DNA of 64,000 nucleotides. Source: Microlunatus parietis (GTDB taxonomy: Bacteria > Actinomycetota > Actinomycetes > Propionibacteriales > Propionibacteriaceae). Each line of letters starts with the position of its first letter. Positions within the stretch are counted from its first letter, which is position 1. The notes beneath the pieces are model-generated. The model made no database searches. It worked only from the letters and a program-made list of their open reading frames with translations, and was not told the DNA's origin. A program made the translations under genes and the position numbers. Below are positions 1 to 64,000 of the stretch, in pieces. Location of the stretch: the NCBI RefSeq assembly GCF_013407955.1, contig NZ_JACCBU010000001.1, forward strand, positions 1,612,001-1,676,000, in the 5' to 3' direction.

Positions 1-954
1 GCGGCCGCGCTGCTCGGGGCGTTCCTGGCCAAGTCGCTGATCCTGCTCGGGGTCGCGGTGTTCGTGGCCGGGCTGGCCGGGGCGGTGTTCAGCCTGGCCC
101 GGCAGGCCTATCTGACCGAGGCCATCCCGATCGCCCAGCGCGCTCGGGCCCTGTCCACGCTCGGGGGCACCAGCCGGATCGGCACGTTCATCGGCCCGTT
201 CGTCGCGGCCCTGCTGGTGACCCACTTCGGCCTGGCCTCGGCGTACGGGTTCGCGGCGGTGATGAGCCTCGCGGCCGCCGTCCTGACGTTCCTGCTGCCC
301 GACCTGAACGCCGGGACCCGGGCGCCGGTCACCGTACGCCGCAGCGTCTGGTCCGTGCTGGCCGAGCACCGGCGCACCCTGGCCACGCTCGGCACCGGGG
401 TGCTGATGATCGCCGCAGCCCGGGCGACCCGGCAGTCGATCATCCCGCTCTGGGCCGAGTCGGTCGGCGTCGACGCGGCCACCACGAGTCTGATCTTCGG
501 CGTCTCCGCCGGGGTCGACATGCTGTTGTTCTATCCGGGCGGCGCGATCATGGACCGGTTCGGCCGGGTCTGGGTCGCCGTACCGTCCATGATCATTCTC
601 GGCACCGGCTTCATCCTGCTCCCGTTCACCCACGACACCCTGACCATCGGACTGGTGGCCGCACTGATGGGTCTCGGCAACGGGATCTCGTCCGGAATCG
701 TGATGACCCTCGGCGCGGACGCCTCGCCACCCGGGGCACGGGCCCAGTTCCTCGGCGGTTGGCGGCTGTTCGCCGATCTGGGCAACGCGGGCGGCCCCGC
801 CCTGATCACCCTGATCACCGCGTTCGGGCCGCTGGCGGCCGCCTCGTTCGGGCTGGCCGGGCTGACGTTGGCCGGCTCCGCCTGGGTCGCCCGCTGGGTG
901 CCGCGCTTCGCACCGGACCGCCATGTCGTCAGCCTGTCGAAGGACGCATCATGA
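1..954 (+). CDS. MFS transporter, C-terminal part (5' end outside window)
   Basis: The reading frame is open from base 1, so the gene begins outside the window; the first in-window start (GTG at 58) is internal. About 318 residues remain. They contain repeated hydrophobic segments of roughly 20 residues and an MFS-type loop (IMDRFGRVW near residue 180) between helices. The chain ends with RHVVSLSKDAS, the peptide usually made when a dispersed repeat containing CCTGTCGAAGG runs into a gene end (bases 933-944). The protein is an inner-membrane secondary transporter; the substrate cannot be read from sequence. orn starts 22 bases downstream. Confidence 0.85.
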   Translation, partial: AAALLGAFLAKSLILLGVAVFVAGLAGAVFSLARQAYLTEAIPIAQRARALSTLGGTSRIGTFIGPFVAALLVTHFGLASAYGFAAVMSLAAAVLTFLLPDLNAGTRAPVTVRRSVWSVLAEHRRTLATLGTGVLMIAAARATRQSIIPLWAESVGVDAATTSLIFGVSAGVDMLLFYPGGAIMDRFGRVWVAVPSMIILGTGFILLPFTHDTLTIGLVAALMGLGNGISSGIVMTLGADASPPGARAQFLGGWRLFADLGNAGGPALITLITAFGPLAAASFGLAGLTLAGSAWVARWVPRFAPDRHVVSLSKDAS

Positions 955-976
955 CGGTGTCCGTATTGTATGGCCG

Positions 977-1618
977 GTGAATGACATGCTGGTGTGGGTC
1001 GACTGTGAGATGACGGGCCTCGATTTGAGCGCTGACGCCCTGATCGAGGTGGCCGCGCTGGTCACCGACGCCGAGCTCAACGTGATCGGCGACGGCGTCG
1101 ACGTGTTGATCAAGCCGAGCGACGAGGCGCTGGAGCAGATGAGCGACTTCGTGCGCGCCATGCACCAGAACTCCGGCCTGCTGGACGAACTCAGCCGTGG
1201 GCTGACCATGGCGGAGGCCGAGGCGCGGGTGCTGGAGTACATCAGCGCCCAGATCCCCGAGGCCGGCAAGGCCCCGCTCGCCGGCAACACGATCGGCACC
1301 GACCGGGCCTTCCTGGCCCGGGACATGCCGACCCTGGAGTCGCACGTGCACTACCGCAACGTCGACGTCTCCTCGGTGAAGGAACTCGCCCGCCGCTGGT
1401 ACCCCCGGGTCTACTACCAGTCCCCCGCCAAGTCCGGTAACCACCGAGCCCTGGCCGACATCCAGGAATCGATCGAGGAACTGCGCTACTACCGGGAGGC
1501 GGTCTTCGTGCCGCAGCCCGGCCCGGACACCGCCACCGCGAAGCTGATCGCCGAGCGGCACCAGGGTGTCCTCACCGGCCGCCGCCCGGAGACCGCGGAG
1601 CCGGCAGCGGAGAACTGA
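977..1618 (+). CDS. orn: Oligoribonuclease (DEDDh 3'-5' exoribonuclease)
   Basis: Cytoplasmic enzyme that degrades 2-5 nt RNA fragments and pGpG to mononucleotides. 213 residues, the normal family length. The N-terminus reads MNDMLVWVDCEMTGLDL, with the first catalytic Asp and Glu in VDCEMTG; further acidic residues follow and the DEDDh His-Asp pair lies in NHRALADIQESI near residues 157-168. I chose GTG 977 because homologues begin M-N-D-x-L-V-W; ATG 986 is the alternative. No strong ribosome-binding site is visible. tRNA-His follows 54 bases later, a common actinobacterial neighbourhood. Identification is very secure. Confidence 0.95.
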   Translation: MNDMLVWVDCEMTGLDLSADALIEVAALVTDAELNVIGDGVDVLIKPSDEALEQMSDFVRAMHQNSGLLDELSRGLTMAEAEARVLEYISAQIPEAGKAPLAGNTIGTDRAFLARDMPTLESHVHYRNVDVSSVKELARRWYPRVYYQSPAKSGNHRALADIQESIEELRYYREAVFVPQPGPDTATAKLIAERHQGVLTGRRPETAEPAAEN

Positions 1619-1672
1619 TTTCTCCCGTACGAGGATCGGACGCTATGATTCACGCTGCTGCACGACGCACAT

Positions 1673-1749
1673 GGTGGGTATAGCTCAGCTGGTAGAGCAC
1701 CTGGTTGTGGTCCAGGATGTCGCGGGTTCGAGTCCCGTTACTCACCCCA
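1673..1749 (+). tRNA. tRNA-His (GTG anticodon)
   Basis: Complete cloverleaf. Acceptor arm GTGGGTA (1674-1680) pairs with TACTCAC (1739-1745), with one G-T wobble. The extra 5' G (1673) faces C73 (1746), the identity pair unique to tRNA-His. The anticodon stem CCTGG/CCAGG encloses loop TTGTGGT with anticodon GTG. The T arm GCGGGTTCGAGTCCCGT is present and CCA is encoded (1747-1749). A terminator follows within 10 bases. Confidence 0.97.
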
Positions 1750-1757
1750 AGCAGATG

Positions 1758-1797
1758 GGCCCCGGATTCCCAAACACAAGGGATTCCGGGGCCTTTT
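1758..1797 (+). terminator. Intrinsic terminator after tRNA-His
   Basis: A 14-base arm GGCCCCGGATTCCC (1758-1771) pairs with GGGATTCCGGGGCC (1780-1793) with one T-T mismatch, an 8-base loop, then TTTT. It is placed to end the tRNA-His transcript. Confidence 0.85.
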
Positions 1798-1858
1798 GCA
1801 TCGGCTGAGTCCTTCTTGTTCGAGTTGGTGCACCTCTCACTCCCGAATACCCGTCTTG

Positions 1859-1870
1859 ACTTATATAAGT
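1859..1870. promoter_or_regulatory. 12-bp palindrome, probable operator of the ArsR gene
   Basis: ACTTATATAAGT is a perfect 12-bp palindrome, AT-rich in a GC-rich setting. It directly follows TTGACT (1856-1861, a possible -35) and abuts the ribosome-binding site GGAG of the ArsR-family gene. Self-repression by ArsR-type regulators at such sites is common; binding here is inferred. Confidence 0.5.
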
Positions 1871-1883
1871 GGAGACGGGCATC

Positions 1884-2228
1884 ATGGCGATCGTGCACGC
1901 GTTCGACATCCTCGGCGACCCGGTGCGCCGGCGCATCCTGGAGCTGCTCGCGGACGGTGAGCAGACTTCGGGCGCCATCACGGACGTGATCCGGGCCGAG
2001 TTCGGGCTCTCCCAGCCAGGGGTGTCGCAACATCTGCGCGTACTGCGGGACAGCGGGTTCACCTCGGTCCGGGCCGAGGGCGCTCGACGGTTCTACTCCG
2101 TCGAGCCCGCACCGCTGAGCGAGGTCGACGCCTGGCTGGGCCGGTTCCGCCGCTTCTGGGACCAGCACCTCGACGCCCTGGGCACCGAGCTGGCCAGGGG
2201 CAGGCGCGCGACGAGAAAAGACCACTGA
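1884..2228 (+). CDS. ArsR-family winged-helix transcriptional regulator
   Basis: 114 residues. The HTH of the ArsR/SmtB fold is clear: FDILGDPVRRRILELL (helix 1-2), then LSQPGVSQHLRVLRDSGFTS as recognition helix and wing entry, then YSVEPAPLSEVDAWL. No Cys-based metal site (CxCxxC) is present, so this is the type paired with AHSA1/SRPBCC proteins rather than a metal sensor. ATG 1884 is preferred over GTG 1869 because GGAG lies 9 bases upstream. The SRPBCC gene follows 16 bases later, forming a two-gene operon. The regulator probably represses its own operon through the palindrome just upstream. Confidence 0.85.
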   Translation: MAIVHAFDILGDPVRRRILELLADGEQTSGAITDVIRAEFGLSQPGVSQHLRVLRDSGFTSVRAEGARRFYSVEPAPLSEVDAWLGRFRRFWDQHLDALGTELARGRRATRKDH

Positions 2229-2244
2229 CGAAAGGAACGCTGAC

Positions 2245-2889
2245 GTGAAAGACGTGCTGGACGAATTGGCCGCCGCGCGCCGGACCATGGGCCGGGGCAG
2301 CCTGCCCGCCGGCGATGCGTACACGATCGAGGTGCGCCGTCAGTACGAGGCGTCGATCGATGAGGTCTGGGACGCCGTGACCAATCCGGAACGACTGCGG
2401 CGCTGGCTGAGGCCGGTGACCGGGGACCTCCGCCTCGGCGGCAGGTACGAGTTCGACGGCGGGGAGCACGGCGAGATCCTCGGTTGCGAGCCGCCGCGCC
2501 GGCTCAAGGTTTCCTGGCTGTACGGACCGGAGGCCGACGCCTGGCCCGGCACCAGCGAGGTCGAGGTGCGGCTGGCACCCGGCCCCGGCGACGCCACCGA
2601 GTTCGAGCTCGTCCACGCCGCGATCGTCACGGAGCCGCTGTTCCCGACCTACGGTCCCGGCTCCGGCGGCGTCGGCTGGGACCTGGCCCTGCTCGCCCTG
2701 GCCCGGCTACTGACCGGGGACGAGACCGCCGATCACCATGCGGTGCAGGAATCACCGGAAGGGCGCGAGTTCATCCGACGCAGCGCCGCGGCCTGGGGCG
2801 AGGCCCATCGGGCCGCCGGCGGCGAGCCGGAGCACGTCGCGGCCGCGGTCGAAGCCACCACGAAGTTCTATGCACCCGACCCGAGCTGA
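2245..2889 (+). CDS. SRPBCC / AHSA1-type domain protein
   Basis: 214 residues with the START-like AHSA1 fold signature: YEASIDEVWDAVTNPERLRRWL near the N-terminus, then LRLGGRYEFDGGEHGEI and PRRLKVSW strands, and a C-terminal helix around residues 140-170. Such proteins have a hydrophobic cavity; the ligand is unknown. The GTG start has AAAGGA upstream. It follows the ArsR gene in the same operon, the usual ArsR-AHSA1 pair often linked to general stress. The last 45 residues (from about GREFIRRSAAAWG) extend beyond the core domain. No catalytic assignment is possible. Confidence 0.8.
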   Translation: MKDVLDELAAARRTMGRGSLPAGDAYTIEVRRQYEASIDEVWDAVTNPERLRRWLRPVTGDLRLGGRYEFDGGEHGEILGCEPPRRLKVSWLYGPEADAWPGTSEVEVRLAPGPGDATEFELVHAAIVTEPLFPTYGPGSGGVGWDLALLALARLLTGDETADHHAVQESPEGREFIRRSAAAWGEAHRAAGGEPEHVAAAVEATTKFYAPDPS

Positions 2890-3013
2890 CCAGGACTCGC
2901 GCCGAAGAAGTCCACCAACTCGATCGAGCCCTCCGTGACGATTCCTTGCACATCACGTCTCTCCCAGTGAGGAACGGGTCCCGACTGGGACCCGGGAACA
3001 CCGGAGGAGAACC

Positions 3014-3277
3014 ATGGGAACCGTTATCGCCTACCTCGTCATCGGCCTGCTCGGCGGCTTGATCGCCAAGGCCATCCTGCCCGGCAAGCAGGGCGGCGGC
3101 TGGCTCGCCACCATCGCGCTCGGCGTCGTCGGCGCGCTGCTCGGCGGCTTTCTCGGCGGCCTGCTATTCAACGTCCGCTACGACGAGATCTTCAGCTTTC
3201 AGGGCTTGATCACTGCGGTGATCGGCAGCCTGATCGTGTTGTTGATCTTCGGCCTGATCCGTCGGCGCAGCAACTGA
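3014..3277 (+). CDS. GlsB/YeaQ/YmgE-family small membrane protein
   Basis: 87 residues in three hydrophobic segments: IAYLVIGLLGGLIAKAIL, a Gly-rich middle (ATIALGVVGALLGGFLGGLLF), and LITAVIGSLIVLLIFGLI, ending RRRSN. This is the transglycosylase-associated/GlsB pattern, a stress-linked membrane protein of unknown mechanism. The ribosome-binding site GGAGGAGA lies 5 bases before ATG. A perfect 8-bp inverted repeat with a 4-base loop (CGGGTCCC 2975-2982 and GGGACCCG 2987-2994) sits just upstream in the leader and could act as an operator or RNA hairpin. Monocistronic. Confidence 0.85.
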   Translation: MGTVIAYLVIGLLGGLIAKAILPGKQGGGWLATIALGVVGALLGGFLGGLLFNVRYDEIFSFQGLITAVIGSLIVLLIFGLIRRRSN

Positions 3278-3319
3278 CCGACTGAACCTACCCCTGCTCC
3301 GAGTGGGGATCGCCCACCC

Positions 3320-3348
3320 TTGATTTATACCCCCCGGGGGTATATGCT
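3320..3348 (+). promoter_or_regulatory. Promoter with CsoR-like copper operator in the spacer
   Basis: TATACCCCC-C-GGGGGTATA (3326-3344) is a perfect 9-1-9 palindrome of the C-tract/G-tract type bound by CsoR-family Cu(I) repressors (established for actinobacterial CsoR). It fills the spacer between a possible -35 TTGATT (3320-3325) and -10 TATGCT (3343-3348), spaced 17 bases. Occupancy would block RNA polymerase, so the downstream His-rich gene is probably copper-induced. No csoR gene lies in the window. Confidence 0.65.
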
Positions 3349-3395
3349 CCGGTACGAGTCGGGTGCTGGGCCCGACCACGACGGAGGAGGCAGCG

Positions 3396-4175
3396 ATGAC
3401 GATCCACGCAGACCACGGCGCCCATGGCGACCATGCCGCCCACGCGGGGCACGGTCCCGGCGGGCTGACGGTCTCGGAGCGGGGCTACACGGTGCGGCCG
3501 GACTCGGTGATCCTGGCGGCCGGGCGGCAGCCGATCACGTTCCGGATCATCGGGCCGGACGGAGCGCCGGTCACCGCGTTCGAGCCGACGCACGACAAGG
3601 AACTGCATCTGATCGCGACCCGGCGCGACCAGACCGGTTTCCAGCACGTGCACCCGACGCTGGACGAGTCCGGCACCTGGACCGTCGAGCTGGACCTGAC
3701 CCCGGGCGTCTGGCGCTACTTCGCGGACTTCAAGCCGGCCGGTCATGATCAACTGACGCTCGGGGTCGACGTCTCGGTCGCCGGCGAGTTCGACCCGCAG
3801 CCACTGCCGCCGGTCCAGCCGACGTTCCGGATCGACGACTACACGGTGACGCTCACCGGCGAGCTCCAGGCCGGGCAGCCGGCCGAGCTGACCCTTACGG
3901 TGCAGCGCGACGGGCAGCCGGTCACCGACCTGGAGCCCTACCTGGCGGCGTACGGGCACCTGGTCGCGCTGCGGGCCGGCGACCTGGCCTACCTGCACGT
4001 CCATCCGGAGGGACACCCGGGCGACGGGAGCACGCCGGCCGGGCCGGACGTCGTGTTCGTCGCGACCGCCCCGAGCCCCGGCACCTACCGGCTCTACCTG
4101 GACTTCCAGCACGGCGGCGTGGTCCGCACGGCGTCGTTCACGGTCGAGGCCGGCCGGCCGCACCACCATCACTGA
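3396..4175 (+). CDS. His-rich probable metal-binding protein behind a CsoR-like operator
   Basis: 259 residues. The N-terminus is a run of His, Ala and Gly (MTIHADHGAHGDHAAHAGHG) and the C-terminus ends HHHH. Two similar beta-rich modules follow, each with a metal-type histidine cluster: HLIATRRDQTGFQHVHP near residue 70 and GHLVALRAGDLAYLHVHPEGHP near residue 195. No signal peptide or membrane helix is visible, unlike most secreted relatives with this H-x-H-P motif. GGAGGAGG is 5 bases before ATG 3396. Position behind the copper-type operator suggests a copper buffer or chaperone; this is inference. AhpD-like and MFS genes follow. Confidence 0.7.
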   Translation: MTIHADHGAHGDHAAHAGHGPGGLTVSERGYTVRPDSVILAAGRQPITFRIIGPDGAPVTAFEPTHDKELHLIATRRDQTGFQHVHPTLDESGTWTVELDLTPGVWRYFADFKPAGHDQLTLGVDVSVAGEFDPQPLPPVQPTFRIDDYTVTLTGELQAGQPAELTLTVQRDGQPVTDLEPYLAAYGHLVALRAGDLAYLHVHPEGHPGDGSTPAGPDVVFVATAPSPGTYRLYLDFQHGGVVRTASFTVEAGRPHHHH

Positions 4176-4186
4176 GGACGCGCCCG

Positions 4187-4699
4187 ATGCCACGGCTCAG
4201 CGCCCTCACCCCGGACACGGCGACCGGCAAGTCCCAGGAACTGCTCGGTGAGCTGGTCGCCCGGCACGGCCAGGTCGGCGCGATGGTCTCGACCATGGCG
4301 CACTCCCCCGCCGTGCTGGGCGGCTACCTGCAGCTCAGCCGGGCCATGGGTCGGGCCAAGCTCGACCGCAGGCTCAGCGAACGGATTTCGATCGCCGTGC
4401 AGACCCTGCAGGGCTGCGGGCTCTGCCTGGAGTCGCACGTCGCGGCCGCGCGCAAGCTCAAGATCACCGAGGAGGAGATCGACCACGCCCGCGCCGGCCG
4501 GTCGGTCGATCCCAAGATCACCGCGATCATCGATCTCGCGCTCCGGGTGTACCGGGAGCCCACGTCGATCACCGACGAGCAGATCGACGAGCTTCGTCGC
4601 CACGGCTACAGCGACCGCGAGATCGCCGATGTCGTGGGCATCGTCGCCCTCAACCTGCTCACCGGCGCCTTCAATCTCGTAGCCGGGCTGCGCCCCTAG
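4187..4699 (+). CDS. Carboxymuconolactone decarboxylase / AhpD-like protein
   Basis: 170 residues. The AhpD redox motif is visible as CGLCLESHVAAARK (two Cys in CxxC with a following His) near residues 78-90, after helix LSERISIAVQTLQG. AhpD-like proteins are peroxidase-linked disulfide reductases, but many CMD proteins have other or unknown roles. The gene begins 11 bases after the His-rich gene and has GAGGA upstream, so it is probably co-transcribed and under the same CsoR-like control. The specific substrate is not readable. Confidence 0.85.
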   Translation: MPRLSALTPDTATGKSQELLGELVARHGQVGAMVSTMAHSPAVLGGYLQLSRAMGRAKLDRRLSERISIAVQTLQGCGLCLESHVAAARKLKITEEEIDHARAGRSVDPKITAIIDLALRVYREPTSITDEQIDELRRHGYSDREIADVVGIVALNLLTGAFNLVAGLRP

Positions 4700-4724
4700 T
4701 GTCGACCGAGAAAGATCAACTTCG

Positions 4725-6026
4725 ATGAGCCTGTTCGCGCTCCGCGACTACCGGCGCCTGTTCAGCGCCCAGGTGATCGCGCTGTTCGGCACCGGGCTGG
4801 CGACGGTCGCCCTCGGCCTGCTCGCCTACGAGCTCGCCGGCCCGCGGGCCGGCGCCGTGCTCGGCACCGCGCTCACCATCAAGATGATCTTGTACGTGAT
4901 CGTCGCGCCGATCGCCGCCGCCTACGTGGACCGACTCCCCCGGCGACTGTTCCTGGTGATCTTGGACGTGGTCCGCGGCGCCGTGGTGATCGCGCTCCCG
5001 TTCGTCACCGAGATCTGGCAGATCTACCTGTTGATCGGCCTGCTGCAGACCGCCTCGGCGGCGTTCACGCCGACCTTCCAGGCGGTGATCCCGGACATCG
5101 TGACCGAGGAGGCCGACTACACCCGGGCGCTGTCGGCCTCCCAGCTCGCCTACACCATGGAGAGCCTGCTCAGCCCGGTGCTGGCCGCGCTCGCCCTGAC
5201 CTTGATCGACTTCAACTGGCTGTTCGTCGGCACAGCGGTCGGGTTCGCCGGGTCGGCCGTGCTGGTGCTGTCCACCCGGATCCCGAACGCACGGCCCAAC
5301 CCACACGCCGGCGCGTTCGACCGGGTCGCCGCCGGGATCCGCAGATTCGTGGTGACTCCACGGCTGCGCGGCGTGCTGGCGCTGAACCTGGTGGTCGCCT
5401 CGGCCGGCTCGATCGTGATCGTCAACACGGTCAACTACGTCCGGGACCGACTCGGCGGCAGCCAGTCCGACGTGGCCTGGCTGCTCGCCGCGTCGGGCGC
5501 CGGGACCTTGATCATCGCGCTGCTGCTGCCCAAGGTGCTGGACCGGATCGCCGAACGTCCGGCCATGATCACCGGCGGCTTCCTGCTGGTGCTGGCAGTG
5601 ACCGGCGCAGTCGTGATCGTCAACTCAGCAACGGGAACCGCTGCCTGGGTCAGTACGGCGATCGCCTGGTTCGCCGTCGGCGCCGGGATGGCGCTGGTGA
5701 TCACGCCGACCGGCCGGGTGCTGCGCCGCTCGGTGGCGCCGAGCGGGTTGCCCGAGGTGTTCGCGGCCCAGTTCTCGCTGTCCCACCTGGCCTGGCTGCT
5801 GACGTACCCGATCGCCGGCTGGCTGGCCCTGCAGGCCGGCCTGAGCACCACCTGGATCGTGCTCGGCGCGCTGGCCGCAGCCGGCGCCGGGACCGCGCTC
5901 CTGGTCTGGCCGCGCCGCGAACCCGTACCGGCCGGGGCCGAGCCGACCCAAGCCGAGCTCAGCGACGCCGAAGCCGCCGAGTGCACGCTGATCGCCGGTC
6001 AGTGCGCCTGCGTCCGACCCGTCTGA
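4725..6026 (+). CDS. MFS transporter
   Basis: 433 residues with about 12 hydrophobic segments and the MFS loop DRLPRRLFLV after helix 2. The pattern fits drug/metabolite exporters of the MFS_3 type. The C-terminal tail is unusual: EAAECTLIAGQCACVRPV carries three Cys including a CxC near the end, which might bind metal. It starts 25 bases after the AhpD-like gene on the same strand, so it may complete the putative copper-responsive operon. Whether it moves a metal complex or an unrelated compound cannot be decided. Confidence 0.8.
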   Translation: MSLFALRDYRRLFSAQVIALFGTGLATVALGLLAYELAGPRAGAVLGTALTIKMILYVIVAPIAAAYVDRLPRRLFLVILDVVRGAVVIALPFVTEIWQIYLLIGLLQTASAAFTPTFQAVIPDIVTEEADYTRALSASQLAYTMESLLSPVLAALALTLIDFNWLFVGTAVGFAGSAVLVLSTRIPNARPNPHAGAFDRVAAGIRRFVVTPRLRGVLALNLVVASAGSIVIVNTVNYVRDRLGGSQSDVAWLLAASGAGTLIIALLLPKVLDRIAERPAMITGGFLLVLAVTGAVVIVNSATGTAAWVSTAIAWFAVGAGMALVITPTGRVLRRSVAPSGLPEVFAAQFSLSHLAWLLTYPIAGWLALQAGLSTTWIVLGALAAAGAGTALLVWPRREPVPAGAEPTQAELSDAEAAECTLIAGQCACVRPV

Positions 6027-6060
6027 CCCGACCGGAGGCCCAGGTGCTAGGAAGATCGAC

Positions 6061-6915
6061 ATGACCGAAACGATCTGTGTCACCGGGGCCGCCGGCAAGG
6101 CCGGCCGGGCCGTCGTCGATGATCTTCGCCGGCACGGCTTCCTGGTGCGCGCCACCGATCTCCTGGTCGGACCGGAGCAGCGCCGCGACAGCGTCCTGCA
6201 GGCCGACCTGACCGACTACGGGCAGGCGGCCGAGGTCCTCGCCGGCACCGACGCCGTGATCCACCTGGCCAACATCCCGGCGCCCGGGCTGGCCACTCCG
6301 GCGCTGACGTTCAATCACAACATCACGATGAACTTCAACGTGTTCTCCGCCGCGACCCAGCTCGGCCTCGGCCGGGTGGTCTGGGCCTCCAGCGAGACGA
6401 CGCTCGGGCTGCCGTTCGACACGCCGCCCCGCTATGCGCCGGTCGACGAAGATCATTACCCGCTGCCCACCTCGACCTACGCGCTGTCCAAGGTGGCCAG
6501 CGAGACGATCGCCGAGCAGTTGGCCCAGTGGTCCGGCGTCCCGTTCCTCGGGCTCCGGTTCTCCAACATCATGAGCGCCGCCGACTATGCCCGGTTCTCG
6601 TCGTTCTGGCCGGATTCCCAACTGCGCAAGTGGAATCTGTGGGGCTACATCGACGAGCGCGATGTCGCGTCGGCCTGCCGGGCCGGGCTGACCGCGCCCG
6701 CCGAGGCGGTCGCCGGCAGCCACTCCATGATCATCGCCGCCGCCGACACCTGCATGAACCGCCCGTCGGCCGAGCTGCTCGCCGAGGTCTATCCCGAAAC
6801 CCTGTTGACCCGGGAGATCGGCGAGTACGAGACTCTGCTCGCCATCGATCGCGCCAAGGACCTGCTCGGCTGGCAGCCGCAGCACTCCTGGCGTGATCAC
6901 GTCGAGACGGAGTGA
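6061..6915 (+). CDS. NAD-dependent epimerase/dehydratase (extended SDR)
   Basis: 284 residues. The Rossmann nucleotide motif is TGAAGKAGRAVVDDL at residues 8-22; the active-site region has SSETT followed by TYALSK with the Tyr-x3-Lys pair near residues 140-144. The chain matches the extended SDR family acting on nucleotide sugars or similar substrates; the substrate is not identifiable. It starts 34 bases after the MFS gene and its stop overlaps the methyltransferase start by 4 bases (GTGA), so the two are translationally coupled. Confidence 0.85.
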   Translation: MTETICVTGAAGKAGRAVVDDLRRHGFLVRATDLLVGPEQRRDSVLQADLTDYGQAAEVLAGTDAVIHLANIPAPGLATPALTFNHNITMNFNVFSAATQLGLGRVVWASSETTLGLPFDTPPRYAPVDEDHYPLPTSTYALSKVASETIAEQLAQWSGVPFLGLRFSNIMSAADYARFSSFWPDSQLRKWNLWGYIDERDVASACRAGLTAPAEAVAGSHSMIIAAADTCMNRPSAELLAEVYPETLLTREIGEYETLLAIDRAKDLLGWQPQHSWRDHVETE

Positions 6916-7688
6916 TCATTCCCAGCCCTGAGTTGCTGTTGCTGCCCGAGCGGTTCCCGCGTTCGTCGAGATACGACCCGGCGTGGCTGCTGTCGCTGGA
7001 CATGGGCCCGAATCCGTTGTGGCAGTTGGAAGAGCTCTGGGACGACCTCGCCCTGCAGCCGGGCCAGCGGGTGCTCGACCTCGGTCCGGGGCGCGGTGCG
7101 ACGTCCGTGTTCCTGGCCCGCGAGGCCGGCGTCGCCGTCGACGCGCTGGACCTGTGGATCACGGTCGAGGAGGCCGCGGAGACGTACCGCGCGATGGGGG
7201 TCGAGGACCTGGTCACGCCGCGGCAGGGCGACATCCGCACCGCCGACCTGCCGGAGCAGGGTTACGACGCGATCGTCAGCCTGGACGCCTGGGAGTACTT
7301 CGGCACCGACGTCTATTTCCTGCGCCGGCTGGTCACCGCGCTCAAGCCGGGCGGCGTGCTCGGCTTCGCGACACCGTCGCTGCGCGACGACCCGTACCTG
7401 GTGGAGCCGCTGCCGCTGCTCGCCGAGACGGCCGGGTTCGAGGTGCTGACCTGGCATCCGGCGGAGTGGTGGGCCAAGCACACGGCGCTGACCGGTGGGC
7501 TGATCGACGTCAAGGCCTGGGTACCGACGGACAGCCTGGACCTGTGGCAGCGCTGGGACGAAGCGGTCGGCGGCGACTCACCGATGCGCAAGGTGGTCGC
7601 CGACTACCAGGCGCTGGGCGGCCGGCCGCCGGCGCTCGGCCTGGTGCATGTGGTCGGCCGGAAACCGTACGCAGCAAGGAAATCCTGA
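6912..7688 (+). CDS. Class I SAM-dependent methyltransferase
   Basis: 258 residues. Motif I is VLDLGPGRGATSVFLA near residues 54-69, with an acidic end of strand 2 (VDALDLW) and a post-motif YDAIVSLDAWEYFG. These are the SAM-binding signatures of class I methyltransferases. The GTG start overlaps the epimerase stop. The substrate is unknown; similar proteins are small-molecule methyltransferases. The 228 bases after it hold no gene. Confidence 0.8.
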   Translation: MIIPSPELLLLPERFPRSSRYDPAWLLSLDMGPNPLWQLEELWDDLALQPGQRVLDLGPGRGATSVFLAREAGVAVDALDLWITVEEAAETYRAMGVEDLVTPRQGDIRTADLPEQGYDAIVSLDAWEYFGTDVYFLRRLVTALKPGGVLGFATPSLRDDPYLVEPLPLLAETAGFEVLTWHPAEWWAKHTALTGGLIDVKAWVPTDSLDLWQRWDEAVGGDSPMRKVVADYQALGGRPPALGLVHVVGRKPYAARKS

Positions 7689-7808
7689 GGTACGGGAAAG
7701 CGGCCCGGCGAGGACCGGCCCGAGGGGACGCCACTACCGTGGCGACACCGCTGGGGGCCGGCCCTCCTCGGCCGTCCCCCTCGCGACCGGGTCGCGTTGT
7801 CCCGACGA

Positions 7809-7835
7809 GACCACCGACCTGACAGACCGGTGGTC
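7809..7835. terminator. Perfect 8-bp hairpin between convergent genes
   Basis: GACCACCG (7809-7816) pairs with CGGTGGTC (7828-7835) across an 11-base loop. It lies in the 228-base gap between the methyltransferase (+) and the RNB nuclease (-). No T-run follows, so terminator function is tentative. Upstream in the same gap, 7700-7800 is dense in imperfect C/G inverted repeats (for example GCCACTACCGTGGC). Confidence 0.35.
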
Positions 7836-7916
7836 CAACCTCCCCCAAACGGCAACTCACCAGTGATTCAAGCACACGACACAAGCCGCGCGGGCTGAAC
7901 CAGCGAAATCTCAGGA

Positions 7917-9344
7917 TCAGGCCGGTTCGAAGACGACCGCTCCGCGCTCCAGTTCCTGCTTGATCAACCGGACCCGAAGCTCCTCGCCGAGCCGCAGCCG
8001 ATCACCGCGCACCGCCGCCTCGACGGCCGGTTCGGCGATCACGAGCTTGCCCTTGTCCCTGCGCTCGTCCAGTTCGGTGACCATCGCATCGAACACGGTG
8101 CCGCCGGCCGACCGCAGCACGGCCAACTCGACCAGGTCGAGGATCGCGCGCTCGTACCGCTTGGCCTGCTGCTCCGAGGCCGCCATCGTCTCCGGCAGCG
8201 CGGACAGTCCGGCCCGGATCCGGTCCGGCACCGGCTGCCCGGCGGACAGGGCGAGGCAGACCTCGCTCACATAGCGGTCCACCAGCCGGCGCAGCGGCGC
8301 GGTCGCGTGGGCGTACTCGACGGCCAGGGCGGCGTGCTGCGGCTGCTCGGGCGGCGCGCCGTCGAAGGCGGCATAGCCGGCGCCGCGGAACAGGCTGGTA
8401 CAGGCGGCCAGCATCGCGGCGTCGCGGGCCTGGGCCGGGTCGAGGGTCCGGACGAACTCGGGATAGGACAGCTCGTCCGGCCAGGTGATCCGCAGCGCCT
8501 TCGCGATCCGCCGCAGCCGGTGCAGCGACGAGTCCTCGGCCGGCGGCAGCGTCCGCAGTACGCCGATCCCGCCGTCCAGCATGATCCGGGCCGCCGCCAT
8601 CCCGGTCAGCAGCGAGATCTGCGCGTTCCAGCCCTCCACCGGCAGCGGCGACCGGAACTCCAGGGTCCAATGATCATCGGCGACGGCGACCTGTTGCTCC
8701 GGGATCGGCAGACTGACCCCGCCCCGGTCCCGTTCCTGCTGTTCCCGCAGTTGCCCGACGGTCCGGAGCAGCTCCAGCGACGGGCGAGGCGAGCCGCCGT
8801 CGAGTTCCTGCTGCGCCTGCAGGTACGTCAGCTGCTCCCGGCTCCGGACCAGCGCCCGCTGCACCGTGACCCCGGTCTGCCTGCCGGCCCGGTCCAGCAT
8901 GATCGTCCACAGCACGGCCGGCCGCACCTGGTCGGGCAGCAGGCTGGCCGCGTCCTCACTGAGCGCCGGCGGATGCAGCGGCGTCCGCCTGTCCGGGGCG
9001 TAGAGCGTCTGGCCGCGCTTGTGCGCCTCGGCGTCGACCGGCCCGTCCGGCTCGACGAAGGCACCGACGTCGGCGATCGCGTACGACACCACGAAGCCGT
9101 CCCCGGACTCGGCCAGGTGCAGGGCCTGGTCCAGGTCGCGGGATCCTTCCGGGTCGATCGTGATCAACTCCAGCTCGGTCCGGTCCAGCTCCGGCAGCCG
9201 CGGCTCCTTGGCGGCCCGCTCGGCCGCCGCGGTCACCTCGGCCGGGAACTCGTCGGGGAGCTGCAGTTCGGTGCGGAGGGCGGCCAGGCCGTCGGCCACC
9301 TCGGCCCTGGCGCGGTCGGACAGGGCTAGCTTGCGTGCCGGCAT
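7917..9344 (-). CDS. RNB-domain ribonuclease (RNase II/R-like)
   Basis: 475 residues, shorter than full RNase R (about 700-800), and lacking visible cold-shock and S1 domains; it is essentially a lone RNB domain. The catalytic metal-binding motif is IDPEGSRDLDQAL with Asp 64, 70 and 72, and the conserved C-terminal RNB signature ATAPLRRLVDRYVSE is near residue 355. Such short RNB proteins are typical of actinobacteria and degrade single-stranded RNA 3'-5'. It lies 21 bases downstream of the RNase H-like gene on the same strand. Confidence 0.88.
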   Translation of the reverse strand: MPARKLALSDRARAEVADGLAALRTELQLPDEFPAEVTAAAERAAKEPRLPELDRTELELITIDPEGSRDLDQALHLAESGDGFVVSYAIADVGAFVEPDGPVDAEAHKRGQTLYAPDRRTPLHPPALSEDAASLLPDQVRPAVLWTIMLDRAGRQTGVTVQRALVRSREQLTYLQAQQELDGGSPRPSLELLRTVGQLREQQERDRGGVSLPIPEQQVAVADDHWTLEFRSPLPVEGWNAQISLLTGMAAARIMLDGGIGVLRTLPPAEDSSLHRLRRIAKALRITWPDELSYPEFVRTLDPAQARDAAMLAACTSLFRGAGYAAFDGAPPEQPQHAALAVEYAHATAPLRRLVDRYVSEVCLALSAGQPVPDRIRAGLSALPETMAASEQQAKRYERAILDLVELAVLRSAGGTVFDAMVTELDERRDKGKLVIAEPAVEAAVRGDRLRLGEELRVRLIKQELERGAVVFEPA

Positions 9345-9365
9345 GACCCGGAGCCTAGCGGTCGA

Positions 9366-9827
9366 TCAGGCGATGCTGCGGGTGACCGGCTTGCCGTCGA
9401 GGGCTGCGTTGACCAGGGCGTCGGCCCGCTTGTTGCGTTCCCGCGGCACCCAGGCCCAGGTCACAGCCGGCGGCCGCAGCGCCGCCGCGCGCAGGGCCAG
9501 CGGCTTCAGGTCGGGATGCTTGATCTTCCAGCGACCGGCCATCTGCTCGATCACGAGCTTGGAGTCCATCCGTACCTCGACCTCGGCGGTCGGGTCGACC
9601 GCTCGGGCCAGTTCCAGCGCCGCGATCAGCCCGCGGTACTCGGCAACGTTGTTGGTGGCGACGCCGATCGGCAGGCCCTCCTCGGCCAGCAGTTCGCCGG
9701 TCTCGGCGTCGCAGACCAGAGCGCCGTACGCGGCCGGGCCGGGGTTGCCGCGAGCGCCGCCGTCGGCCTCGGCGATCAGCCGCCGGCGGGGCCGGCCGGC
9801 CGGCGGCTCGGGATCGAACAGGCTCAC
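9366..9827 (-). CDS. RNase HI-like protein
   Basis: 153 residues with the RNase H core: EADGGARGNPG (first Asp, residue 22), NNVAEYRGL (Glu 63), RMDSKLVIEQ (Asp 88) and the C-terminal NKRADALVNAAL (fourth acidic residue). It should cleave RNA in RNA-DNA hybrids. The start is GTG 9827; a longer frame exists but its extra 55 residues overlap the upstream gene. In mycobacteria this domain is fused to a CobC-type phosphatase (Rv2228c); here it stands alone, 10 bases after the zinc-ribbon gene, which is the usual upstream partner. Confidence 0.85.
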   Translation of the reverse strand: MSLFDPEPPAGRPRRRLIAEADGGARGNPGPAAYGALVCDAETGELLAEEGLPIGVATNNVAEYRGLIAALELARAVDPTAEVEVRMDSKLVIEQMAGRWKIKHPDLKPLALRAAALRPPAVTWAWVPRERNKRADALVNAALDGKPVTRSIA

Positions 9828-9837
9828 GGGTGTCGGG

Positions 9838-10551
9838 TCAGAGGCCGGAGTTCTCGGTCCGGACCAGGATCCGGCTGCACTCCTCGCAGCGCAGCACCTC
9901 GTCCTCCGGTGCGGCGGCGAACTGACGCAGCTCGGCCGCGTTGATCTCCAGCTGGCAGCCGGTGCAGCGACGGTTCCGCAACTCGGCGGCACCGACCCCG
10001 CTGTGGCTGGCCCGGACCTTCTCGTACAGGGCGAGCAGGTCGGCCGGAAGCTGCGGCTGGGCCGCGGTCCGTTCCGCCTTCCGTCCGGCCGCCTCGGCGT
10101 TGATCGCGGCGACCTTGGTGTCGCGTTCGCCGGTCAGCCGCTCCACCTCGGAACGGATCTTGTCGGCGGCGTTCCTCAGCTCATCGGCCCGGGCGGTCGC
10201 GGTCTCCAGCTTCTCCATCACCTCGAGCTCGGCGTCCTCCAGATCGGAGATCCGCTTGCGCAGATGGCCCACCTCGGCCACCAGCGACTCCAACTGCTTC
10301 GGGTCGCTGACCGAGCCGTCGGCGATCCGGGCCTCGTCCCGGGCCAGCCGCTGCCGTACCGGCTCGAGGTCGGACTCGGCCTTCGCCTGGTCGGCGCTCA
10401 GGTCACTGACCTCGGTCTCCGCCTGGACCAGGGCGGCCTCGGCCTCGTCCCGCTCCCGTTCCGCGGCCGCCAGTTGATCATGCTCGGGCAGGGTCTTGCG
10501 GCGGTGCAGCAGTTGAGCCAGTGCGCTGTCGATCTGCTGCAGAGCGAGCAA
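9838..10551 (-). CDS. Coiled-coil zinc-ribbon protein (CT398 type)
   Basis: At least 237 residues. A long antiparallel coiled coil rich in Glu, Ala and Arg spans residues 10-170; the C-terminus has a C4 zinc ribbon, CTGCQLEI and RCEECSRIL. Function in the family is unknown; it commonly sits next to RNase H genes, as here. The coordinates use the first canonical start (TTG 10551). Homologues begin M-K-A-D about ten codons earlier, and the frame here reads I-K-A-D-K-G-A-Q with AAGGGAG upstream of an ATC codon at 10581; an ATC start is therefore likely. Confidence 0.85.
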   Translation of the reverse strand: MLALQQIDSALAQLLHRRKTLPEHDQLAAAERERDEAEAALVQAETEVSDLSADQAKAESDLEPVRQRLARDEARIADGSVSDPKQLESLVAEVGHLRKRISDLEDAELEVMEKLETATARADELRNAADKIRSEVERLTGERDTKVAAINAEAAGRKAERTAAQPQLPADLLALYEKVRASHSGVGAAELRNRRCTGCQLEINAAELRQFAAAPEDEVLRCEECSRILVRTENSGL

Positions 10552-10730
10552 GCGCAGTTGGGCGCCCTTGTCGGCTTTGATGATGATCTCCCTTCGTGCG
10601 CCGTGAAGTTGTGCGTGCGAGCCTACTCAACCCGACCCGGGAATGAATCGGGCCTCCGCAGAGTTGGTCTGTTCGCCATGGATGTGCCCGCGCGCGGGCC
10701 GTCGTGAGGGCCCATTCAAGGAGAAGATCT

Positions 10731-11990
10731 ATGACGACCGCGCCTGCCCCGGAACCCGCCGCAGTAGCGGCGCCGGGCTCGCTGGCCGACCGCTTCGTCG
10801 GCGGAACCTACGTCCGGCTGGTCCTGGTGCTCGGCGCGCTCAGCGCTCTCGGCCCGCTGACCATCGACACCTATCTGCCGGCGCTGCCGACCCTGACCGC
10901 CGAACTGCAGGCGACCGACGCGCAGGCGCAACTGACCCTGACCGGCGTACTGGCCGGCATCGGGGTCGGGCAGTTGATCATCGGGCCGTTGTCCGACGCG
11001 GTCGGCCGCCGCCGCCCGCTGCTGATCGGCTTGCTCGGCCACGGACTGATGTCGGTGCTCTGCGCGCTCGCGCCGACGGTGACCATGCTGGCCGTGACCC
11101 GTACCGTGCAGGGCCTGGCCGGCGCCGCCGTCTCGGTGGTCGCGATGGCGATGGTGCGGGACCTGTTCACCGGGGTGAAGGCGGCCCAGTTGCTGTCCCG
11201 GCTGGTGCTGGTGATGGGCGTCGCGCCGATCCTGGCGCCGTCGCTCGGCGGCGCCCTGCTGCGCTTCACCTCCTGGCGCGGGATCTTCGTCGTGCTGGCG
11301 ATCGCGGCCGTCGGCCTGGTCGTGCTGGCCGCCGTGGCGCTGCCGGAGACGCTGCCGCCGGAACGCCGGCTGCCGGCCCGGATCGGCCGCTCGCTCGCCT
11401 CGTACCGCACGCTGCTCAGCGACCGCCTCTTCGTGATCATGGTCGGCATCGCCGGCCTGTCCTTCGCGACCATGTTCTGCTACATCGCCGGTTCGCCGTT
11501 CGTCCTGCAGCAGCTGTACGGCCTCACCCCGCAGCAGTACGGGCTCGCCTTCGGCATCATCGCCGCCGGCCTGATCGGCGTCTCCCAGATCAACCCGATC
11601 CTGGTCCGCCGGCACGGCCCGGTCAAAGTGCTCCGGGCCGGGATCGGCCTCGCCCTGCTGGGCAGCGTGATCACCCTGGTCATGGCCGCGACCGGCACCG
11701 GCGGGCTGCTCGGGCTGGTGATCCCGCTCTGGTTCGTGGTGGCGTCGGTCGGCCTGGCCTTCCCGAACGCCCCCGCCATCGCGCTCAGCCGGCACGGCGA
11801 AGCGGCCGGCGCGGCAGCCGCGCTGCTCGGTGCGGCCCAGTTCCTGGTCGGCGGGTTGGCGGCCCCGCTCGTCGGTGCGCTGGCCGACGGCACGGCCGTC
11901 CCGATGACCGCGATGATGGTCGTCACGACCGGCCTGGCGCTGACCCTGCTGGTGGTCGGCTGGCGCCGGATGTCGGCCTTCCAGTTCTGA
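10731..11990 (+). CDS. Bcr/CflA-family multidrug efflux MFS transporter
   Basis: 419 residues, the normal length. Twelve hydrophobic segments are visible. Bcr/CflA hallmarks include LGALSALGPLTIDTYLPALP in helix 1, the loop GPLSDAVGRRRPLL after helix 2, and the sequence ALALTPLVGALADG-like region near the C-terminus. Drug/H+ antiport is the family role. ATG 10731 has AAGGAG 8 bases upstream; a longer in-frame ORF has no such site. It lies between the divergent zinc-ribbon gene and HU. Confidence 0.88.
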   Translation: MTTAPAPEPAAVAAPGSLADRFVGGTYVRLVLVLGALSALGPLTIDTYLPALPTLTAELQATDAQAQLTLTGVLAGIGVGQLIIGPLSDAVGRRRPLLIGLLGHGLMSVLCALAPTVTMLAVTRTVQGLAGAAVSVVAMAMVRDLFTGVKAAQLLSRLVLVMGVAPILAPSLGGALLRFTSWRGIFVVLAIAAVGLVVLAAVALPETLPPERRLPARIGRSLASYRTLLSDRLFVIMVGIAGLSFATMFCYIAGSPFVLQQLYGLTPQQYGLAFGIIAAGLIGVSQINPILVRRHGPVKVLRAGIGLALLGSVITLVMAATGTGGLLGLVIPLWFVVASVGLAFPNAPAIALSRHGEAAGAAAALLGAAQFLVGGLAAPLVGALADGTAVPMTAMMVVTTGLALTLLVVGWRRMSAFQF

Positions 11991-12025
11991 CCGTCTGCCC
12001 TGGCGGGTAAGCTGACCGCCGCCTA

Positions 12026-12039
12026 GAGCCGTACGGCTC
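12026..12039. promoter_or_regulatory. 14-bp palindrome upstream of HU
   Basis: GAGCCGTACGGCTC is a perfect 14-bp palindrome ending 21 bases before the HU start codon. It could be an operator or a short leader hairpin before the AAGGAG ribosome-binding site. Function is not established. Confidence 0.35.
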
Positions 12040-12060
12040 ACACAACATTAAGGAGCAAGC

Positions 12061-12336
12061 GTGAATCGAGCCGAACTCACCACGGCGATCGCCAAGGAGA
12101 CCGAGCTGACGAAGGATTCCGTCGACCGGGTGCTGGACGCCCTCGCCGGGACCCTGGAGAAGGCCGTGTCCTCGGGCGACGAGGTGAAGTGGCCGGGCGT
12201 GTTCACCCTGGACGTGGTCGACCGGGCCGCGCGGCAGGGTCGGAACCCGCAGACGGGCGAGGCCATCGAGATCCCCGCCAGCAAGGCCGCCCGGCTCCGT
12301 CCGGGCACCCGACTGAAGAAGGCCGCCACCGCCTGA
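12061..12336 (+). CDS. hup: HU-family DNA-binding protein
   Basis: 91 residues, the classical short HU without the Lys/Ala-rich tail of mycobacterial HupB. It reads MNRAELTTAIAKETELTKDSV-type N-terminal helix, a dimer-core KWPGVFTLDVVDRAAR strand, and the DNA-binding beta-arm with NPQTGEAIEIPASKA near residues 62-74 (the NPxTGE signature). Nucleoid-associated architectural protein. The GTG start has AAGGAG 7 bases upstream. A strong shared terminator follows. Confidence 0.93.
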   Translation: MNRAELTTAIAKETELTKDSVDRVLDALAGTLEKAVSSGDEVKWPGVFTLDVVDRAARQGRNPQTGEAIEIPASKAARLRPGTRLKKAATA

Positions 12337-12347
12337 ACGATCGTGGC

Positions 12348-12392
12348 CTGAGCCTGCCGAACGCCCCTGACCAGGGGTTTCGGCAGGTTCAG
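12348..12392. terminator. Bidirectional terminator between hup and the phosphatase
   Basis: CTGAGCCTGCCGAA (12348-12361) pairs with TTCGGCAGGTTCAG (12379-12392) with one wobble, and CCCCTGACCAGGGG forms a second stem inside the loop. It lies between convergent genes, and the right arm contains the stop codon of the phosphatase gene (12389-12391). Confidence 0.75.
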
Positions 12393-12964
12393 GGTGCGTT
12401 CCACTGCAACAGGGCCGGCAGCTCCTTCTCCGTACCGAGCACCGACAGGGTGCCCGTGTGCAACGGAAAATGATCGCCCAGGCTGAGGTCGAGGCCCAGC
12501 CAGCACAGGGTCAGCGCCCTGAGCGCATGCCCGTGCCCGAAACAGATCGCCCGCTCGACGCCGGCGGCGCGGACCCGCGCGATCACCCGTTCCAAGCGTT
12601 CCCGGACCTGGCTTGCCGTCTCGCCGCCGGGCGACGGGAAGTCCCAGATCGTCCAGCCCGGCACCTCTTCCCGGATCTCGACGCTGGTCCGGCCCTCGTA
12701 GTCGCCGTAGTCCCACTCGACCAGGTCGTCGTCGATTGTCGGTGCCCCGGCCCCGGTGAAACCCGCCAGCTCGGCGGTCTGCCGGGCTCGTTGCCGCGGG
12801 CTGGACAGGATCAGGCCGAACCGCGCCGGATCGAGCCGGCCGGTCAGCGCCCGGGCCTGCTCCTCGCCGCGCGGCGTCAGCGGCAGGTCGGTCCGGGAGG
12901 TGTGCCGGCCGTTCGCGCTCCATTCGGTCTCGCCGTGCCGGACCAGGTACAGCTCGGTGCTCAT
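12389..12964 (-). CDS. Histidine phosphatase family protein (Rv3214-like)
   Basis: 191 residues. The catalytic motif LVRHGETEWSANGRHTSRTD is at residues 6-25 (nucleophile His in RHGE), with a second Arg/His in SSPRQRARQT and the general-acid Glu region VEWDYGDYEGRT; the closing His is in CFGHGHALRAL near residue 145. The WDYGDYEG pattern resembles the acid phosphatase Rv3214 rather than a true phosphoglycerate mutase. The start overlaps the stop of the upstream acyltransferase by 4 bases, so the pair is co-translated. Substrate unknown. Confidence 0.85.
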   Translation of the reverse strand: MSTELYLVRHGETEWSANGRHTSRTDLPLTPRGEEQARALTGRLDPARFGLILSSPRQRARQTAELAGFTGAGAPTIDDDLVEWDYGDYEGRTSVEIREEVPGWTIWDFPSPGGETASQVRERLERVIARVRAAGVERAICFGHGHALRALTLCWLGLDLSLGDHFPLHTGTLSVLGTEKELPALLQWNAP

Positions 12965-13854
12965 CGGTAGGCCTCGATGTCGACGGTCCCGCTGTAGACG
13001 TACCAGTGCTCGCCGGCCCGCAACCGGTCGACGATCAGCCGCTGCAGGGTGGTGTCCTGCGGCAGCGTGTCCAGGTCGACGTCGCCGCGGCGGGCGAAGG
13101 TGAAGAACAGGGCGTCGCCGTCGGCCTCCCGCGGGTTGTCCCGGAGCCGCCAGCGGCTCTGGAACCGGGCCATGTTGGACTCGGCCGGCAGGCCCTTGGT
13201 CAGTGCCGGGTCGAGCAGCCAGCTGCCGCAGTAGAACCGCACCGCCGGCTGGTCCGGGAAGTGCCGGTCGAAGAACGCCGCCGCGGCCGCGAAGGACTCG
13301 TCGACGCTCTGCGGCGTCAGCGGCCCGGTCCGCGGGATGTGCGTCGACAGCACCCAGGCGCCGTCCTCGCGGTCCCGTTCCAGATCGAACTGGAGCCGGC
13401 CGAGCCAGTAGAGGGCCGCCGACCAGGCGACCCGGAGCCAGCCGTACGTGTGCAGGCCGAAGCTGCCGTACGTGAGCCGGTGGACCCAGACCTGCTGGCC
13501 GAGGTCGGACAGGGAACGCCAGGACACGTCGTCCGGGATCTCGTGCGCGGCGTGGAACTCGCGCACCCGGTCGACGGTCGCGAGCAGGGTGAGCAGCGGC
13601 AGCACGCCGCCCCCGCCCGGTCCCTCGCTCTCGGCGTCGTACCCCGCCCAGGGGTCCTCGCCGTCGCGGTCGAACACCCCGATCGCCGCGGTCAGGGCCG
13701 CCGCACGCCGGTCGATCTCGGCCAGCAGCTCCGGTTCGCCGGCCACCCGCTTCGCCGCGGTCAGCAGGTCGGCCCGATCGTCGTCGCGGAAGCCGAGTGC
13801 CGCAGCCCGTTCGGGAAGATCAGGTCGAGTGAGTTCGGTGTACGCATCGGCCAC
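12961..13854 (-). CDS. Acyltransferase domain protein (NAT_N/GNAT_C type)
   Basis: 297 residues. The C-terminal half matches the GNAT_C pattern: DESFAAAAAFFDRHFP, then FYCGSWLLDPAL, then NMARFQSRWRL, and a final TLQRLIVDRLRAGEHWYVYSGTV-like segment. The N-terminal half (GQQVWVHRLTYGSFGLHTYGW) fits the partner NAT_N domain. Family members are predicted acyltransferases of unknown substrate. Co-translated with the phosphatase downstream. Divergent from the aminopeptidase P gene. Confidence 0.7.
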   Translation of the reverse strand: MADAYTELTRPDLPERAAALGFRDDDRADLLTAAKRVAGEPELLAEIDRRAAALTAAIGVFDRDGEDPWAGYDAESEGPGGGGVLPLLTLLATVDRVREFHAAHEIPDDVSWRSLSDLGQQVWVHRLTYGSFGLHTYGWLRVAWSAALYWLGRLQFDLERDREDGAWVLSTHIPRTGPLTPQSVDESFAAAAAFFDRHFPDQPAVRFYCGSWLLDPALTKGLPAESNMARFQSRWRLRDNPREADGDALFFTFARRGDVDLDTLPQDTTLQRLIVDRLRAGEHWYVYSGTVDIEAYR

Positions 13855-13946
13855 CCGACTACCCTAAGCCGCCCCCTGCCTGCCGGCCGTGATCGGGGAC
13901 CGGCCCTCGGCTTGGGTGGCGCACGGCCGTGATGGAGACTGACCTC

Positions 13947-15449
13947 ATGAGCAGCGAGAAGCAGCCGGCCCTGCCGAACCGTCAGACCCCGTTCTCCGAG
14001 GCCTTCAAGGCGTTCATCGGGACCGACTGGGCTCCGTACTCGACCGAGCTGCCCGACCCGCTGCCCGCGGCCTCGTACGCGGCGGAGCGGCGCGGCGCCA
14101 TCAGCGCCCGGTTCCCCGGCGAGCGGCTGGTCGTCCCGGCGGGCGGGTTGAAGATCCGCTCCAACGACACCGACTACCGCTACCGGCCGCATTCGGCGTT
14201 CGCCCACCTGACCGGCCTCGGCACCGACCGCGAACCGGATGCGGTGCTGGTGCTGGAGCCGACCGACGACGGCCACGACGCGACCTTGTACTTCAAGCCG
14301 CGGGCACCCCGCGACGCCGAGGAGTTCTACGCCAACGCGCGGTACGGGGAGATGTGGGTCGGCCAGCGCCCGTCGCTGGACGAGCTGAGCCGGCTCTGCG
14401 GGATTCGCTGCGTCGCGATCGAGGAACTCGACGACGAGCTGGCCAAGAACGCCGGCGACACCCCGATCCGGATCGTCGCCGACGCCGACCCCGACGTCAC
14501 CGCGCGGGTGGCCCGGATCCGTACCGAGGCAGGGATCTCGGCCGATCCGGCCGCCGCGGAGGAAGATCAGGTCGACCCCGACGCCGAGCTGGCGACCGCG
14601 CTCAGCGAGCTGCGGTTGATCAAGGACGAGTACGAGATCGAGCAGTTGCGCGAGGCCTGCGCCCGGACCGGCGAGGCGTTCGCCGCCGTCGTGGCGGACT
14701 TCCCGGAGGCGATCCGGCGCGGCCGCGGCGAGCGCTGGGTCGAGGGAGTCTTCGGCCTGCACGCGCGGCACGCCGGGAACGCCGTCGGCTACGACACCAT
14801 CGCCGCCTCCGGTGATCATGCCTGCACGCTGCACTGGATCCGCAACGACGGCGAACTGAGGTCCGGCGATTTGATCTTGATCGACGCCGGGATCGAATTG
14901 GATTCCTTGTATACGGCGGATATCACGCGCACCCTTCCGCTGTCCGGTACGTTCTCGGAGGCTCAGCGCGAGGTCTACCTGGCCGTGCTGGAGGCGCAGG
15001 AGGCCGGGTTCGAGGCCGCCGTGCCGGGCGCGAAGTTCTCCGACGTGCACGCCGCCGCGATCGAGGTGATCGCCCGCCGGCTGGCCGACTGGGGCATCCT
15101 CCCGGTCTCCGCCGAGGAGTCGCTGAACGCGGAGACCGGCGGCCAGCACCGCCGCTGGATGGTACACGGCACCTCGCACCACCTCGGCATCGACGTCCAC
15201 GACTGCGCCCAGGCCCGCCGCGAGAACTACCGCGAGGGCACCCTCGCTCCGGGCATGATCATCACCATCGAGCCCGGCCTCTACTTCAAGTCCGAGGATC
15301 TCCTGGTCCCCGAACGGTTCCGCGGCATCGGCGTCCGGATCGAGGACGACGTGTTGATCACCGAGACCGGCAACGAGAACCTCTCCGCCGGCCTCCCCCG
15401 TACCCCCGACGACGTCGAAGCCTGGATGAAGGACATCCTCGCCCCCTGA
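13947..15449 (+). CDS. pepP: Xaa-Pro aminopeptidase (aminopeptidase P, M24B)
   Basis: 500 residues. It removes N-terminal residues preceding proline using a dinuclear metal site. The M24 ligands are all visible: Asp pair in LIDAGIELDSLYTADITRT, His in HGTSHHLGIDVHD, Glu in ITIEPGLYF and Glu in GVRIEDDVLITETG. An N-terminal creatinase-like domain (residues 1-200) is present. I chose ATG 13947 because GGAG sits 9 bases upstream; GTG 13929 is the earliest option. Single gene between divergent and convergent neighbours. Confidence 0.92.
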   Translation: MSSEKQPALPNRQTPFSEAFKAFIGTDWAPYSTELPDPLPAASYAAERRGAISARFPGERLVVPAGGLKIRSNDTDYRYRPHSAFAHLTGLGTDREPDAVLVLEPTDDGHDATLYFKPRAPRDAEEFYANARYGEMWVGQRPSLDELSRLCGIRCVAIEELDDELAKNAGDTPIRIVADADPDVTARVARIRTEAGISADPAAAEEDQVDPDAELATALSELRLIKDEYEIEQLREACARTGEAFAAVVADFPEAIRRGRGERWVEGVFGLHARHAGNAVGYDTIAASGDHACTLHWIRNDGELRSGDLILIDAGIELDSLYTADITRTLPLSGTFSEAQREVYLAVLEAQEAGFEAAVPGAKFSDVHAAAIEVIARRLADWGILPVSAEESLNAETGGQHRRWMVHGTSHHLGIDVHDCAQARRENYREGTLAPGMIITIEPGLYFKSEDLLVPERFRGIGVRIEDDVLITETGNENLSAGLPRTPDDVEAWMKDILAP

Positions 15450-15494
15450 CCCAGGGCCGCGAGCTCGCCGATCGCGACTCGGCAAGCAGCGTGA

Positions 15495-15905
15495 TCAGAT
15501 GTCCGTGACCAGTTTGATCGGCTGGCCGGTGATCTTGGCTACGGTTCTGAAGTCTTTGTCGTCGCACAGGATCGTCAGGCGTTCACGTTCGGCGGTAGCG
15601 GCAATGAGCAGGTCGATGGGTCCGGCGGAGCGATGCTGCCCGGACTCGGTGAGGAGCTGCTGGACCTCTTGCGCACGTTCCCAGGCGTTGTGCGGCATCG
15701 GCACCCAGCCGAACACCTCGTGCAGCAACCGAATCTTCTCCAGGCGGTCGGCCAGGGAGCGGGCGGAGTAGAGGAACTCCATCTCCACGACCGGGCAGGT
15801 CGCGATGATTCCAGCAGCCAGTTGGTCTGACCAGGCTTGCCGCAGCTTGGCCTGCAGGATGCGGAACAAGCCCGAGGTGTCGATCAGGTACAGGGCGGGG
15901 ATCAC
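15495..15905 (-). CDS. vapC: PIN-domain toxin, VapC family
   Basis: 136 residues. The PIN acidic tetrad is readable: Asp in LIDTSGLF (residue 9), Glu in VEMEFL near residue 42, Asp in PIDLLIAATAE near residue 98 and Asp in CDDKDF near residue 115. VapC toxins are Mg-dependent endoribonucleases that cut tRNA or rRNA. The GTG start overlaps the VapB stop by 4 bases, the standard antitoxin-toxin arrangement. The four acidic residues are intact, so it is probably functional. Confidence 0.88.
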   Translation of the reverse strand: MIPALYLIDTSGLFRILQAKLRQAWSDQLAAGIIATCPVVEMEFLYSARSLADRLEKIRLLHEVFGWVPMPHNAWERAQEVQQLLTESGQHRSAGPIDLLIAATAERERLTILCDDKDFRTVAKITGQPIKLVTDI

Positions 15906-16120
15906 GTGCGATAGGCCGCTTTGTCACCGAGGAACTCGTCGAAGTCACCTCGGTCGGCCATCTCGCCAAGGTCGGACAGTGCCCGCAGTCGCACCAGCCG
16001 TTGACCGACCTCGCGGAGGGCGGCATTCACGGTGTCCTTCTTCGTCTTGGTGCCCAGGACTTCTGCCGCTGTTGCCAGAGCGTCCTGGTCGATCTCGATG
16101 GGAGTCTTCATGGCGGTCAT
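15902..16120 (-). CDS. vapB: VapB-family antitoxin
   Basis: 72 residues. The N-terminal ribbon-helix-helix reads MKTPIEIDQDALATAAEVLG followed by TKKDTVNAALREV, and the C-terminal toxin-binding tail has LGEMADRGDFDEFLGDKAAY. It neutralises VapC and represses the operon. The upstream 70 bases are AT-richer (CAGAATATCACAG), a likely promoter/operator. ATG 16120 or the internal ATG three codons later could be used. Confidence 0.85.
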   Translation of the reverse strand: MTAMKTPIEIDQDALATAAEVLGTKTKKDTVNAALREVGQRLVRLRALSDLGEMADRGDFDEFLGDKAAYRT

Positions 16121-16188
16121 CGCTCACCATCCTTCCGAACCACTGTCAGAATATCACAGACGTCCCGCCCGGACGTCCAAGGTATCCG

Positions 16189-16695
16189 TTATTCGAAGGC
16201 GGAGGCTCGGGCACCCGGCATTTGGAGCAGGAGTTCGCGGGCTTTGGCGGCGACCTTGTGCTCGCAGAGCACCTCGTACTTCGTGGCGATGGTCTGCGTC
16301 ACGGAGGTGAAGTCGCGCTTGCCCTGGGAGAGGGCGTAGCCGATGGCCTGGAAGACGATGCTGATCGCGATGCCGATCGCGAGGGCGACCAGGAACAGCA
16401 CCAGGATGTTCGGGACCGGGAGGAAGATCAACATCAGTAGACCGACCAGCAGGCCGGTCGACACGCCCGACTGCAACCCGTTGAGCAGCACGGTGCGCCA
16501 GGTCTTGCGGCCGAGCACCCGTTCCACCGACTTCAACTCGGTGCCGACGATCGCGAGATTCTGCACCTCGAACTTCTTGTCGGACAGGAAGTCGACCGCC
16601 TTCTGGGCGTCGGCGTAACTGCTGTAGATCCCGACCGACTGCGGGAACTCGAGCTCGAAGACCGAACTGACACCCTGCGACTGCGAGAACGCCAT
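16189..16695 (-). CDS. Membrane-anchored general stress (17M-like) domain protein
   Basis: 168 residues. The N-terminal part (VGIYSSYADAQKAVDFLSDKKFEVQNLAIVGT) has the general-stress-protein 17M fold often fused to membrane helices; two hydrophobic stretches follow (GLLVGLLMLIFLPVP and ILVLFLVALAIGIAISIVF). I chose ATG 16695, which has AGGAGG 5 bases upstream, rather than the longer frame. It is divergent from the MgtE-N/CBS gene, matching the Rv1234-Rv1232c neighbourhood of mycobacteria. Function unknown. Confidence 0.75.
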   Translation of the reverse strand: MAFSQSQGVSSVFELEFPQSVGIYSSYADAQKAVDFLSDKKFEVQNLAIVGTELKSVERVLGRKTWRTVLLNGLQSGVSTGLLVGLLMLIFLPVPNILVLFLVALAIGIAISIVFQAIGYALSQGKRDFTSVTQTIATKYEVLCEHKVAAKARELLLQMPGARASAFE

Positions 16696-16812
16696 GATTC
16701 CTCCTGTACCCATCGAAGCCCCAATCTACTCTGGCGGGCTGTGTGTTGGCTGTGTCCGCCGCGCGGCGCGACGGGATGCCGTCCGGCAAGGTCGCAGCGT
16801 TACTCTCAGCAC

Positions 16813-18090
16813 GTGAACGGGACCTCGAATTCGATCTTCATCTCGCGGATTCGCGGCCTGCCGGTGCTCGACGGGTCGGGGGACCAGATCGGCAAGGTGC
16901 GCGACGTCGTCGTGCAGCGACGATCCGCCGGCCGGGCGCCCCGGGTCAAGGGACTCATCGTGGAACTCTTCGCCAAACATCGGATCTTCCTGCCGATGGC
17001 CGGGGTGCGCGGCATCGACGCGGCCCAGGTGGTCATCTCCGGCGCGGTGAACCCGCGGCGCTTCGAACGCCGCGAGTCCGAGATGCTGGTGATCGACGAC
17101 CTGTTCGACCTGCGGATCACCCGGACCGACAGCACGACGCCGGCCACCATCTTCGATGTCGCGATGCACGCGGTGCGGACGCTGGAGTGGGAACTGTCCC
17201 AGGTGGCGCTGCGGGAGGGGAAGCCGCGCCGGTTCGGCCGCCGCGGCCACGTCACCATCGTCGACTGGTCGATCATCAGTGATCTTGGTGTCGACCACCA
17301 GCAGGGAACCGAGCGGCTGCTGGCCCAGATGGAGGACATGAAGGCCGCCGACATCGCCCGGGAACTGCACGAGCTGCAGCCGGAGCGGCGCGCCGAAGTC
17401 GCCGCGGCGCTCGATGATCAGAAACTGGCGGACGCGCTGGAGGAGCTGCCGGAGGACGAACAGGTCCGGCTGATCCAGGCGCTGGAGGTGGACCGCGCCG
17501 CCGACGTGCTGGCCGAGATGGAGCCCGACGACGCGGCCGACCTGATCGCCGACCTGTCCCCCGAGGTGGCCGAGATCCTGCTGCAGCGGATGGAGCCAGA
17601 GGAGGCCGAGGACGTCCGCCGGCTGCTCAGCTACGCCGAGTTCACCGCCGGCGGCATGATGACGACCGAGCCGGTGATCGTGTCGTCCGACGCGACCGTG
17701 GCCGACGCGCTGGCGTTGGTCCGCGAGCCCGAGCTGAGTCCGTCGCTGGCCAGCATGGTGTACGTCTGCCGCAGCCCGCTGGAGACCCCGACCGGGAAGT
17801 TCGTCGGTGGCGTGCACATCCAGCGGCTGCTCCGGGAGCCTCCGTCGACGCTGGCCTCGGCCTTGATCGACACCGAGCTGGAGCCGCTGTCCCCCGAGGC
17901 GAACCTGCACGGCGTCAGCCGCTACTTCGCCACCTACGACCTGGTCAGCGCTCCGGTGGTCGACGATGATCATCGCCTGGTCGGCGCGGTGACCGTGGAC
18001 GACGTTCTTGATCATGTCCTGCCGGCCGACTGGCGGGGCACCCAGTTGGACCAGCTCTCCTCTCAGGCGGTGACCCGTGACCAGCAGTGA
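16813..18090 (+). CDS. MgtE N-domain plus CBS-domain protein without transmembrane channel
   Basis: 425 residues from GTG 16813. A PRC-barrel-like N-terminal part (LPVLDGSGDQIGKVRDVVV) is followed by the superhelical MgtE-N domain, recognised by repeats such as IARELHELQPERRAEVAAAL and LEVDRAADVLAEMEPDDAADLI, then two CBS motifs (TAGGMMTTEPVIVSSDATVADAL and YDLVSAPVVDDDHRLVGAVTVDDVLDHV). The membrane channel of true MgtE Mg2+ transporters is missing, so it is a soluble sensor-like protein. The DUF1003 gene overlaps its end by 14 bases. Confidence 0.85.
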   Translation: MNGTSNSIFISRIRGLPVLDGSGDQIGKVRDVVVQRRSAGRAPRVKGLIVELFAKHRIFLPMAGVRGIDAAQVVISGAVNPRRFERRESEMLVIDDLFDLRITRTDSTTPATIFDVAMHAVRTLEWELSQVALREGKPRRFGRRGHVTIVDWSIISDLGVDHQQGTERLLAQMEDMKAADIARELHELQPERRAEVAAALDDQKLADALEELPEDEQVRLIQALEVDRAADVLAEMEPDDAADLIADLSPEVAEILLQRMEPEEAEDVRRLLSYAEFTAGGMMTTEPVIVSSDATVADALALVREPELSPSLASMVYVCRSPLETPTGKFVGGVHIQRLLREPPSTLASALIDTELEPLSPEANLHGVSRYFATYDLVSAPVVDDDHRLVGAVTVDDVLDHVLPADWRGTQLDQLSSQAVTRDQQ

Positions 18091-18631
18091 TCGACCGTCC
18101 AGCCGGAGCCGCGCCGCCGGTGACCGGGACCGCCTGAACACGCCCGGCCGCAGTTCCCGAGTCCGGATTCCCCGCCCTAGTTGGGATCGGGACGCATTCG
18201 GCCAGTTCGCCGAGGGCTTCGCCCGGTTCATGGGCACGGCCGGATTCCTGGCCTGGATGACGTTGTTGATCATCGCCTGGGTGCTGTGGAACGCTCCGAT
18301 GGGTCCGCCCCGGCCGCGGATCGACGAGTACCCGTTCATCTTCCTCACCCTGATGCTCTCGCTGCAGGCTTCGTACGCGGCGCCGTTGATCTTGCTCGCG
18401 CAGAACCGGCAGGAGGCCAGGGACCGGGTCGGGCTGGAGCAGGACCGCGCCCAGGGTGCCCAGAACCGCGCCGACATGGACTTCCTGGCCCGCGAGATCG
18501 CCTCGCTGCGGATGTCGGTCGGCGAGTTGGCCACCCGCGACTACGTACGCTCCGAACTGCGCACCGAACTGCGGGCGATCCTCGCCGAACTGGACGAGGA
18601 ACGCGCCGCCTCCTCCTCGGCTAACCGCTGA
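18077..18631 (+). CDS. DUF1003 membrane protein
   Basis: 184 residues. The DUF1003 core is two membrane helices, FLAWMTLLIIAWVLWNAP and FIFLTLMLSLQASYAAPLILLAQNRQ, followed by a basic/acidic coiled tail (DRVGLEQDRAQGAQNRADMDF). It overlaps the MgtE-N/CBS gene, and the same pair is found in mycobacteria (Rv1231c-Rv1232c), suggesting joint function in the membrane. The role is not known. Its stop overlaps the convergent secreted glycosidase gene by 11 bases. Confidence 0.85.
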   Translation: MTSSDRPSSRSRAAGDRDRLNTPGRSSRVRIPRPSWDRDAFGQFAEGFARFMGTAGFLAWMTLLIIAWVLWNAPMGPPRPRIDEYPFIFLTLMLSLQASYAAPLILLAQNRQEARDRVGLEQDRAQGAQNRADMDFLAREIASLRMSVGELATRDYVRSELRTELRAILAELDEERAASSSANR

Positions 18632-21600
18632 TCTTGATCGTCACGGTCTCGGTGGTGCCGTTCACGGTGACCGACAGCGTCCCTGAGCCCGCCGCGAGCG
18701 TGGTGAGCTCTCCGGTCGCCGGGTCGAAGCGCAGGTTGGCCGAGGCCTGCCAGTCCGCACTGACCGGATAGCTCACCGGCACCGTCCGCGATCCCTGCAC
18801 CAGTTCGGCTTTCGCCGTGCCGGTCGTCCCGACGGCCAGGGTGGCCGGCGCGGTCAGGGTCAGCTCGTCGACGTGCGGGCGGAACTGGGCCGACAGCCAG
18901 TCCGGTCCGCCGAGGTACGGGAACCGGCGGGCCCGGGCCTGGTCCGTACGGGACACCGGATCGACCCCGTACAGGGACCAGCCGGTGAAGCCACCCGCGC
19001 CGGGCGACGTCGCGGGCGCCTTGCCGGAGTTGCCGTTGATCAGGTACGGGACGTTGTCGACCAGTGCCGCATGGAAGGTGCCGACGTGGCCGCCGATGAA
19101 GGCCGCGCCCTTGCCGGTGGAGCGTTGGAAGCCGGCCAGCCAGGTCTCCAGCAGCGCCGCCTCATGCCGGTCGGCGAGCTGGCTGTTCTTGGCCGGCGTC
19201 GGATCCCGCGGCGGATGGTGCTCGATGATCACGACCGAGCTGATCGACCGATCCTGGGCCGCGCCGTCCAGTGCGGTCCGCAGCATCGCGAGTTGATCGA
19301 AACCGCCGCCGCGCAGGGTGCCAACCGACGAGTTCAGCGTGACGAACCGGGTGCCTTCATGATCAAACGTCCGGTGCGGGGCGCCGAAGTACTTCTCGAA
19401 GTTCGTGATCGCCGAACCCATGATCTCGTGGTTGCCCGGCACGTAGTGGTACGGCACCGAGTCGCCGATCTCCTCGTCCAGGATGCGCTTGGCCAGTTGG
19501 AAATCCGCCTCGGTCGCCTCGTCGACGAGGTCGCCGGCAATGACGAAGAAGTCGGGCTTCGCGGCCTTGATCTCGCGGAGCGTCCGGCGGGCCGCCCGGA
19601 CCAGCGGCGAGTCCGGGTCCCGGGCGACGAACTGGGCGTCGGACAGCACCGCGAACCGCCAGCTGCGGCCGTCGACGGCGGTCTGGGTCTGGATGATCGG
19701 CGCCCGGACCGCGGCCGGCGGCGGTACGTCGACGGCCGGTGCCGCGTTGACGTAGAGGTTGTCGATCAAGACCTCGCCCTGGTACTGCGCGGACGCCTTC
19801 GTCTCCAGCGTGTAGATCCGCCCGATCGTCACCGGCTGCGGCAGCCCCGCCGGCACCGCCAGCTCGACATTCTTCCAGCCGGTCCAGTCGACGTACGGGC
19901 CGTAGACGGCGGTGAACTTGCCCGTGGCATCGTACAGGCCGAAGGCGGTCCACTCGCCCTTCCCGTGCCCGTACAGCGACACCCCGAACGACCTAGCCTG
20001 CCCCGCCACGCCGAGCCGCTGCGGCGGGATCGCGTAGGCGTTGCGGGTCAGGGTGGACTGGCTGAAGTCGTACGAGAGCTTGAGCGCGGCCCCGTCCTCG
20101 CCGTCCGGCACCTGGCTCACCGACGCCGTCGCCCGGGCGGTGCCGACGGTCCACTGGTCGGCGTCATCGAAGGTCGCCAGCAGCCGCTTCTCGACGCCGA
20201 CCGAGATCCCGAGGGTCGCCGTCAGCTCGCCGGTCCGGGCCGTCACCAGGCCGGCCCCGGACTCCTGCTTCGGCGTGACCCGGAACCGGCCGTCTGAGGT
20301 CGGTTCGATCTCGTACAGCGTCTCGTCGTAGTCGAGCTCGAGGTCGGCCGGGTCGATCGGGGCCGAGGTCCCGAACTGGTCGTAGCCGAGGATGCCGAAG
20401 GTCGCGGTGTCGTCCGCGGTCGGCACGTTGACCGTCTCGGCGGTGGCGGCCAGCCGGGCCACCGGGCCCAGCACCTCCAGCTCGAGGGTGCCCTGCGCCT
20501 CGCCGGAGCTCGCGGTGATCGTGGCCGGACCGGGTTCGGTGGCGCGGAACCTGCCGTCGGCCACCTTGCCGCGAGTGGCGGACCAGCGGATCGGGGCGGT
20601 CGCCTTCGCCGGGCCGTACGTCTCGTCGTGCGGGGTGGCCGTCAGGGTCCGGGACAGGCGAGCGAACACCCGGTCCGGCCGTGCCTTCCCGCGCACCGGG
20701 CTGTCGCTCGCCGCGGTCCGGCGGTCGGCGGCGGTGTCGAGCCAGAGCCCGGCCGGCTTCCCGCTCCCCTTCGGGCCGAGCACGGCGAGTCCGTTCGGCA
20801 CTGGGCGAAGGTAGCCGTCGCCCGGCGTGTTGTCGACCTGCACCTGGTCCTCGCCGGGCAGCCGGCTGACCAGCGTGGTGGAGCCGCCGCCGTCCAGTTC
20901 CACGCCGACCCAGGCGCCGCGGGCGGCCAGCAGCCGGCCCAGTTCGGCCAGCGTGGCACCGCGGCTGTGGGTCTGCCGGTCACTGTCGACGCTGACGATG
21001 ATGATCTTGGTGCCGTCCCGGGAGAAGCCGATCCCGGTCCGTCCGGCGTAGGTCCTGTCGTCGACCGGCCGTGCCGTGCCGTCCTGCACCACGAGTTCGT
21101 GGACGCCGACCGCGGTGTGCACCGGCTTGCCGTCCGACGGCTTCGGCCGGTACGAGACGTCGACCCGGTCCCCCGGGCGCAGCGCGCGCAGCGCGTCGGC
21201 ACCGGCCTCCCGACCCAGCAGAATCGTCGTGTCCGCAGGGATCTCGCCCGATCCGGCTTGATCATCGACGGACGTCACGACGCCGTTCTTGATCATCACC
21301 TCGACCACGTCGGCGACGCCCTGGACGGCGCGACTGCGCGGGTAGCCACCCCAGAGCGAGGTGAACGCCTGCACCCCGTCCTTGCCGAGCAGCGGGCTGT
21401 TCAGCCGGTCCAGCGCGACCGGTCCGGTCGGCAGCGTCGCCGTACCCTCGAACAACACCTCGAGCACCCGGCCGACCCCGTCGGCATCGAAGCCGACCGC
21501 CCGATACGGATCCGACGAGGCCGACTTGATCAACTCGCCGTCGGCGACCGCCGGTCCCATCGGGGCGCCGGAGTTGTTGATGTCGAAGAAGTCGCCGTTG

Positions 21601-21932
21601 ACCGCGGCCACCGCACCGGCCGCGTCGGCCTGCTCGGTGATCGGCGCCGGCTCGGTCAGCGCGCCGGTGCCCAGGTAGCCGATCCGGGCGCCCTGACTGA
21701 GGTCGATGGTCAGCGCGTTGCCCTGCTGCCAGCCGCGGGCGTCCAGGGTCTCGACCTGTTCGGCGGTGACCCCGGGAGCGACCGGCCGGGACCGCTGGTA
21801 GACCTCGATCGCCCCTTCCTGGGCGGCCACCGCCGGTTCCTCGGCCACCGCCCGCGGCGGCCCGGCCAGCAGCAACGGCGCCAGAACGGCGAGAACGACC
21901 AGCAGCACTCGGCCCCGAACACGTGTCGGCAC
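18621..21932 (-). CDS. Secreted phosphodiester glycosidase fused to metallophosphoesterase
   Basis: 1103 residues from GTG 21932 (GGGAGG 6 bases upstream). Signal peptide: VRGRVLLVVLAVLAPLLLAGPPRAVA. Residues about 50-400 match the NAGPA-type phosphodiester glycosidase domain (AVNGDFFDINNSGAPMGPAV; GFSRDGTKIIIVSVD; VGVELDGGGSTTLV). The middle has Ig-like modules. Residues about 720-1000 are a calcineurin-like phosphoesterase with SDAQF, AGDLVDE, PGNHEIM, EHHPPRD and GGHVGTFHA metal ligands. A last Ig-like module closes the protein. It probably cleaves a sugar-phosphodiester polymer outside the cell and then removes phosphate; the polymer is unknown. Confidence 0.8.
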   Translation of the reverse strand: MPTRVRGRVLLVVLAVLAPLLLAGPPRAVAEEPAVAAQEGAIEVYQRSRPVAPGVTAEQVETLDARGWQQGNALTIDLSQGARIGYLGTGALTEPAPITEQADAAGAVAAVNGDFFDINNSGAPMGPAVADGELIKSASSDPYRAVGFDADGVGRVLEVLFEGTATLPTGPVALDRLNSPLLGKDGVQAFTSLWGGYPRSRAVQGVADVVEVMIKNGVVTSVDDQAGSGEIPADTTILLGREAGADALRALRPGDRVDVSYRPKPSDGKPVHTAVGVHELVVQDGTARPVDDRTYAGRTGIGFSRDGTKIIIVSVDSDRQTHSRGATLAELGRLLAARGAWVGVELDGGGSTTLVSRLPGEDQVQVDNTPGDGYLRPVPNGLAVLGPKGSGKPAGLWLDTAADRRTAASDSPVRGKARPDRVFARLSRTLTATPHDETYGPAKATAPIRWSATRGKVADGRFRATEPGPATITASSGEAQGTLELEVLGPVARLAATAETVNVPTADDTATFGILGYDQFGTSAPIDPADLELDYDETLYEIEPTSDGRFRVTPKQESGAGLVTARTGELTATLGISVGVEKRLLATFDDADQWTVGTARATASVSQVPDGEDGAALKLSYDFSQSTLTRNAYAIPPQRLGVAGQARSFGVSLYGHGKGEWTAFGLYDATGKFTAVYGPYVDWTGWKNVELAVPAGLPQPVTIGRIYTLETKASAQYQGEVLIDNLYVNAAPAVDVPPPAAVRAPIIQTQTAVDGRSWRFAVLSDAQFVARDPDSPLVRAARRTLREIKAAKPDFFVIAGDLVDEATEADFQLAKRILDEEIGDSVPYHYVPGNHEIMGSAITNFEKYFGAPHRTFDHEGTRFVTLNSSVGTLRGGGFDQLAMLRTALDGAAQDRSISSVVIIEHHPPRDPTPAKNSQLADRHEAALLETWLAGFQRSTGKGAAFIGGHVGTFHAALVDNVPYLINGNSGKAPATSPGAGGFTGWSLYGVDPVSRTDQARARRFPYLGGPDWLSAQFRPHVDELTLTAPATLAVGTTGTAKAELVQGSRTVPVSYPVSADWQASANLRFDPATGELTTLAAGSGTLSVTVNGTTETVTIKISG

Positions 21933-22103
21933 GAGCCACCTCCCCCGAGTCAAGAATTGACATGCGAAGTCTGCACGCTGGGAAGCAATGTGCACCAGCC
22001 CCGGGAGGTGAATGATCGCCGACCGTCCGGTGTCGGCCATCCCACAGTCTCGGCAGCGGCTGCGGGGCGGGCTCGCCGCGCCCGCCCGTCTAGGCTGGGC
22101 GGC

Positions 22104-23261
22104 ATGTCCGACCGTACGACCGACCATCCGCTCGAATCGCCCATCCGGCAGGCCCTGGCCGGGGTGAACGACCCCGAGATCCGCCGCCCGATCACCGAAC
22201 TCGGGATGGTTCACTCGGTCGACGTGGACGATGCCGGCGCGGTCCGGGTCGAGGTGCTGCTCACCGTCGCCGGCTGCCCGCTCAAGGACACCCTGCGGCG
22301 CGACGTGACGGCCGCCGTGTCCGCGGTCGCCGGCGTCAGCTCGGTCGAGGTCGTGCTCGGCGTCATGTCGGACGAGCAGCGGGCTGCCCTGCGGGACCAG
22401 CTGACCGGCGGCCAGGCCCAACGAGACATCCCGTTCGCCCGGGCGGACTCACTGACCCAGGTGATCGCGGTCGCCTCCGGCAAGGGCGGCGTCGGCAAGT
22501 CGTCGGTCACCGTGAACCTGGCCCTCGCCCTGGCCGCGAAGGGCCGCACCGTCGGCGTCCTGGACGCCGACATCTACGGCCACTCGATCCCGGCCATGCT
22601 CGGCGTCGCCGACGCCAAGCCGACCTCGGTCGAGGACATGATCATGCCGGTACCGGCGCAGGGCCTGAAGGTGATCTCGATCGGCATGCTGAAGCCGCGG
22701 CGGGACCAGGTGGTCGCCTGGCGCGGGCCGATCCTGGACCGGGCGCTGACCCAGATGCTCGCCGACGTCTACTGGGGCGACCTCGACTACCTGCTGATCG
22801 ACCTGCCGCCGGGCACCGGCGACGTCGCGATCTCGCTCGGCCAGAAGCTGCCGAACGCCGAGGTGCTGGTGATCACCACCCCGCAGCAGGCGGCGGCCGA
22901 GGTCGCGGAGCGGGCCGGCACGATGGCGTCGATGATGAACCAGCGGGTGATCGGCGTGGTGGAGAACATGTCGTACTACCTGGTGCCCGGCACCGAGGAG
23001 AAGCACCACATCTTCGGCGAGGGCGGCGGCAAGGACGTGTCGGAGACGCTCGCCCAGCGGCTCGGCTACCCGGTGCCGCTGTTGGCCCAGGTGCCGTTGG
23101 ATCCGAAGCTGCGCGAGGGCGGCGACGTGGGTACGCCGATCGTCGCCGCCGAGCCGAACCAGCCGGCGGCCATCGCACTGGCCGGCCTGGCCGACCACCT
23201 GGCCGGCCGCGGCCGCGGACTCGCCGGAAAGCAACTCGGGCTGGCCCCGGCCGGCCGCTGA
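22104..23261 (+). CDS. mrp: Mrp/NBP35-family Fe-S carrier ATPase
   Basis: 385 residues from ATG 22104. An N-terminal MIP18/DUF59 domain (VNDPEIRRPITELGMV; LTVAGCPLKDTL) precedes the ParA-like ATPase with deviant P-loop SGKGGVGKSSVTVNLA at residues 125-140 and DADIYGHSIPAML. The carrier CxxC cysteines of Nbp35 are not evident in the usual C-terminal place. Mrp proteins bind and transfer iron-sulfur clusters. A much longer upstream frame is an antisense artefact of the glycosidase gene. Divergent from that gene; followed by an inverted-repeat region. Confidence 0.92.
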   Translation: MSDRTTDHPLESPIRQALAGVNDPEIRRPITELGMVHSVDVDDAGAVRVEVLLTVAGCPLKDTLRRDVTAAVSAVAGVSSVEVVLGVMSDEQRAALRDQLTGGQAQRDIPFARADSLTQVIAVASGKGGVGKSSVTVNLALALAAKGRTVGVLDADIYGHSIPAMLGVADAKPTSVEDMIMPVPAQGLKVISIGMLKPRRDQVVAWRGPILDRALTQMLADVYWGDLDYLLIDLPPGTGDVAISLGQKLPNAEVLVITTPQQAAAEVAERAGTMASMMNQRVIGVVENMSYYLVPGTEEKHHIFGEGGGKDVSETLAQRLGYPVPLLAQVPLDPKLREGGDVGTPIVAAEPNQPAAIALAGLADHLAGRGRGLAGKQLGLAPAGR

Positions 23262-23284
23262 CCCCGCTTGCTCCGGGCCTGTCG

Positions 23285-23346
23285 GTTTTTCACGTTACGT
23301 GAAAAACTGTCGCTTCCCCACAGATACTTCTCGTGGAAAGCGACAG
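23285..23346. repeat. Two adjacent inverted repeats after mrp
   Basis: GTTTTTCACGT-T-ACGTGAAAAAC (23285-23307) is a perfect 11-1-11 palindrome. It abuts a second inverted repeat, CTGTCGCTT (23307-23315) with AAGCGACAG (23338-23346). A CCCCACA/TGTGGGG pair (about 23316-23322 and 23350-23356) overlaps the second. The first could terminate mrp on either strand because of its A/T runs; the pair together looks like a small palindromic repeat unit. Confidence 0.6.
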
Positions 23347-23418
23347 GAAATGTGGGGTAGTGGTACGTCTGGGGCGTACGGGCTGCGGGGCCGGCCGGGG
23401 CTGTTCCGGCCGGAGAGC

Positions 23419-23853
23419 TCAGGTGGCGTCGGGATCGAACGGGGTCAGGACGCGCGCCGGGACGGCGGCCGCCATCGCGCCGCTCCCGTTCACGTGGCTG
23501 CCATCCGCCGACTTGGCGCTGTTGACCGTGTCGGTGAGGTCCTTGGCGAGGCCCTTGCCGGCCTCGGTGCCGACGGCGAAGTCGGCCTTCACGTCGGCGA
23601 CGATCGGCTCGACGTCGTCCAGCAGGTGTTTCTTGATGAACGCCTTGGGGTTCAGGTCGCGGAAGTCGACGTCCTCGAAGCCCGGACCGAGCTCCTTCTT
23701 CAACTGACTCTGCGCGTTCCCGGCCATGGTCCGGACATAGCGCACCAGGTTGGCGGCCTTGCGCGCGAACTGGGGCAGCCGCTCCGGTCCGAAGATGATC
23801 ACGGCGACGACGGCCAGCGCCAACAGCTCCGTGGGCCCGATGTCGAAGAACAC
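23419..23853 (-). CDS. tatB: Twin-arginine translocase subunit TatB
   Basis: 144 residues. The N-terminal helix and hinge are typical: MFFDIGPTELLALAVVAVII then FGPERLPQFARKAANLVRYVRTM, followed by an amphipathic helix (AQSQLKKELGPGFEDVDFRDLNP). A Glu in the membrane helix and the FGPE hinge support TatB rather than TatA. It helps recognise twin-arginine signal peptides. It sits downstream of the sigE-rseA-htrA genes on the same strand, as in mycobacteria, but is separated from htrA by the structured element. Confidence 0.92.
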   Translation of the reverse strand: MFFDIGPTELLALAVVAVIIFGPERLPQFARKAANLVRYVRTMAGNAQSQLKKELGPGFEDVDFRDLNPKAFIKKHLLDDVEPIVADVKADFAVGTEAGKGLAKDLTDTVNSAKSADGSHVNGSGAMAAAVPARVLTPFDPDAT

Positions 23854-23904
23854 AAGCGAATCCTACCCGGGCTCGGCGAATCCTGGAGGCCGGTCCAGAA
23901 GGTC

Positions 23905-24074
23905 TAGTACTGCGTCGCGCCTAAGGCTGTGCGTCTGGCGGTGTCCGGGTGCGTGCAGCGCCAGGCCGACGAGGGAGGGCGTCGCTGCCGGGTCGCAACG
24001 CGACTGAGGAGAACGCAGCGATGTGCGTGCCCGGGCGCCGCCAGACGTGCAGACTTAGGCGCGACGCAGTACTA
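23905..24074 (+). ncRNA. 170-nt long-hairpin element, probable structured RNA or MITE-like repeat
   Basis: A perfect 21-bp inverted repeat forms the ends (TAGTACTGCGTCGCGCCTAAG 23905-23925 and its complement 24054-24074). The stem continues inward to about 23961/24018 with roughly 47 Watson-Crick pairs, 8 G-T pairs and 2 mismatches. In a + strand RNA the G-T pairs are allowed G-U wobbles; in a - strand RNA they become A-C mismatches. The loop carries two small perfect hairpins (23967-23984 and 23992-24004). The right end contains the htrA stop codon. Whether it is transcribed, and its copy number, are unknown. Confidence 0.5.
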
Positions 24075-26222
24075 ACCCTCGCGGGCGCCGAGCGTAACCG
24101 TGGCCTCCGCCTTCTTGCCGCCGCGTTCGTACGCCAGCACGATCTGATCGCCCGGCCGATGGGTACGGATCGCGACGATCAGCTGCTCCAACCCGGTCAC
24201 CGGCTTGCCGTCGATGCTCGTGACGACGTCACCGTCGGCCAGGCCGGCCTCGTCGGCGGGACCGCCGCTCTCGACGCCGGACAGCTCGACGCCGTTGCCG
24301 TCCGGCGCGTCACTGACGTTGGCCCCGATCACCGGGTAGGTCGCCTTGCCGTCCTTGATCAACATCTCGCCGATGTCCATCGCCTGGTTGATCGGGATGG
24401 CGAAGCCGAGGCCGATGCTGCCGGCCTGGCCCTGGCTGGAGCCGATCGTCAGGATCGCCGAGTTGACGCCGATCACCCGGCCGCCGGCGTCCACCAGCGG
24501 CCCGCCGGAGTTGCCCGGGTTGATCGGGGCGTCGGTCTGCAGCGCGTTGATGTAGGCCGTGTTGGCGCCCGGGTCGGAGTCGTCGCCGACGACCACCGGC
24601 CGGTCCTTGGAGCTGATGATGCCCTGGGTCACCGTGTTGGCCAGGCCGAGCGGCGAACCGATCGCGACCGCGACCTCGCCGACCTTGACCGCGTCGGAGT
24701 CGCCGATCTCCATCGGCACCAGCTTGTCCGAGGTCGGCACCTGGATCACTGCGAGGTCGTAGGTGGGGCTGCGGCCGAGGATGCGTGCCGTGGCCCGGGA
24801 CCCGTCGTTGTAGACCACGGTGATCCGGCCGCCGTTGGCCGCCTTCTCCACGACGTGGTTGTTGGTCATGATCCGGCCCTCGTTGTCCAGGATGAACCCG
24901 GACCCGCCGGTGCTGCCGACCCTGATCATGACGGTGCTGGGCAGCACCCGCTTCGCGATCTCGACCGTGTTCGCCTCCGGCGGCGCGGGCGGCAACGGCT
25001 CCCGGGTCGTGGGCGGCGGCCCGCCGGCCGGCGTCGCCTGGGTGCCGGTTCCGGTTCCGGTCCGGGGTACGAGCAGCCCGCCGCCGTAGCCGGCCAGGCC
25101 ACCGACCACGGCCGCGATGATCACCGCCAGCAGGAGTACGCCGATGCCGGCGCCCCGCCGGCGCTGCCGCCCTGGCTGACCCTGAGGCGGAGGGAAGACC
25201 GGGCCCGGCTGCAGGGGCGGCACGTTGCCGGGCGCCGGGAAGAGCTGGGTGGGTTCTGCGGACCGATAGCCGGGACCGACGCCTGGGATCGGCTCGGTCT
25301 GCTGGTAGTCCTGGGACCGCTGGTAGTCCTGGGACCGTCGCGGCCCGGGTGGCGGTCCGGCCGGAAACCCGGTCGGGCCGGGGGCCGCGAAGGGGTGCGG
25401 CCCGGATCCCGGCGACGACGTGCCGTGCGGAGGATGGCCTGCGGGATTCTGGTTCGGGCCTTGCCTCGGGTGCGGCCCGGAGCCGCCGAAGCCCGGCCCG
25501 CCGGCCTGGCCCTGCGGCCCGAAGCCGGACGCGCCGCGTGGCTCCGACGGTCCACCGAGGTTCGGCGCGCCGCCGAGGTTCTGGGAGCCGGCGAAGCCCT
25601 GTCCGCCACCGGTGCTCTGCGCGCTGCCGAAGTTCCCGGTGTCGCCGCGGTTCTGCCCGCCACCGAAGTCCTGGGCGCTCCCGGAAGTCCGCGCACCACC
25701 AGGGTCCTGCGGGCTGCCGAGGTTCCGCGGGCCGCCGGGATTCTGCTGGCCACCGAAGCCCTGCTGGCCACCTGGGCCCTGCTGGCCGCCGAAGCCCTGC
25801 CCAGCACCGGAGCTCTGGCCACCACCGAAGTCCTGTGGACTACCGAGATGCCGCGCGTCCCCGGGATACTGCGAGCCACCGGGGCTGTGCGTGCCACCGG
25901 GATTCTGCGCGTCGCCGAGATTCTGCGACCCGCCAGGACTCTGCGCGCCGCCGGGCGCTTGCGTACCCGCGAAGTTCTGGGCACTTCCGGGGCTCTGCCC
26001 GGGACCTGGCGCTCCGCCGGCCGGACCGCCCGGAGCCTGTCCGCCACCTGGTCCCTCACCGCCGCGACCGTGACCCCCCGCTCCCTGATCGCCGGGTCCA
26101 CCCTGGCCGGGCGCACCGGCCGAGGCCGGGGACGGACCGGCATCTTCGGGCGTGCCGAAAGGTCCGTAGTAGTGGAAGTCGTCGTCCCGACTGCCCCGCT
26201 CGGGGCGGTCGTCTCCTGCCAT
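24072..26222 (-). CDS. htrA: HtrA/DegP-type membrane serine protease with long Gly/Gln/Pro-rich N-terminus
   Basis: 716 residues. Residues 1-350 are low-complexity, dominated by imperfect repeats like GGQQGFGGQQ and NLGGAP. One membrane helix follows (GIGVLLLAVIIAAVVGGLAGYGGGLL cut by Gly, about 359-383). The trypsin-like triad is His456 (MTNNHVVE), Asp489 (TYDLAVI) and Ser572 (INPGNSGGPLV); a PDZ domain ends the protein (LADGDVVTSIDGKPVTG). It should degrade misfolded extracytoplasmic proteins. The start is 7 bases after the anti-sigma gene, so it belongs to the sigE operon. Its TAG stop is supplied by the end of the hairpin element. Confidence 0.92.
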   Translation of the reverse strand: MAGDDRPERGSRDDDFHYYGPFGTPEDAGPSPASAGAPGQGGPGDQGAGGHGRGGEGPGGGQAPGGPAGGAPGPGQSPGSAQNFAGTQAPGGAQSPGGSQNLGDAQNPGGTHSPGGSQYPGDARHLGSPQDFGGGQSSGAGQGFGGQQGPGGQQGFGGQQNPGGPRNLGSPQDPGGARTSGSAQDFGGGQNRGDTGNFGSAQSTGGGQGFAGSQNLGGAPNLGGPSEPRGASGFGPQGQAGGPGFGGSGPHPRQGPNQNPAGHPPHGTSSPGSGPHPFAAPGPTGFPAGPPPGPRRSQDYQRSQDYQQTEPIPGVGPGYRSAEPTQLFPAPGNVPPLQPGPVFPPPQGQPGRQRRRGAGIGVLLLAVIIAAVVGGLAGYGGGLLVPRTGTGTGTQATPAGGPPPTTREPLPPAPPEANTVEIAKRVLPSTVMIRVGSTGGSGFILDNEGRIMTNNHVVEKAANGGRITVVYNDGSRATARILGRSPTYDLAVIQVPTSDKLVPMEIGDSDAVKVGEVAVAIGSPLGLANTVTQGIISSKDRPVVVGDDSDPGANTAYINALQTDAPINPGNSGGPLVDAGGRVIGVNSAILTIGSSQGQAGSIGLGFAIPINQAMDIGEMLIKDGKATYPVIGANVSDAPDGNGVELSGVESGGPADEAGLADGDVVTSIDGKPVTGLEQLIVAIRTHRPGDQIVLAYERGGKKAEATVTLGAREG

Positions 26223-26229
26223 GTTCCGC

Positions 26230-27738
26230 CTACCCGACCAGGTCGTTGACGATGCGGGTCAGGCCCGCTTGGACGCGGCCCATCGTAGTTGGCTCAGGAG
26301 TCGTTTCGTGAGGCAGTTGGTCGGCCACGTCGGCGAGGGCGGACCGGTCGCCGTCGGTGATCACGGTGAAGACCTTGTCGCCGGACTGCCAGGTCGCGAC
26401 CAGCGCGGTCCCGCTCCGTACGTAGGCGCCGACCTCGTCGTCCCAGGCGGAGCCGGCGGGCGGGCCGGTGAGCCGGCCGTGCGCCTCGTACACGGCGACG
26501 GTGGTCAGGCCGTCGCTGTAGGTCATGTGCAGCGAGTCCGGCTGGTCGCTGCCCTCGCTGCGCAGCCGGACCAGGGACAGCCCGGCCAGTTGATCATGAC
26601 AGGACCAGCCTCGCTCGGACATCACCGGTGCGCTGGACAGGGTGAGCGTGGTGGCGTCGTCGGGCAGGTTGAGCGGTGCGGACGCGGCCTCGGAGCTGTG
26701 GCCGTTGTTCACGGCGACCGAGGTGAATCCGGTCGAGAGCCGTACCGCTCCGTCGTTGTCGAACCGCTGCTGCCAGAGCACCAGGCCGGTCTGCTCGTCG
26801 ATCCACCAGCGGGCCGCGAGCCGCCCGGTCGCGTAGCTGATCGCGTCGACCATGACCGCCGAGCGACCGACCACCTTGGCCTGGGTGGCCCCGGTCAGCC
26901 GGTAGCCGGCGGTGATCATCCGGAAGATGTCGCCGTCGCCGACCGGGGTGCGCGGCGGCGCCGCCAGGAACCCGTCCGCGAGCTCGTCGCCGTCCGGACC
27001 TCGGACCACGACGTTGCTGCCCCGGCCTGGGATGAAGGACACCGCCATCGATCCGGCGGTCCGGTCGTCGCCGAGCCCGGAGACCATCCGCTGGTTGCCG
27101 GTGTAGCCGACCGTGATCGCCGCCTCGAAGGCGCGCCGCAGCCAGTTGGTCGCGGCCACCAGCGAGAGTTCGGGACCGTTCGCCGGGGCGGGCGCGTCGA
27201 GTTCGGCATCGGGGGCCGAGAGGGCCGCCTGGTCGACCAGGGCGGCGGCACCGACCAGCGTGCTCGCAGTCGGCAGTTGGGCCAAGGCGGCCCCGAATTC
27301 GGTACGGACCTGGGGGGCGGGATCGGACAGCAACGGGGCCTGGTCGGTCGGCGCCGCCGCGTACCCGATGCCGCCGACGGTCGCGGTCAGCAGCGCCACC
27401 AGGGCCAGCACCGCGGCGGTCCGGCGCAGCGGGGCGTGCCGTTCTCGGGGCAGGTCGGCCCAGGTACTCTGCTCGAACGGCCGGGACGACAGCGGCCGGC
27501 GGGCCCGCGGCCCGGCGATCGAGACCAGCCGGTCGGACAGCGTGCCGGGTGCGGCCGGGCCGGCGGGGGCACCCTGGGTCAGCAGTTGCCGCAGCCGGAA
27601 CAGCCCTTCGACGTCCTCGCGGCAGTCAGCGCACCGGCTCAGGTGCTTGACCACCCGATCCTCATCGGCGCGCTGCAGCGCCCCGTCCACATATGCGGAT
27701 CGGAGTTCGGCCAAATCGTGACAAGTGGTCCTCTTCAC
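26230..27738 (-). CDS. Membrane anti-sigma factor: RseA-like zinc finger fused to RseB-like sensor domain
   Basis: 502 residues, far longer than the about 150 of mycobacterial RseA. Residues 1-45 hold the zinc-type anti-sigma motif (His32, Cys36, Cys39 in KHLSRCADC). A membrane helix is at about 107-128 ([22 protein letters not shown]). The outside part resembles MucB/Rse[19 protein letters not shown] and [19 protein letters not shown] for the lipid-binding-type first domain, and [18 protein letters not shown] for the second. It should hold SigE inactive and sense envelope stress in one chain. Start overlaps the sigE stop by 4 bases. Confidence 0.82.
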
Positions 27739-28415
27739 GCCGTCCTCGCGCCGAGCAAGCTCCGCAGCCCGCGCCGTCGCGGTTCGGCCGGCTCGGTGAC
27801 TGCTACCTCATCTCCCTCAACGGGTACGCCGAGATAACGTTCCCGATCGGCGGTCGGCCGGCGGTGGGCCAGAGCCTCCCGCAGCTGGGCCCGGCCGCGG
27901 TGGATGCGGCTGCGGACCGTACCGATCTTCACGTCGAGGACACTGGCGATCTCCTCGTAGCTCATGCCCTCGATGTCGCAGAGCACTACGGCGGCCCGGA
28001 ACTCGGGCGGCAGCGCGGCCAGCGCGGCGGCGACGTCGTGCTCCATGTCCGCGTCGGCGAGCTGCTCCGACGGGCTGGGCAGACTGCTCTGCAGCCGCTC
28101 CGCCGAACCGTCCGGCATCCCGTCGAAGCGGATCTTCTGCTTCCGCCGGGCGGCGTCGAGGAAGAGGTTGGTGGTGATCCGGTGCAGCCAGCCCTCGAAG
28201 GTGCCGGGCTGGAACCGGTGCAGCGAGCGGAACACCCGGACGAACACGTCCTGGGTGAGATCCTCGGCGTCGTGCGGGTTCCCGGTCAGCCGGTACGCCA
28301 GCCGATAGACCCGGGCGCTGTGATCGCGGACCACCTGCTCCCAGCTGGGCGGTTGCCACTCCGGTTCGGCCGGCGGCTGCCAGTCCTTGGGGTCGGGGGC
28401 CGGCCAGTTCTGCAT
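27735..28415 (-). CDS. sigE: ECF RNA polymerase sigma factor SigE
   Basis: 226 residues from ATG 28415, chosen because GGGAGG lies 6 bases upstream; longer frames reach 28499. Region 2 reads [31 protein letters not shown] with [19 protein letters not shown], and region 4 reads [41 protein letters not shown]. This matches mycobacterial SigE closely. It directs envelope and redox stress genes. Followed with overlap by its anti-sigma factor and htrA. A GGAAC-N17-GTT promoter upstream suggests autoregulation. Confidence 0.92.
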
Positions 28416-28489
28416 GCCGTCCTCCCCCGTCCTCGTCCGTTGCTCCGGCTCACGCACCGTGCTGCTCATGGGCGTCATTGTTGCGGCCC

Positions 28490-28514
28490 AACCTGGCAAT
28501 CTGCTAAGCGTTCC
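28490..28514 (-). promoter_or_regulatory. Probable SigE-type ECF promoter of sigE
   Basis: On the - strand GGAAC (28514-28510) is followed after exactly 17 bases by GTT (28492-28490). This fits the -35 GGAAC and -10 GTT pattern of ECF sigma factors of the SigE group. It gives a leader of about 70 bases before ATG 28415. The call rests on spacing and consensus only. Confidence 0.55.
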
Positions 28515-28574
28515 CTGTCAATCGGCGCCGCCGGCGTGTGATGGTGCCCATAGCCGTACGACCCGTTCGGTGCC

Positions 28575-29090
28575 TCAGAGTAGTCGATCCTGAGCAGTCA
28601 CCGCATGCTCGGCCTCGAGTCGTAACAGGACCTTCTTGCGGTCCAGCCCGCCACCGTAGCCGACCAACGTGCCGTTGCCGCCGATCACCCGGTGACAAGG
28701 GACGACCACCGGGATCGGGTTCGCACCGTTGGCCAGGCCGACCGCCCGACTGGCCGCCGGGGTGCGGCCGATCCGCAGCGCCAGCTCGCCGTAGCTGATC
28801 GTCTCGCCGTACCCGATCCGGCACAGTTCGGCCCACACCTGGAGCTGGAACGGCGACCCGGACGGCCGCAGCGGCAGCTCGAAGTCAGTCCGCCGGCCCT
28901 CGAAGTACTCGGCCAGCTGTGCCGCGGCGGCGGCCAGCACGGGATCGGAGTCCGGCGCGGGCCGGTCCGTCGGCGGTGGGATCTCGGCGTCGAACCGGAT
29001 CCCGGTCAGGGCGCCGTGATCGGCTTCCAGCCGCAGCGGCCCGACCGGCGAGTCGATCACCAGGGCACGGGGAGGTTCGGGGGTCGTCAT
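28575..29090 (-). CDS. ogt: Methylated-DNA-protein-cysteine methyltransferase
   Basis: 171 residues from ATG 29090 with AAGGAG 6 bases upstream; the longer frame to 29213 has no support. The suicide cysteine is in IPVVVPCHRVIGGNGTLVGYGGG near residues 128-150, preceded by the HTH-type GRTPAASRAVGLANGANP. It transfers O6-alkyl groups from guanine to its Cys and is then inactive. It lies 3' of sigE on the same strand but is transcribed toward it as a separate unit. Two other alkylation repair genes are within 8.5 kb. Confidence 0.92.
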   Translation of the reverse strand: MTTPEPPRALVIDSPVGPLRLEADHGALTGIRFDAEIPPPTDRPAPDSDPVLAAAAAQLAEYFEGRRTDFELPLRPSGSPFQLQVWAELCRIGYGETISYGELALRIGRTPAASRAVGLANGANPIPVVVPCHRVIGGNGTLVGYGGGLDRKKVLLRLEAEHAVTAQDRLL

Positions 29091-29248
29091 GGATCTCCTT
29101 CCTGCCGGGCCCGCGGCGGCGCCGGCGATCTTGACGCGCCGGACGCGAGCTTGCGACACTCGACGAGTCGTTGTGGGACGTGGCGGCCGGTCGGCCGGAG
29201 GGGCGATGCCCACCCATTCAGCTCAGTCACCGTTGAGAGCGCCCACAG

Positions 29249-29890
29249 ATGACCAATCTCGAGAACCTCAGGAAGCAGGCCAAGCAGCTTCGGCGTTGGC
29301 ACCGGGAGGGTTACTACCCGGTGGCCCAGCGGATCCGGGCGAGCCTCCCGACGTACGCCGGGTGGAGCGATCCCGAGATCCTCGCCCGGCCGTTCGGGCT
29401 CGCCCAGGCGCAGGACCTGCTGGCCCGCGAACAGGGTTTCGACAGCTGGGCGGCGCTCGTGTCCGAATGGAGTGCCATGACCATCGAGACCACCGACCGC
29501 GATTCCTCGAACCCGAGGTTCGACGGTGCCTTCCCGCAACTGTTCGTCCGCGACGTCCCGGCCGCCTGCGCATTCTTCACCGAGCGGCTCGGCTTCGTCG
29601 TCGGCTACCTGTACGGCGAGCCCGTCTTCTATGCGCTGGTCCGCCGCGGCGCGGCCCGGCTGAACCTCCGCTTCACCGACGCCCCGGTGATCGACCCGGA
29701 GCTCGCCCGCCGGGACAGCCTGCTGTCGGCCAACCTGCCGGTGGCCGGGGTCAAGGACCTCTACCTGGAGTACCAGCAGGCGGGCGTGCCGATCCTCCAG
29801 CCGCTGCGGCCGCAGCCCTGGGGAGTCAGCGACTTCATCGTCGAGGGACCGGACGGCAATCTGCTCTGCTTCGCGGAGACGCTCGGCTGA
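29249..29890 (+). CDS. VOC-family (glyoxalase-like) protein
   Basis: 213 residues in two parts. The first 75 (MTNLENLRKQAKQLRRWHRE; GLAQAQDLLAREQGFDSWAALV) form a short helical segment found at the front of ankyrin-like proteins. The rest is a VOC fold: PQLFVRDVPAACAFFTERLGF, a middle strand set, and PWGVSDFIVEGPDGNLLCFAET at the end. VOC proteins include glyoxalases, dioxygenases and resistance proteins; the typical ligand His is not clearly kept at the first position, so function is open. Convergent with ada-alkA. Confidence 0.75.
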   Translation: MTNLENLRKQAKQLRRWHREGYYPVAQRIRASLPTYAGWSDPEILARPFGLAQAQDLLAREQGFDSWAALVSEWSAMTIETTDRDSSNPRFDGAFPQLFVRDVPAACAFFTERLGFVVGYLYGEPVFYALVRRGAARLNLRFTDAPVIDPELARRDSLLSANLPVAGVKDLYLEYQQAGVPILQPLRPQPWGVSDFIVEGPDGNLLCFAETLG

Positions 29891-29898
29891 CCCGGCGG

Positions 29899-31401
29899 TC
29901 ACAGCTCGCTCCACAACTGCATCACCGCGTACGAACGCCAGGGGCGACACCGGTCGAGCTCGGCGGTGTGCGGGTCGACGCCGAGCGCGGTCAGAGCATG
30001 CTTGACGCCGAGGTCGCCGCCGAGCCAGATGTCCGGGTCGCCGAGGGCCCGCATCGCGATGTAGTCGGCGGTCCACGGACCGATCCCGGGTAGCGCGAGC
30101 AGCGCCCGCCGCACGTCGGCCCGGTCCGTGCCGTAGTCGAGCGGGACCCGTCCCGCGGCGACCGCCTCGGCCAGCCCGACCAGCGCCCGGCCCCGGCTGC
30201 GCGGCATCGGCAGGTCCTCCGGGTCCGCTTCGGCCAGCTGCTCCGGGGTCGGGAAGACGAGGTCGAGCCCGGCCTCCGGATCCCGCAGGCAGTCCGGCAG
30301 CGGGCTGCCGTACCGGGCGGCGATCCGGCCCAGCACCGTCCGGGCGCCGGCCACCGAGACCTGCTGGCCGACGATCGCCCGGACCGCGACCTCGAATCCG
30401 TCGACGTGGCCGGGCACCCGCAAGCCGGGCCGCCGCCGCACCAGCGGGGCGAACACCGGGGTCGCGGCCAGCGTCTCGTCGATCAGGATCGGGTCGGCGT
30501 CCAGGTCGAGCAGCCGGCGGCACCGCTCGACGGCGGCGGCCAGGTCGCGTAGGTCGGTCAGCGCGAACTCGGCCCGGACCAGGGCAGCCGACGGCGACAG
30601 CCGGACGACCGCCGGGCCGCCCGGCAGCGAGAGCGTCCGGCGATAGCCCGTGTCGTCGACCCGCTCGGCCCGGCCGATCGCGCGGTCGGCCAAGTAGCGG
30701 AGCAGTCGCGTTCCGTCGAACGGCTGCCGCACCGGGAGGTCGAGCACGATCCGGTCGCGAACGCGCACCGATCCTGTCGAAGTGCCAGGCCGGACCGGGC
30801 CTTGCCCTTCGACAAGCTCAGGGCACGTTTTCGCGGACGCCCGGAGTTCGCGCGGCGTGCTGCCGTACACCGCGCGGATGGTGTCGGTGAACGGCCGCAC
30901 GCCGGTGAAGCCGGCCGCGAACGCCGCCTCCGCGAACGGCAGCTGGGTCTGCTCGATCAGCACCCGAGCCGTGTGCGCCCGCCGGTTCCGGGCCAGTGCC
31001 AGCGGACCGGCGCCGAGCCGCTCGGTCATCAGCCGGTTCAGCGCGCCGGGACTGGAGCCGGTCCGGACGGCCAGGCCGGCCACACCCTCCCGCTCCACCA
31101 CGCCGTCCGCGATCAGCCGCATCGCCCGGCCGACCGGATCGGCCGAGACGTCCCATTCCGGCGAACCCGGCACCGCATCCGGACGGCACCGCGGGCAGGC
31201 CCGGTGGCCGTCCCGCTGGGCCGCCGCCGCCGAGGGATAGCAGGTCGGGTCGCCGCGCTGCAGGGTGCAGGAAGGGCGGCAGTAGATCCGGGCCGCCCGG
31301 TCGGCCAGGAAGACGACGCCGTCGAACCGCGCGTCGCGGCTGACCGCGGCGCGACGACAGGCTTCCTGATCAAGCTCGGCGACCGGCACGGGTTCATTCA
31401 A
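29899..31401 (-). CDS. Fusion of Ada regulatory domain, AraC HTH and AlkA 3-methyladenine glycosylase II
   Basis: 500 residues. Ada zinc site: Cys41, Cys45 (IYCRPSC), Cys69 and Cys72 (ACPRCRP), where one Cys accepts methyl from phosphotriesters. AraC-type HTH spans about 88-185 (FAAGFTGVRPFTDTIRAVYG). AlkA begins near 212, with helix-hairpin-helix LPGIGPWTADYIAMRALG and catalytic Asp in WLGGDLGVKHAL near residue 460. Between HTH and AlkA, residues about 192-211 (TCPELVEGQGP) come from an inserted dispersed palindromic repeat that kept the frame. It should sense and excise alkylated bases. Confidence 0.9.
   Translation of the reverse strand: MNEPVPVAELDQEACRRAAVSRDARFDGVVFLADRAARIYCRPSCTLQRGDPTCYPSAAAAQRDGHRACPRCRPDAVPGSPEWDVSADPVGRAMRLIADGVVEREGVAGLAVRTGSSPGALNRLMTERLGAGPLALARNRRAHTARVLIEQTQLPFAEAAFAAGFTGVRPFTDTIRAVYGSTPRELRASAKTCPELVEGQGPVRPGTSTGSVRVRDRIVLDLPVRQPFDGTRLLRYLADRAIGRAERVDDTGYRRTLSLPGGPAVVRLSPSAALVRAEFALTDLRDLAAAVERCRRLLDLDADPILIDETLAATPVFAPLVRRRPGLRVPGHVDGFEVAVRAIVGQQVSVAGARTVLGRIAARYGSPLPDCLRDPEAGLDLVFPTPEQLAEADPEDLPMPRSRGRALVGLAEAVAAGRVPLDYGTDRADVRRALLALPGIGPWTADYIAMRALGDPDIWLGGDLGVKHALTALGVDPHTAELDRCRPWRSYAVMQLWSEL
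30770..30827. repeat. REP-like palindromic repeat inserted inside ada-alkA
   Basis: CCTGTCGAAG at about 30775 faces CCCTTCGACAAGCTCAGGGC (30805-30824), forming an inverted pair around a GC-rich centre. The same core (CCCTTCGA-AGGCTCAGGGCAC type) recurs at 33223-33244 and a partial copy lies at 933-944. On the coding strand it is translated as the familiar PELVEG peptide. Dispersed repeats of this kind are known in many high-GC bacteria. Confidence 0.75.
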
Positions 31402-31433
31402 CCCGGCGCCACCGACAGTGCGGCCCGCCCGGC

Positions 31434-32333
31434 TCAGTCGAGCAGGCCGACGGCCCGGAGCTGACCGGCGAAGACCTCACGCTGCACTTCGGTGGCCGGC
31501 ACCTGGGGCAGCCGCAGCCCGCCCACGCCGCGGCCCTGCAACTCCAGACCAGCCTTGACCATCGTGCAGCCCTGCGCGGCGAAGACGCCGGTGAATACGG
31601 GCAGCAACTCCCGGTGCAACCGGAGCGCCTCGGCGGTGTCGCCCTTGGCGAAGGCCTGGATCAGTTGCTTCATCCCGCGCCCGGTGAAATGGGTCGAGGT
31701 GCCGACCACACCGACCGCGCCGACCGCCAGCAGCGGCAGGGTCAGCGCGTCGTCGCCCGAGTAGTAGGCCAGGTCGGTCCGGCTGAGCACGGTGGCCGAG
31801 GCGACCGGATCGCTCTTGGCATCCTTGACCGCGACGATCCGCGGGTGCTCGGCCAAGGCGATCATGGTCTCGGTCGCGATCGGGGTCCCGGTGCGGTGCG
31901 GGATGTCGTACACGATGATCGGCAGGCCGGTGGCGTCGGCGACCGTACGGAAGTGCTGCAGCACGCCTTCCTGCGGCGGCTTGGAGTAATAGGGCGTGAC
32001 GACCAGGATCCCGGTCGCGCCGGCGGCTTCCGCCTCGTGCGCCGTCTCGATCGTGTGCCGGGTGTCGTAGGACCCGACGCCGGCGATCACCTTGGCCCGG
32101 TCGCCGACCGCCTCGACGACGGCACGGAGCAGGGTGACCTTCTCCTCGGCGGTCGTGGTCGGCGCCTCGCCGGTGGTCCCGCTGATCACGAGCGCGTCGT
32201 GGTCGAGGTCGTCCACCAGGTGCCGGGCCAGTTCCGCGGCTCCGTCGGGGTCGAGCGAGCCGTCCTTCGCGAACGGGGTGACCATCGCGGTGATCAATTG
32301 TCCAAAGGGCGGTGCGTCCGGCATGCGGGTCAT
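31434..32333 (-). CDS. dapA: 4-hydroxy-tetrahydrodipicolinate synthase
   Basis: 299 residues. It condenses pyruvate with aspartate semialdehyde in the first committed step to diaminopimelate and lysine. Visible signatures: ITAMVTPFAKDGSLD, the GTTGEAPT substrate loop, catalytic Tyr in VVTPYYSKPPQEG, and the Schiff-base Lys in IVAVKDAKSD. Two starts are possible (32333 or ATG 32324); neither has a strong ribosome-binding site. dapD, dapC and dapE also lie in the window. It is 32 bases downstream of ada-alkA on the same strand order. Confidence 0.93.
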   Translation of the reverse strand: MTRMPDAPPFGQLITAMVTPFAKDGSLDPDGAAELARHLVDDLDHDALVISGTTGEAPTTTAEEKVTLLRAVVEAVGDRAKVIAGVGSYDTRHTIETAHEAEAAGATGILVVTPYYSKPPQEGVLQHFRTVADATGLPIIVYDIPHRTGTPIATETMIALAEHPRIVAVKDAKSDPVASATVLSRTDLAYYSGDDALTLPLLAVGAVGVVGTSTHFTGRGMKQLIQAFAKGDTAEALRLHRELLPVFTGVFAAQGCTMVKAGLELQGRGVGGLRLPQVPATEVQREVFAGQLRAVGLLD

Positions 32334-32542
32334 TCTAGGGCCGTGACGTGACCGCCAGAACGGGCGTCGGCCCTGGTTGGCGCCCTTTCCCGGGCCCGCA
32401 CGAGAACATCGGCTTCGCTGCCCGTACGAACGCGAGCGTTTCTCCGCCGATCCGCGCCGACAACGCCACGAAAAATCACCGCGGCCGCGGTTTGAGGCGG
32501 TTCGGCGGCTGGGGACCGGCGCACGCGGATAGGGTGAGCGGC

Positions 32543-33205
32543 ATGGATGCCCTGTCGGAACAGGAAAGGACCGCTCCGTCGGCGGCCTCGTGGATGTTCG
32601 CCGAGGACTTCGCCGCTGAATCCGATGCCGCGACGAAGGCCCGGCAGGAGGCCGAGGACCTGGGCGTCAAGCCGGTCAGCCCCGGTACGGCCGGGGCCCT
32701 GACCCTGCTGGCCCGGCTGGTCCGCGCCTCGCACGTGGTGGAGATCGGCACCGGGTCCGGCGTGTCCGGGCTGGCCCTCTACGCCGGCATGGTCCCGGAC
32801 GGGATCCTGACCAGCGTCGACATCGAGCCGGAGCACCAGCGGATCGCCCGTCAGGCCTTCACCGAGGTCGGCATCGAGAGCCGCCGGATCCGCTTGATCG
32901 CGGGTGCCGCCCTCAGCGTGCTGCCGCGGCTCAGCGACGGCGCGTACGACCTCGTCTTCGTCGACGGCGACAAACTCGAGTATCCCGACTACATCGAGCA
33001 GGCGCTGCGGCTGCTCCGGCCGGGCGGCGTGCTCGCCGTCGACAACGCGCTCTGGCACGACCGGGTCGCCGACCGGTCCCAGGACGACGACGAGACCCTC
33101 GCCGTCCGGGAGACACTGGACCGGATCCGCGACGACGACGACCTGATCTCCTCGCTGCTGCCCTGCGGCGACGGGCTGCTGATCGCCGTGACCCCGGTCG
33201 GCTGA
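32543..33205 (+). CDS. O-methyltransferase (Rv1220c-like)
   Basis: 220 residues from ATG 32543; upstream in-frame sequence is not conserved. SAM motif: VVEIGTGSGVSGLALYAGM near residues 64-82, acidic VDIEPEH, and the catechol-O-methyltransferase-like metal site in LVFVDGDKLEYPDY and VLAVDNALWHDRV. The family methylates hydroxyl groups of small aromatic or lipid substrates. In mycobacteria the same gene is beside sigE; here dapA and repair genes have been placed between. The 209-base gap upstream holds no gene. Confidence 0.88.
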   Translation: MDALSEQERTAPSAASWMFAEDFAAESDAATKARQEAEDLGVKPVSPGTAGALTLLARLVRASHVVEIGTGSGVSGLALYAGMVPDGILTSVDIEPEHQRIARQAFTEVGIESRRIRLIAGAALSVLPRLSDGAYDLVFVDGDKLEYPDYIEQALRLLRPGGVLAVDNALWHDRVADRSQDDDETLAVRETLDRIRDDDDLISSLLPCGDGLLIAVTPVG

Positions 33206-33222
33206 GCCCTTCGTCCAGGGCA

Positions 33223-33244
33223 CCCTTCGATAGGCTCAGGGCAC
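33223..33244. repeat. REP-like repeat copy between two convergent stops
   Basis: CCCTTCGATAGGCTCAGGGC (33224-33243) matches the repeat inside ada-alkA at about 19 of 21 positions. It fills most of the 45 bases between the O-methyltransferase and glgC stop codons, where it may act as a terminator. A third, partial copy is at 933-944. Confidence 0.75.
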
Positions 33245-33250
33245 GGTTGA

Positions 33251-34474
33251 TCAGCGTTTGATGGTGATGCCCTTGCCGACCACGGTGATGCCGCCGTCGG
33301 ACACGGTGTAGCCGCGGGCCCGGTCGGCATCAAGATCAACTCCGACCTCGGCACCGGGTGCCACGATCACGTTCTTGTCCAAGATCGCGTTCCGGACCAC
33401 GGCGTCCGGGGCGACCTGGACCCCGTTCAGCAGCACCGAGCGGTCGACGGCGGCGCGCTCCTCCACCCGGACGTTCGGCGACAGCACCGAACTGTCCACC
33501 GAGCCGCCGGAGATGATGCAGCCCGGGCTGACGATCGAGTCCTCGGCGGTCCCCTCCAGGACGAACTTCGCGCCCGGCATCTGCACCTGGTACGTCCAGA
33601 TCGGCCAGTCCAGGTTGTACAGATTGAAGACCGGGTCGACCGAGACCAGATCCATGTGCGCCTCGTGGTAGGCGTCGATGGTGCCGACGTCGCGCCAGTA
33701 GCTGGCGTCCCGGCTGGTCGCGCCCGGCACGGTGTTGGCGGTGAAGTCGTACACCCGGGCGTCGCCGCCGGCCACGAACGCCGGGATGATGTCGCCGCCC
33801 ATGTCGTGCCGGGAGTCGGTGTTCTCGGCGTCGGTGGTCAACATGTCGACCAGGGCCTCGGCGGTGAAGATGTAGTTGCCCATCGACGCGAAGCTGGAGC
33901 CCGGATCGTCCGGCAGCCCGGGCGGCACGGCCGGCTTCTCCAGGAAGCTCTTGATCTTGCCGTCGGCGTCGGCGTCGATCACGCCGAACGAGCTGGCCTG
34001 CTTGCGCGGCACCCGGATCCCGGCGATCGTGCAGCCGCTGCCGCCCTCGATGTGAGCGTCCAGCATCTGCTCGACGTCCATCCGGTAGATGTTGTCCGCG
34101 CCGAACACCACGACATGATCAGGTGCCTCGTCGATGATCAGGTTCATCGACTGGAAGATCGCGTCGGCACTGCCCTGGTACCAGCGCGGGCCGAGCCGCT
34201 GCTGCGCCGGCACCGGCGTCACATAATTGCCGAGCATCGTCGACATCCGCCAGGTCAGCGAGATGTGCCGGTCCAGCGAATGAGACTTGTACTGGGTGAG
34301 GACGGCGATCTGCCGCAGGTTGGCGTTGGCGAGGTTCGACAGCACGAAGTCGATCAAGCGGTACGTCCCGCCGAACGGCACCGCAGGTTTGGCACGGTCC
34401 ATCGTCAACGGCATCAGGCGCTTGCCCTCGCCCCCCGCCAACACGATCGACAGCACCTTCGGACGCGTCGCCAT
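33251..34474 (-). CDS. glgC: Glucose-1-phosphate adenylyltransferase
   Basis: 407 residues. It makes ADP-glucose from glucose-1-phosphate and ATP. Signatures: [26 protein letters not shown] cut at the nucleotide loop (residues 12-35), [25 protein letters not shown], and C-terminal left-handed beta-helix repeats ([19 protein letters not shown]). The length is normal. It is divergent from glgA/M across 77 bases, so the two probably share a control region. Product feeds glycogen or maltose-1-phosphate synthesis. Confidence 0.95.
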
Positions 34475-34551
34475 GCCCGCAACCTAAGCTGATCAACGGG
34501 CTTCCGACAAGCCCCTCCGCGGAAGCGTTCCGGTATGACACCATCGATCCC

Positions 34552-35742
34552 ATGAGTGATCGTTTGGCGGTCGGGGTGTTGACGCGGGAGTACCCGCCGA
34601 TGATCTACGGCGGCGCCGGCGTGCATGTCGGGCAACTGGTACCGCAGTTGCGCCGGCTGATCGACGTCGACGTGCACTGCATGGGCGAACCGCGGGACGG
34701 GGCGACCGCGCACGCCGAGGACTACCCGGCCGGGGCGAATGCGGCGTACCGGGTGTTCGGCGCCGACCTCGCCATGGCGGCCGCGATCGGCGATCTCGAC
34801 CTGGTCCATTCGCACACCTGGTACGCCAACCTCGCCGGCCATCTGGCCGGGCTCTACCACGACATCCCGCACGTGGTCACCGCACACTCGCTGGAACCGC
34901 ACCGGCCCTGGAAGGCCGAACAGCTCGGCGGCGGCTACCGGCTCTCCTCCTGGGCCGAGCGGACCGCGTTCGAGGCGGCCGACGCGGTGATCGCCGTCAG
35001 CGACGGCATGCGGGCCGACACCCTGGCCTCCTATCGTGATCTTGATCCGGCCAAGGTGCATGTGGTCCGCAACGGCATCGACACCGACGAGTTCGCCCCC
35101 GATCCCGGCACCGATCACCTGGCCGAGCTGGGCATCGACCCGGACCGGCCGACCGTGGTCTTCGTCGGCCGGATCACCCGGCAGAAGGGCCTGATCCATC
35201 TGGTCCGCGCTGCCGTACACCTTGATCAGGAAGCCCAGCTGGTGCTGCTCGCCGGGGCACCGGACACGCCGGAGATCGCCCGCGAGATCGGTGATGCGTT
35301 CGGCCGGCTGCAGGAGTCCCGTGATCATGTCGTCTGGATCGAGCGGATGCTGCCCCGCGAGCAGGTCCGGCAGGTGCTGTCCCGGGCGACGATCTTCGCC
35401 TGCCCTTCGGTGTACGAGCCGCTCGGCATCGTCAACCTGGAGGCGATGGCCTGCGAGACGGCCGTCGTCGCCAGCGCCGTCGGCGGGATCCCGGAGGTGG
35501 TCGTCGACGGCGAGACCGGGCTGCTGGTGCCCTACTCCCCCGACCGGGCCGGCGACCCGGACTACGTCGCGGCGTTCGAGGCCGACTTCGCGACCAAGAT
35601 CAACTCGCTGCTGCGCGACCCGGACCTCGCCGAGCGGTTCGGCAAGGCCGGCCGGCAACGCTGCATCGACGAGTTCTCCTGGTCCAAGATCGCTGCCGAG
35701 ACCGTCGACGTGTACCGGGCCGCGATCGCCCGGCACGCATGA
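34552..35742 (+). CDS. glgA: GT4 glycogen synthase / maltose-1-phosphate synthase
   Basis: 396 residues of the GT-B fold. N-terminal TREYPPMIYGGAGVHVGQL and C-terminal nucleotide-sugar site VFVGRITRQKGLIHLV plus FACPSVYEPLGIVNLEAMACETAVVAS (the E-x7-E motif) are clear. The actinobacterial enzyme of this clade (Rv1212c, GlgM) makes maltose-1-phosphate from ADP-glucose, so glgM may be the better name; sequence alone does not decide. Divergent from glgC; its stop touches the convergent YbaK gene. Confidence 0.9.
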   Translation: MSDRLAVGVLTREYPPMIYGGAGVHVGQLVPQLRRLIDVDVHCMGEPRDGATAHAEDYPAGANAAYRVFGADLAMAAAIGDLDLVHSHTWYANLAGHLAGLYHDIPHVVTAHSLEPHRPWKAEQLGGGYRLSSWAERTAFEAADAVIAVSDGMRADTLASYRDLDPAKVHVVRNGIDTDEFAPDPGTDHLAELGIDPDRPTVVFVGRITRQKGLIHLVRAAVHLDQEAQLVLLAGAPDTPEIAREIGDAFGRLQESRDHVVWIERMLPREQVRQVLSRATIFACPSVYEPLGIVNLEAMACETAVVASAVGGIPEVVVDGETGLLVPYSPDRAGDPDYVAAFEADFATKINSLLRDPDLAERFGKAGRQRCIDEFSWSKIAAETVDVYRAAIARHA

Positions 35743-36231
35743 TCAGCTGACGTCGATCTCGGTGCCGCCGGTGAGCCGGAGCAGGTCCGGGTAGGTCCAG
35801 GGCACCACGGCGTGCGGGATGCCGCCGCCGGTCCACAACGTCTCGTACTGGGCCAGGTTCCGATCCACGACGGTACGGATCCGGGCCGGGTGCCCGACCG
35901 GCGCGACACCGCCGATCGGCTGTCCCGTGTGCGCCCGGACGAAGTCGGCGTCCGCGCGCCGGAGCCGGCCGCCGACGGTCGCCGACACCTTCTCCACGTC
36001 GACCCGGTAGGCGCCGCTCGCCATAACCAGGATCGGCTCCCGGTCACCGCCGTCGTGCGGCTCGACCGCGAAGATCAGCGAGTTCGCGATCGCGCCGACC
36101 GGGCAGCCGAGTTGGTCGGCGGCAAGCTGTGCGGTGGTCGCGGCGTCGGGCAGCATCCGGACCCGGCCGGGCAGGTTCTCGGCGATCAGGATGGCTTCCA
36201 CGGCGACGCAGTTGGCATGGAGGGTGGTCAA
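35743..36231 (-). CDS. YbaK/EbsC-family (prolyl-tRNA deacylase-like) protein
   Basis: 162 residues if the TTG at 36231 is used (AGGA 6 bases upstream, N-terminus TTLHANCVAVEAIL); a frame from GTG 36309 would add 26 unlikely residues. The family signature includes TTAQLAADQLGCPVGAIANSLIF, a basic catalytic region YRVDVEKVSATVG, and GGVAPVGHPARIRTVVDRNL. YbaK-type domains hydrolyse mischarged Cys-tRNA(Pro) or similar. Convergent and abutting glgA. Confidence 0.82.
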   Translation of the reverse strand: MTTLHANCVAVEAILIAENLPGRVRMLPDAATTAQLAADQLGCPVGAIANSLIFAVEPHDGGDREPILVMASGAYRVDVEKVSATVGGRLRRADADFVRAHTGQPIGGVAPVGHPARIRTVVDRNLAQYETLWTGGGIPHAVVPWTYPDLLRLTGGTEIDVS

Positions 36232-36270
36232 GACGGTCCTTCTTCGTGGTGTCGAGGGCAGTACCGGATC

Positions 36271-36301
36271 GGCCCCGCAGTCCGAGCCGGACTGCGGGGC
36301 C
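36271..36301 (-). terminator. Perfect 14-bp hairpin after the DUF3117 gene
   Basis: GGCCCCGCAGTCCG (36271-36284) and CGGACTGCGGGGCC (36288-36301) pair perfectly around loop AGC. It lies 12 bases beyond the DUF3117 stop on the - strand. No U-tract follows, so it may be a factor-assisted terminator or transcript-end hairpin. Confidence 0.6.
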
Positions 36302-36313
36302 GACGACACTCAG

Positions 36314-36481
36314 TCAGCCGACGACGGCTTTCAGCTCGCTGGCCAGTTTGGTGGCTTCTTCGGCGTTGAGCTCGACGACGAGCCGGCCACCTCCTTCGAG
36401 CGGCACCCGCATGACGATTCCGCGTCCTTCTTTGGTGACTTCCATCGGTCCATCACCGGTCCGCGGCTTCATGGCAGCCAT
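36314..36481 (-). CDS. DUF3117 small protein (Rv1211-like)
   Basis: 55 residues, below many gene-calling cutoffs. It begins MAAMKPRTGDGPMEVTKEG and continues GRGIVMRVPLEGGGRLVVEL to NAEEATKLASELKAVVG. This is the highly conserved actinobacterial DUF3117 family, always near the glgC/tag region. GAGGGTGAG precedes ATG 36481. Function is unknown. A perfect hairpin follows the stop. Confidence 0.93.
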   Translation of the reverse strand: MAAMKPRTGDGPMEVTKEGRGIVMRVPLEGGGRLVVELNAEEATKLASELKAVVG

Positions 36482-36594
36482 CGCTCACCCTCAATCCCTT
36501 GTTGTCGACGATCTTCATCGGTTCGGCAGCTATTGCTGCAATTATTCCGCATCTGGCTCGCGACCGCAGGTCGGGTCACCGTCGAGGGCCCGGT

Positions 36595-37155
36595 TCAGCC
36601 GGTCTCGCAGGCTGCCAGATGGTCGTTCACCAAGCCGACCGCCTGCATCATGGCGTAGGCAGTGGTCGGGCCGAAGAAGCGGATTCCCTCCCGCTTCAGA
36701 GCCTTGGAGAGGGCAACCGATTCCGGCGTCTGCGGCGGCACGGCGGAGTCGTCGACGGGGCGCGGCCGGTCCGGCTGGGCGTAGGACCAGATCAGCTCGG
36801 CGAACGACTCGCCCATCCGGTTCACCACGGCGGCGTTGGCGATCGCGGCCTCGATCTTGGCCAGATTGCGGACGATGCCGACGTCGCCCATCAGCCGCTC
36901 CACGTCGGCCGGCCCGAACTCGGCGACCCGCTCCGGGTCGAACCCGGCGAACGCGGCCCGGAAGTTGTCCCGCTTGCGCAGGATCGTGATCCAGGCCAGA
37001 CCGGACTGGAACGCCTCCAGGGTGAGCCGCTCGTAGAGTCCGGCGGCGGTACGGACCGGGCGACCCCATTCCTCGTCGTGGTACGCGACGTACTCGGGGG
37101 CCGACAGCGCCCAGGAGCAGCGCAGCCGGCCGTCCGGACCGGGCAGCGCGGTCAC
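36595..37155 (-). CDS. tag: DNA-3-methyladenine glycosylase I
   Basis: 186 residues, normal length. It excises 3-methyladenine. Signatures: an N-terminal Cys in LRCSWAL with YHDEEWGRPV (zinc and substrate region), FEAFQSGLAWITILRKRDNFRAAF-type helix (read in two parts), the helix-hairpin-helix-like VGIVRNLAKIEAAI, and C-terminal FFGPTTAYAMMQAVGLVNDHL with a zinc-binding His and following Cys. The start overlaps the SRPBCC gene stop by 4 bases, so it is translated with that gene and the DivIVA-like gene. Confidence 0.93.
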   Translation of the reverse strand: MTALPGPDGRLRCSWALSAPEYVAYHDEEWGRPVRTAAGLYERLTLEAFQSGLAWITILRKRDNFRAAFAGFDPERVAEFGPADVERLMGDVGIVRNLAKIEAAIANAAVVNRMGESFAELIWSYAQPDRPRPVDDSAVPPQTPESVALSKALKREGIRFFGPTTAYAMMQAVGLVNDHLAACETG

Positions 37156-37625
37156 GCCAGCTCCCGGGAGAGGAGCCGGGCCAGCCGACGCAGGCTGAAC
37201 GACAGCCCGGCCCGGAGCAACGGCAGCAGTGGGCGGACGAGCGGGGCGACGACGGCGCCGCCGGGCGGCAGGAACGATTCGGTCACGGCGATGATGCTGC
37301 CACCGGGCACTGACAGCACCTGGATCGTGCCGACCCCGGTGAAGCCGGGACCGAGATGCAGCACCTCGACCTCACCCGGCCCGCCGTCCGCGTCGGGTTC
37401 GCGCCAGCCGGCGACCACGAACCGGTCCAGCAGTCCGAATCGGAGCGGCCCGACCCGGAGGCCGGAGAACGCCTCGACCCGGACGCCGAGGCCGGTGGCG
37501 TGGCCGGTCCGGACCCGGACCATCGTGAGCGGGATCCAGCGGGCCTGGCCGGGCCAGTCGATCACCGCCCGCCAAGCGGCCGCCGCCGTCGCGTCCGCAC
37601 GCACCGAGGCGGTGACCAACAGCAC
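37152..37625 (-). CDS. SRPBCC-family protein
   Basis: 157 residues from GTG 37625, which begins 2 bases after the DivIVA-like stop. A SRPBCC/polyketide cyclase fold is suggested by VRADATAAAAWRAVIDWPGQARWIP at the N-terminus, repeated strands ending VEAFSGLRVGPLRFGLLDRFVV, and a C-terminal hydrophobic helix (LVRPLLPLLRAGLSFSLRRL). The ligand is unknown. Overlap with tag on the 3' side indicates one operon of three genes. Longer frames upstream overlap the DivIVA-like gene and are not real. Confidence 0.72.
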   Translation of the reverse strand: MLLVTASVRADATAAAAWRAVIDWPGQARWIPLTMVRVRTGHATGLGVRVEAFSGLRVGPLRFGLLDRFVVAGWREPDADGGPGEVEVLHLGPGFTGVGTIQVLSVPGGSIIAVTESFLPPGGAVVAPLVRPLLPLLRAGLSFSLRRLARLLSRELA

Positions 37626-37627
37626 GG

Positions 37628-37930
37628 TCAGCGCAGTTCGTTGGCGGCGAGCTTCGCCTTGAGGTCGGCGATCGTGGCGTCCCGCTCGGCCAGCTCGCCG
37701 GCCAGCCGGTCCAGCACGTCGTCGACCTGGTCCATCGCGTACCCGCGCAGGGTGATGCCGAACTTGACGTCCGAGACGTCGGCCGCGGTCACCGGCTGGT
37801 CGTCCGGCCAGGGGTTCTGGCGGTACACGTCGCGGTCGGGCTCCCGGCTCATGCCACCAAGCTTGCCCGATCCCGCAACGGCGACCACGCCGAGCGCGAC
37901 GACGACCAGGGCCGCGATGAACCACTCCAT
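37628..37930 (-). CDS. Small DivIVA-domain membrane protein (Rv1209-like)
   Basis: 100 residues from ATG 37930 (AGGA 9 bases upstream). One N-terminal membrane helix (EWFIAALVVVALGVVAVAG), a linker, then a DivIVA-type segment (VKFGITLRGYAMDQVDDVLDRL) and a coiled tail (ERDATIADLKAKLAANEL). DivIVA-like proteins mark curved or polar membrane. It heads the DivIVA-SRPBCC-tag operon. Immediately upstream lies a duplicated fragment of the LOG gene. Confidence 0.8.
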   Translation of the reverse strand: MEWFIAALVVVALGVVAVAGSGKLGGMSREPDRDVYRQNPWPDDQPVTAADVSDVKFGITLRGYAMDQVDDVLDRLAGELAERDATIADLKAKLAANELR

Positions 37931-37960
37931 GGGCTCGATCCTTTCACGGCGCCGGGCTGA

Positions 37961-38433
37961 GCGGTCAGAGCGCCGCTCGAAGGGTGGCCACCGCCGCGTC
38001 GACGTCGTCGGTGACCGTGACCGACCTGGTCGCCCTTTCATCGCCGGCAAACCGGGTCTTGACAGACCCCCATCCATCCGGTGTCCGGAAATGTTCGTCT
38101 CCCAGTTGGGCGGGAAGGGCGAAGCTCACGTCAGGCGACGATGTGGTTCCCGACCCGACCTGAGAGAGTGATCGTGACAGTTGCCGGGCCGGTTGGGATC
38201 GGGGCGTGCGATCGCGGCGCTCGGGAGCCTTTCGCGAGCGCGACCTGGAATCGAGGACGCGCGCGGTCCGACCTCGCACCCAGACATTCGCCAAGGCGTT
38301 CCCGCGACGGGTGTGCAACACATTCGAGTGGCGAGAAATCGACCTTCATCCCGCCGAACCGCGTCGATTTCTCGCCACTCGATCCGAAGGCACGCCAGTG
38401 GGCTGTTGACGCCGGCTGCGCCGGATTCCGCGG
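37961..38433 (-). pseudogene. Duplicated 3' end of the LOG gene plus orphan spacer DNA
   Basis: Bases 37961-38021 copy 38430-38490 with about 4 mismatches in 61. The copied part encodes the last residues of the LOG protein (VTDDVDxAVATLRAAL) with its stop codon. The 400 bases between the copies have no gene I recognise; a 118-codon frame runs through them but only its last 20 codons resemble anything. The region also holds a strong hairpin at 38325-38381. Confidence 0.6.
38325..38381. terminator. Perfect 19-bp inverted repeat
   Basis: CGAGTGGCGAGAAATCGAC (38325-38343) and GTCGATTTCTCGCCACTCG (38363-38381) are exact complements around a 19-base loop. It is 53 bases past the LOG stop on the - strand, so it may terminate that gene. 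Its length and perfection also fit a palindromic repeat family. Confidence 0.6.
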
Positions 38434-39123
38434 TCAGAGCGCCGCTCGTAGGGTGGCGACCGCCTCGTCGACGTCGTCGGTGACCGTCACCAGGGACAGG
38501 TCCGCTTCGCTGATGAAGCCCTCGGCCAGGACGGTGTGCTCCGCCCAGTCCAGCAGGCCCTGCCAATAACTGCTGCCGAACAGCACGATCGGGAACCGGG
38601 TCACCTTCTTCGTCTGGACCAGGGTGAGCGCCTCGAACAGCTCGTCGAACGTGCCCAGCCCGCCGGGGAAGACGATGAAGCCCTGGCTCGACTTGACGAA
38701 GCAGACCTTGCGGACGAAGAAGTAGCGGAAGTTGATCCCGAGGTTCACGTACGGATTGAGGCCCTGCTCGTGCGGCACCTCGATGCCGAGCCCGACCGAG
38801 GTCCCGCCGGCCTCCAGGGCGCCCTTGTTGGCGGCCGCCATGATGCCGGGCCCGCCGCCGGTGATCACGGTCAGCCCGGCCCGGGCCAGGTCGCCGCCCA
38901 GCCGTTCCGCGGCGACGGCCATCGGATGGTCCGCTGCGGCCCGGGACGACCCGAAGATCGCCACCGCCGGGCCCAGGTCGGCAAGCGCGTCGAACCCGTC
39001 GATGAACTCCGCCTGGATCCGCATCACCCGCCACGGATCGGTGTGCACCCAGTCGGTGGGACCCCGGCTGTCCAGCAGGCGTTGATCATGGTTCTCGGCA
39101 TGGCGTCGGACGATCTCGGTCAC
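38434..39123 (-). CDS. LOG-family (TIGR00730) Rossmann-fold protein
   Basis: 229 residues. Signatures of cytokinin-riboside-monophosphate phosphoribohydrolase-like proteins: AIFGSSRAAADHP, the GGGPGIMAAANKGA nucleotide loop and the PGGLGTFDELFEALT catalytic motif with the family's Arg/Glu pair. It probably hydrolyses nucleoside 5'-monophosphates to base and ribose-5-phosphate. The mycobacterial counterpart is Rv1205. Its 3' end has been copied 470 bases downstream. Confidence 0.9.
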   Translation of the reverse strand: MTEIVRRHAENHDQRLLDSRGPTDWVHTDPWRVMRIQAEFIDGFDALADLGPAVAIFGSSRAAADHPMAVAAERLGGDLARAGLTVITGGGPGIMAAANKGALEAGGTSVGLGIEVPHEQGLNPYVNLGINFRYFFVRKVCFVKSSQGFIVFPGGLGTFDELFEALTLVQTKKVTRFPIVLFGSSYWQGLLDWAEHTVLAEGFISEADLSLVTVTDDVDEAVATLRAAL

Positions 39124-39184
39124 GCCGCCGACCCTAGTAGGTCAGCCGGATCCAGCCGGTCAACCCAGCCCGTCAACTCAGCGG

Positions 39185-40249
39185 TCAACCCAGCCAGGCG
39201 AGGAAGCCGGCACGGCACCGTTCCAGGTCCGCGGCCGGGCAGAACTCGTCGTCCGTGTGCGCCTTGTTCGGGTCGCCGGGGCCGTAGTTGACCGCCGGTA
39301 CGCCGAGCGTGGCGAATCGGGCCACGTCGGTCCAGCCGAACTTCGGGCCGGGCGTGCCGCCGACGGCCGCGGCGAAGTCGGCCGCGATGGGGCGGTCCAG
39401 TCCCGGCCGGGCGCCCGGCGCGGCGTCGACCACCTCGAGGTCGTACGGGGCGAGCACCTCGCGGACGTACGCCTCGGCACCGGCGACGTCCTTGTCCGGC
39501 GCGAAGCGGTAGTTGATCAGCACCCGGCAGCGGTCCGGGATCACGTTGCCGGCGATGCCGCCGTCGATCCGAACCGCGTTCAGGCCCTCGCGATAGACCA
39601 GCCCGTCCACCTCGATCTCGCGGGCCTGGTGATCGGCCAGCCGGCGCAGCAGCCCGTTCGCGTCGTGGATGGCGTTGTGGCCGCGCCAGGAACGGGCCGA
39701 GTGCGCGGCGATTCCGGTGAACGTCACCGCCACCCGCATGGTGCCCTGGCAGCCGCCCTCGATCCCGGCGTTGGTGGGCTCGCCGAGCACCGCGAAGTCG
39801 GCGGCCAGCAATTCGGGCCGCTCCCGGGTGATCCGGAACAGCCCGTTGCGGTCGGCCTCGACCTCCTCGTTGTCGTAGAAGATCCAGGTCAGGTCGCGAT
39901 TCGGCTCGGTGAGCGCGGCGGCGGCGGACAGTTGGACCGCGACGCCGCCCTTCATGTCGCAGGCGCCGCGGCCGTGCACGATCAGGTCGTCGCCCTCGCC
40001 GGTGATCGTGGCCGGCACGTTGTCCGCGATCGGGACCGTGTCCAGGTGACCGCCGATCACCACCCGTTCCCGCCGGCCCAGCTCGGTCCGGGCGATCAGG
40101 ACGTTGCCGTCCCGGATCACCTTCAGGTGCGGGTACGCACTCAGGGCGGTCTCCACCTCGTCGGTGATCCGCTGCTCGTTGCCGCTCACCGATTCGATGT
40201 CGATCAAGGAACGGAGCAGGCCGGGCAGGTCTCCCTCGAGGTTCAGCAC
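39185..40249 (-). CDS. dapE: Succinyl-diaminopimelate desuccinylase
   Basis: 354 residues. It removes succinate from N-succinyl-LL-diaminopimelate. The M20 metal site is readable: His in VIGGHLDTVPIAD, Asp in ACDMKGGVAV, Glu pair in FYDNEEVEADRNG, and later Glu/His in VLGEPTNAGIEGGCQG and HTDDEFCPA. A dimerisation domain lies in the middle. It is divergent from dapD with the XRE/DUF2975 pair between, an accessory insertion relative to the mycobacterial order. Confidence 0.92.
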   Translation of the reverse strand: MLNLEGDLPGLLRSLIDIESVSGNEQRITDEVETALSAYPHLKVIRDGNVLIARTELGRRERVVIGGHLDTVPIADNVPATITGEGDDLIVHGRGACDMKGGVAVQLSAAAALTEPNRDLTWIFYDNEEVEADRNGLFRITRERPELLAADFAVLGEPTNAGIEGGCQGTMRVAVTFTGIAAHSARSWRGHNAIHDANGLLRRLADHQAREIEVDGLVYREGLNAVRIDGGIAGNVIPDRCRVLINYRFAPDKDVAGAEAYVREVLAPYDLEVVDAAPGARPGLDRPIAADFAAAVGGTPGPKFGWTDVARFATLGVPAVNYGPGDPNKAHTDDEFCPAADLERCRAGFLAWLG

Positions 40250-40276
40250 GGTTTGACCCTAACCCGGTCCGCCTCG

Positions 40277-40507
40277 TCACTGGCCGACCGGGACCACTTC
40301 GAACAGATCGCCGGGCTGACACTGCAGAACGTCGCAGATTGCGGTCAGGGTGGAGAAGCGGATCGCCCGGGCCCGCTGGTTCTTCAGCACGCTCAGGTTG
40401 ACCAGCGAGACGCCGACCTGCTCGCTCAACTGGGTCAGGGTGAGCCGCCGTTCGGCCAGCAGCCGGTCCAGATGGCAGGCCACCCGGTGCTCCTCCTCGA
40501 CCGGCAT
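40277..40507 (-). CDS. Small XRE-family HTH regulator
   Basis: 76 residues, essentially a single Cro/CI-type HTH: LDRLLAERRLTLTQLSEQVGV, then SLVNLSVLKNQRARAIRFST, ending LTAICDVLQCQPGDLFEVVP. Start codon shares one base with the DUF2975 stop (TGATG), so the two are co-translated. XRE-DUF2975 pairs (such as B. subtilis YozG/YoaS) are known; the regulator probably binds the large inverted repeat upstream of the pair. Confidence 0.85.
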   Translation of the reverse strand: MPVEEEHRVACHLDRLLAERRLTLTQLSEQVGVSLVNLSVLKNQRARAIRFSTLTAICDVLQCQPGDLFEVVPVGQ

Positions 40508-41115
40508 CAGACCAGGCCCGCCACGTCGGCCCGGAGCTTCGCGCCGCGGCGCAGGATCTCGCTGACCGCGGCCAGCACGCCGACCCCGACCAGCGCCGCG
40601 AGCCAGAGCGGCTGCACCCGGAAGACGTACTCGAAACCGTCCGGGCGCAGCGGTCCGGTGATCATGAGATCGGCGGCGGCCTGGCTCAGCGGCTTGCCGA
40701 CCAGCCAGCCGGCCGCCGCGATCGCGATCCCCCGGGTGGCCCGGACCGCGAGCGTGGAGAACGGTTCGTCGCGGCGAAGTTGATCAAGCAGCCGCCAGAG
40801 CAGCAGGGCCACCGTGACGACCGCGAGCAGATCGATCAGGCCGGGCAGCAGGGCGATCAGCCGGAACCCGGCGCCGGCTCCGGCGAGCTCCCAGCGGACC
40901 GACCCGTCGAAGACGGCGGTGGCGCCGGAGCCGTCCCGGACCGGTGCCGGGGCCTCCTGGCCGATCAGGCCGGACCAGATCAGCGGACCGCCGGTCAGCC
41001 AGCCCGCCAGTGGTGCGACCACGCCGCCCAGGGCGACCGCGAGCACTCCGATGATGATCACCGCCCGGAGCGCCGCGTCGTCCGATCGGTCCCAGCCCCA
41101 GCGTTGCTTCTCCAT
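40507..41115 (-). CDS. DUF2975-type four-helix membrane protein
   Basis: 202 residues with four hydrophobic segments: AVIIIGVLAVALGGVVAPLAG, LLPGLIDLLAVVTVALLLWRL, a shorter one near residue 135, and PLWLAALVGVGVLAAVSEIL. The loop RRDEPFSTLAVRATRGIA matches the DUF2975 pattern (F-S at the helix entry). Function unknown. It is the first gene of the pair with the XRE regulator and is divergent from dapD. Confidence 0.75.
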   Translation of the reverse strand: MEKQRWGWDRSDDAALRAVIIIGVLAVALGGVVAPLAGWLTGGPLIWSGLIGQEAPAPVRDGSGATAVFDGSVRWELAGAGAGFRLIALLPGLIDLLAVVTVALLLWRLLDQLRRDEPFSTLAVRATRGIAIAAAGWLVGKPLSQAAADLMITGPLRPDGFEYVFRVQPLWLAALVGVGVLAAVSEILRRGAKLRADVAGLV

Positions 41116-41134
41116 ACCGTCCCCCTCGGGATCG

Positions 41135-41169
41135 CTTATCGTTCTTCGATAATATCGATCATCGATAAG
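41135..41169. promoter_or_regulatory. 35-bp inverted repeat in the DUF2975-dapD control region
   Basis: CTTATCG (41135-41141) and CGATAAG (41163-41169) flank an inner CGATA-A-TATCG (41147-41157); arms are symmetric around 41152 with four mismatched pairs. The AT-rich sequence stands out in this GC-rich genome and overlaps the likely promoters of both divergent genes. A dimer of the XRE protein is the natural candidate ligand; not proven. Confidence 0.55.
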
Positions 41170-41201
41170 TTGTTCAAGGCCGGGCCACTACAGTTGCCCC
41201 C

Positions 41202-42134
41202 ATGACCGACAGCCCGACTTCGTACGCGTCCGGTTGGGGCGTGGCGACGATCCACGACAGCGGCCAGGTGCTGGACACCTACTATCCGGCGCCGACCCTG
41301 GACCGGCTGCCCGCCGAGCCGCCCGCCGAGCTGGCCGGTGCCGCCGCCACCGATCCGGTGCGGCGGGTGCGGACCGAAGTGGTCGGGACCGAGATCGACC
41401 TCACGGCCGGCCCGGCCGACGCCGCGGACGCGTACCTGCGGCTGCACCTGCTGAGCCACCGGCTGGTCCGGCCCTGGCAGGTCAACCTGGACGGGATCTT
41501 CGGCGCCCTGGCCAACGTGGTCTGGACCTCGGCCGGGCCGTGCGCGGTGGACGGCTTCGAGGAGGTCCGGACTCGGCTGCGGACCGAGCGCGGCCACCTG
41601 ACGGTGTTCGGCGTGGACAAGTTCCCGCGGATGATCGACTACGTGGTGCCGGCCGGGGTGCGGATCGCCGACGCGGACCGGGTCCGGCTCGGCGCCCACC
41701 TGGCCGAGGGCACCGTGGTGATGCACGAGGGCTTCGTCAACTACAACGCCGGCACCCTGGGCAAGGCCATGGTGGAAGGCCGGATTTCGGCCGGCGTGAT
41801 CATCGGCAGGGACTCCGACGTCGGCGGCGGCGCATCGATCATGGGCACCCTGTCCGGCGGTGGCAAGCAGGTGATCTCGGTCGGCGAGCGCTGCCTGCTC
41901 GGCGCCAACTCCGGCCTCGGCATCCCGCTCGGTGACGACTGCGTGGTCGAAGCCGGCCTGTACGTCACCGAGGGGACCAAGATCACCCTGCCGGACGGAC
42001 GGGTGATCAAGGCGATCGAGCTGGCCGGCCAGAACGGGCTGCTGTTCCTCCGCAACTCGGTCACCGGCAAGGTGGAGGTGCGCAACCGGCAGGGCAAGGC
42101 GGTCGAGCTGAACGCCGCCCTGCACGCGCATTGA
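41202..42134 (+). CDS. dapD: Tetrahydrodipicolinate N-succinyltransferase (actinobacterial DapD)
   Basis: 310 residues. It transfers succinyl from succinyl-CoA to tetrahydrodipicolinate. The start SYASGWGVATIHDSGQVLDTYYP is typical of mycobacterial DapD. The C-terminal half is a left-handed beta-helix with hexapeptide repeats: VRLGAHLAEGTVVMHEG, GRISAGVIIGRDSDVGGGAS and CLLGANSGLGIPLGDDCVVEAG. Divergent from the DUF2975 gene; the following lipoprotein begins 2 bases after its stop. Confidence 0.93.
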   Translation: MTDSPTSYASGWGVATIHDSGQVLDTYYPAPTLDRLPAEPPAELAGAAATDPVRRVRTEVVGTEIDLTAGPADAADAYLRLHLLSHRLVRPWQVNLDGIFGALANVVWTSAGPCAVDGFEEVRTRLRTERGHLTVFGVDKFPRMIDYVVPAGVRIADADRVRLGAHLAEGTVVMHEGFVNYNAGTLGKAMVEGRISAGVIIGRDSDVGGGASIMGTLSGGGKQVISVGERCLLGANSGLGIPLGDDCVVEAGLYVTEGTKITLPDGRVIKAIELAGQNGLLFLRNSVTGKVEVRNRQGKAVELNAALHAH

Positions 42135-42136
42135 TC

Positions 42137-42964
42137 ATGATCGGGAAACGTACCGCCGGGCTGGTCGCGGCGTTCGCCCTGGTCGTCGCCGCACCGGCCT
42201 GCTCCGGTCTCACCGAAGGCGTCCGGCCGTCGATCGCGGACAGCTGCATGATCACCACCGAGGAGACCTCGGTGGTGATCGACCTGGAACAGTCCCGGTA
42301 TGCGGCGCTGATCGCCGGGCTCACCCTGAAACGGTCACTGCCGGCCCGGGCCGCCTCGATCGCCCTGACCACGGCCTACCAGGAATCCGAGATCCGCAAC
42401 ATCGACTACGGCGACCGCGATTCGCTCGGGCTGTTCCAGCAGCGGCCGTCCCAGGACTGGGGCACGCCGAAGCAGATCATGGACCCGTACTACTCGACCG
42501 GGGCCTTCTACGACGCCTTGGTCAAGATCAAGAACTGGCAGCAGCGGGACATCACCGAGGTGGCCCAGGCGGTGCAGATCAGTGCCTACCCGGACGCCTA
42601 TCGTGATCATGAGTCGGACGGCCGGGCGCTGGCCAGCGCCCTGACCGGGCACTCCCCCGCCGCCATCGCCTGCCTCGACCGCAGCCCCGACGCGGGCGAC
42701 GCGAAGGGGCTGGCTTCGGCCCTGCAGAAGACGTTCGGGAAGATCAAGATCGGCCGCGAGGGCGACACGGTGACGATCACCGCCAAGTCCGACACCGCCG
42801 CGTGGGCGTACGGGCAGTTCGCCGTCGCCAACCTGAAGACCTACGGCGTCGCGGCGGTCACCGTCGGTGATCAACACTGGCAGAGCGTCGCCGACGAACG
42901 GGCCGGCTGGTCCGCCGCGGAGGAGCCGGCCGAGGCGCGTCAGGTGATCATCACGGTTCGGTGA
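42137..42964 (+). CDS. Lipoprotein with lysozyme/SLT-like domain of unknown role
   Basis: 275 residues from ATG 42137. A lipoprotein signal is present (AGLVAAFALVVAAPACSGL, lipid Cys about 24). The middle resembles soluble lytic transglycosylase-like domains of actinobacteria: TAYQESEIRNIDYGDRDSLG then LFQQRPSQDWGTPKQIMDP, then a YPDAYRDHES segment. Glu in QESEIRN could be catalytic. Similar proteins are conserved next to dapD-like genes, but activity is not established. Translationally coupled to dapD. Confidence 0.7.
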   Translation: MIGKRTAGLVAAFALVVAAPACSGLTEGVRPSIADSCMITTEETSVVIDLEQSRYAALIAGLTLKRSLPARAASIALTTAYQESEIRNIDYGDRDSLGLFQQRPSQDWGTPKQIMDPYYSTGAFYDALVKIKNWQQRDITEVAQAVQISAYPDAYRDHESDGRALASALTGHSPAAIACLDRSPDAGDAKGLASALQKTFGKIKIGREGDTVTITAKSDTAAWAYGQFAVANLKTYGVAAVTVGDQHWQSVADERAGWSAAEEPAEARQVIITVR

Positions 42965-42997
42965 TCCGACCGACGCTCGACGGCGGCCGCCCGACGC

Positions 42998-43429
42998 TCA
43001 GAACGCGGTGATCGCCGCGGCGACGGCCAGGCCGATGCCGAACAGATAGGTGCCCACCGCCCCGATCATCCGCTGAGGATCCTCCGCGGCAAGGGTGCTC
43101 GCCGTCACCATCCCGTACGCGTGGAGCAGCCGGGCCACGGTCGCGCCGATGATCAACGGCAGCGCCACCCAGACCGGGGCGAGGGCGCCGACCAGCAGGA
43201 ACAGCAGCATCAGCGTCGGGACGTACTCGCTCGCATTGCCGTGCGCCCGCACCGCGATGAACAGCGGATCGGCCGGATCGGTGGGCAGTTGCGAGCCACC
43301 CTGCCGAGCCGTCACGCCGCGCAGCCGGGACACGTTGAAGCCGAGCAGGAAGATCATCGCGGCCAGGACGGCGGTGCAGACGATCGCCGTGATCAGGCCG
43401 AGGCCGAGGGAGTCGAGGTTGGTGATCAT
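42998..43429 (-). CDS. MAPEG-family membrane protein
   Basis: 143 residues with four hydrophobic segments. MAPEG (membrane-associated proteins in eicosanoid and glutathione metabolism) signatures: the basic/Asn/Glu patch FIAVRAHGNASEYVPTLML near residues 55-75, and an N-terminal helix ending LLGFNVSRLRG. Members conjugate or reduce substrates with glutathione. It is last in the three-gene thiol operon, its start overlapping the gshB stop by 4 bases, which strongly suggests use of the thiol made by the other two. Confidence 0.85.
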   Translation of the reverse strand: MITNLDSLGLGLITAIVCTAVLAAMIFLLGFNVSRLRGVTARQGGSQLPTDPADPLFIAVRAHGNASEYVPTLMLLFLLVGALAPVWVALPLIIGATVARLLHAYGMVTASTLAAEDPQRMIGAVGTYLFGIGLAVAAAITAF

Positions 43430-44397
43430 GCTGATGTCCTTTCCAGACAGGGGTCCAGGAGGTGGTCGAGCAGGTCGGCGCAGAGCGTCCAGCCGAGCAG
43501 CGCGTCGGCCTTGCGCAGTCCGCCGACACTGGTCACGTTGATCTCGATCAGGTACGGGCCGATGACGTCCAGCCCGGCCAGCCGGACGCCCATTCGGCGC
43601 AGGTCCGGGTCCAGCCGGGCGCAGATCTCCCGGTCCCGCGCGGTGATCGGTGCCTTGGCGCTGGGCTGGCCGATCCGGAAGTCGCCGCCGGCCGGGAAGC
43701 GATAGACCGCGGCCACCGGTGTCCCGTCGACCACGAAGACCCGCTTGTTGCCGGCCGCGACCTGCCGCAGATACCGCTGCACCAGCACCGGCCGGGAGCC
43801 GAGCGCGGTGCTGATCTCGATCAACGAGGCGAGATTCGGGTCGTGCCGGTCCAGCCGGAGTACGCCGCGGCCGGAGAACCCGTCCACGGGTTTGATCACC
43901 GCCGTGCCGTGCTCGGCCAGGAAGTCGCGGACGGTCCGTTCGGCGGCGGTCACCGTGGTCGGCGGGACAAGATCAGGAAAGCGGAGCGGGAACAGGTGCT
44001 CGCTGCACTCCCGCAAGGACTGCGGGGCGTTCACCAGCACCGTACTGGCCGGGTCGATCAGGTCCATGATCAACGTCGCGGCGGTGAAGACCTCGTCGAC
44101 CGGCGGCTCGGTACGCAGGAAGACCGCGGCCGTCTCGTCCAGCCAGACCGGCCGGGTGTCCAGTACGGCGAACCACGGGTCCGGCACCCGCCAGCGGCAG
44201 CCGCGGTCCGGCCGGGCCGGCGCCAGCTCGATCCGCCGGGCCCCGGCGCGGGCGCGGCCGTCGACCGCCTCCAGCCTGCCCGCCTCGGTCACCCACACCT
44301 CCGCGCCGAGTTCCTGGGCGGCGTGCATCAGCCCGACGCTGGTGTCGGTCGCCGCGTCCAGCCGCTCCAGCGGGTCGGCGACGAACGCGATCCTCAT
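43426..44397 (-). CDS. gshB: Glutathione synthetase-type ATP-grasp enzyme
   Basis: 323 residues, normal for bacterial GshB. N-terminus MRIAFVADPLERLDAATDTSVGL matches the family's DxxxxxxxDxS motif. ATP-grasp: AVIKPVDGFSGRGVLRL near residue 175 and the hallmark LIEINVTSVGGLRKAD near residue 290 (GshB has EINVTSPTG). It should join glycine to gamma-glutamylcysteine with ATP. The middle gene of the operon, overlapped on both sides (4 bases each). A GshB homologue is unusual in a mycothiol-type actinomycete. Confidence 0.87.
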   Translation of the reverse strand: MRIAFVADPLERLDAATDTSVGLMHAAQELGAEVWVTEAGRLEAVDGRARAGARRIELAPARPDRGCRWRVPDPWFAVLDTRPVWLDETAAVFLRTEPPVDEVFTAATLIMDLIDPASTVLVNAPQSLRECSEHLFPLRFPDLVPPTTVTAAERTVRDFLAEHGTAVIKPVDGFSGRGVLRLDRHDPNLASLIEISTALGSRPVLVQRYLRQVAAGNKRVFVVDGTPVAAVYRFPAGGDFRIGQPSAKAPITARDREICARLDPDLRRMGVRLAGLDVIGPYLIEINVTSVGGLRKADALLGWTLCADLLDHLLDPCLERTSA

Positions 44398-45380
44398 CGC
44401 GCACCGCCGGCGCCGATCGCGCTGCCGGCGATGGCCAGCAGTTCAGCCGCCTGCGGGGCGTGCCCGGCCGCGGCCTCGGCCCAGGCCCGGTCCTGTTCGC
44501 CGGCCCGGGGCAGCAGCAGGTCGAGCGCGTCCCGGCGGGCACCGGGGTCGGTCAGCAGCGTCGCGACGGTCCGGACCGCGGCCTCGATCCGGTGGGCCGG
44601 CTGGGCGTCCAGGTAGCGCAGTTCGAGGTAGCCGCCGCGAGGCCGTACCGGCGGGAACAGGGTGGTCAGGTGATAGGCCGGGTCGGTGGTCTCCGGGATC
44701 GGCAGCCGCGGCGCCGCCGCGGCGAACGCCAGATAGGCGGCGACCGGATCGGCCGGGTCGAGATGCCGCCCGTCGTAGCCGGTCCGGACCGGGTCGAGGG
44801 CGCGCCAGATCCGGGTCCGTTCGCCGCCGGAGTTGTCGAACGCCACCGTCAGCGCGGGCCCGGCCAGGTTCGCGACCAGCCACTGCTCGCGCCCCGCGGG
44901 CCCGGGCAGCAGATCCACCGCCAGTTGTAGGGACGCGGTCAGCCGCATCATCCGGCGCCCGGCCGGTCCGGTCCGGTCGAAGATCGCCTGCATCGCCGTG
45001 TAGCGCGGCGTCGGCGTCCGCAGCGGCACCTCCGCCCAGCCGTGGTACGGGTTCACGCCGGTCGCCACCAGCCGAACACCGCGGGACCGCGCGATCGCCT
45101 CCGCCCGCTCGATCAGCCGGCCCAAATCCGCGACCAACTCGGCCGGCCCGGGCCGCGGCGCGGGGCTCAGTTCCAGCTGCCCGCCAGGCTCGAAACTGGG
45201 CCTGGCCGCGGCCACGAAGGCCGGATCGAACCCGGCGGTCAGGGCGGCCGGATCGACCGGACCGGGCCGGCTGGGATCGCTGACCGGGATCAGTTCGACC
45301 TCGGCCCCGATCAGGCCCGGACGGCGCGAGGGGGCGAACAGCTGCCGTACCGCCCGGCTCAGGTGTCTGGTCTGCTTCAT
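44394..45380 (-). CDS. gshA: Glutamate-cysteine ligase, GCS2/EgtA type
   Basis: 328 residues. It should make gamma-glutamylcysteine. Signatures: LIGAEVELIPV near residue 24, RPSFEPGGQLELSPAP near 60, RRMMRLTASLQLAVDL near 145, and YHLTTLFPPVRPRGGYLEL then RYLDAQPAHRIEAAV near 235-265. The last two strings resemble EgtA of ergothioneine synthesis, so egtA is a possible name; but no egtB/C/D are present and gshB overlaps its stop, so a glutathione-like product is favoured. First gene of the operon, divergent from the LuxR regulator. Confidence 0.82.
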   Translation of the reverse strand: MKQTRHLSRAVRQLFAPSRRPGLIGAEVELIPVSDPSRPGPVDPAALTAGFDPAFVAAARPSFEPGGQLELSPAPRPGPAELVADLGRLIERAEAIARSRGVRLVATGVNPYHGWAEVPLRTPTPRYTAMQAIFDRTGPAGRRMMRLTASLQLAVDLLPGPAGREQWLVANLAGPALTVAFDNSGGERTRIWRALDPVRTGYDGRHLDPADPVAAYLAFAAAAPRLPIPETTDPAYHLTTLFPPVRPRGGYLELRYLDAQPAHRIEAAVRTVATLLTDPGARRDALDLLLPRAGEQDRAWAEAAAGHAPQAAELLAIAGSAIGAGGAR

Positions 45381-45454
45381 GCCGCTACGGTCGCCCCGCT
45401 ACCGGTACCGCAACATCAGTGGTGGCACGCAATCCGGTACTGCATACTGCGCCC

Positions 45455-48298
45455 ATGGGGCCCGATCCGGGGACGGCCGACCCGCTCTTCGGGCGGCAGC
45501 TGGAGCTGGCTCTGTTGCGCCGTCGGCTGGCCGAGGCCCGGGCCGGCACCGGGCAGCTGGTCCTGGTCACCGGGCCGGCCGGCATCGGCAAGACTCGGCT
45601 GGTCGAGGAGCTGGTGGCCGAGGCTCCCGGGCCGGTCGGCTGGGGTACGGCCCTCGCCGATGCCGGGATGCCCGCGCTGTGGCCCTGGGCCCGGGCGTTG
45701 CGCGGCTGGCCGGGCCCGGCCGACGCCGTGGCCGCGCTGGCAGCCGGCGCCGGCGAACGCGGCCAGGCGTCCGTCGAGGATGCCGCGGCCGCGACCTTCG
45801 CGGCCGACACCGCTGTGCTGGATGCCCTGGCCGACTGCGCCGCGGCCCGGCCCGGGTTGCTGATCGTGCTGGACGACCTGCACTGGGCCGACCAGCCGAC
45901 GCTGCGGCTGCTGGACCGGCTCGCCGCCGAGATCCGCCGGCTGCCGCTGCTGCTGGTCGGCACCCACCGGGAGTCGATCGGCGACGGCTTCGCCGACTCG
46001 CCCGCGCAGCGGGCCAGCGAACTGATCGGGCTGGCGCCGTTGTCCCCCGCCGAGTCGGCCGCGATGCTGGCCGCCTCGGTCGCGCAGGCCGACGCCGCCG
46101 CGGTACGGCACGCGACCCGGCTGTCCGGCGGCAGCCCGCTGCTGTTGCGCACGCTGGCCCGGGTCGCCGGCAGCCAGTTGCGCGGCCGGCGGGCCTGGGA
46201 CGACACGGTCGGCGAGCAGCCCGAGCTGAGGCACCTGGTCGCCGTCGCGCTCCGTACCGCCGGGCCGGACGCCGCGGCGCTGGTCGAGGGCCTCAGCGTG
46301 CTGGGCACGGAGGCCGAGCCCGGTCTGCTGGCCGACCTGGTCGGCGGCACCGGTCCGGTGCTGGACCGGCTGCGTCCCGCCGCGCCGGCGGGGCTGGTGC
46401 AGTTCCCGGCGAACGGGACCCGGGTCCGGTTCGCGCACGGGCTGCTCCGGGATGCCGTCTACGCCTCGATCCCGGCCGCGCGGCGGGCCGAACTGCACCG
46501 GGCGGCCGCGTTGCTGCTGGAACCGCAGGCCGTCGGCGGCGACGACCGGGCCGGCGCGGTCGCCCGGCACTGGCAGCGAGCGGGCGAACCGGCCCAGGCC
46601 GCGGTCTGGGCGATCCGGGCCGCCGACTCGGCCCGCGTGGCCGGCAGCTACTCGGAGGCGGCCCGGTATCTGCAGCTGGCCCTCGACGCCGGCTCCGACG
46701 CCGCCGTCGACCGGGCCGAACTCCTGCTGGACCTGGCCCGGGTGCAGTACCTGAGCGGCCGGCTGGAGGACAGCATCGCGACCTGTCTGAGGGCGGCCGA
46801 CGAGGGTGACCGGACCGGTCGGGGCGAGGTGCTCTGCCGGGCCGCGCTGATCGTGCAGGGGCTGGCGCACCCGACGATCAACCGGCAGCTGCTCGGCCTG
46901 TGCCGGCGGGCGCTGGACCGGTTGGGCGCGGACGGGCCGCCGCGGCTGTGGGCCCGGGTGGAGGCGCAGCTGGCCTGCGTACTGCTGGAGCTCGACCTGA
47001 TCGACGAAGCCCGCCCGGCGGCACGGATCGCGTACGACCACGCGGTGGCAGCCGGCGACGCCGACGCCGAACTGGACGCGCTCCGCGCCCGGGTCACGCT
47101 GGAGTGGCGGCCCGGCCGCGACGCCGAGGCGATCGCGATCGGCCGCCGAACCCTGGACCTGGCGGAGCGTACCGGCCGGCCGCTGGCCCAGCTGTGGGCC
47201 CGGGTCTGGTGCTCGGACGCAGCGATGCACCTGGCCGACCTGGCGGCGGCACAGCGCGAGCTCGGCGCCATCGAGCTGCTGGCCGACCGGACCGGGCTGC
47301 CGCTGGTCCGCTGGCACCTGCTGCGACGGCAGGCCACGCAGGCGGCGCTGGTCGGCGATTTCGTACGGAGTCGACGACGTGCCGCCGAGGCCGCGGAGAT
47401 CGCGGCCGACTGGGGCGATCAGTCGGTGTCCTTCACCCATTTCGGGCAGTCGATCTTCATCGCGGTGGTCCGGGGCGACCCGGCCGACCTCAGTCCGGGC
47501 TGGACCGAGCTGCTGCGGGATCTGAGCCGGTTCCCGTTGGTGGGCCAGGCAGCGCTGGCCCAGGCGTTGCTGCTGGTCGGCCGGCGGGAGGAAGCGGCGG
47601 CGCTCTACCGGGCCGCACTGCCCGGCGTGGACGACCCGAACCGGGTGATGGCCACGGCGGTGTTGTCCTTCCTGCCCGAACTGGCCATCGCGCTCGGCGA
47701 CTCCGACACCTGCCGGTCACTGCGGCAACTGATCGAGGAGACCTTCGGCAGCACGGTGATCATGGGCTCCGGCACCATCTACTACAGCGGCGCGATCGCC
47801 CGGATCCTCGGCGGGCTGTCGCTGGCTCTCGGCGAACCGACGCGGGCGATCGAGCAGTACGAAACCGGGCTGCGCATCGACGAACGGATCGGCGCCCGGC
47901 CCTTCCTGGCCCACGGGCACCTCGGCCTGGCGCGCGCCCTGACCGCGAGCGGCGCCTACCGCCGCGCCGCCGAGCACGCCCGGACTGCCGCCGAGTTGGC
48001 CCGCCGGCTGGACCTGCCCGGTCCACTGCGGACCGCGGAGGCGCTGCTCGCCGCCCTGCTGCCCGGCGAGCGGGCGGCCGACCCGCTGAGCAGCCGGGAG
48101 CGCGAGGTGCTCGTACTCGTGGCCCGGGCGCTGACCAATCGGGAGATCGCGGCCCGCCTCGTCCTGTCCGAGCGCACCGTGGAGAGCCACGTCCGGCGCA
48201 TCCTGGCCAAGACCGGCCTCAGCACCAGGACCGAGCTGACCCGCTGGCACCTCGGTCTGTCCGAACCGGCCGGGTCGGGCCGGGATGATCATGCCTAG
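45455..48298 (+). CDS. Large LuxR-family ATPase regulator (LAL/MalT type)
   Basis: 947 residues from ATG 45455. N-terminal AAA ATPase: Walker A TGPAGIGKTRLVEEL near residues 37-51, Walker B LLIVLDDLHWADQPTL near 135; the middle is TPR-like helical repeats (residues 380-850); C-terminal LuxR HTH: LSSREREVLVLVARALTNRE, then IAARLVLSERTVESHVRRIL. LAL regulators often control nearby accessory operons. It is divergent from gshA across 74 bases with two short palindromes (TACCGGTA, CGGTACCG), so it probably controls the thiol operon. Confidence 0.88.
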   Translation: MGPDPGTADPLFGRQLELALLRRRLAEARAGTGQLVLVTGPAGIGKTRLVEELVAEAPGPVGWGTALADAGMPALWPWARALRGWPGPADAVAALAAGAGERGQASVEDAAAATFAADTAVLDALADCAAARPGLLIVLDDLHWADQPTLRLLDRLAAEIRRLPLLLVGTHRESIGDGFADSPAQRASELIGLAPLSPAESAAMLAASVAQADAAAVRHATRLSGGSPLLLRTLARVAGSQLRGRRAWDDTVGEQPELRHLVAVALRTAGPDAAALVEGLSVLGTEAEPGLLADLVGGTGPVLDRLRPAAPAGLVQFPANGTRVRFAHGLLRDAVYASIPAARRAELHRAAALLLEPQAVGGDDRAGAVARHWQRAGEPAQAAVWAIRAADSARVAGSYSEAARYLQLALDAGSDAAVDRAELLLDLARVQYLSGRLEDSIATCLRAADEGDRTGRGEVLCRAALIVQGLAHPTINRQLLGLCRRALDRLGADGPPRLWARVEAQLACVLLELDLIDEARPAARIAYDHAVAAGDADAELDALRARVTLEWRPGRDAEAIAIGRRTLDLAERTGRPLAQLWARVWCSDAAMHLADLAAAQRELGAIELLADRTGLPLVRWHLLRRQATQAALVGDFVRSRRRAAEAAEIAADWGDQSVSFTHFGQSIFIAVVRGDPADLSPGWTELLRDLSRFPLVGQAALAQALLLVGRREEAAALYRAALPGVDDPNRVMATAVLSFLPELAIALGDSDTCRSLRQLIEETFGSTVIMGSGTIYYSGAIARILGGLSLALGEPTRAIEQYETGLRIDERIGARPFLAHGHLGLARALTASGAYRRAAEHARTAAELARRLDLPGPLRTAEALLAALLPGERAADPLSSREREVLVLVARALTNREIAARLVLSERTVESHVRRILAKTGLSTRTELTRWHLGLSEPAGSGRDDHA

Positions 48299-48304
48299 TG
48301 TCGG

Positions 48305-48712
48305 TCAGTCGACGACGGCAGCGACCGCCTCGAGTTCGACGAGCTGGTGGTCGTAGCCCAGCACCGTCACCCCGAGCAGCGTGCTCGGCACATCATGATC
48401 ACCGAACGCGTCCCGGACCACCTGCCAGGCGGCGACGAGGTCGGCCTGATCGGACGACGCGACCAGGACCCGGGTGCTGATCACGTCCTCGATCGTCGCC
48501 CCGGCGGCGGCCAGCGCCGCGGACATGGTCGCGACGCACGCTGCTGCCTGGCCGGCGTAGTCGCCGACCGCGACCGTCGTCCCGTCCTCGGCGAGCGGGC
48601 AGGACCCGGCCAGGAAGATCAGCCGTGCCTCGGCGGGGGCGGTGGCGGCGTAGGCGTACTCGGCGATGTCGGAGAGGTTGGCGGCGCGGATCAGTTGTAC
48701 GGAACTCGGCAT
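48305..48712 (-). CDS. RidA-family protein
   Basis: 135 residues from ATG 48712. RidA/YjgF fold: IFLAGSCPLAEDGTTVAVGDYAG, CVATMSAALAAAGATIEDVISTRVLV (read in two parts), and VPSTLLGVTVLGYDHQLVELEAVA at the end. The Arg that binds the ketimine in true RidA (near residue 105) is replaced by Leu in STLLGV, so enamine/imine deaminase activity is uncertain. Convergent with the LuxR regulator; downstream of thyX by 4 bases, so possibly co-transcribed with it. Confidence 0.82.
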   Translation of the reverse strand: MPSSVQLIRAANLSDIAEYAYAATAPAEARLIFLAGSCPLAEDGTTVAVGDYAGQAAACVATMSAALAAAGATIEDVISTRVLVASSDQADLVAAWQVVRDAFGDHDVPSTLLGVTVLGYDHQLVELEAVAAVVD

Positions 48713-48716
48713 CCGT

Positions 48717-49568
48717 TCAGTCTCCCAAAGCCGTATCGGACCACGACGCGAAGTCGTCCTCGCCGGGAATCGTCTTGCGCAGCTGCCGCCAGCCGAGGAA
48801 GTTGCCGATCCTGGCCCCACCCGGGTCGGGCGTGGCGACGTGCTCCAGCGGCGACAGGTGCCCGCTCTCGACAAGCCGCCGGTAGAGCTTGAGATCCGCG
48901 TCCAGGTCCCGCCGGCCGTCGTGGGTCAGATAGCTGACCCGGGCGCAGCGGGCGGCGGACACCTGCCGGGCCTGCTCGGTGTGCTCGAAGCTGCCGTCGT
49001 ACTCCTCCGGCTGCAGCAGCGGCAGGTGCCAGTCGCCCTCGCCGACCACGGCCGGCGTTCCGGAACCGTACGCCTGCTGCATCAGGGCGGCGACCCGGCC
49101 GATCTCCGGCTGAGCCTCGGGATTGGCCCGGAGCGCGAAGAAGTTGCTCCAGTCCGTCGCTGTGACGATCACCGTGTGCCAGAGGAACGGCTCCAGCAGC
49201 CGGTTGGCCAGCTGCTTGTGGATCTTCAACGCCAGCAGGCGTTCGGCCTGCTCCACCGCCCGGTCTCGGGCCGCCAGCCAGGCCTCCCGCGCCGCGGCCG
49301 CAGTCGCCTCGCCGACCTCCCGCTCCGCCTGCATCCCAGCCTGATTGCGGCCCCAGACGTCGGGCACGAACGGGTTGTCCCGGACCCGGGTCAGCTGGGT
49401 CTTGACCGGGATCGCCCGGCTGGACGCGCTGTTCCGGGAGAACATCCGGTGCGTGTTGAACTCCGCCAGCACCAGCCGCGGAAACGTCACCTCCATCGTG
49501 ACCAGCCGATGCCCCGCCGCCGACACCGAGTCCGCGATGATCTTCGCCCCATACCCCACCCGCCCCAT
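48717..49568 (-). CDS. thyX: FAD-dependent thymidylate synthase-like protein (ThyX)
   Basis: 283 residues. Start ATG 49568 (GTG 49559 is possible); the frame extends much further upstream only because repeats there lack stops. The ThyX motif region reads FNTHRMFSRNSASSRAIPV near residues 38-56, instead of classical RHRxxSxNxxSxRY; the second conserved part is ARCARVSYLTHDGRRDLD and SGHLSPLEHVATP near 200-240. It should methylate dUMP using FAD and methylenetetrahydrofolate. This variant type occurs widely in actinobacteria and phages. Confidence 0.85.
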   Translation of the reverse strand: MGRVGYGAKIIADSVSAAGHRLVTMEVTFPRLVLAEFNTHRMFSRNSASSRAIPVKTQLTRVRDNPFVPDVWGRNQAGMQAEREVGEATAAAAREAWLAARDRAVEQAERLLALKIHKQLANRLLEPFLWHTVIVTATDWSNFFALRANPEAQPEIGRVAALMQQAYGSGTPAVVGEGDWHLPLLQPEEYDGSFEHTEQARQVSAARCARVSYLTHDGRRDLDADLKLYRRLVESGHLSPLEHVATPDPGGARIGNFLGWRQLRKTIPGEDDFASWSDTALGD

Positions 49569-49785
49569 CCTCGCCGACCGGGCAGAACCGCACCCGTATT
49601 GACGGCGTGTCGCTGCCGTTGTGCCCAGTGGGCGGAGAGGGTGGCGATGGCAGGTGTGCGGTGACGGAAGGCGTGGCGCGGGGCAGGTCAGACGAACCGG
49701 GGACAGCCTGGCGGGCCGACGTGAGAGCCGGGACGGCGGGAACGACGCGGGAGCCGGGACCGCGGAGCCGACGCGGGAACATTTA

Positions 49786-49940
49786 CCGCGGGACCGACGC
49801 GGGAACCTGGACCGCGGGACCGACGGGGAACCGGAACCGCGGGACCGACACCGGAACCGAGACCGCGGGACCGACACCGGAACCGAGACCGCGGGACCGA
49901 CACCGGAACCGAGACCGCGGGACCGACACGAGAACCGAGA
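49786..49940. repeat. 26-bp tandem repeat array
   Basis: Unit CCGCGGGACCGACACCGGAA CCGAGA occurs as three identical copies (49837-49862, 49863-49888, 49889-49914) with variant copies on both sides (49786-49811, 49812-49836, 49915-49940). More diverged copies extend from about 49730 to 50100. A 26-bp period is not a multiple of 3, so it is not a coding repeat. No spacers, so not a CRISPR. Confidence 0.85.
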
Positions 49941-50294
49941 CCGCGGGGACCAATCCGGGAATCGAGACGGCGGGGTCGCCGCGGAGCGGGACAGGGATCG
50001 GGACATGGGAAGCCGTGATTCGGCGAAACCGGGAGCGATGACAACGGGCCAACGCGGGAGCCGGACCGCGGGGCCAACACGGGAGACCACGGGGGCCGAA
50101 GCGAGCGGGGACGGCGGGGCTGCCGCGGAGCGGGACACAGCCGGCACCGAGACCGACGCGGAACGGGACACGGAAGCTGTGATTCGGCGAACGAGAGCGG
50201 GATCGAGACTCGGCGACCGGGACGCGGACGCGGGATTCAGCGCACGGATCGGACGAGTGTGGTGCGGATCGGATTCATGATCACATCGAGCCAC

Positions 50295-50355
50295 ATCGAA
50301 CGGACGCAAAGGGCAGCTTTTGGACGCGGATCGTTGCCCTTATCGTCCGCTCGAT
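50295..50355. other. Long bulged hairpin at the centre of the repeat block
   Basis: ATCGA-CGGACG-AGGGCA segments (50295-50315) pair with TGCCCT-CGTCCG-TCGAT (50335-50355) with small bulges, about 17 pairs around a 19-base loop. It lies in the AT-richer 200 bases between the two repeat arrays. Could be a terminator for transcripts entering from either end. Confidence 0.5.
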
Positions 50356-50730
50356 GGGGTGCGGCAGGCTGACCGGCCGCAGGCCCGCAGACAACTCGGC
50401 GCGGGGTGCCCGCGTCGCACATCCTGGTTTCGATCCGCTCGCTTGCCGGCGCCGCTCGATAGCGTGGACGTTGGCGCGCCGTCCGGTGAACCCTGTTCCA
50501 CGTTGTCCGAAGCACATCGCAGGCCCGCCTCCGGCCTCGCGCACCCCAGCCGACGTGCGCTTCCGGCCCCGCGAACCTCAACCCCGCGCACCTCACAAAC
50601 CCGTGCACCACCGGCCCCGCGATCTCCAGCCCCGTGCACCTCCGGCCACGCGCACACCTCGGCCCGCGCCTCGACCGCGGCACCTCCGGCCTCGTGCAAC
50701 TCGGCCCCGTGCGCCTCCGACCATGCGCAG

Positions 50731-50850
50731 CTCGGCACCGCGTAGCCCGGCACCGCGCAACCCGGCACCGCGCAACCCGGCACCGCGCAACCCGGCCCAG
50801 CGCAACCCGGCCCAGCGCAACCCGGCGCTGTGCAGCCCGGGCCTGTGCAG
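50731..50850. repeat. 15-bp tandem repeat array
   Basis: Eight consecutive 15-bp units of type CCCGGCACCGCGCAA: three identical (50746-50790), two CCCGGCCCAGCGCAA (50791-50820) and diverged ends; weaker repeats extend from about 50540 to 51030. The period keeps reading frames open; one - strand frame reads repeats of A-G-L-R-G, reminiscent of pentapeptide repeats, but there is no clear start, ribosome site or conserved flank. Confidence 0.85.
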
Positions 50851-51140
50851 CTTCCGCCCAGCGCAGCTCAGGCCTCGCGCACCCTCGGCCCACACGCTCC
50901 GGCCCGGCTCACACCTCGGCCCGTGCCCCACGCCTCCGTACGCCGTTGCAACTCGGCCCCGTACCCGACGGCCCGTGCAGCTCGACCCCCGTGCACCTCA
51001 ATCCCGCGCACCTCCGGCCCCGCACAGCTCCGGCCCGCGCTCTGGTCCGGCGCCTCGGCGAGGGCCCGGTCTGGCACCCGCCTCCCCTTCGCTCCAGCCC
51101 CCGATGCCGATCCCGCATTCCCACCGCTCCGTCGACTGGG

Positions 51141-51181
51141 CACAAAAGCAGCGACACGCCGCCAAAACACCTGCTTTTGTG
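51141..51181 (-). terminator. Hairpin after dapC
   Basis: CACAAAAGCAG (51141-51151) and CTGCTTTTGTG (51171-51181) are exact complements, 15 bases past the dapC stop on the - strand. T-runs in both arms could support termination in either direction. The left arm is part of the right-hand inverted repeat of the repeat block. Confidence 0.6.
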
Positions 51182-51195
51182 ACTGGTCGGCGGAG

Positions 51196-52299
51196 TTAGA
51201 GGCGGGTGGCTGCGGAGGCGATGTGGGCGTCGGTGGCGGTGAGGGCGATCCGGACGTAGCGTTCGGCGGCCTCGCCGTAGAAGTCGCCGGGGGCGGCCAG
51301 GATGCCGTGCTCGGCCAGGAAGTCGATCGTGGCTCGGCCCGGCTCGTCGCGTGTGGCCCAGAGGTAGATCGAGCCCTCGGAGTGTTCGATCCGGAAGCCG
51401 GCGCGTTCCAGGGCCGGCCGCAGGGTGGCGCGCCGGGCCAGATAGCGGTCCCGCTGCTCCCGTACATGATCATCGTCGGCGAGCAACGTGATCATCGCCT
51501 GCTGGACAGGCCGCGGAACGATCATGCCGGCGTGCTTGCGTACGGCCAGCAGGCGGGTCACCAGGTCCTGGTCGCCGCCGATGAAACCGGCCCGGTAGCC
51601 GGCCAGGTTGGACCGCTTGGACAGCGAGTGCACGGCCAGAAGTTGATCATGGGAGCCGCCGCAGATGTCCGGGGCCAGCACCGACACCGGGTCGGCCTCC
51701 CAGCCGAACTCGCCGTAGCACTCGTCCGACGCCACGACGGCGCCGCGCTCGCGGGCCCAGGCGACCCGCCGGGCCAGTTCGTCGCCGGCCAGGATCTGAC
51801 CGGTCGGGTTGGACGGCGAGTTCAGCCAGACCAGCCCGGGCCGGAGATCGCCGAGCGTTTCAAGATCATCACAGGGCACCGGGGTGCAGCCGGCGATCAG
51901 GGCGCCCACCGCATAGGTCGGGTACGCCATCGTCGGCACCACCACCGTGTCGCCGGCGCCGAGCCCGAGCAGCGTCGGCAGCCAGGCTACGAACTCCTTG
52001 GTCCCGATCACCGGCATCGTCGCCTCGGCGGCCAGGCCGACGGCCGCCCAGCGCCGAACCAGGTAGTCCGCGATCGCCGCCCGCAGCTCGGCGGTGCCGG
52101 AGGTCAACGGGTAACCGGGACTGTTCGCCGCCTCGGCCAGCGCCTGCTGCGCGATCGCCGGCACCGGGTCGACCGGCGTACCGACGGAGAGGTCGACCAG
52201 GCCTTCGGGGTGCGCGGCGGCCAGCTTCCGGGCACCGTCCAGGCTGTCCCAAGGGAAATCGGGCAGCGCGGCGACGCCCGACCGCGCGGTGTCCGTCAC
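51196..52299 (-). CDS. dapC: Succinyldiaminopimelate transaminase
   Basis: 367 residues from GTG 52299, which overlaps the fdxC stop by 4 bases (GTGA). It is a class I/II PLP aminotransferase: LVDLSVGTPVDPVP, PGYPLTSGTAELRAAIADYL, NSPSNPTGQIL, and the PLP lysine in VHSLSKRSNLAGYRAGF near residue 225. It converts N-succinyl-2-amino-6-ketopimelate to succinyl-diaminopimelate. The fdxC-dapC order is the same in mycobacteria (Rv1177-Rv1178). Confidence 0.93.
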   Translation of the reverse strand: MTDTARSGVAALPDFPWDSLDGARKLAAAHPEGLVDLSVGTPVDPVPAIAQQALAEAANSPGYPLTSGTAELRAAIADYLVRRWAAVGLAAEATMPVIGTKEFVAWLPTLLGLGAGDTVVVPTMAYPTYAVGALIAGCTPVPCDDLETLGDLRPGLVWLNSPSNPTGQILAGDELARRVAWARERGAVVASDECYGEFGWEADPVSVLAPDICGGSHDQLLAVHSLSKRSNLAGYRAGFIGGDQDLVTRLLAVRKHAGMIVPRPVQQAMITLLADDDHVREQRDRYLARRATLRPALERAGFRIEHSEGSIYLWATRDEPGRATIDFLAEHGILAAPGDFYGEAAERYVRIALTATDAHIASAATRL

Positions 52300-52622
52300 T
52301 CGTCGTGTTCTTGCGGCGGGAGGGCCGCGATGAGCGGGTGATCCTTGTCGATCGGGCCGGTCTTGGCCGCACCACCCGGAGAGCCCAGGTCGTCGAAGAA
52401 GTCGACGTTGGCCTGGTAGTAGTCCTTCCACTCCTCCGGGGTGTCGTCCTCGTAGAAGATCGCCTCGACCGGGCAGACGGGTTCGCAGGCGCCGCAGTCC
52501 ACGCACTCGTCGGGGTGGATGTAGAGCATCCGCTTGCCCTCGTAGATGCAGTCGACCGGGCACTCCTCGACGCAGGCGAGGTCCTTCAGGTCGACACAGG
52601 GCTGCGCAATGACGTACGTCAC
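52296..52622 (-). CDS. fdxC: 7Fe-type ferredoxin
   Basis: 108 residues. MTYVIAQPCVDLKDLACVEE followed by CPVDCIYEGKRMLYIHPDEC and VDCGACEPVCPVEAIFYEDD shows the two cluster-binding sets typical of Fe3S4/Fe4S4 ferredoxins (FdxA/FdxC), with the usual C-terminal extension PEEWKDYYQANVDFF. Electron carrier in the cytoplasm. Overlaps dapC by 4 bases. Divergent from the GNAT gene. Confidence 0.95.
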   Translation of the reverse strand: MTYVIAQPCVDLKDLACVEECPVDCIYEGKRMLYIHPDECVDCGACEPVCPVEAIFYEDDTPEEWKDYYQANVDFFDDLGSPGGAAKTGPIDKDHPLIAALPPQEHDE

Positions 52623-52731
52623 GGACTTCTCCTCGATATCGCTGCTGGCGGCGCGGACGGCTGGCCGGTGCGTCGCCTGGTGTCAGCTAGTATCTCGCCT
52701 TCGCACCGTAGGAGCGAAGGACCCCCACCCT

Positions 52732-53685
52732 GTGGACGCTGTCGCACTGATCACACCCCCAGCCACGCCCGGTGACCGGCTGGTGATCCGGCATCGGCTG
52801 CCGGACGGCTCGGCCACCGATGTGCTCGGCGTGCTGGTCTCCGCCGACCCGGAGACGGTGGTGGTACGGACCCGCGACGACCGAGTCGTCGAGGTCCGGC
52901 GGGTCGCCGTGATCCTGGCCAAACGGGTGCCGCTGATCTCCCGCGGTCCCGACCCGCTGCGGATCCCGGCCGAGGATCTCGAGCAGGCCGCCGTGGCCGG
53001 CTGGGTCGCCCACGCCGAACCGCTGGGCGACTGGTGGCTGCGGTCCGGCGGCGGCTTCACCGGCCGGGCCAACTCCTGTCTTGCGGTCGGCGACCCCGGC
53101 CTCCCGTTCCCGGAGGCGGCCCAGCGAGTGATCGACTTCGCCGAGCGCGTCGGGATCCCGCCGATGGTCCAGGTGATCGCGGATTCCCAGCAGGAGAAGG
53201 GATTCCGGGAGCTCGGCTGGACCGATACCTATCTGGCGACCGACGTCCTGGTGCACCGGCTGTCCACGCTCGGTGAGCGGCCGGCGGACCCGCGGGTGAT
53301 CATCGAGGAGTCCCTCACCGAGTCCTGGCTGGCCGCCTACCAGGAGTACCGCCCGAACGATGCCGACCCCGATTTGCTGCGCGCCCTGCTGCAGGGACGC
53401 CCGCCGCGCGGCCTGGCCGGGATCAGGGACGGTGACCGGTTGGTCTGTGTCGGCCGCGGCCAGGTCAGCCGGGACTGGCTCGGCATCTCCGGGCTCTGGA
53501 CCCATCCCGACCGCCGTCGGCAGGGTCTGGCGACCGCCGTGCTGATCGGCCTGGTCCACTGGGCCGGCGCGAAGGGCGCCCGGAACGCGTACCTGCAGGT
53601 CGCCCAGGAGAACAGCTCAGCCCACGAGGCGTACCAGCGACTGGGCTTCCGGCTGCACCACAGCTACCGCTACCTGCGTCCCTGA
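52732..53685 (+). CDS. GNAT-family N-acetyltransferase
   Basis: 317 residues from GTG 52732, a start supported by GAAGGA upstream. The N-terminal 100 residues (LVIRHRLPDGSATDVLGVLV) resemble a small barrel; the GNAT domain is C-terminal with acetyl-CoA loop THPDRRRQGLATAVLIGLV near residue 260 and LQVAQENSSAHEAYQRLGF near 295. The same two-part protein lies beside fdxC in many actinobacteria. Substrate unknown. Its end is followed by a short tandem repeat. Confidence 0.82.
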   Translation: MDAVALITPPATPGDRLVIRHRLPDGSATDVLGVLVSADPETVVVRTRDDRVVEVRRVAVILAKRVPLISRGPDPLRIPAEDLEQAAVAGWVAHAEPLGDWWLRSGGGFTGRANSCLAVGDPGLPFPEAAQRVIDFAERVGIPPMVQVIADSQQEKGFRELGWTDTYLATDVLVHRLSTLGERPADPRVIIEESLTESWLAAYQEYRPNDADPDLLRALLQGRPPRGLAGIRDGDRLVCVGRGQVSRDWLGISGLWTHPDRRRQGLATAVLIGLVHWAGAKGARNAYLQVAQENSSAHEAYQRLGFRLHHSYRYLRP

Positions 53686-53690
53686 CACCC

Positions 53691-53776
53691 CAGCGAAACC
53701 ACGATCGAGCCCAGCAAACCTACGACTTTCGGTCAGCAAATCTACGAGATTCGATCAGCAAAGCAACGAGCACCTG
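53691..53776 (+). repeat. 22-bp direct repeats before the ATPase remnant
   Basis: Four imperfect units begin CAGCGAAACC (53691), CAGCAAACCTACGA (53712), CAGCAAATCTACGA (53734) and CAGCAAAGCAACGA (53756), spaced 21-22 bases. They run into the open frame of the ATPase, replacing where its first codons should be. Confidence 0.7.
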
Positions 53777-53785
53777 AGGGAGCTG

Positions 53786-54989
53786 TTGGGTGCGATGCCA
53801 GCGATCGTCATCAACGGAGCTCGACAGGTCGGCAAGAGCACGCTGACCAGCCAACTCGTGGGGGGCGGCGTGGTCTACACGCTCGACGACCAGGACACCC
53901 GGGATGCCATGTCCGCCGACCTAAGAACCTTCATCGTCGAGGGCAATCGACATCCGATCGCGATCGACGAGGTCCAACGGCTGCCGGACGTCCTCCTTGC
54001 GGTGAAGGCATCGATCGATCGCGACCGGAGACCGGGCAGGTTTGTCCTCACCGGATCATCCGACATCCTCAGACACCGAGCGACCCGTGAAAGCTTGGCG
54101 GGACGCTCGATCGGGATTCGGCTCTTCGGATTCTCGGGAGCCGAAGCCGCGGGCACACCGATCGACGCCATCGCTCAGTTGTTCGAAGCCTTCAGCGACA
54201 CGTCCCCACCGCGCTGCGTGGGAGACGCTCGATCGAGTTACTTCCAGCGGATCGTGACCGGCAGCTACCCACAGACCCAATCCCAAACCGAGCGAGTACG
54301 CAATCTGTGGTTCGACAATTACCTGGATCAGCTTCTGACGCGCGATGCTTCGGAGCTCAGCCGGGTCGAGCCGGCACGGCTCCAATCAGTACTGCGGCTC
54401 TTGGCTGCGAATCAGGCCGGCGAATTGGTCAAGGCACGGCTGGCATCGGTCGCGTCACTGCCGGCAACGACGATCACTTCCTACCTCGACCTGCTGCAAC
54501 AGCTCTATCTGGTCGACGTCATCCGGCCGTTTACGCAGAATGCCACAACGCGAGAGATCGGCCGGCCGAAGGTCATCGTTTTCCGACAGCGGCATAGCGG
54601 CAAGGCTCTCCGGTATCACCGTCGCGGCTTTGGAAAACGTGCCACCGGCGCCCCAACTCGGCGGACTCTTCGAAGGTCTGATCGCCAGCGAACTACTCGC
54701 CCAATCGGCCTGGAGCAGGGCAGATGTCAAACTGTGGCATTTCCGCGACCGCAACGGGCTCGAAGTCGATCTTGTGGTCGAGCGGGCCGACGGCGCCGTA
54801 CTCGCGATCGAGGTGAAGAGTTCGAGCTCGTACCGGGGAGACCAGTTCACCAATCTGGCCAAGTTCGCCAGCCTGATGCCTGGGCGCTTCGTCGGCGGAC
54901 TCGTGCTCGGCATGGCGCCGAGCGCCTACCGGTACACCGACAAGCTGTGGGGTCTGCCGGCGTCGGTCTTGTGGACCGGCTTCGGCTGA
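53786..54989 (+). pseudogene. Frameshifted AAA (ATPase_14)/DUF4143 protein
   Basis: The first frame (ATG about 53795) has the P-loop INGARQVGKSTL, IDEVQRLPDVLLAVK as Walker B, and GRFVLTGSSDIL, typical of AAA_14. At about 54579-54584 (GTTTTCC, one base too many) the frame breaks: the DUF4143 part continues in another frame as DSGIAARLSGI and FEGLIASELLAQ, then FRDRNGLEVDLVVE, ending at 54989. Upstream codons read SNEHLRELLGAM without a start codon, so the N-terminus is also damaged. GC content looks lower than in neighbours, suggesting transfer. Related intact proteins are antitoxin-like or NTPase proteins of unclear role. Confidence 0.82.
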
Positions 54990-54998
54990 CCCCTCCCG

Positions 54999-56795
54999 TC
55001 AGCGGCCGGGGGCGGTGCAGGTGACCTTGTTGGTCGGGTTGTAGCGCCAGAAGAAGTCTTCCTTCTTGGCGACCTTGCCGTCCTTGTAGAACAGCCGGGA
55101 GTAGTTCACGTCGAACCCCTGCACGGGCGACGAGGGCTGGCAGTTGGGCGAGTCGTTGTCCACCTCGCGGCCCCAGGTGAAGTTGGACTTCTTGGGCTTG
55201 GTGGAGGTGACCTTGTCCCAGGTCTTGGTCGACCACATCTTGACCGTGATCGAGCCCTTCTCGTCGTAGCTCTTCGACTTGTTCACGTACGCCTGCACCA
55301 GCACGCCGTACTCGGTGTTGTTGCGGAAGCGGAGGTCGATCGAACCCCAGGACACCGTGGCTTCCCGACCGGCCGGGTAGCGGTTGATGTAGAGGCCGTG
55401 CGGCTTGTGCTCGATGTCCTCGAGGCCGGCGAAGAACATGGCGTTGTACGTCGTCGTCGCGCTCTGCGACACACCGCCGCCGAGTTCCTCCTTGAAGACG
55501 CCGCCGGAGATCACGCTGCCTTCGGTGAACCCGTTCTCCCGGGTCCGCTCGCCGACGATCTCGTTCAGCGAGAACACCTCGCCGGGCTTCAGGATGGTGC
55601 CGTTGATCTTCTCCGCGGCGCGGCCGATGTTGACGTTGCGATAGTTCGCGTGCGGGTAGTAGGTGGTGAACTCACCGGTCACCTCCTTGATCCCGAGCTT
55701 CTCCGCATCCTTGGTGTCGAAGTCGGCCTTGGCTCCGGTCAGTTCGATGTCCGCGGTCCGATCGTCGCCGGACTCCGTGATCACCGACTCGACGGCCTTC
55801 TTGAGCTCCTCGTCGCCGACCTCGGTGCCGTTCACGGCCGGGATCACCTTTGGCTTGCCGTCGACGATCTTGACCGTGGCGTCCTTCGGCTCCTTCGCCT
55901 CGACCTTCTTGATCTCCTTGGCCGCTTCCTCGGCGAGCTTCTTGGCGTCCAGCACCGGGGTCAGCTCGCCGCCCTCGGTGGAGAACGTGATCGACTCGGC
56001 GAGCATCTCCGGCGTGATCGTGAACTCCCCCGCCGCGCCGGCCTTCAGCGTGATCGGGCCGGAGACGGCCGGCTCGGCGTACTCCTCGGCGACCTGCTCG
56101 GCCTCCTCGGTGGTGATCGCCGGCGGGGTCTCGCTGACCTGCAGCGCGACCGGTCCGGTGAGGTTGCCCTTCGCCTCCGTGTACGCCTGGCTCAGCGCCC
56201 CGGCGGAACCGTCGAGGACCGCGATCCCGGACGCGCCGGGTTCGAGGTCGACCTTCGCGTCTTCGTACGCCAGCTCGGCGTCCTTCGGGTCCCGGTTGTG
56301 CTCCTCGGCCAGCCCGGCGACCGTCGCCTTCAGCTTGTCCTGGTCGACCAGGATCACCGGGTCGATCGCGGCGCCGCCGGTCAGCACCAGCCAGATCCGG
56401 CGCGGGTCGAAGCTGCGCCCGACGCCCGCATTGGTGACGCTCTGTTCGTAGTCGACGGTCAGGCCCGCCGCGGCCGGGTCGATCTCGTCCTGCACCGGCT
56501 CACCGGAGGAGCCGAGGGTCACCGTGATCGGGCGCTCGGCCAGCGGCGCGAACTCGGTCCGCAGCTTCTCGGTCGCCTCGGCGTGGGTCATTCCACCGAT
56601 GGCGACGCCGCCGATCGACGCGTTGCGCGGCAGCTTGTCGCCGGCCATGAAATAGCCGATCGCGTACAGGATGCCGGCGGCCACCACGATCGCCCCGATC
56701 AGACCGCCGATCACGGCGGCCGGTCGGATCCGCTTCTTCGGCTTCTTGGTGGCGACGAGCGTGTCGTCAGGGCCGGTCGGAATGGTGCTGGTCAA
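54999..56795 (-). CDS. VanW-family membrane-anchored cell-wall protein
   Basis: 598 residues from TTG 56795 (GAGG 8 bases upstream). One N-terminal membrane helix (AAVIGGLIGAIVVAAGILYAI). Two peptidoglycan-binding type 4 domains follow (about residues 80-340, with the dense Lys/Glu/Asp composition of that family). The VanW domain is C-terminal: INGTILKPGEVFSLNEIVGE, then ERTRENGFTEG, GGGVSQSATTTYNAMFFAGL and INRYPAGREATVSW. VanW function is unresolved, but it is linked to the cell wall and glycopeptide response. Convergent with the ATPase remnant. Confidence 0.9.
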   Translation of the reverse strand: MTSTIPTGPDDTLVATKKPKKRIRPAAVIGGLIGAIVVAAGILYAIGYFMAGDKLPRNASIGGVAIGGMTHAEATEKLRTEFAPLAERPITVTLGSSGEPVQDEIDPAAAGLTVDYEQSVTNAGVGRSFDPRRIWLVLTGGAAIDPVILVDQDKLKATVAGLAEEHNRDPKDAELAYEDAKVDLEPGASGIAVLDGSAGALSQAYTEAKGNLTGPVALQVSETPPAITTEEAEQVAEEYAEPAVSGPITLKAGAAGEFTITPEMLAESITFSTEGGELTPVLDAKKLAEEAAKEIKKVEAKEPKDATVKIVDGKPKVIPAVNGTEVGDEELKKAVESVITESGDDRTADIELTGAKADFDTKDAEKLGIKEVTGEFTTYYPHANYRNVNIGRAAEKINGTILKPGEVFSLNEIVGERTRENGFTEGSVISGGVFKEELGGGVSQSATTTYNAMFFAGLEDIEHKPHGLYINRYPAGREATVSWGSIDLRFRNNTEYGVLVQAYVNKSKSYDEKGSITVKMWSTKTWDKVTSTKPKKSNFTWGREVDNDSPNCQPSSPVQGFDVNYSRLFYKDGKVAKKEDFFWRYNPTNKVTCTAPGR

Positions 56796-56945
56796 GAGCG
56801 AAACCTCGCCTCGGGAGGTCGGGACTGGCCACAGAGCTGGCCCCCGAGAAGTCAGTACGGGCGGTCAGCATAGTACGGGACGGATCCTTTGCCTCCTGGC
56901 GATTTCCGGCCTTCGGCGCGAATCGAGACCAGCCCGCAACCGAAG

Positions 56946-57854
56946 CTAGACGTCGAGCCCCGCGAAGATGTCGTCGGCCCAGCCGGTGCCCGGGAACGGT
57001 TTCCCCGCGGCGAGCCGGAAGTGCTCCCGGGACCAGACCTCGCTGCCGAACGTACCGCCGAGCGTGAAGAACGGGTCGTCAAGATTGATCTGGGTCGCGT
57101 GCGCCTTCATGGCGGCATGCTTGCGGTCGACGTAGTCCTGGCCGTCGATCTCGACCGCGATCGCCTCGTCCGAGCTGACCATCTTGGGCGTCTCCGCGGT
57201 CTCGAACTCCTTCCAGGTCTCGGTGTCGCCGGCAGCCCGGAGCGCGGCGATCCGCTCCCGCATCCGGCGCGCGCTCATCGCCGACCAGAGCACCCGCTCC
57301 ACCTGCCACGGCTCGCCGAGGTCCGGCCGGTAGCTGGGCACGCCCGCGAGCTGGTACGCATACATGGCGACCCGGTGGGCCTGGACGTGGTCCGGATGCC
57401 CGTACCCGCCGAACTCGTCGTAGCAGATCAGCACCTGGGGCTTCCGGTCCCGGATGATCGGCACCAGCAGGTCCGCGGCCTCGAGCAGGTCGGCGGACCA
57501 GAAGATGCCGTCGCGCAGCTCGGTCCGCGCCGTGGCATGGCCGTTCTCGTCCCACAACATCCCCGAATCCCGGTAGTGCCCGTCGCCGCCGAGCCGCACG
57601 TAGTCGGTCACCCCGAGCGCCTCCATCGCGGCATCCAGCTCGCCGATCCGGTGTTCGCCGAGCCGGTCCTCGTGGCCGGCCGCGAGGTGGCCGAGCGAGT
57701 CGACCAGGACCTCGCCCTCCTCGCCGAGGGTGCAGGTCACCAGGGTGACCTTGGCCCCCTCGTCGGCGTACTTCGCCATCGTGACGCCGGTGCCCAGCGT
57801 CTCGTCGTCGGGGTGGGCGTGCACCAGGAGCAGTCGTCGATCAGTCACATTCAC
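56946..57854 (-). CDS. mshB: Mycothiol-pathway deacetylase MshB
   Basis: 302 residues. It removes acetate from GlcNAc-inositol in mycothiol synthesis, using zinc. Motifs: LLLVHAHPDDETLGTGVTMA with metal ligands His14 and Asp17, YDEFGGYGHPDHVQAHRVAM with the third ligand His. Length is normal. It may also act on mycothiol conjugates (Mca-like), but the GlcNAc-Ins type is favoured by the early motif context. Its presence predicts mycothiol, which matters for the gsh-like operon 12 kb away. Start GTG 57854 or 57848. Confidence 0.93.
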   Translation of the reverse strand: MNVTDRRLLLVHAHPDDETLGTGVTMAKYADEGAKVTLVTCTLGEEGEVLVDSLGHLAAGHEDRLGEHRIGELDAAMEALGVTDYVRLGGDGHYRDSGMLWDENGHATARTELRDGIFWSADLLEAADLLVPIIRDRKPQVLICYDEFGGYGHPDHVQAHRVAMYAYQLAGVPSYRPDLGEPWQVERVLWSAMSARRMRERIAALRAAGDTETWKEFETAETPKMVSSDEAIAVEIDGQDYVDRKHAAMKAHATQINLDDPFFTLGGTFGSEVWSREHFRLAAGKPFPGTGWADDIFAGLDV

Positions 57855-57891
57855 TAGTTTTGCAGAAGCGGCTGACAGTCATGCGGGCCGG

Positions 57892-58728
57892 CTACCGGGC
57901 GGTCCCCTTCTCGAGTTGGGCCTTCCTCTGCTCCGCCTTCTTCTGCTCCGCCTTCTTCTGCTCGGCCTTCTTCTGCAGCTCGGCCTTCTCGGTGCCAGGT
58001 TCGCCGTGCGGCGACTCCTTCGGCAGCCGGTCCAGCCACGGCGTCCAGTCGTCGGAGGTGACCAGGGCGATCGCCTGCTTGTCGGTCAGCGGCAGCTTCT
58101 CCCGGGTCACCGGGCCGTTGCCGTCGAAGGCGTTCCGCTGACCGAACCAGACCGCACGGCCGTCGTCGCGGACGAAGGTGTACCAGGTCCCGTCGCCGAC
58201 CTTCTCGGGGTCCCGGCTGATCTGGAGCCGGCCACCCTCGACCTCAGTGACCGTGCAGCCCTGCGCTTCCGTGCACGGCACGTGGCCGAACCAGTCTGTC
58301 CGCAGTACGCCGCCGCCGGACCAGCTGTAGCCGTCCTCGTCGCCCAGCTCGTACGAGATCATGCCGTCCTCGCCGACGGCCTTCCGCAGGGTGAGCCCCT
58401 CGGGCAGATTGGCCTTGATCAACTTCTGCAACTCGGCCGTCGTCGGCAGCCGGCCTTCCTTGGTCTGCTCGACGCTGCGGGACGGGCTCGGGGTGCCGGC
58501 CGGGGCGACCGTGACGCCGCCGCCGGAACCGCTGCCAGGTAAGGCGAAGGCGACGACCGCGCCGGCCGCGGCGAGGGTCGCACCGACCGCACCGAGGGCG
58601 GTGAGCCGACGTTCGCGGAGCCGGCGCCGGCCGCGCCGGACGCCCTCCTCGACGAGCTGGTCCACCGGTGCTGGCCGGTCGGTCCGGTCGGCGGCTCGCA
58701 GCAGGGTCTGCAGGTCGCGGGTTTCCAT
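57892..58728 (-). CDS. Membrane protein downstream of an ECF sigma factor, probable regulator
   Basis: 278 residues from ATG 58728 (GAGGAG 7 bases upstream). A cytoplasmic N-terminal part (VDQLVEEGVRRGRRRLRERR), one membrane helix (LTALGAVGATLAAAGAVVAFAL), and an outside domain without recognised homology. The C-terminal end is a charged repeat (KKAEQ three times, with KKAEL and RKAQL variants). The layout (sigma gene, then single-helix protein 15 bases later) is that of an anti-sigma factor, but no zinc anti-sigma motif is present. Confidence 0.65.
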   Translation of the reverse strand: METRDLQTLLRAADRTDRPAPVDQLVEEGVRRGRRRLRERRLTALGAVGATLAAAGAVVAFALPGSGSGGGVTVAPAGTPSPSRSVEQTKEGRLPTTAELQKLIKANLPEGLTLRKAVGEDGMISYELGDEDGYSWSGGGVLRTDWFGHVPCTEAQGCTVTEVEGGRLQISRDPEKVGDGTWYTFVRDDGRAVWFGQRNAFDGNGPVTREKLPLTDKQAIALVTSDDWTPWLDRLPKESPHGEPGTEKAELQKKAEQKKAEQKKAEQRKAQLEKGTAR

Positions 58729-58743
58729 GATCATTCTCCTCGG

Positions 58744-59241
58744 TCAGGTGAGCAGCGAGCTCGTCAGGGGGCTGGGGGCGGCGGTCTGGATCCGGCGCAG
58801 GGCTCGATGGCTGGTGGTGCGGACCCAGGACCGGGTCCGGCCGAGCATCCGGGCCACCTCCTCCACGCTGAGGTCGTCCAGATAGCGCGAGACGACGACG
58901 AACCGCTCCTGCGGACTCAGCACGGCCAGGATCTTGGCCAGGTCGAGCCGCAGGTCGAGATCGCGGCCCGGCTCCGGCCGCTCCGGTACGACATCGACCA
59001 GCGCCACCTCGGCCGGCCGGCGCCGCCGGTCCGAGACGAAGACGTGGAACAGCGTCCGCATCGCGTACCCGGTGGCGTTGCGGTCCAGGTCCACCCGGGC
59101 CCAGCTCACGTACAGCTTGGCCAGGGTCTCCTGCACCAGGTCCTCGGCGCGATGCCAGTCACCGGTCAGCAGCAGGGCCCGCCGGAACAGCGGCGCGGAG
59201 TTGTCCGTCGCCCAGTCGCTGAAGTCGCGTCTGCGTGCCAT
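58744..59241 (-). CDS. SigE-family ECF sigma factor
   Basis: 165 residues, shorter than classical ECF factors. Region 2: FSDWATDNSAPLFRRALLLT then GDWHRAEDLVQETLAKLYVSW; region 4: LSPQERFVVVSRYLDDLSVE then EVARMLGRTRSWVRTTSHRAL. This is the small Streptomyces-type SigE family (unrelated to the mycobacterial SigE at 27.7-28.4 kb). Followed by its putative membrane partner 15 bases downstream. Target genes unknown. Confidence 0.88.
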   Translation of the reverse strand: MARRRDFSDWATDNSAPLFRRALLLTGDWHRAEDLVQETLAKLYVSWARVDLDRNATGYAMRTLFHVFVSDRRRRPAEVALVDVVPERPEPGRDLDLRLDLAKILAVLSPQERFVVVSRYLDDLSVEEVARMLGRTRSWVRTTSHRALRRIQTAAPSPLTSSLLT

Positions 59242-59331
59242 CGTTCTCCTCGCACCCGTTCCGCCCCGGCGGCCGGTCCGGCCACCGTCACCCTCTCTAC
59301 GCGTACGGGTCTGGCGGCGTTACAACGTCGC

Positions 59332-59874
59332 TCAAGAATCGGGCCAGCCGTGACCGCGCCGGCCGTCGACCGCCTCCCGGAGCAGGTCGACGTGGCCGAG
59401 ATGGATCAGGTTCTCCTCGAGCAGGTCGACCAGGATCCGGCGGCGGTTCCGCGACCAGGCCGGGTCCGGGTCGGCGACGATCACGTCCAGACCGCCGTCC
59501 GCGGCCGGCTCCACCCAGGCCGTACGGGACCTGGCCACCGCGCCGTACCAGAGCGCATAGAGCTGGTCCGGCTCGTCGGTGACCGCCGACTGCCAGCCCC
59601 AGTCGTCGTTGGTCACCCAGTCCCGCTCGTCCCACGGCGGCGGCAGCGGGCAGCCCTGGGCGGTCGCGGTGAAGCCGTCCTCGACGAACGCCAGGTGCTT
59701 GATCAAGCCGGCCAGGGTCATCGTCGACGGCGGGTGCCGGCGCCGGAGTTGTTCGGCGTCGAGGCCGCCGGTCTTCCAGGCGAACTCCTTGCGGGCCCGG
59801 TCCAGCGCGAACCCCAGCAGCTCCGCATCGGTCCCCCGCAGACATTCGGTGACCGGCAGCTCCTCGTACCCCAT
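59332..59874 (-). CDS. DinB-superfamily protein (DUF664 type)
   Basis: 180 residues from ATG 59874. A four-helix DinB-like bundle: LRGTDAELLGFALDRARKEF, then STMTLAGLIKHLAFVEDGFT with a metal-type His, and LLEENLIHLGHVDLLREAVD with two further His near the C-terminus. These three His form the usual metal site of YfiT/DinB proteins, some of which are thiol-dependent S-transferases using mycothiol or bacillithiol. A mycothiol-dependent role is possible. Divergent from the next membrane protein. Confidence 0.78.
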   Translation of the reverse strand: MGYEELPVTECLRGTDAELLGFALDRARKEFAWKTGGLDAEQLRRRHPPSTMTLAGLIKHLAFVEDGFTATAQGCPLPPPWDERDWVTNDDWGWQSAVTDEPDQLYALWYGAVARSRTAWVEPAADGGLDVIVADPDPAWSRNRRRILVDLLEENLIHLGHVDLLREAVDGRRGHGWPDS

Positions 59875-59918
59875 GGTGGTCAGCCTGGCACGCCCCGCCG
59901 ACACGCGCGGCCACTAAG

Positions 59919-60479
59919 GTGAGCCCGGTGTTCGGATCGACCGGCTACGGCGAGCAGTTCCAGGACCTGGCCCAGGGGCAGCCGGTGATCGTCCCGGTCC
60001 AGAAGCGGAAGCTCCAGCTGTACACCCTGATCGCCCTCGGCCTCTTGGTCGTCGCCGGCTGGCTCGGGTCGCAGGGCGTGGCGACCTGGATCGAGTCCGG
60101 CCGACCTCAACACTCCGTGTTCATCGGCGCGGTCGCTGTGATCGGCGGCGTGGAGATGCTGATCCGGACGCTTCGGCTGCTGGTCCGGCCACGACGATTG
60201 GTCCTCTCCCGGGAGCGGTTCGCGGAACAGGAACTCCGCCACGGCAGCTGGAGCGAGGTCTTCGACGTGGCCTGGGAGGACGTCCAGTCCGTCACCGTGG
60301 AGGTCCGCGAGTTCCGCCTGATCCGCCTCCCGGGCACCGTCTGCTGCACCCTGACCGAGGCCGCCGCGCGGGCGATCCCGGACCCGCCGGGCCAGCCGAT
60401 CCGGCTCTCCTTCGGCTACGGCACGCCGCGGCGCCTCGCCGACCTGCTCGATTCGGCCCGGTTCGGCCTGGTCGGCTGA
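59919..60479 (+). CDS. Conserved membrane protein of unknown function
   Basis: 186 residues from GTG 59919 (GTG 59928 is an alternative). Two hydrophobic helices, LYTLIALGLLVVAGWLGSQG and SVFIGAVAVIGGVEMLIRTL, then a soluble beta-rich part (RRLVLSRERFAEQELRHG; WEDVQSVTVEVREFRLI) resembling small PH-like membrane proteins. I do not recognise a named family. The Imm52-like gene begins 12 bases later and may be co-transcribed. Confidence 0.6.
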   Translation: MSPVFGSTGYGEQFQDLAQGQPVIVPVQKRKLQLYTLIALGLLVVAGWLGSQGVATWIESGRPQHSVFIGAVAVIGGVEMLIRTLRLLVRPRRLVLSRERFAEQELRHGSWSEVFDVAWEDVQSVTVEVREFRLIRLPGTVCCTLTEAAARAIPDPPGQPIRLSFGYGTPRRLADLLDSARFGLVG

Positions 60480-60491
60480 GGAGCGGTGGCC

Positions 60492-61202
60492 ATGGACAAG
60501 CCGTTGATCGTGCGGGGGTTCTGGGGTCCGCGGCCGGAGTCGGCGGAGCGGATCACCGACCGGCTTCTCGCGTTCCTCGCGTTACTGGACGAGGTCGGTG
60601 ACGAACGTCTCGGGTGGACCTCGCACCGGCTCCCGGGCGCCTCGCTCGCCGAGCCGGAGAACGCCCGTCGGGTGATCGACGACGCCTTCCGCCGGAACAC
60701 GGACGCTCCGCATCTCGGGATCACTCAGACGTTCGAGGCGTGCGGTCACGGCATCGAGCAGCTGTCGATCACGATGAGCGTCGGGGGATACTCCGACTCC
60801 CCGAAGGTCCGGAACGGCATCGTGGTGACGTGGCAGCGCGACGATGCAGCGGCGCCGGCCGGCTCGATCCTGTGCCACCTCGTCTCCGTCTGGGAACCGG
60901 ATTGGGCCGCGGTGACGTCACGTTCGCTGCTGCGGGAGCTGGCCGACGTGCAGCCGGTGGGGACGCCGACGCCCAAGCTCGGCTACCTGAGCTATCTCTC
61001 CGCGGCGAGGGCCGTGGCACTGCCGGACGAGTTCGGGCCGCACCTGGCTCGGCTCGAGGACGGCGGGGTCATGATCAACTCGGGCGAGGGCGCCGGCTTC
61101 CTCCCGGTGGAGACGATCCGCGAACTCGCGGGAATGCTCAACGATCACCCTGCGGCTCGGCCGGTTCCGGACCGTCCGAGACGTACAGATCGATCGTGCT
61201 GA
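60492..61202 (+). CDS. Imm52-like immunity protein
   Basis: 236 residues from ATG 60492 (GAGGAG 8 bases upstream). The pattern VRGFWGPRPESAERITDRLL and LDEVGDERLGWTSHR, with later DAPHLGITQTFEACG and GYLSYLSAA, resembles immunity protein 52 of polymorphic toxin systems. No toxin gene with a recognisable C-terminal effector is next to it, so it is an orphan. Its 3' 65 bases overlap the convergent PBP gene; the last 15 residues (RPVPDRPRRTDRSC) may be non-native. Confidence 0.65.
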   Translation: MDKPLIVRGFWGPRPESAERITDRLLAFLALLDEVGDERLGWTSHRLPGASLAEPENARRVIDDAFRRNTDAPHLGITQTFEACGHGIEQLSITMSVGGYSDSPKVRNGIVVTWQRDDAAAPAGSILCHLVSVWEPDWAAVTSRSLLRELADVQPVGTPTPKLGYLSYLSAARAVALPDEFGPHLARLEDGGVMINSGEGAGFLPVETIRELAGMLNDHPAARPVPDRPRRTDRSC

Positions 61203-63489
61203 AGGCCCGCGCCTGACCGCCGGTCTTGCTGAAGCCGATCACCTCACCCGCCGGTACGGTCTCGCTGTGCCGACGGACCTGGCGAACGGTGAAGCCCGCC
61301 TCCTCGAGCCGCTCGACGGCCGCCGCGATGCTCAGCCCGGAGATGTCGGGCAGTTCGACCAGCGCCCCGGCCTCGAGGTCCCGCGGCGGCGCGACGAAGT
61401 CGGTCTCCGGCTTGCCGTCCAGGTAACGCTCCATGGTGGGCTTCCAGATCAGGCTGCCCGCGTCGCCGCCGCCGCTGCCCTCCAGGACGACGCCGGTGTC
61501 GGTCTCGTAGCCGAGCACGCCCTTGCTCCGGTACGGCTTCGAACCCTTCCGGAACGGGACCTTCCGGTTGTCGATCGCGATCATGGCCACACCGGCCGCC
61601 TCCGGCGTGTAACCCGCGAAGGAGACCGTGTAGTTGTCGTCGGTGGTGCCGGTCTTGCCGGCCTGCGGGCGGCCGCCGTCCAACCGCGCCGGCCGGCCGG
61701 TGCCGTCGCTCATCACGCCGGACAGCAGTTCGTTCATCGCGTCGGCGACCTCGGCCGGGATCACCCGGCGGCAGTTGCCGTCCGGCACCGCGAGGTCCTT
61801 GCCGCCGGCCGTGGTCACCTCGCGCAGCACGATCGGATCGCAGTGCACGCCCCGGGCCGCGAACGTCGCGTACGCCTCGGCGAGCTTCATCGGGGCCACC
61901 TCGGCGGTGCCGAGGGTGAACGACGGCATCGTGTCGTACGCGCTGATCGGCAGGTCCTTGGTACTGCTCTCCATGCCGAGCTTCTCGGTCAGCTCGACGA
62001 TGTCGCACATGCCGACGTCCAGCGCCAGCTGCACGAAGTACGTGTTCGTGGACTGCTCGGCGGCCCGGCGCATGTCCATCACGCCCGCGGCCGCGGTCGA
62101 GTTCTTCACCGGGAACCTGCCGGTCGTGACCGGCCCGGAGCAGGAGTCGAAGCGGCTGCCGGTGAAGTCCATCCGGGACTTCGCGTCGTAGGTCTTGCTC
62201 AGCGGGATGCCCCGCTGCAGCGCCGCGGCCGCAGTGAACGCCTTGAACGTCGAGCCCGCCTGGAAGCCCTCGGCGCCGCCCATCGCCGGGGTCGCCGAGT
62301 AGTTGTAGTAGGTCTCGCCCTGCTTCGGGTCGTCGCCCATCACCGGCCGGCTCTGCGCCATCGCCAAGATCAAACCGGTGCCCGGCTGGATCATGTTCAT
62401 CGTCGCGATCACCGAGTCCTTCGGCCCGACCACCTTCTCCAGCTGCCGCTGGGCCAGATCCTGGGTGTCCGGGTCGATCGCGGTCTTGATCGTCAGGCCG
62501 CCGCGGTTCAGGGTCTGCTCGCGTTCCTCGGGCGTCGCGCCCAGGCTGGGCAGTTGCAGCAGCGTCCGCCGTACGTAGTCGCAGACGAACGGGTAGTCGG
62601 AGTCGACGCAGCCGTTGCGGACCGGGCGCACGTCGCGCCGGTCGTAGCCGTGCCGCTTCGCCTTCTCGGCGGCGGCCGGCGTGATCATGGCCAGCTCGGC
62701 CATCCGGTTGATCACCACGTCCCGCCGCTGCAGCGCGGCGTCGGTGCTCTTGACCGGGTTGAGCTGGTTCGGGTCGCGGACCAGACCGGCCAGCATCGCC
62801 GCCTGCGGCAGGGTCAGCTTCGCTGCCGTGGTGGAGAAGTAGTAGCTGGCCGCGGCCTCGACGCCGTACGCGCCGTTGCCGAAGTAGGCGATGTTGAGAT
62901 AGCGCTCCAGGATCTCGTCCTTGCTGAACTTCTGCTCCAGCGCGAGCGCGTACCGCAGTTCCTTGATCTTGCGCTGATAGCCCTCCGGGCCGTCCGACCT
63001 GATCACCTCGGCGATGCACTGTTGATCAAGGTCGCAGGCCTCCAGCAGCACCATCTTCACGTACTGCTGGCTGATCGAGGAGCCGCCCTGGGTGTCCCCG
63101 CCGGACGAGTTGCGCAGCAGCGCCCGCAGCGTGCCGGTCAGGTCCAGGGCGCCGTGCTCGTAGAACCGGTGGTCCTCGATCGCCAGCAGCGCGGTGATCA
63201 TCTCCGGCGCGATGTCGTCCAGCTCGGTGTAGATCCGGTTCTGGTCGTAGAAGTACGTCAGTACGTCGCCGTTGCCGAGCAGCACGGTGGACCGCTCCGC
63301 CTGCGGCGGCGTCTCCAGTTCGGCCGGCAGGTCGTCCAACTGCCCGGCCGCGGCCTGCCCGGTCGCGCCGGACAACCCGGCCAGCGGCACGAACAGCCCG
63401 GCCACCAGCACGCCCGCGACCACGCTCACCACCGCGAACATCAGGAAGGACGAAACGATCTTGACGATGCGCATGGGGCTTACCGGCAT
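61138..63489 (-). CDS. Class A penicillin-binding protein with PASTA domain
   Basis: 783 residues from ATG 63489 (ATG 63474 also possible). A membrane anchor (IVSSFLMFAVVSVVAGVLVAG) is followed by the GT51 transglycosylase (IEDHRFYEHGALD; GGSSISQQYVK), the transpeptidase (catalytic Ser in AGSTFKAFT, STN in EQSTNTYF, KTGTTDD) and one C-terminal PASTA domain (LPDISGLSIAAAVERLEEAG). It polymerises and cross-links peptidoglycan; PonA-like. Convergent overlap with the Imm52-like gene. Confidence 0.92.
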   Translation of the reverse strand: MPVSPMRIVKIVSSFLMFAVVSVVAGVLVAGLFVPLAGLSGATGQAAAGQLDDLPAELETPPQAERSTVLLGNGDVLTYFYDQNRIYTELDDIAPEMITALLAIEDHRFYEHGALDLTGTLRALLRNSSGGDTQGGSSISQQYVKMVLLEACDLDQQCIAEVIRSDGPEGYQRKIKELRYALALEQKFSKDEILERYLNIAYFGNGAYGVEAAASYYFSTTAAKLTLPQAAMLAGLVRDPNQLNPVKSTDAALQRRDVVINRMAELAMITPAAAEKAKRHGYDRRDVRPVRNGCVDSDYPFVCDYVRRTLLQLPSLGATPEEREQTLNRGGLTIKTAIDPDTQDLAQRQLEKVVGPKDSVIATMNMIQPGTGLILAMAQSRPVMGDDPKQGETYYNYSATPAMGGAEGFQAGSTFKAFTAAAALQRGIPLSKTYDAKSRMDFTGSRFDSCSGPVTTGRFPVKNSTAAAGVMDMRRAAEQSTNTYFVQLALDVGMCDIVELTEKLGMESSTKDLPISAYDTMPSFTLGTAEVAPMKLAEAYATFAARGVHCDPIVLREVTTAGGKDLAVPDGNCRRVIPAEVADAMNELLSGVMSDGTGRPARLDGGRPQAGKTGTTDDNYTVSFAGYTPEAAGVAMIAIDNRKVPFRKGSKPYRSKGVLGYETDTGVVLEGSGGGDAGSLIWKPTMERYLDGKPETDFVAPPRDLEAGALVELPDISGLSIAAAVERLEEAGFTVRQVRRHSETVPAGEVIGFSKTGGQARAFSTIDLYVSDGPEPAEPQGDR

Positions 63490-63515
63490 GGGCCAGAGTG
63501 TAAAGGGGCTTTCTG

Positions 63516-64000
63516 TCAGGCCAAGTCGGCCAGACCGCGGAGGCCTCGCCGGACCGACCGCGCGGCCCGGTCCGGGGAGTCGCCATGGCCGGTGCACAAG
63601 CCGATCATGCCCTCGGTCACCGTACGCCGGACCTGTCGGGGCTTGAGCAGGCCGACCAGGGCCAGACTGACCGCGCCGTGCCAGAGGATCCAGAACTGGT
63701 ACGCGACGCCGGTCACCGCCGGCTCGTCAAGATCATCGAGCCGCACCCCGACGCAGCGGCCGACCGCCCCGACCAGCCGGTCCAGGGCCTCGTCGGCCAG
63801 CACGTCGGTGATCTCGCTCAGCCGCGGATCGGCGAACATCGCCCGGTAGAGCTCCGGGTCGGTCAGCCCGGCGCGCACGTACACGGCACCGAAGGCGGCG
63901 ACGTCCGCCACCGGGTCGGCGGACACGCCGACCTCGTCGAACCCGGCGACCAGCCGCCGGCAACCCTCGGCCAGCACCTCCTGCCAGACCCCGTCCATCC
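63516..64000 (-). CDS. TetR-type regulator, C-terminal ligand domain (5' end outside window)
   Basis: The - strand frame runs off the window end, so only about 161 C-terminal residues are seen. They are all-helical with the TetR C-terminal look: LYRAMFADPRLSEITDVLAD and FWILWHGAVSLALVGLL, ending GLRGLADLA. No DNA-binding domain is visible because it would lie beyond base 64000. The gene ends 27 bases upstream of the PBP start and may regulate it. Assignment as TetR is tentative. Confidence 0.6.
   Translation of the reverse strand, partial: MDGVWQEVLAEGCRRLVAGFDEVGVSADPVADVAAFGAVYVRAGLTDPELYRAMFADPRLSEITDVLADEALDRLVGAVGRCVGVRLDDLDEPAVTGVAYQFWILWHGAVSLALVGLLKPRQVRRTVTEGMIGLCTGHGDSPDRAARSVRRGLRGLADLA

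Follow-up and report, generated by a model that had tools for sequence, protein, structure and literature searches.

What is a set of glutathione-type genes doing in a soil actinomycete that appears equipped to make mycothiol? The question is raised by three overlapping genes of Microlunatus parietis, located within a stretch of 64,000 nucleotides referred to here as the window. The reading we favor, with some reservation, is that these genes form an acquired conjugation module based on gamma-Glu-Cys, with glutathione as the probable thiol, that works alongside mycothiol. A transferable module of this kind, with thiol synthesis and a membrane transferase joined, would represent another route to a glutathione-like thiol in mycothiol organisms.

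Gene organization and genomic site

All three genes occupy the minus strand, with a 4-base overlap at each junction. The gcl gene (44394..45380) encodes a GCS2-family, glutamate-cysteine-ligase-like protein that is EgtA-like and shortened. Next to it lie a gene for a GshB-like ATP-grasp ligase (43426..44397) and mapeg (42998..43429), whose product is a MAPEG membrane protein and putative membrane thiol transferase. The original prediction had described this trio, and on checking, the coordinates were exact and every family assignment exceeded its Pfam cut-off: GCS2 at 78 bits (cut-off 21), GSH-S_ATP at 165.3 bits (cut-off 23), GSH-S_N at 100.4 bits (cut-off 21.3) and MAPEG at 53.8 bits (cut-off 23.4). 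A divergent gene on the plus strand (45419..48298) encodes an AAA/LuxR-type protein with Pfam AAA_16 and GerE matches and is the putative operon regulator; M. speluncae has the same divergent arrangement, with a regulator of 76% identity.

The site is flanked by two genes that we take to be dapD and dapC. The left flank, dapD (41202..42134, plus strand), is present in all 20 genomes of the genus, and dapC (51199..52299, minus strand) on the right gave a tblastn match of 83.6% to the M. speluncae gene. A lipoprotein-like gene (42131..42964, plus strand), for which a Pfam scan returned no match, adjoins dapD in 7/7 relatives compared and belongs to the conserved left flank, outside the module; in genus relatives L059-L061 it is adjoined by dapC. 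Six operon-free relatives within the genus were compared: three have dapD, the lipoprotein gene, dapC and fdxA in an uninterrupted row, two hold other DNA in the dapD-dapC gap, and in one dapC falls outside the stretch compared. Both the window and M. speluncae have the operon plus further genes in the gap, which confirms the proposed break in dapD-dapC synteny. Two of 20 genomes of the host genus (Microlunatus group) carry the operon in this variable gap, and the patchy distribution and position are consistent with acquisition, as had been suggested. Base composition gave no foreign signal, with an operon GC of 0.732 against 0.707 for the window and ordinary codon-position GC. Separately, a thyX gene gave a Thy1 match in both genomes checked.

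The window also contains mshB of mycothiol biosynthesis (56946..57842, minus strand), which scores above the TIGR03445 cut-off (310.2 > 224.35) as anticipated, and mshC lies at another place in the genome, also over its cut-off (604 bits > 485.1). By gene content, with both genes over cut-off, the host is a predicted mycothiol producer.

Distribution and composition of the module

A named scan turned up 11 related loci dispersed among actinomycetes, including Frankia, Amycolatopsis, Pseudonocardia, Jatrophihabitans, Pedococcus, Phycicoccus and others, which together with the window operon gave 12 loci for comparison. The module is a mosaic: gshB is present in 9/12 loci, mapeg in 9/12 and a neighboring MFS transporter gene (Pfam MFS_3/MFS_1) in 7/12, and TetR- or LuxR-type regulators also adjoin the ligase genes. 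The window operon has no MFS gene beside it, and the best relative in its own genome is just 31% identical. The 4-base overlap of gcl and gshB recurs in seven of the eight loci with an intact gshB, the other (L102) having a 5-base gap. All nine operon MAPEG proteins match Pfam MAPEG (E ≤ 0.001), a family that is over cut-off in only five of 396 genomes of the phylum, host genome included.

In three of the 12 carrier genomes (two Amycolatopsis and one MAG), gshB was not found, so the module can dispense with the tripeptide step. The two Amycolatopsis are A. bullii and A. jejuensis, in whose genomes a search at E ≤ 1e-5 found no gshB; in both, gcl is directly followed by mapeg, with a 4-base overlap in A. 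jejuensis. These loci amount to a natural deletion experiment in which the need of MAPEG for a third residue is directly testable.

Protein features and the likely thiol

The window GshB scores above NCBIfam NF003573 (281.6 > 272) and just under TIGR01380 (292.5 < 299.05), and the Frankia operon GshB exceeds both cut-offs. Its nearest solved relative is E. coli GshB (1gsa, E=4.9e-50), a full-length homologue with which it shares the KR, D and ExN positions. Unlike the E. coli enzyme, the operon proteins have lost the RxNxxxGG loop (R[GSC]NxxxG[GA]), which is absent from 8/8 intact operon GshBs and kept in 33 of 35 other rows of the family (6/6 canonical, 27/29 other-class). Likewise, the segment after ExNVTS reads TS[VP]G[GA]LRKADALLG in all eight, whereas the six canonical sequences (five proteobacterial and one from Gordonia, whose loop is a variant) all read TSPT. 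The operon GshBs cluster in a clade of their own, sister to the GshB of a Gordonia styrene plasmid (support 98/91). The 23 other GshB-like matches in the host family (30-36% identity) belong to the other class and were not counted as operon members: 29 rows of this class, pooled over several searches, group apart in the tree as one clade, and L012, the sole one scanned, matches NF009110 (434 > 408).

The window MAPEG has no match in NCBIfam, and no solved structure matched it by sequence, including in a profile search of PDB sequences. Residues R61, N65, E68 and Y69 are invariant, and R100 is likewise present in 9/9 operon MAPEGs. The operon proteins are bacterial, yet they have Pfam MAPEG and the R-x3-N-x2-E spacing in common with human MGST2 and LTC4 synthase, and R61, N65, E68 and R100 are spaced identically to Arg51, Asn55, Glu58 and Arg90 of MGST2. 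In MGST2, two of these residues bind GSH, Arg51 at its glycyl carboxylate and Glu58 at its gamma-glutamyl amine (PMC7979937); judged from spacing alone, R61, N65 and E68 may be the equivalent GSH contacts. R120, a possible thiol-activating Arg, is found in 7/9 and missing from 2/9.

In the proposed conjugation module, the GCS2 ligase would couple the gamma-carboxyl of glutamate to cysteine, and the GshB-family ligase would attach a C-terminal residue, most likely glycine, to yield glutathione or a very close analogue. MAPEG, acting as a membrane thiol transferase, would conjugate this thiol to lipophilic electrophiles, and in many carriers the conjugate would be exported by the MFS transporter encoded next door. 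We favor this because the three proteins match the GCS2, GshB and MAPEG families, E. coli GshB is the nearest solved relative over the full length, gcl and gshB overlap by 4 bases in 7/8 loci with an intact gshB, the operon ligases and the operon GshBs each group as one clade, mapeg recurs despite its rarity in the phylum, MAPEG keeps the MGST2 GSH-contact spacing, MFS genes adjoin 7/12 loci, and there is the precedent of Rhodococcus AD45 and of the isoprene and styrene clusters described below. The missed TIGR01380 cut-off, the lost GshB loop, the changed motif and the shortened ligase count against it, as do the gshB-less carriers, the lack of an MFS gene beside the window operon, the R120 gaps, the failure of MAPEG to match any solved structure by sequence and the non-foreign GC. 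What the sequences show directly is the gene set, its overlaps, its repeated appearance as a unit, its rarity and its company with mycothiol genes; the enzyme activities, the added residue, conjugation, export and acquisition are deduced. A gamma-Glu-Cys- or GSH-type operon with a MAPEG protein stands as originally predicted; glutathione as its product is no more than probable, given the lost loop, the changed motif and the two Amycolatopsis in which gshB was not found.

The same features make it conceivable, although we hold it as a tentative alternative, that the residue attached by the GshB-like enzyme is not glycine and the product is a new gamma-Glu-Cys-X thiol, with gamma-Glu-Cys itself serving MAPEG in the gshB-less Amycolatopsis. 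If so, and we would again put this no higher than a minority view, the module would be an undescribed actinobacterial thiol system in which a divergent ligase pair feeds MAPEG and an exporter beside mycothiol. The uniform loss of the loop and the altered motif, set against the conserved canonical sequences, and the gcl-mapeg arrangement of A. bullii and A. jejuensis argue for it. Against it, the window GshB still scores above NF003573 and its Frankia counterpart above both models; contact of the changed segment with the acceptor is presumed by analogy with other ATP-grasp ligases; and MAPEG retains, in Amycolatopsis too, the Arg that in MGST2 binds the glycyl carboxylate. Haloarcula hispanica offers an analogue (PMC7278568).

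A general second redox buffer, in which ordinary glutathione is made as in Rhodococcus AD45 and MAPEG is incidental, would agree with the known cases of actinomycetes that contain both GSH and mycothiol and with the sister relationship to the Gordonia plasmid GshB. We find it improbable, as mapeg is present in 9/12 loci and is retained in loci that lack gshB. It is slightly more doubtful that the ligases act on unrelated substrates, for instance in making a small natural-product peptide that the MFS protein exports. Both ligases are divergent, and the genes beside them encode MFS transporters and regulators of TetR or LuxR type, of the sort common around biosynthetic clusters; however, three independent GSH-linked families lie side by side and the MAPEG contact spacing is kept.

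Two motifs of the ligase itself, EPGGQxELS and TLFPPVRPR, are shared by EgtA and the Gordonia ligase in our alignment. Roughly 30 residues of those two proteins are missing from it, and the operon ligases have a clade-specific gap between A223 and P229. In trees without a sure root they group as one clade, set on a long branch and separate from EgtA. EgtA is the nearest named family, as predicted, and recruitment from it is plausible. The trees suggest separate origins of the operon and Gordonia-type ligases, which we do not claim as one common clade was not rejected (AU p = 0.26). A role of the ligase as EgtA, and of the operon in ergothioneine biosynthesis, is rejected as very improbable: EgtA (TIGR03444) is its top NCBIfam model but at 144.4 bits, far under the cut-off of 370.8; the host genome has no egtD at E ≤ 0.001 and no egtB match over cut-off, the top one (115 < 360) being an FGE-sulfatase-domain (sulfatase-modifying-factor-type) protein; and egtD-like genes lie near 61/69 EgtA-type ligases (one representative identified by name), whereas no egt genes were seen beside the operon.

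Relation to known thiol systems

The operon ligase resembles EgtA in its GCS2 family and shared motifs, and differs from it in score, neighbors, clade and length. Haloarcula hispanica has gshA and GSTs, lacks an apparent GshB and is likely to use gamma-Glu-Cys (PMC7278568). Such haloarchaeal systems pair a ligase with thiol transferases without GshB, like the two Amycolatopsis loci, but in a different lineage and with different transferase genes.

Close parallels are the isoprene and styrene clusters of Rhodococcus AD45, Gordonia i37, Mycobacterium AT1 and Gordonia rubripertincta CWB2 (pGCWB2), which likewise place a GCS2 ligase and GshB in mycothiol actinomycetes. According to published accounts, Rhodococcus AD45 contains glutathione plus mycothiol (PMC6849523), such clusters carry gshA/gshB (PMC6849523, PMC8552685), and glutathione use in actinobacteria has so far mostly served access to unusual carbon sources (PMC8552685). 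The pGCWB2-type gshA and gshB are divergent, plasmid-borne and near styrene and GST genes, while here the genes are co-directional, on a 7.24 Mb contig and joined to mapeg. A linked epoxide-forming monooxygenase and soluble GSTs would be expected of such a cluster; neither a monooxygenase nor a GST was among 18 scanned neighbor proteins of the module. Plasmid records held no close relatives of either window ligase: GshB had 165 matches, all below 60% identity, with Gordonia at 38.5% the highest of the 40 listed, and the gcl product had 23, all below 40%, with Gordonia at 33.1% over 81% of the query; the loop is lost in the window GshB. No title among the literature matches listed concerned a gcl-gshB-MAPEG operon in actinomycetes, and an earlier mention is possible. 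The pairing of glutathione with mycothiol is already known from isoprene and styrene degraders, and the gcl-gshB-MAPEG operon would be a variant of it.

Layout and genomic site of the operon

The host genome is a single contig of 7.24 Mb, of which the window covers positions 1,612,001-1,676,000, and the operon occupies its minus strand, with the ligase gene gcl at 44394-45380, gshB at 43426-44397 and mapeg at 42998-43429 of the window. Both adjacent pairs, gcl/gshB and gshB/mapeg, share 4 bases. Plus-strand dapD and lipoprotein genes flank the operon on one side and a divergent plus-strand AAA/LuxR-type regulator on the other. dapD is present in 20 of 20 genus genomes and operon-type gshB in two. 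Among six relatives fetched from the 18 genus genomes without operon-type gshB, dapD, the lipoprotein gene, dapC and fdxA are contiguous in three, the gap holds other DNA in two, and one lacks dapC in the fetched stretch. Such occupied and empty gaps would fit insertion of the operon at a variable site. The original prediction had called the dapD-dapC break consistent with acquisition, and the relatives fit that reading; the base composition of the operon gave no signal for insertion.

In Microlunatus speluncae (L055:9712-12466), the stretch from mapeg to the lipoprotein gene holds two further genes, one for an MFS protein and one for Thy1 (thyX). In the window, Thy1 is on the far side of the regulator and MFS is missing at the operon; because these positions differ, the site has been rearranged between the two species. 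Close MFS relatives are lacking in the host genome, where the best is 31% identical, versus 53% in M. speluncae. Two GC-rich tandem arrays lie beside the thyX-like gene (window 49711-49974 and 50612-50891), one with a period of 26 in about 10 copies and the other with a period of 15 in about 18 copies.

Distribution and composition of the module

GshB matches at E <= 1e-20 occur in 25 of 198 family genomes, and the operon type only in the host and M. speluncae (83%); the other 23 hits (30-36% identity) form a separate clade. This different GshB-like ATP-grasp protein (L012-L034) is found in varied contexts; the one scanned was NF009110, and most rows have EVNVFSPGGLGS or close to it. Across the phylum, GshB was found in 6/396 genomes (the host and five at 31-36%) and the ligase in 54/396, the next best after the host's own being 48% identical, at a locus that also contains broken gshB pieces. 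MAPEG matched in 6/396 genomes, five of them over the cut-off (the host and four from one family). At two of these four actinobacterial MAPEG loci (L198-L201), no obvious glutathione genes were read within about 1 kb.

A single named scan with two short peptide patterns, whose locus count is a lower bound because only these patterns were used, gave 186 matching stretches, 88 confirmed relatives and 80 loci kept. Operon-type ligase, assigned by neighboring module genes, is present in 11: M. speluncae SYSU K12189 (on a 526,611-base contig), Frankia nepalensis, Amycolatopsis bullii, a Jatrophihabitans MAG, Pseudonocardia hydrocarbonoxydans, a Pseudonocardiales MAG, A. jejuensis, Pedococcus bigeumensis, MAG UBA9676 (partial), Phycicoccus Soil802 and a Euzebyaceae MAG (gshB broken). 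Several of these genomes are drafts or MAGs. Including the window, gshB is present at 9 of 12 loci (one broken), mapeg at 9/12 and MFS at 7/12 (one partial), absences at loci L105 (UBA9676) and L108 being less sure because those loci stop near the module. The MFS frame is split in L101 (P. hydrocarbonoxydans) and L102. The 4-base gcl/gshB overlap recurs at seven of the eight loci where gshB is intact, the exception being L102, in which 5 bases separate the two genes. In UBA9676 (L105:1-1335) the ligase frame continues straight into MFS-like sequence, through deletion, fusion or assembly artefact.

Immediately after gcl comes mapeg in both A. bullii and A. jejuensis, with a 4-base overlap in the latter. 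No GshB was detected in either genome at E <= 1e-5, nor in a search of UBA9676. Since the Amycolatopsis ligases nest with that of the gshB-bearing Jatrophihabitans (99/91) inside the operon clade, the simplest history would be loss of gshB, with gcl, mapeg and (A. jejuensis) MFS kept. This pattern ties MAPEG more tightly to the ligase product than to the tripeptide.

A divergent AAA/LuxR-type regulator is found at the window, M. speluncae, Frankia and Pseudonocardiales MAG loci, a divergent TetR-type regulator at those of A. bullii and Pedococcus, and a downstream TetR gene in Phycicoccus; these recurring regulators are consistent with an inducible module. No GST was found among 18 neighbor proteins scanned. 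Frankia has a glyoxalase-superfamily gene beyond the regulator, and P. hydrocarbonoxydans a Na_H_Exchanger-family gene (L101:4635-5852) directly upstream of gcl, which may be related to glutathione-gated Kef systems.

Sequence features and phylogeny of the three proteins

The operon ligase retains E27, E29, EPGGQxELS and TLFPPVRPRGGYLExR, but a stretch of about 30 residues found in EgtA and the Gordonia ligase is missing between its A223 and P229. In a tree of 110 rows, a branch with SH-aLRT 98 separates twelve operon rows from all others, and ten group together (100/100) among 39 chosen rows. An origin of the ligase from EgtA had been proposed as a possibility; both trees are midpoint-drawn, so the operon clade could sit inside or beside EgtA. 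Constraining operon and Gordonia-type ligases together was not rejected (p = 0.26). An uncultured Marmoricola MAG (L148:1-309 and 4157-4921) carries a partial gshB near a ligase whose closest grouping is with that of the Gordonia styrene plasmid, so Nocardioidaceae may hold another GSH cluster.

The eight operon GshBs form one clade (100/99), to which Gordonia CWB2 GshB is sister (98/91), in a tree for which the program warned of a long branch. They have DFRI where canonical GshBs (five proteobacterial, one Gordonia) have RxN[LM]xxGG. R[GSC]NxxxG[GA] occurs in 0/8 operon, 6/6 canonical and 27/29 other-class rows, TSPT in 0/8, 6/6 and 0/29, and TS[VP]G[GA]LRKADALLG in 8/8, 0/6 and 0/29. The residues that follow ExN face the acceptor in other ATP-grasp ligases, and E. 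coli GshB carries a mobile active-site loop in this region.

R61, N65, E68 and R100 are kept in 9/9 operon MAPEGs, with the spacing of Arg51, Asn55, Glu58 and Arg90 of MGST2. Passages of PMC7979937 describe contacts of Arg51 with the glycyl carboxylate and of Glu58 with the gamma-glutamyl amine of GSH, and thiol activation by Arg104. R120, missing in 2/9 operon MAPEGs, is a candidate counterpart of Arg104.

Thiol background and known glutathione systems

As predicted, mycothiol genes accompany the operon in the same genome: the profile scores of mshB (310.2 against a cut-off of 224.35) and mshC (604 against 485.1) indicate mycothiol in the host. MshC is above cut-off in 10/12 carrier genomes, both exceptions being MAGs. 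A check for ergothioneine genes, proposed earlier, gave no egtD match in the host genome at E <= 0.001, with a model that works, since a gene in the neighborhood of an EgtA-type ligase scored 367.4 against it (cut-off 290.9). For egtB there was only a sub-threshold match (115 bits against 360), a 314-residue FGE-sulfatase-domain protein aligned to model positions 170-411 only. Another GCS2 protein of the host, at 2.54 Mb, is YbdK-type (NF010041, 465.3 against 332).

Judged by protein families, and for GshB only in the broad sense, the operon would work like glutathione biosynthesis plus membrane conjugation. Parts of PMC6849523 report that Rhodococcus AD45 makes mycothiol besides glutathione and that gshA and gshB lie next to IsoMO genes in isoprene degraders; parts of PMC8552685 describe StyI and StyJ as GSH transferases used by Gordonia CWB2. 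The present operon differs from these isoprene and styrene systems in its organization, its MAPEG partner, its GshB loop and the lack of gshB in some carriers, but the principle is common to both, and GshB ancestry is probably shared with the known actinomycete GSH clusters.
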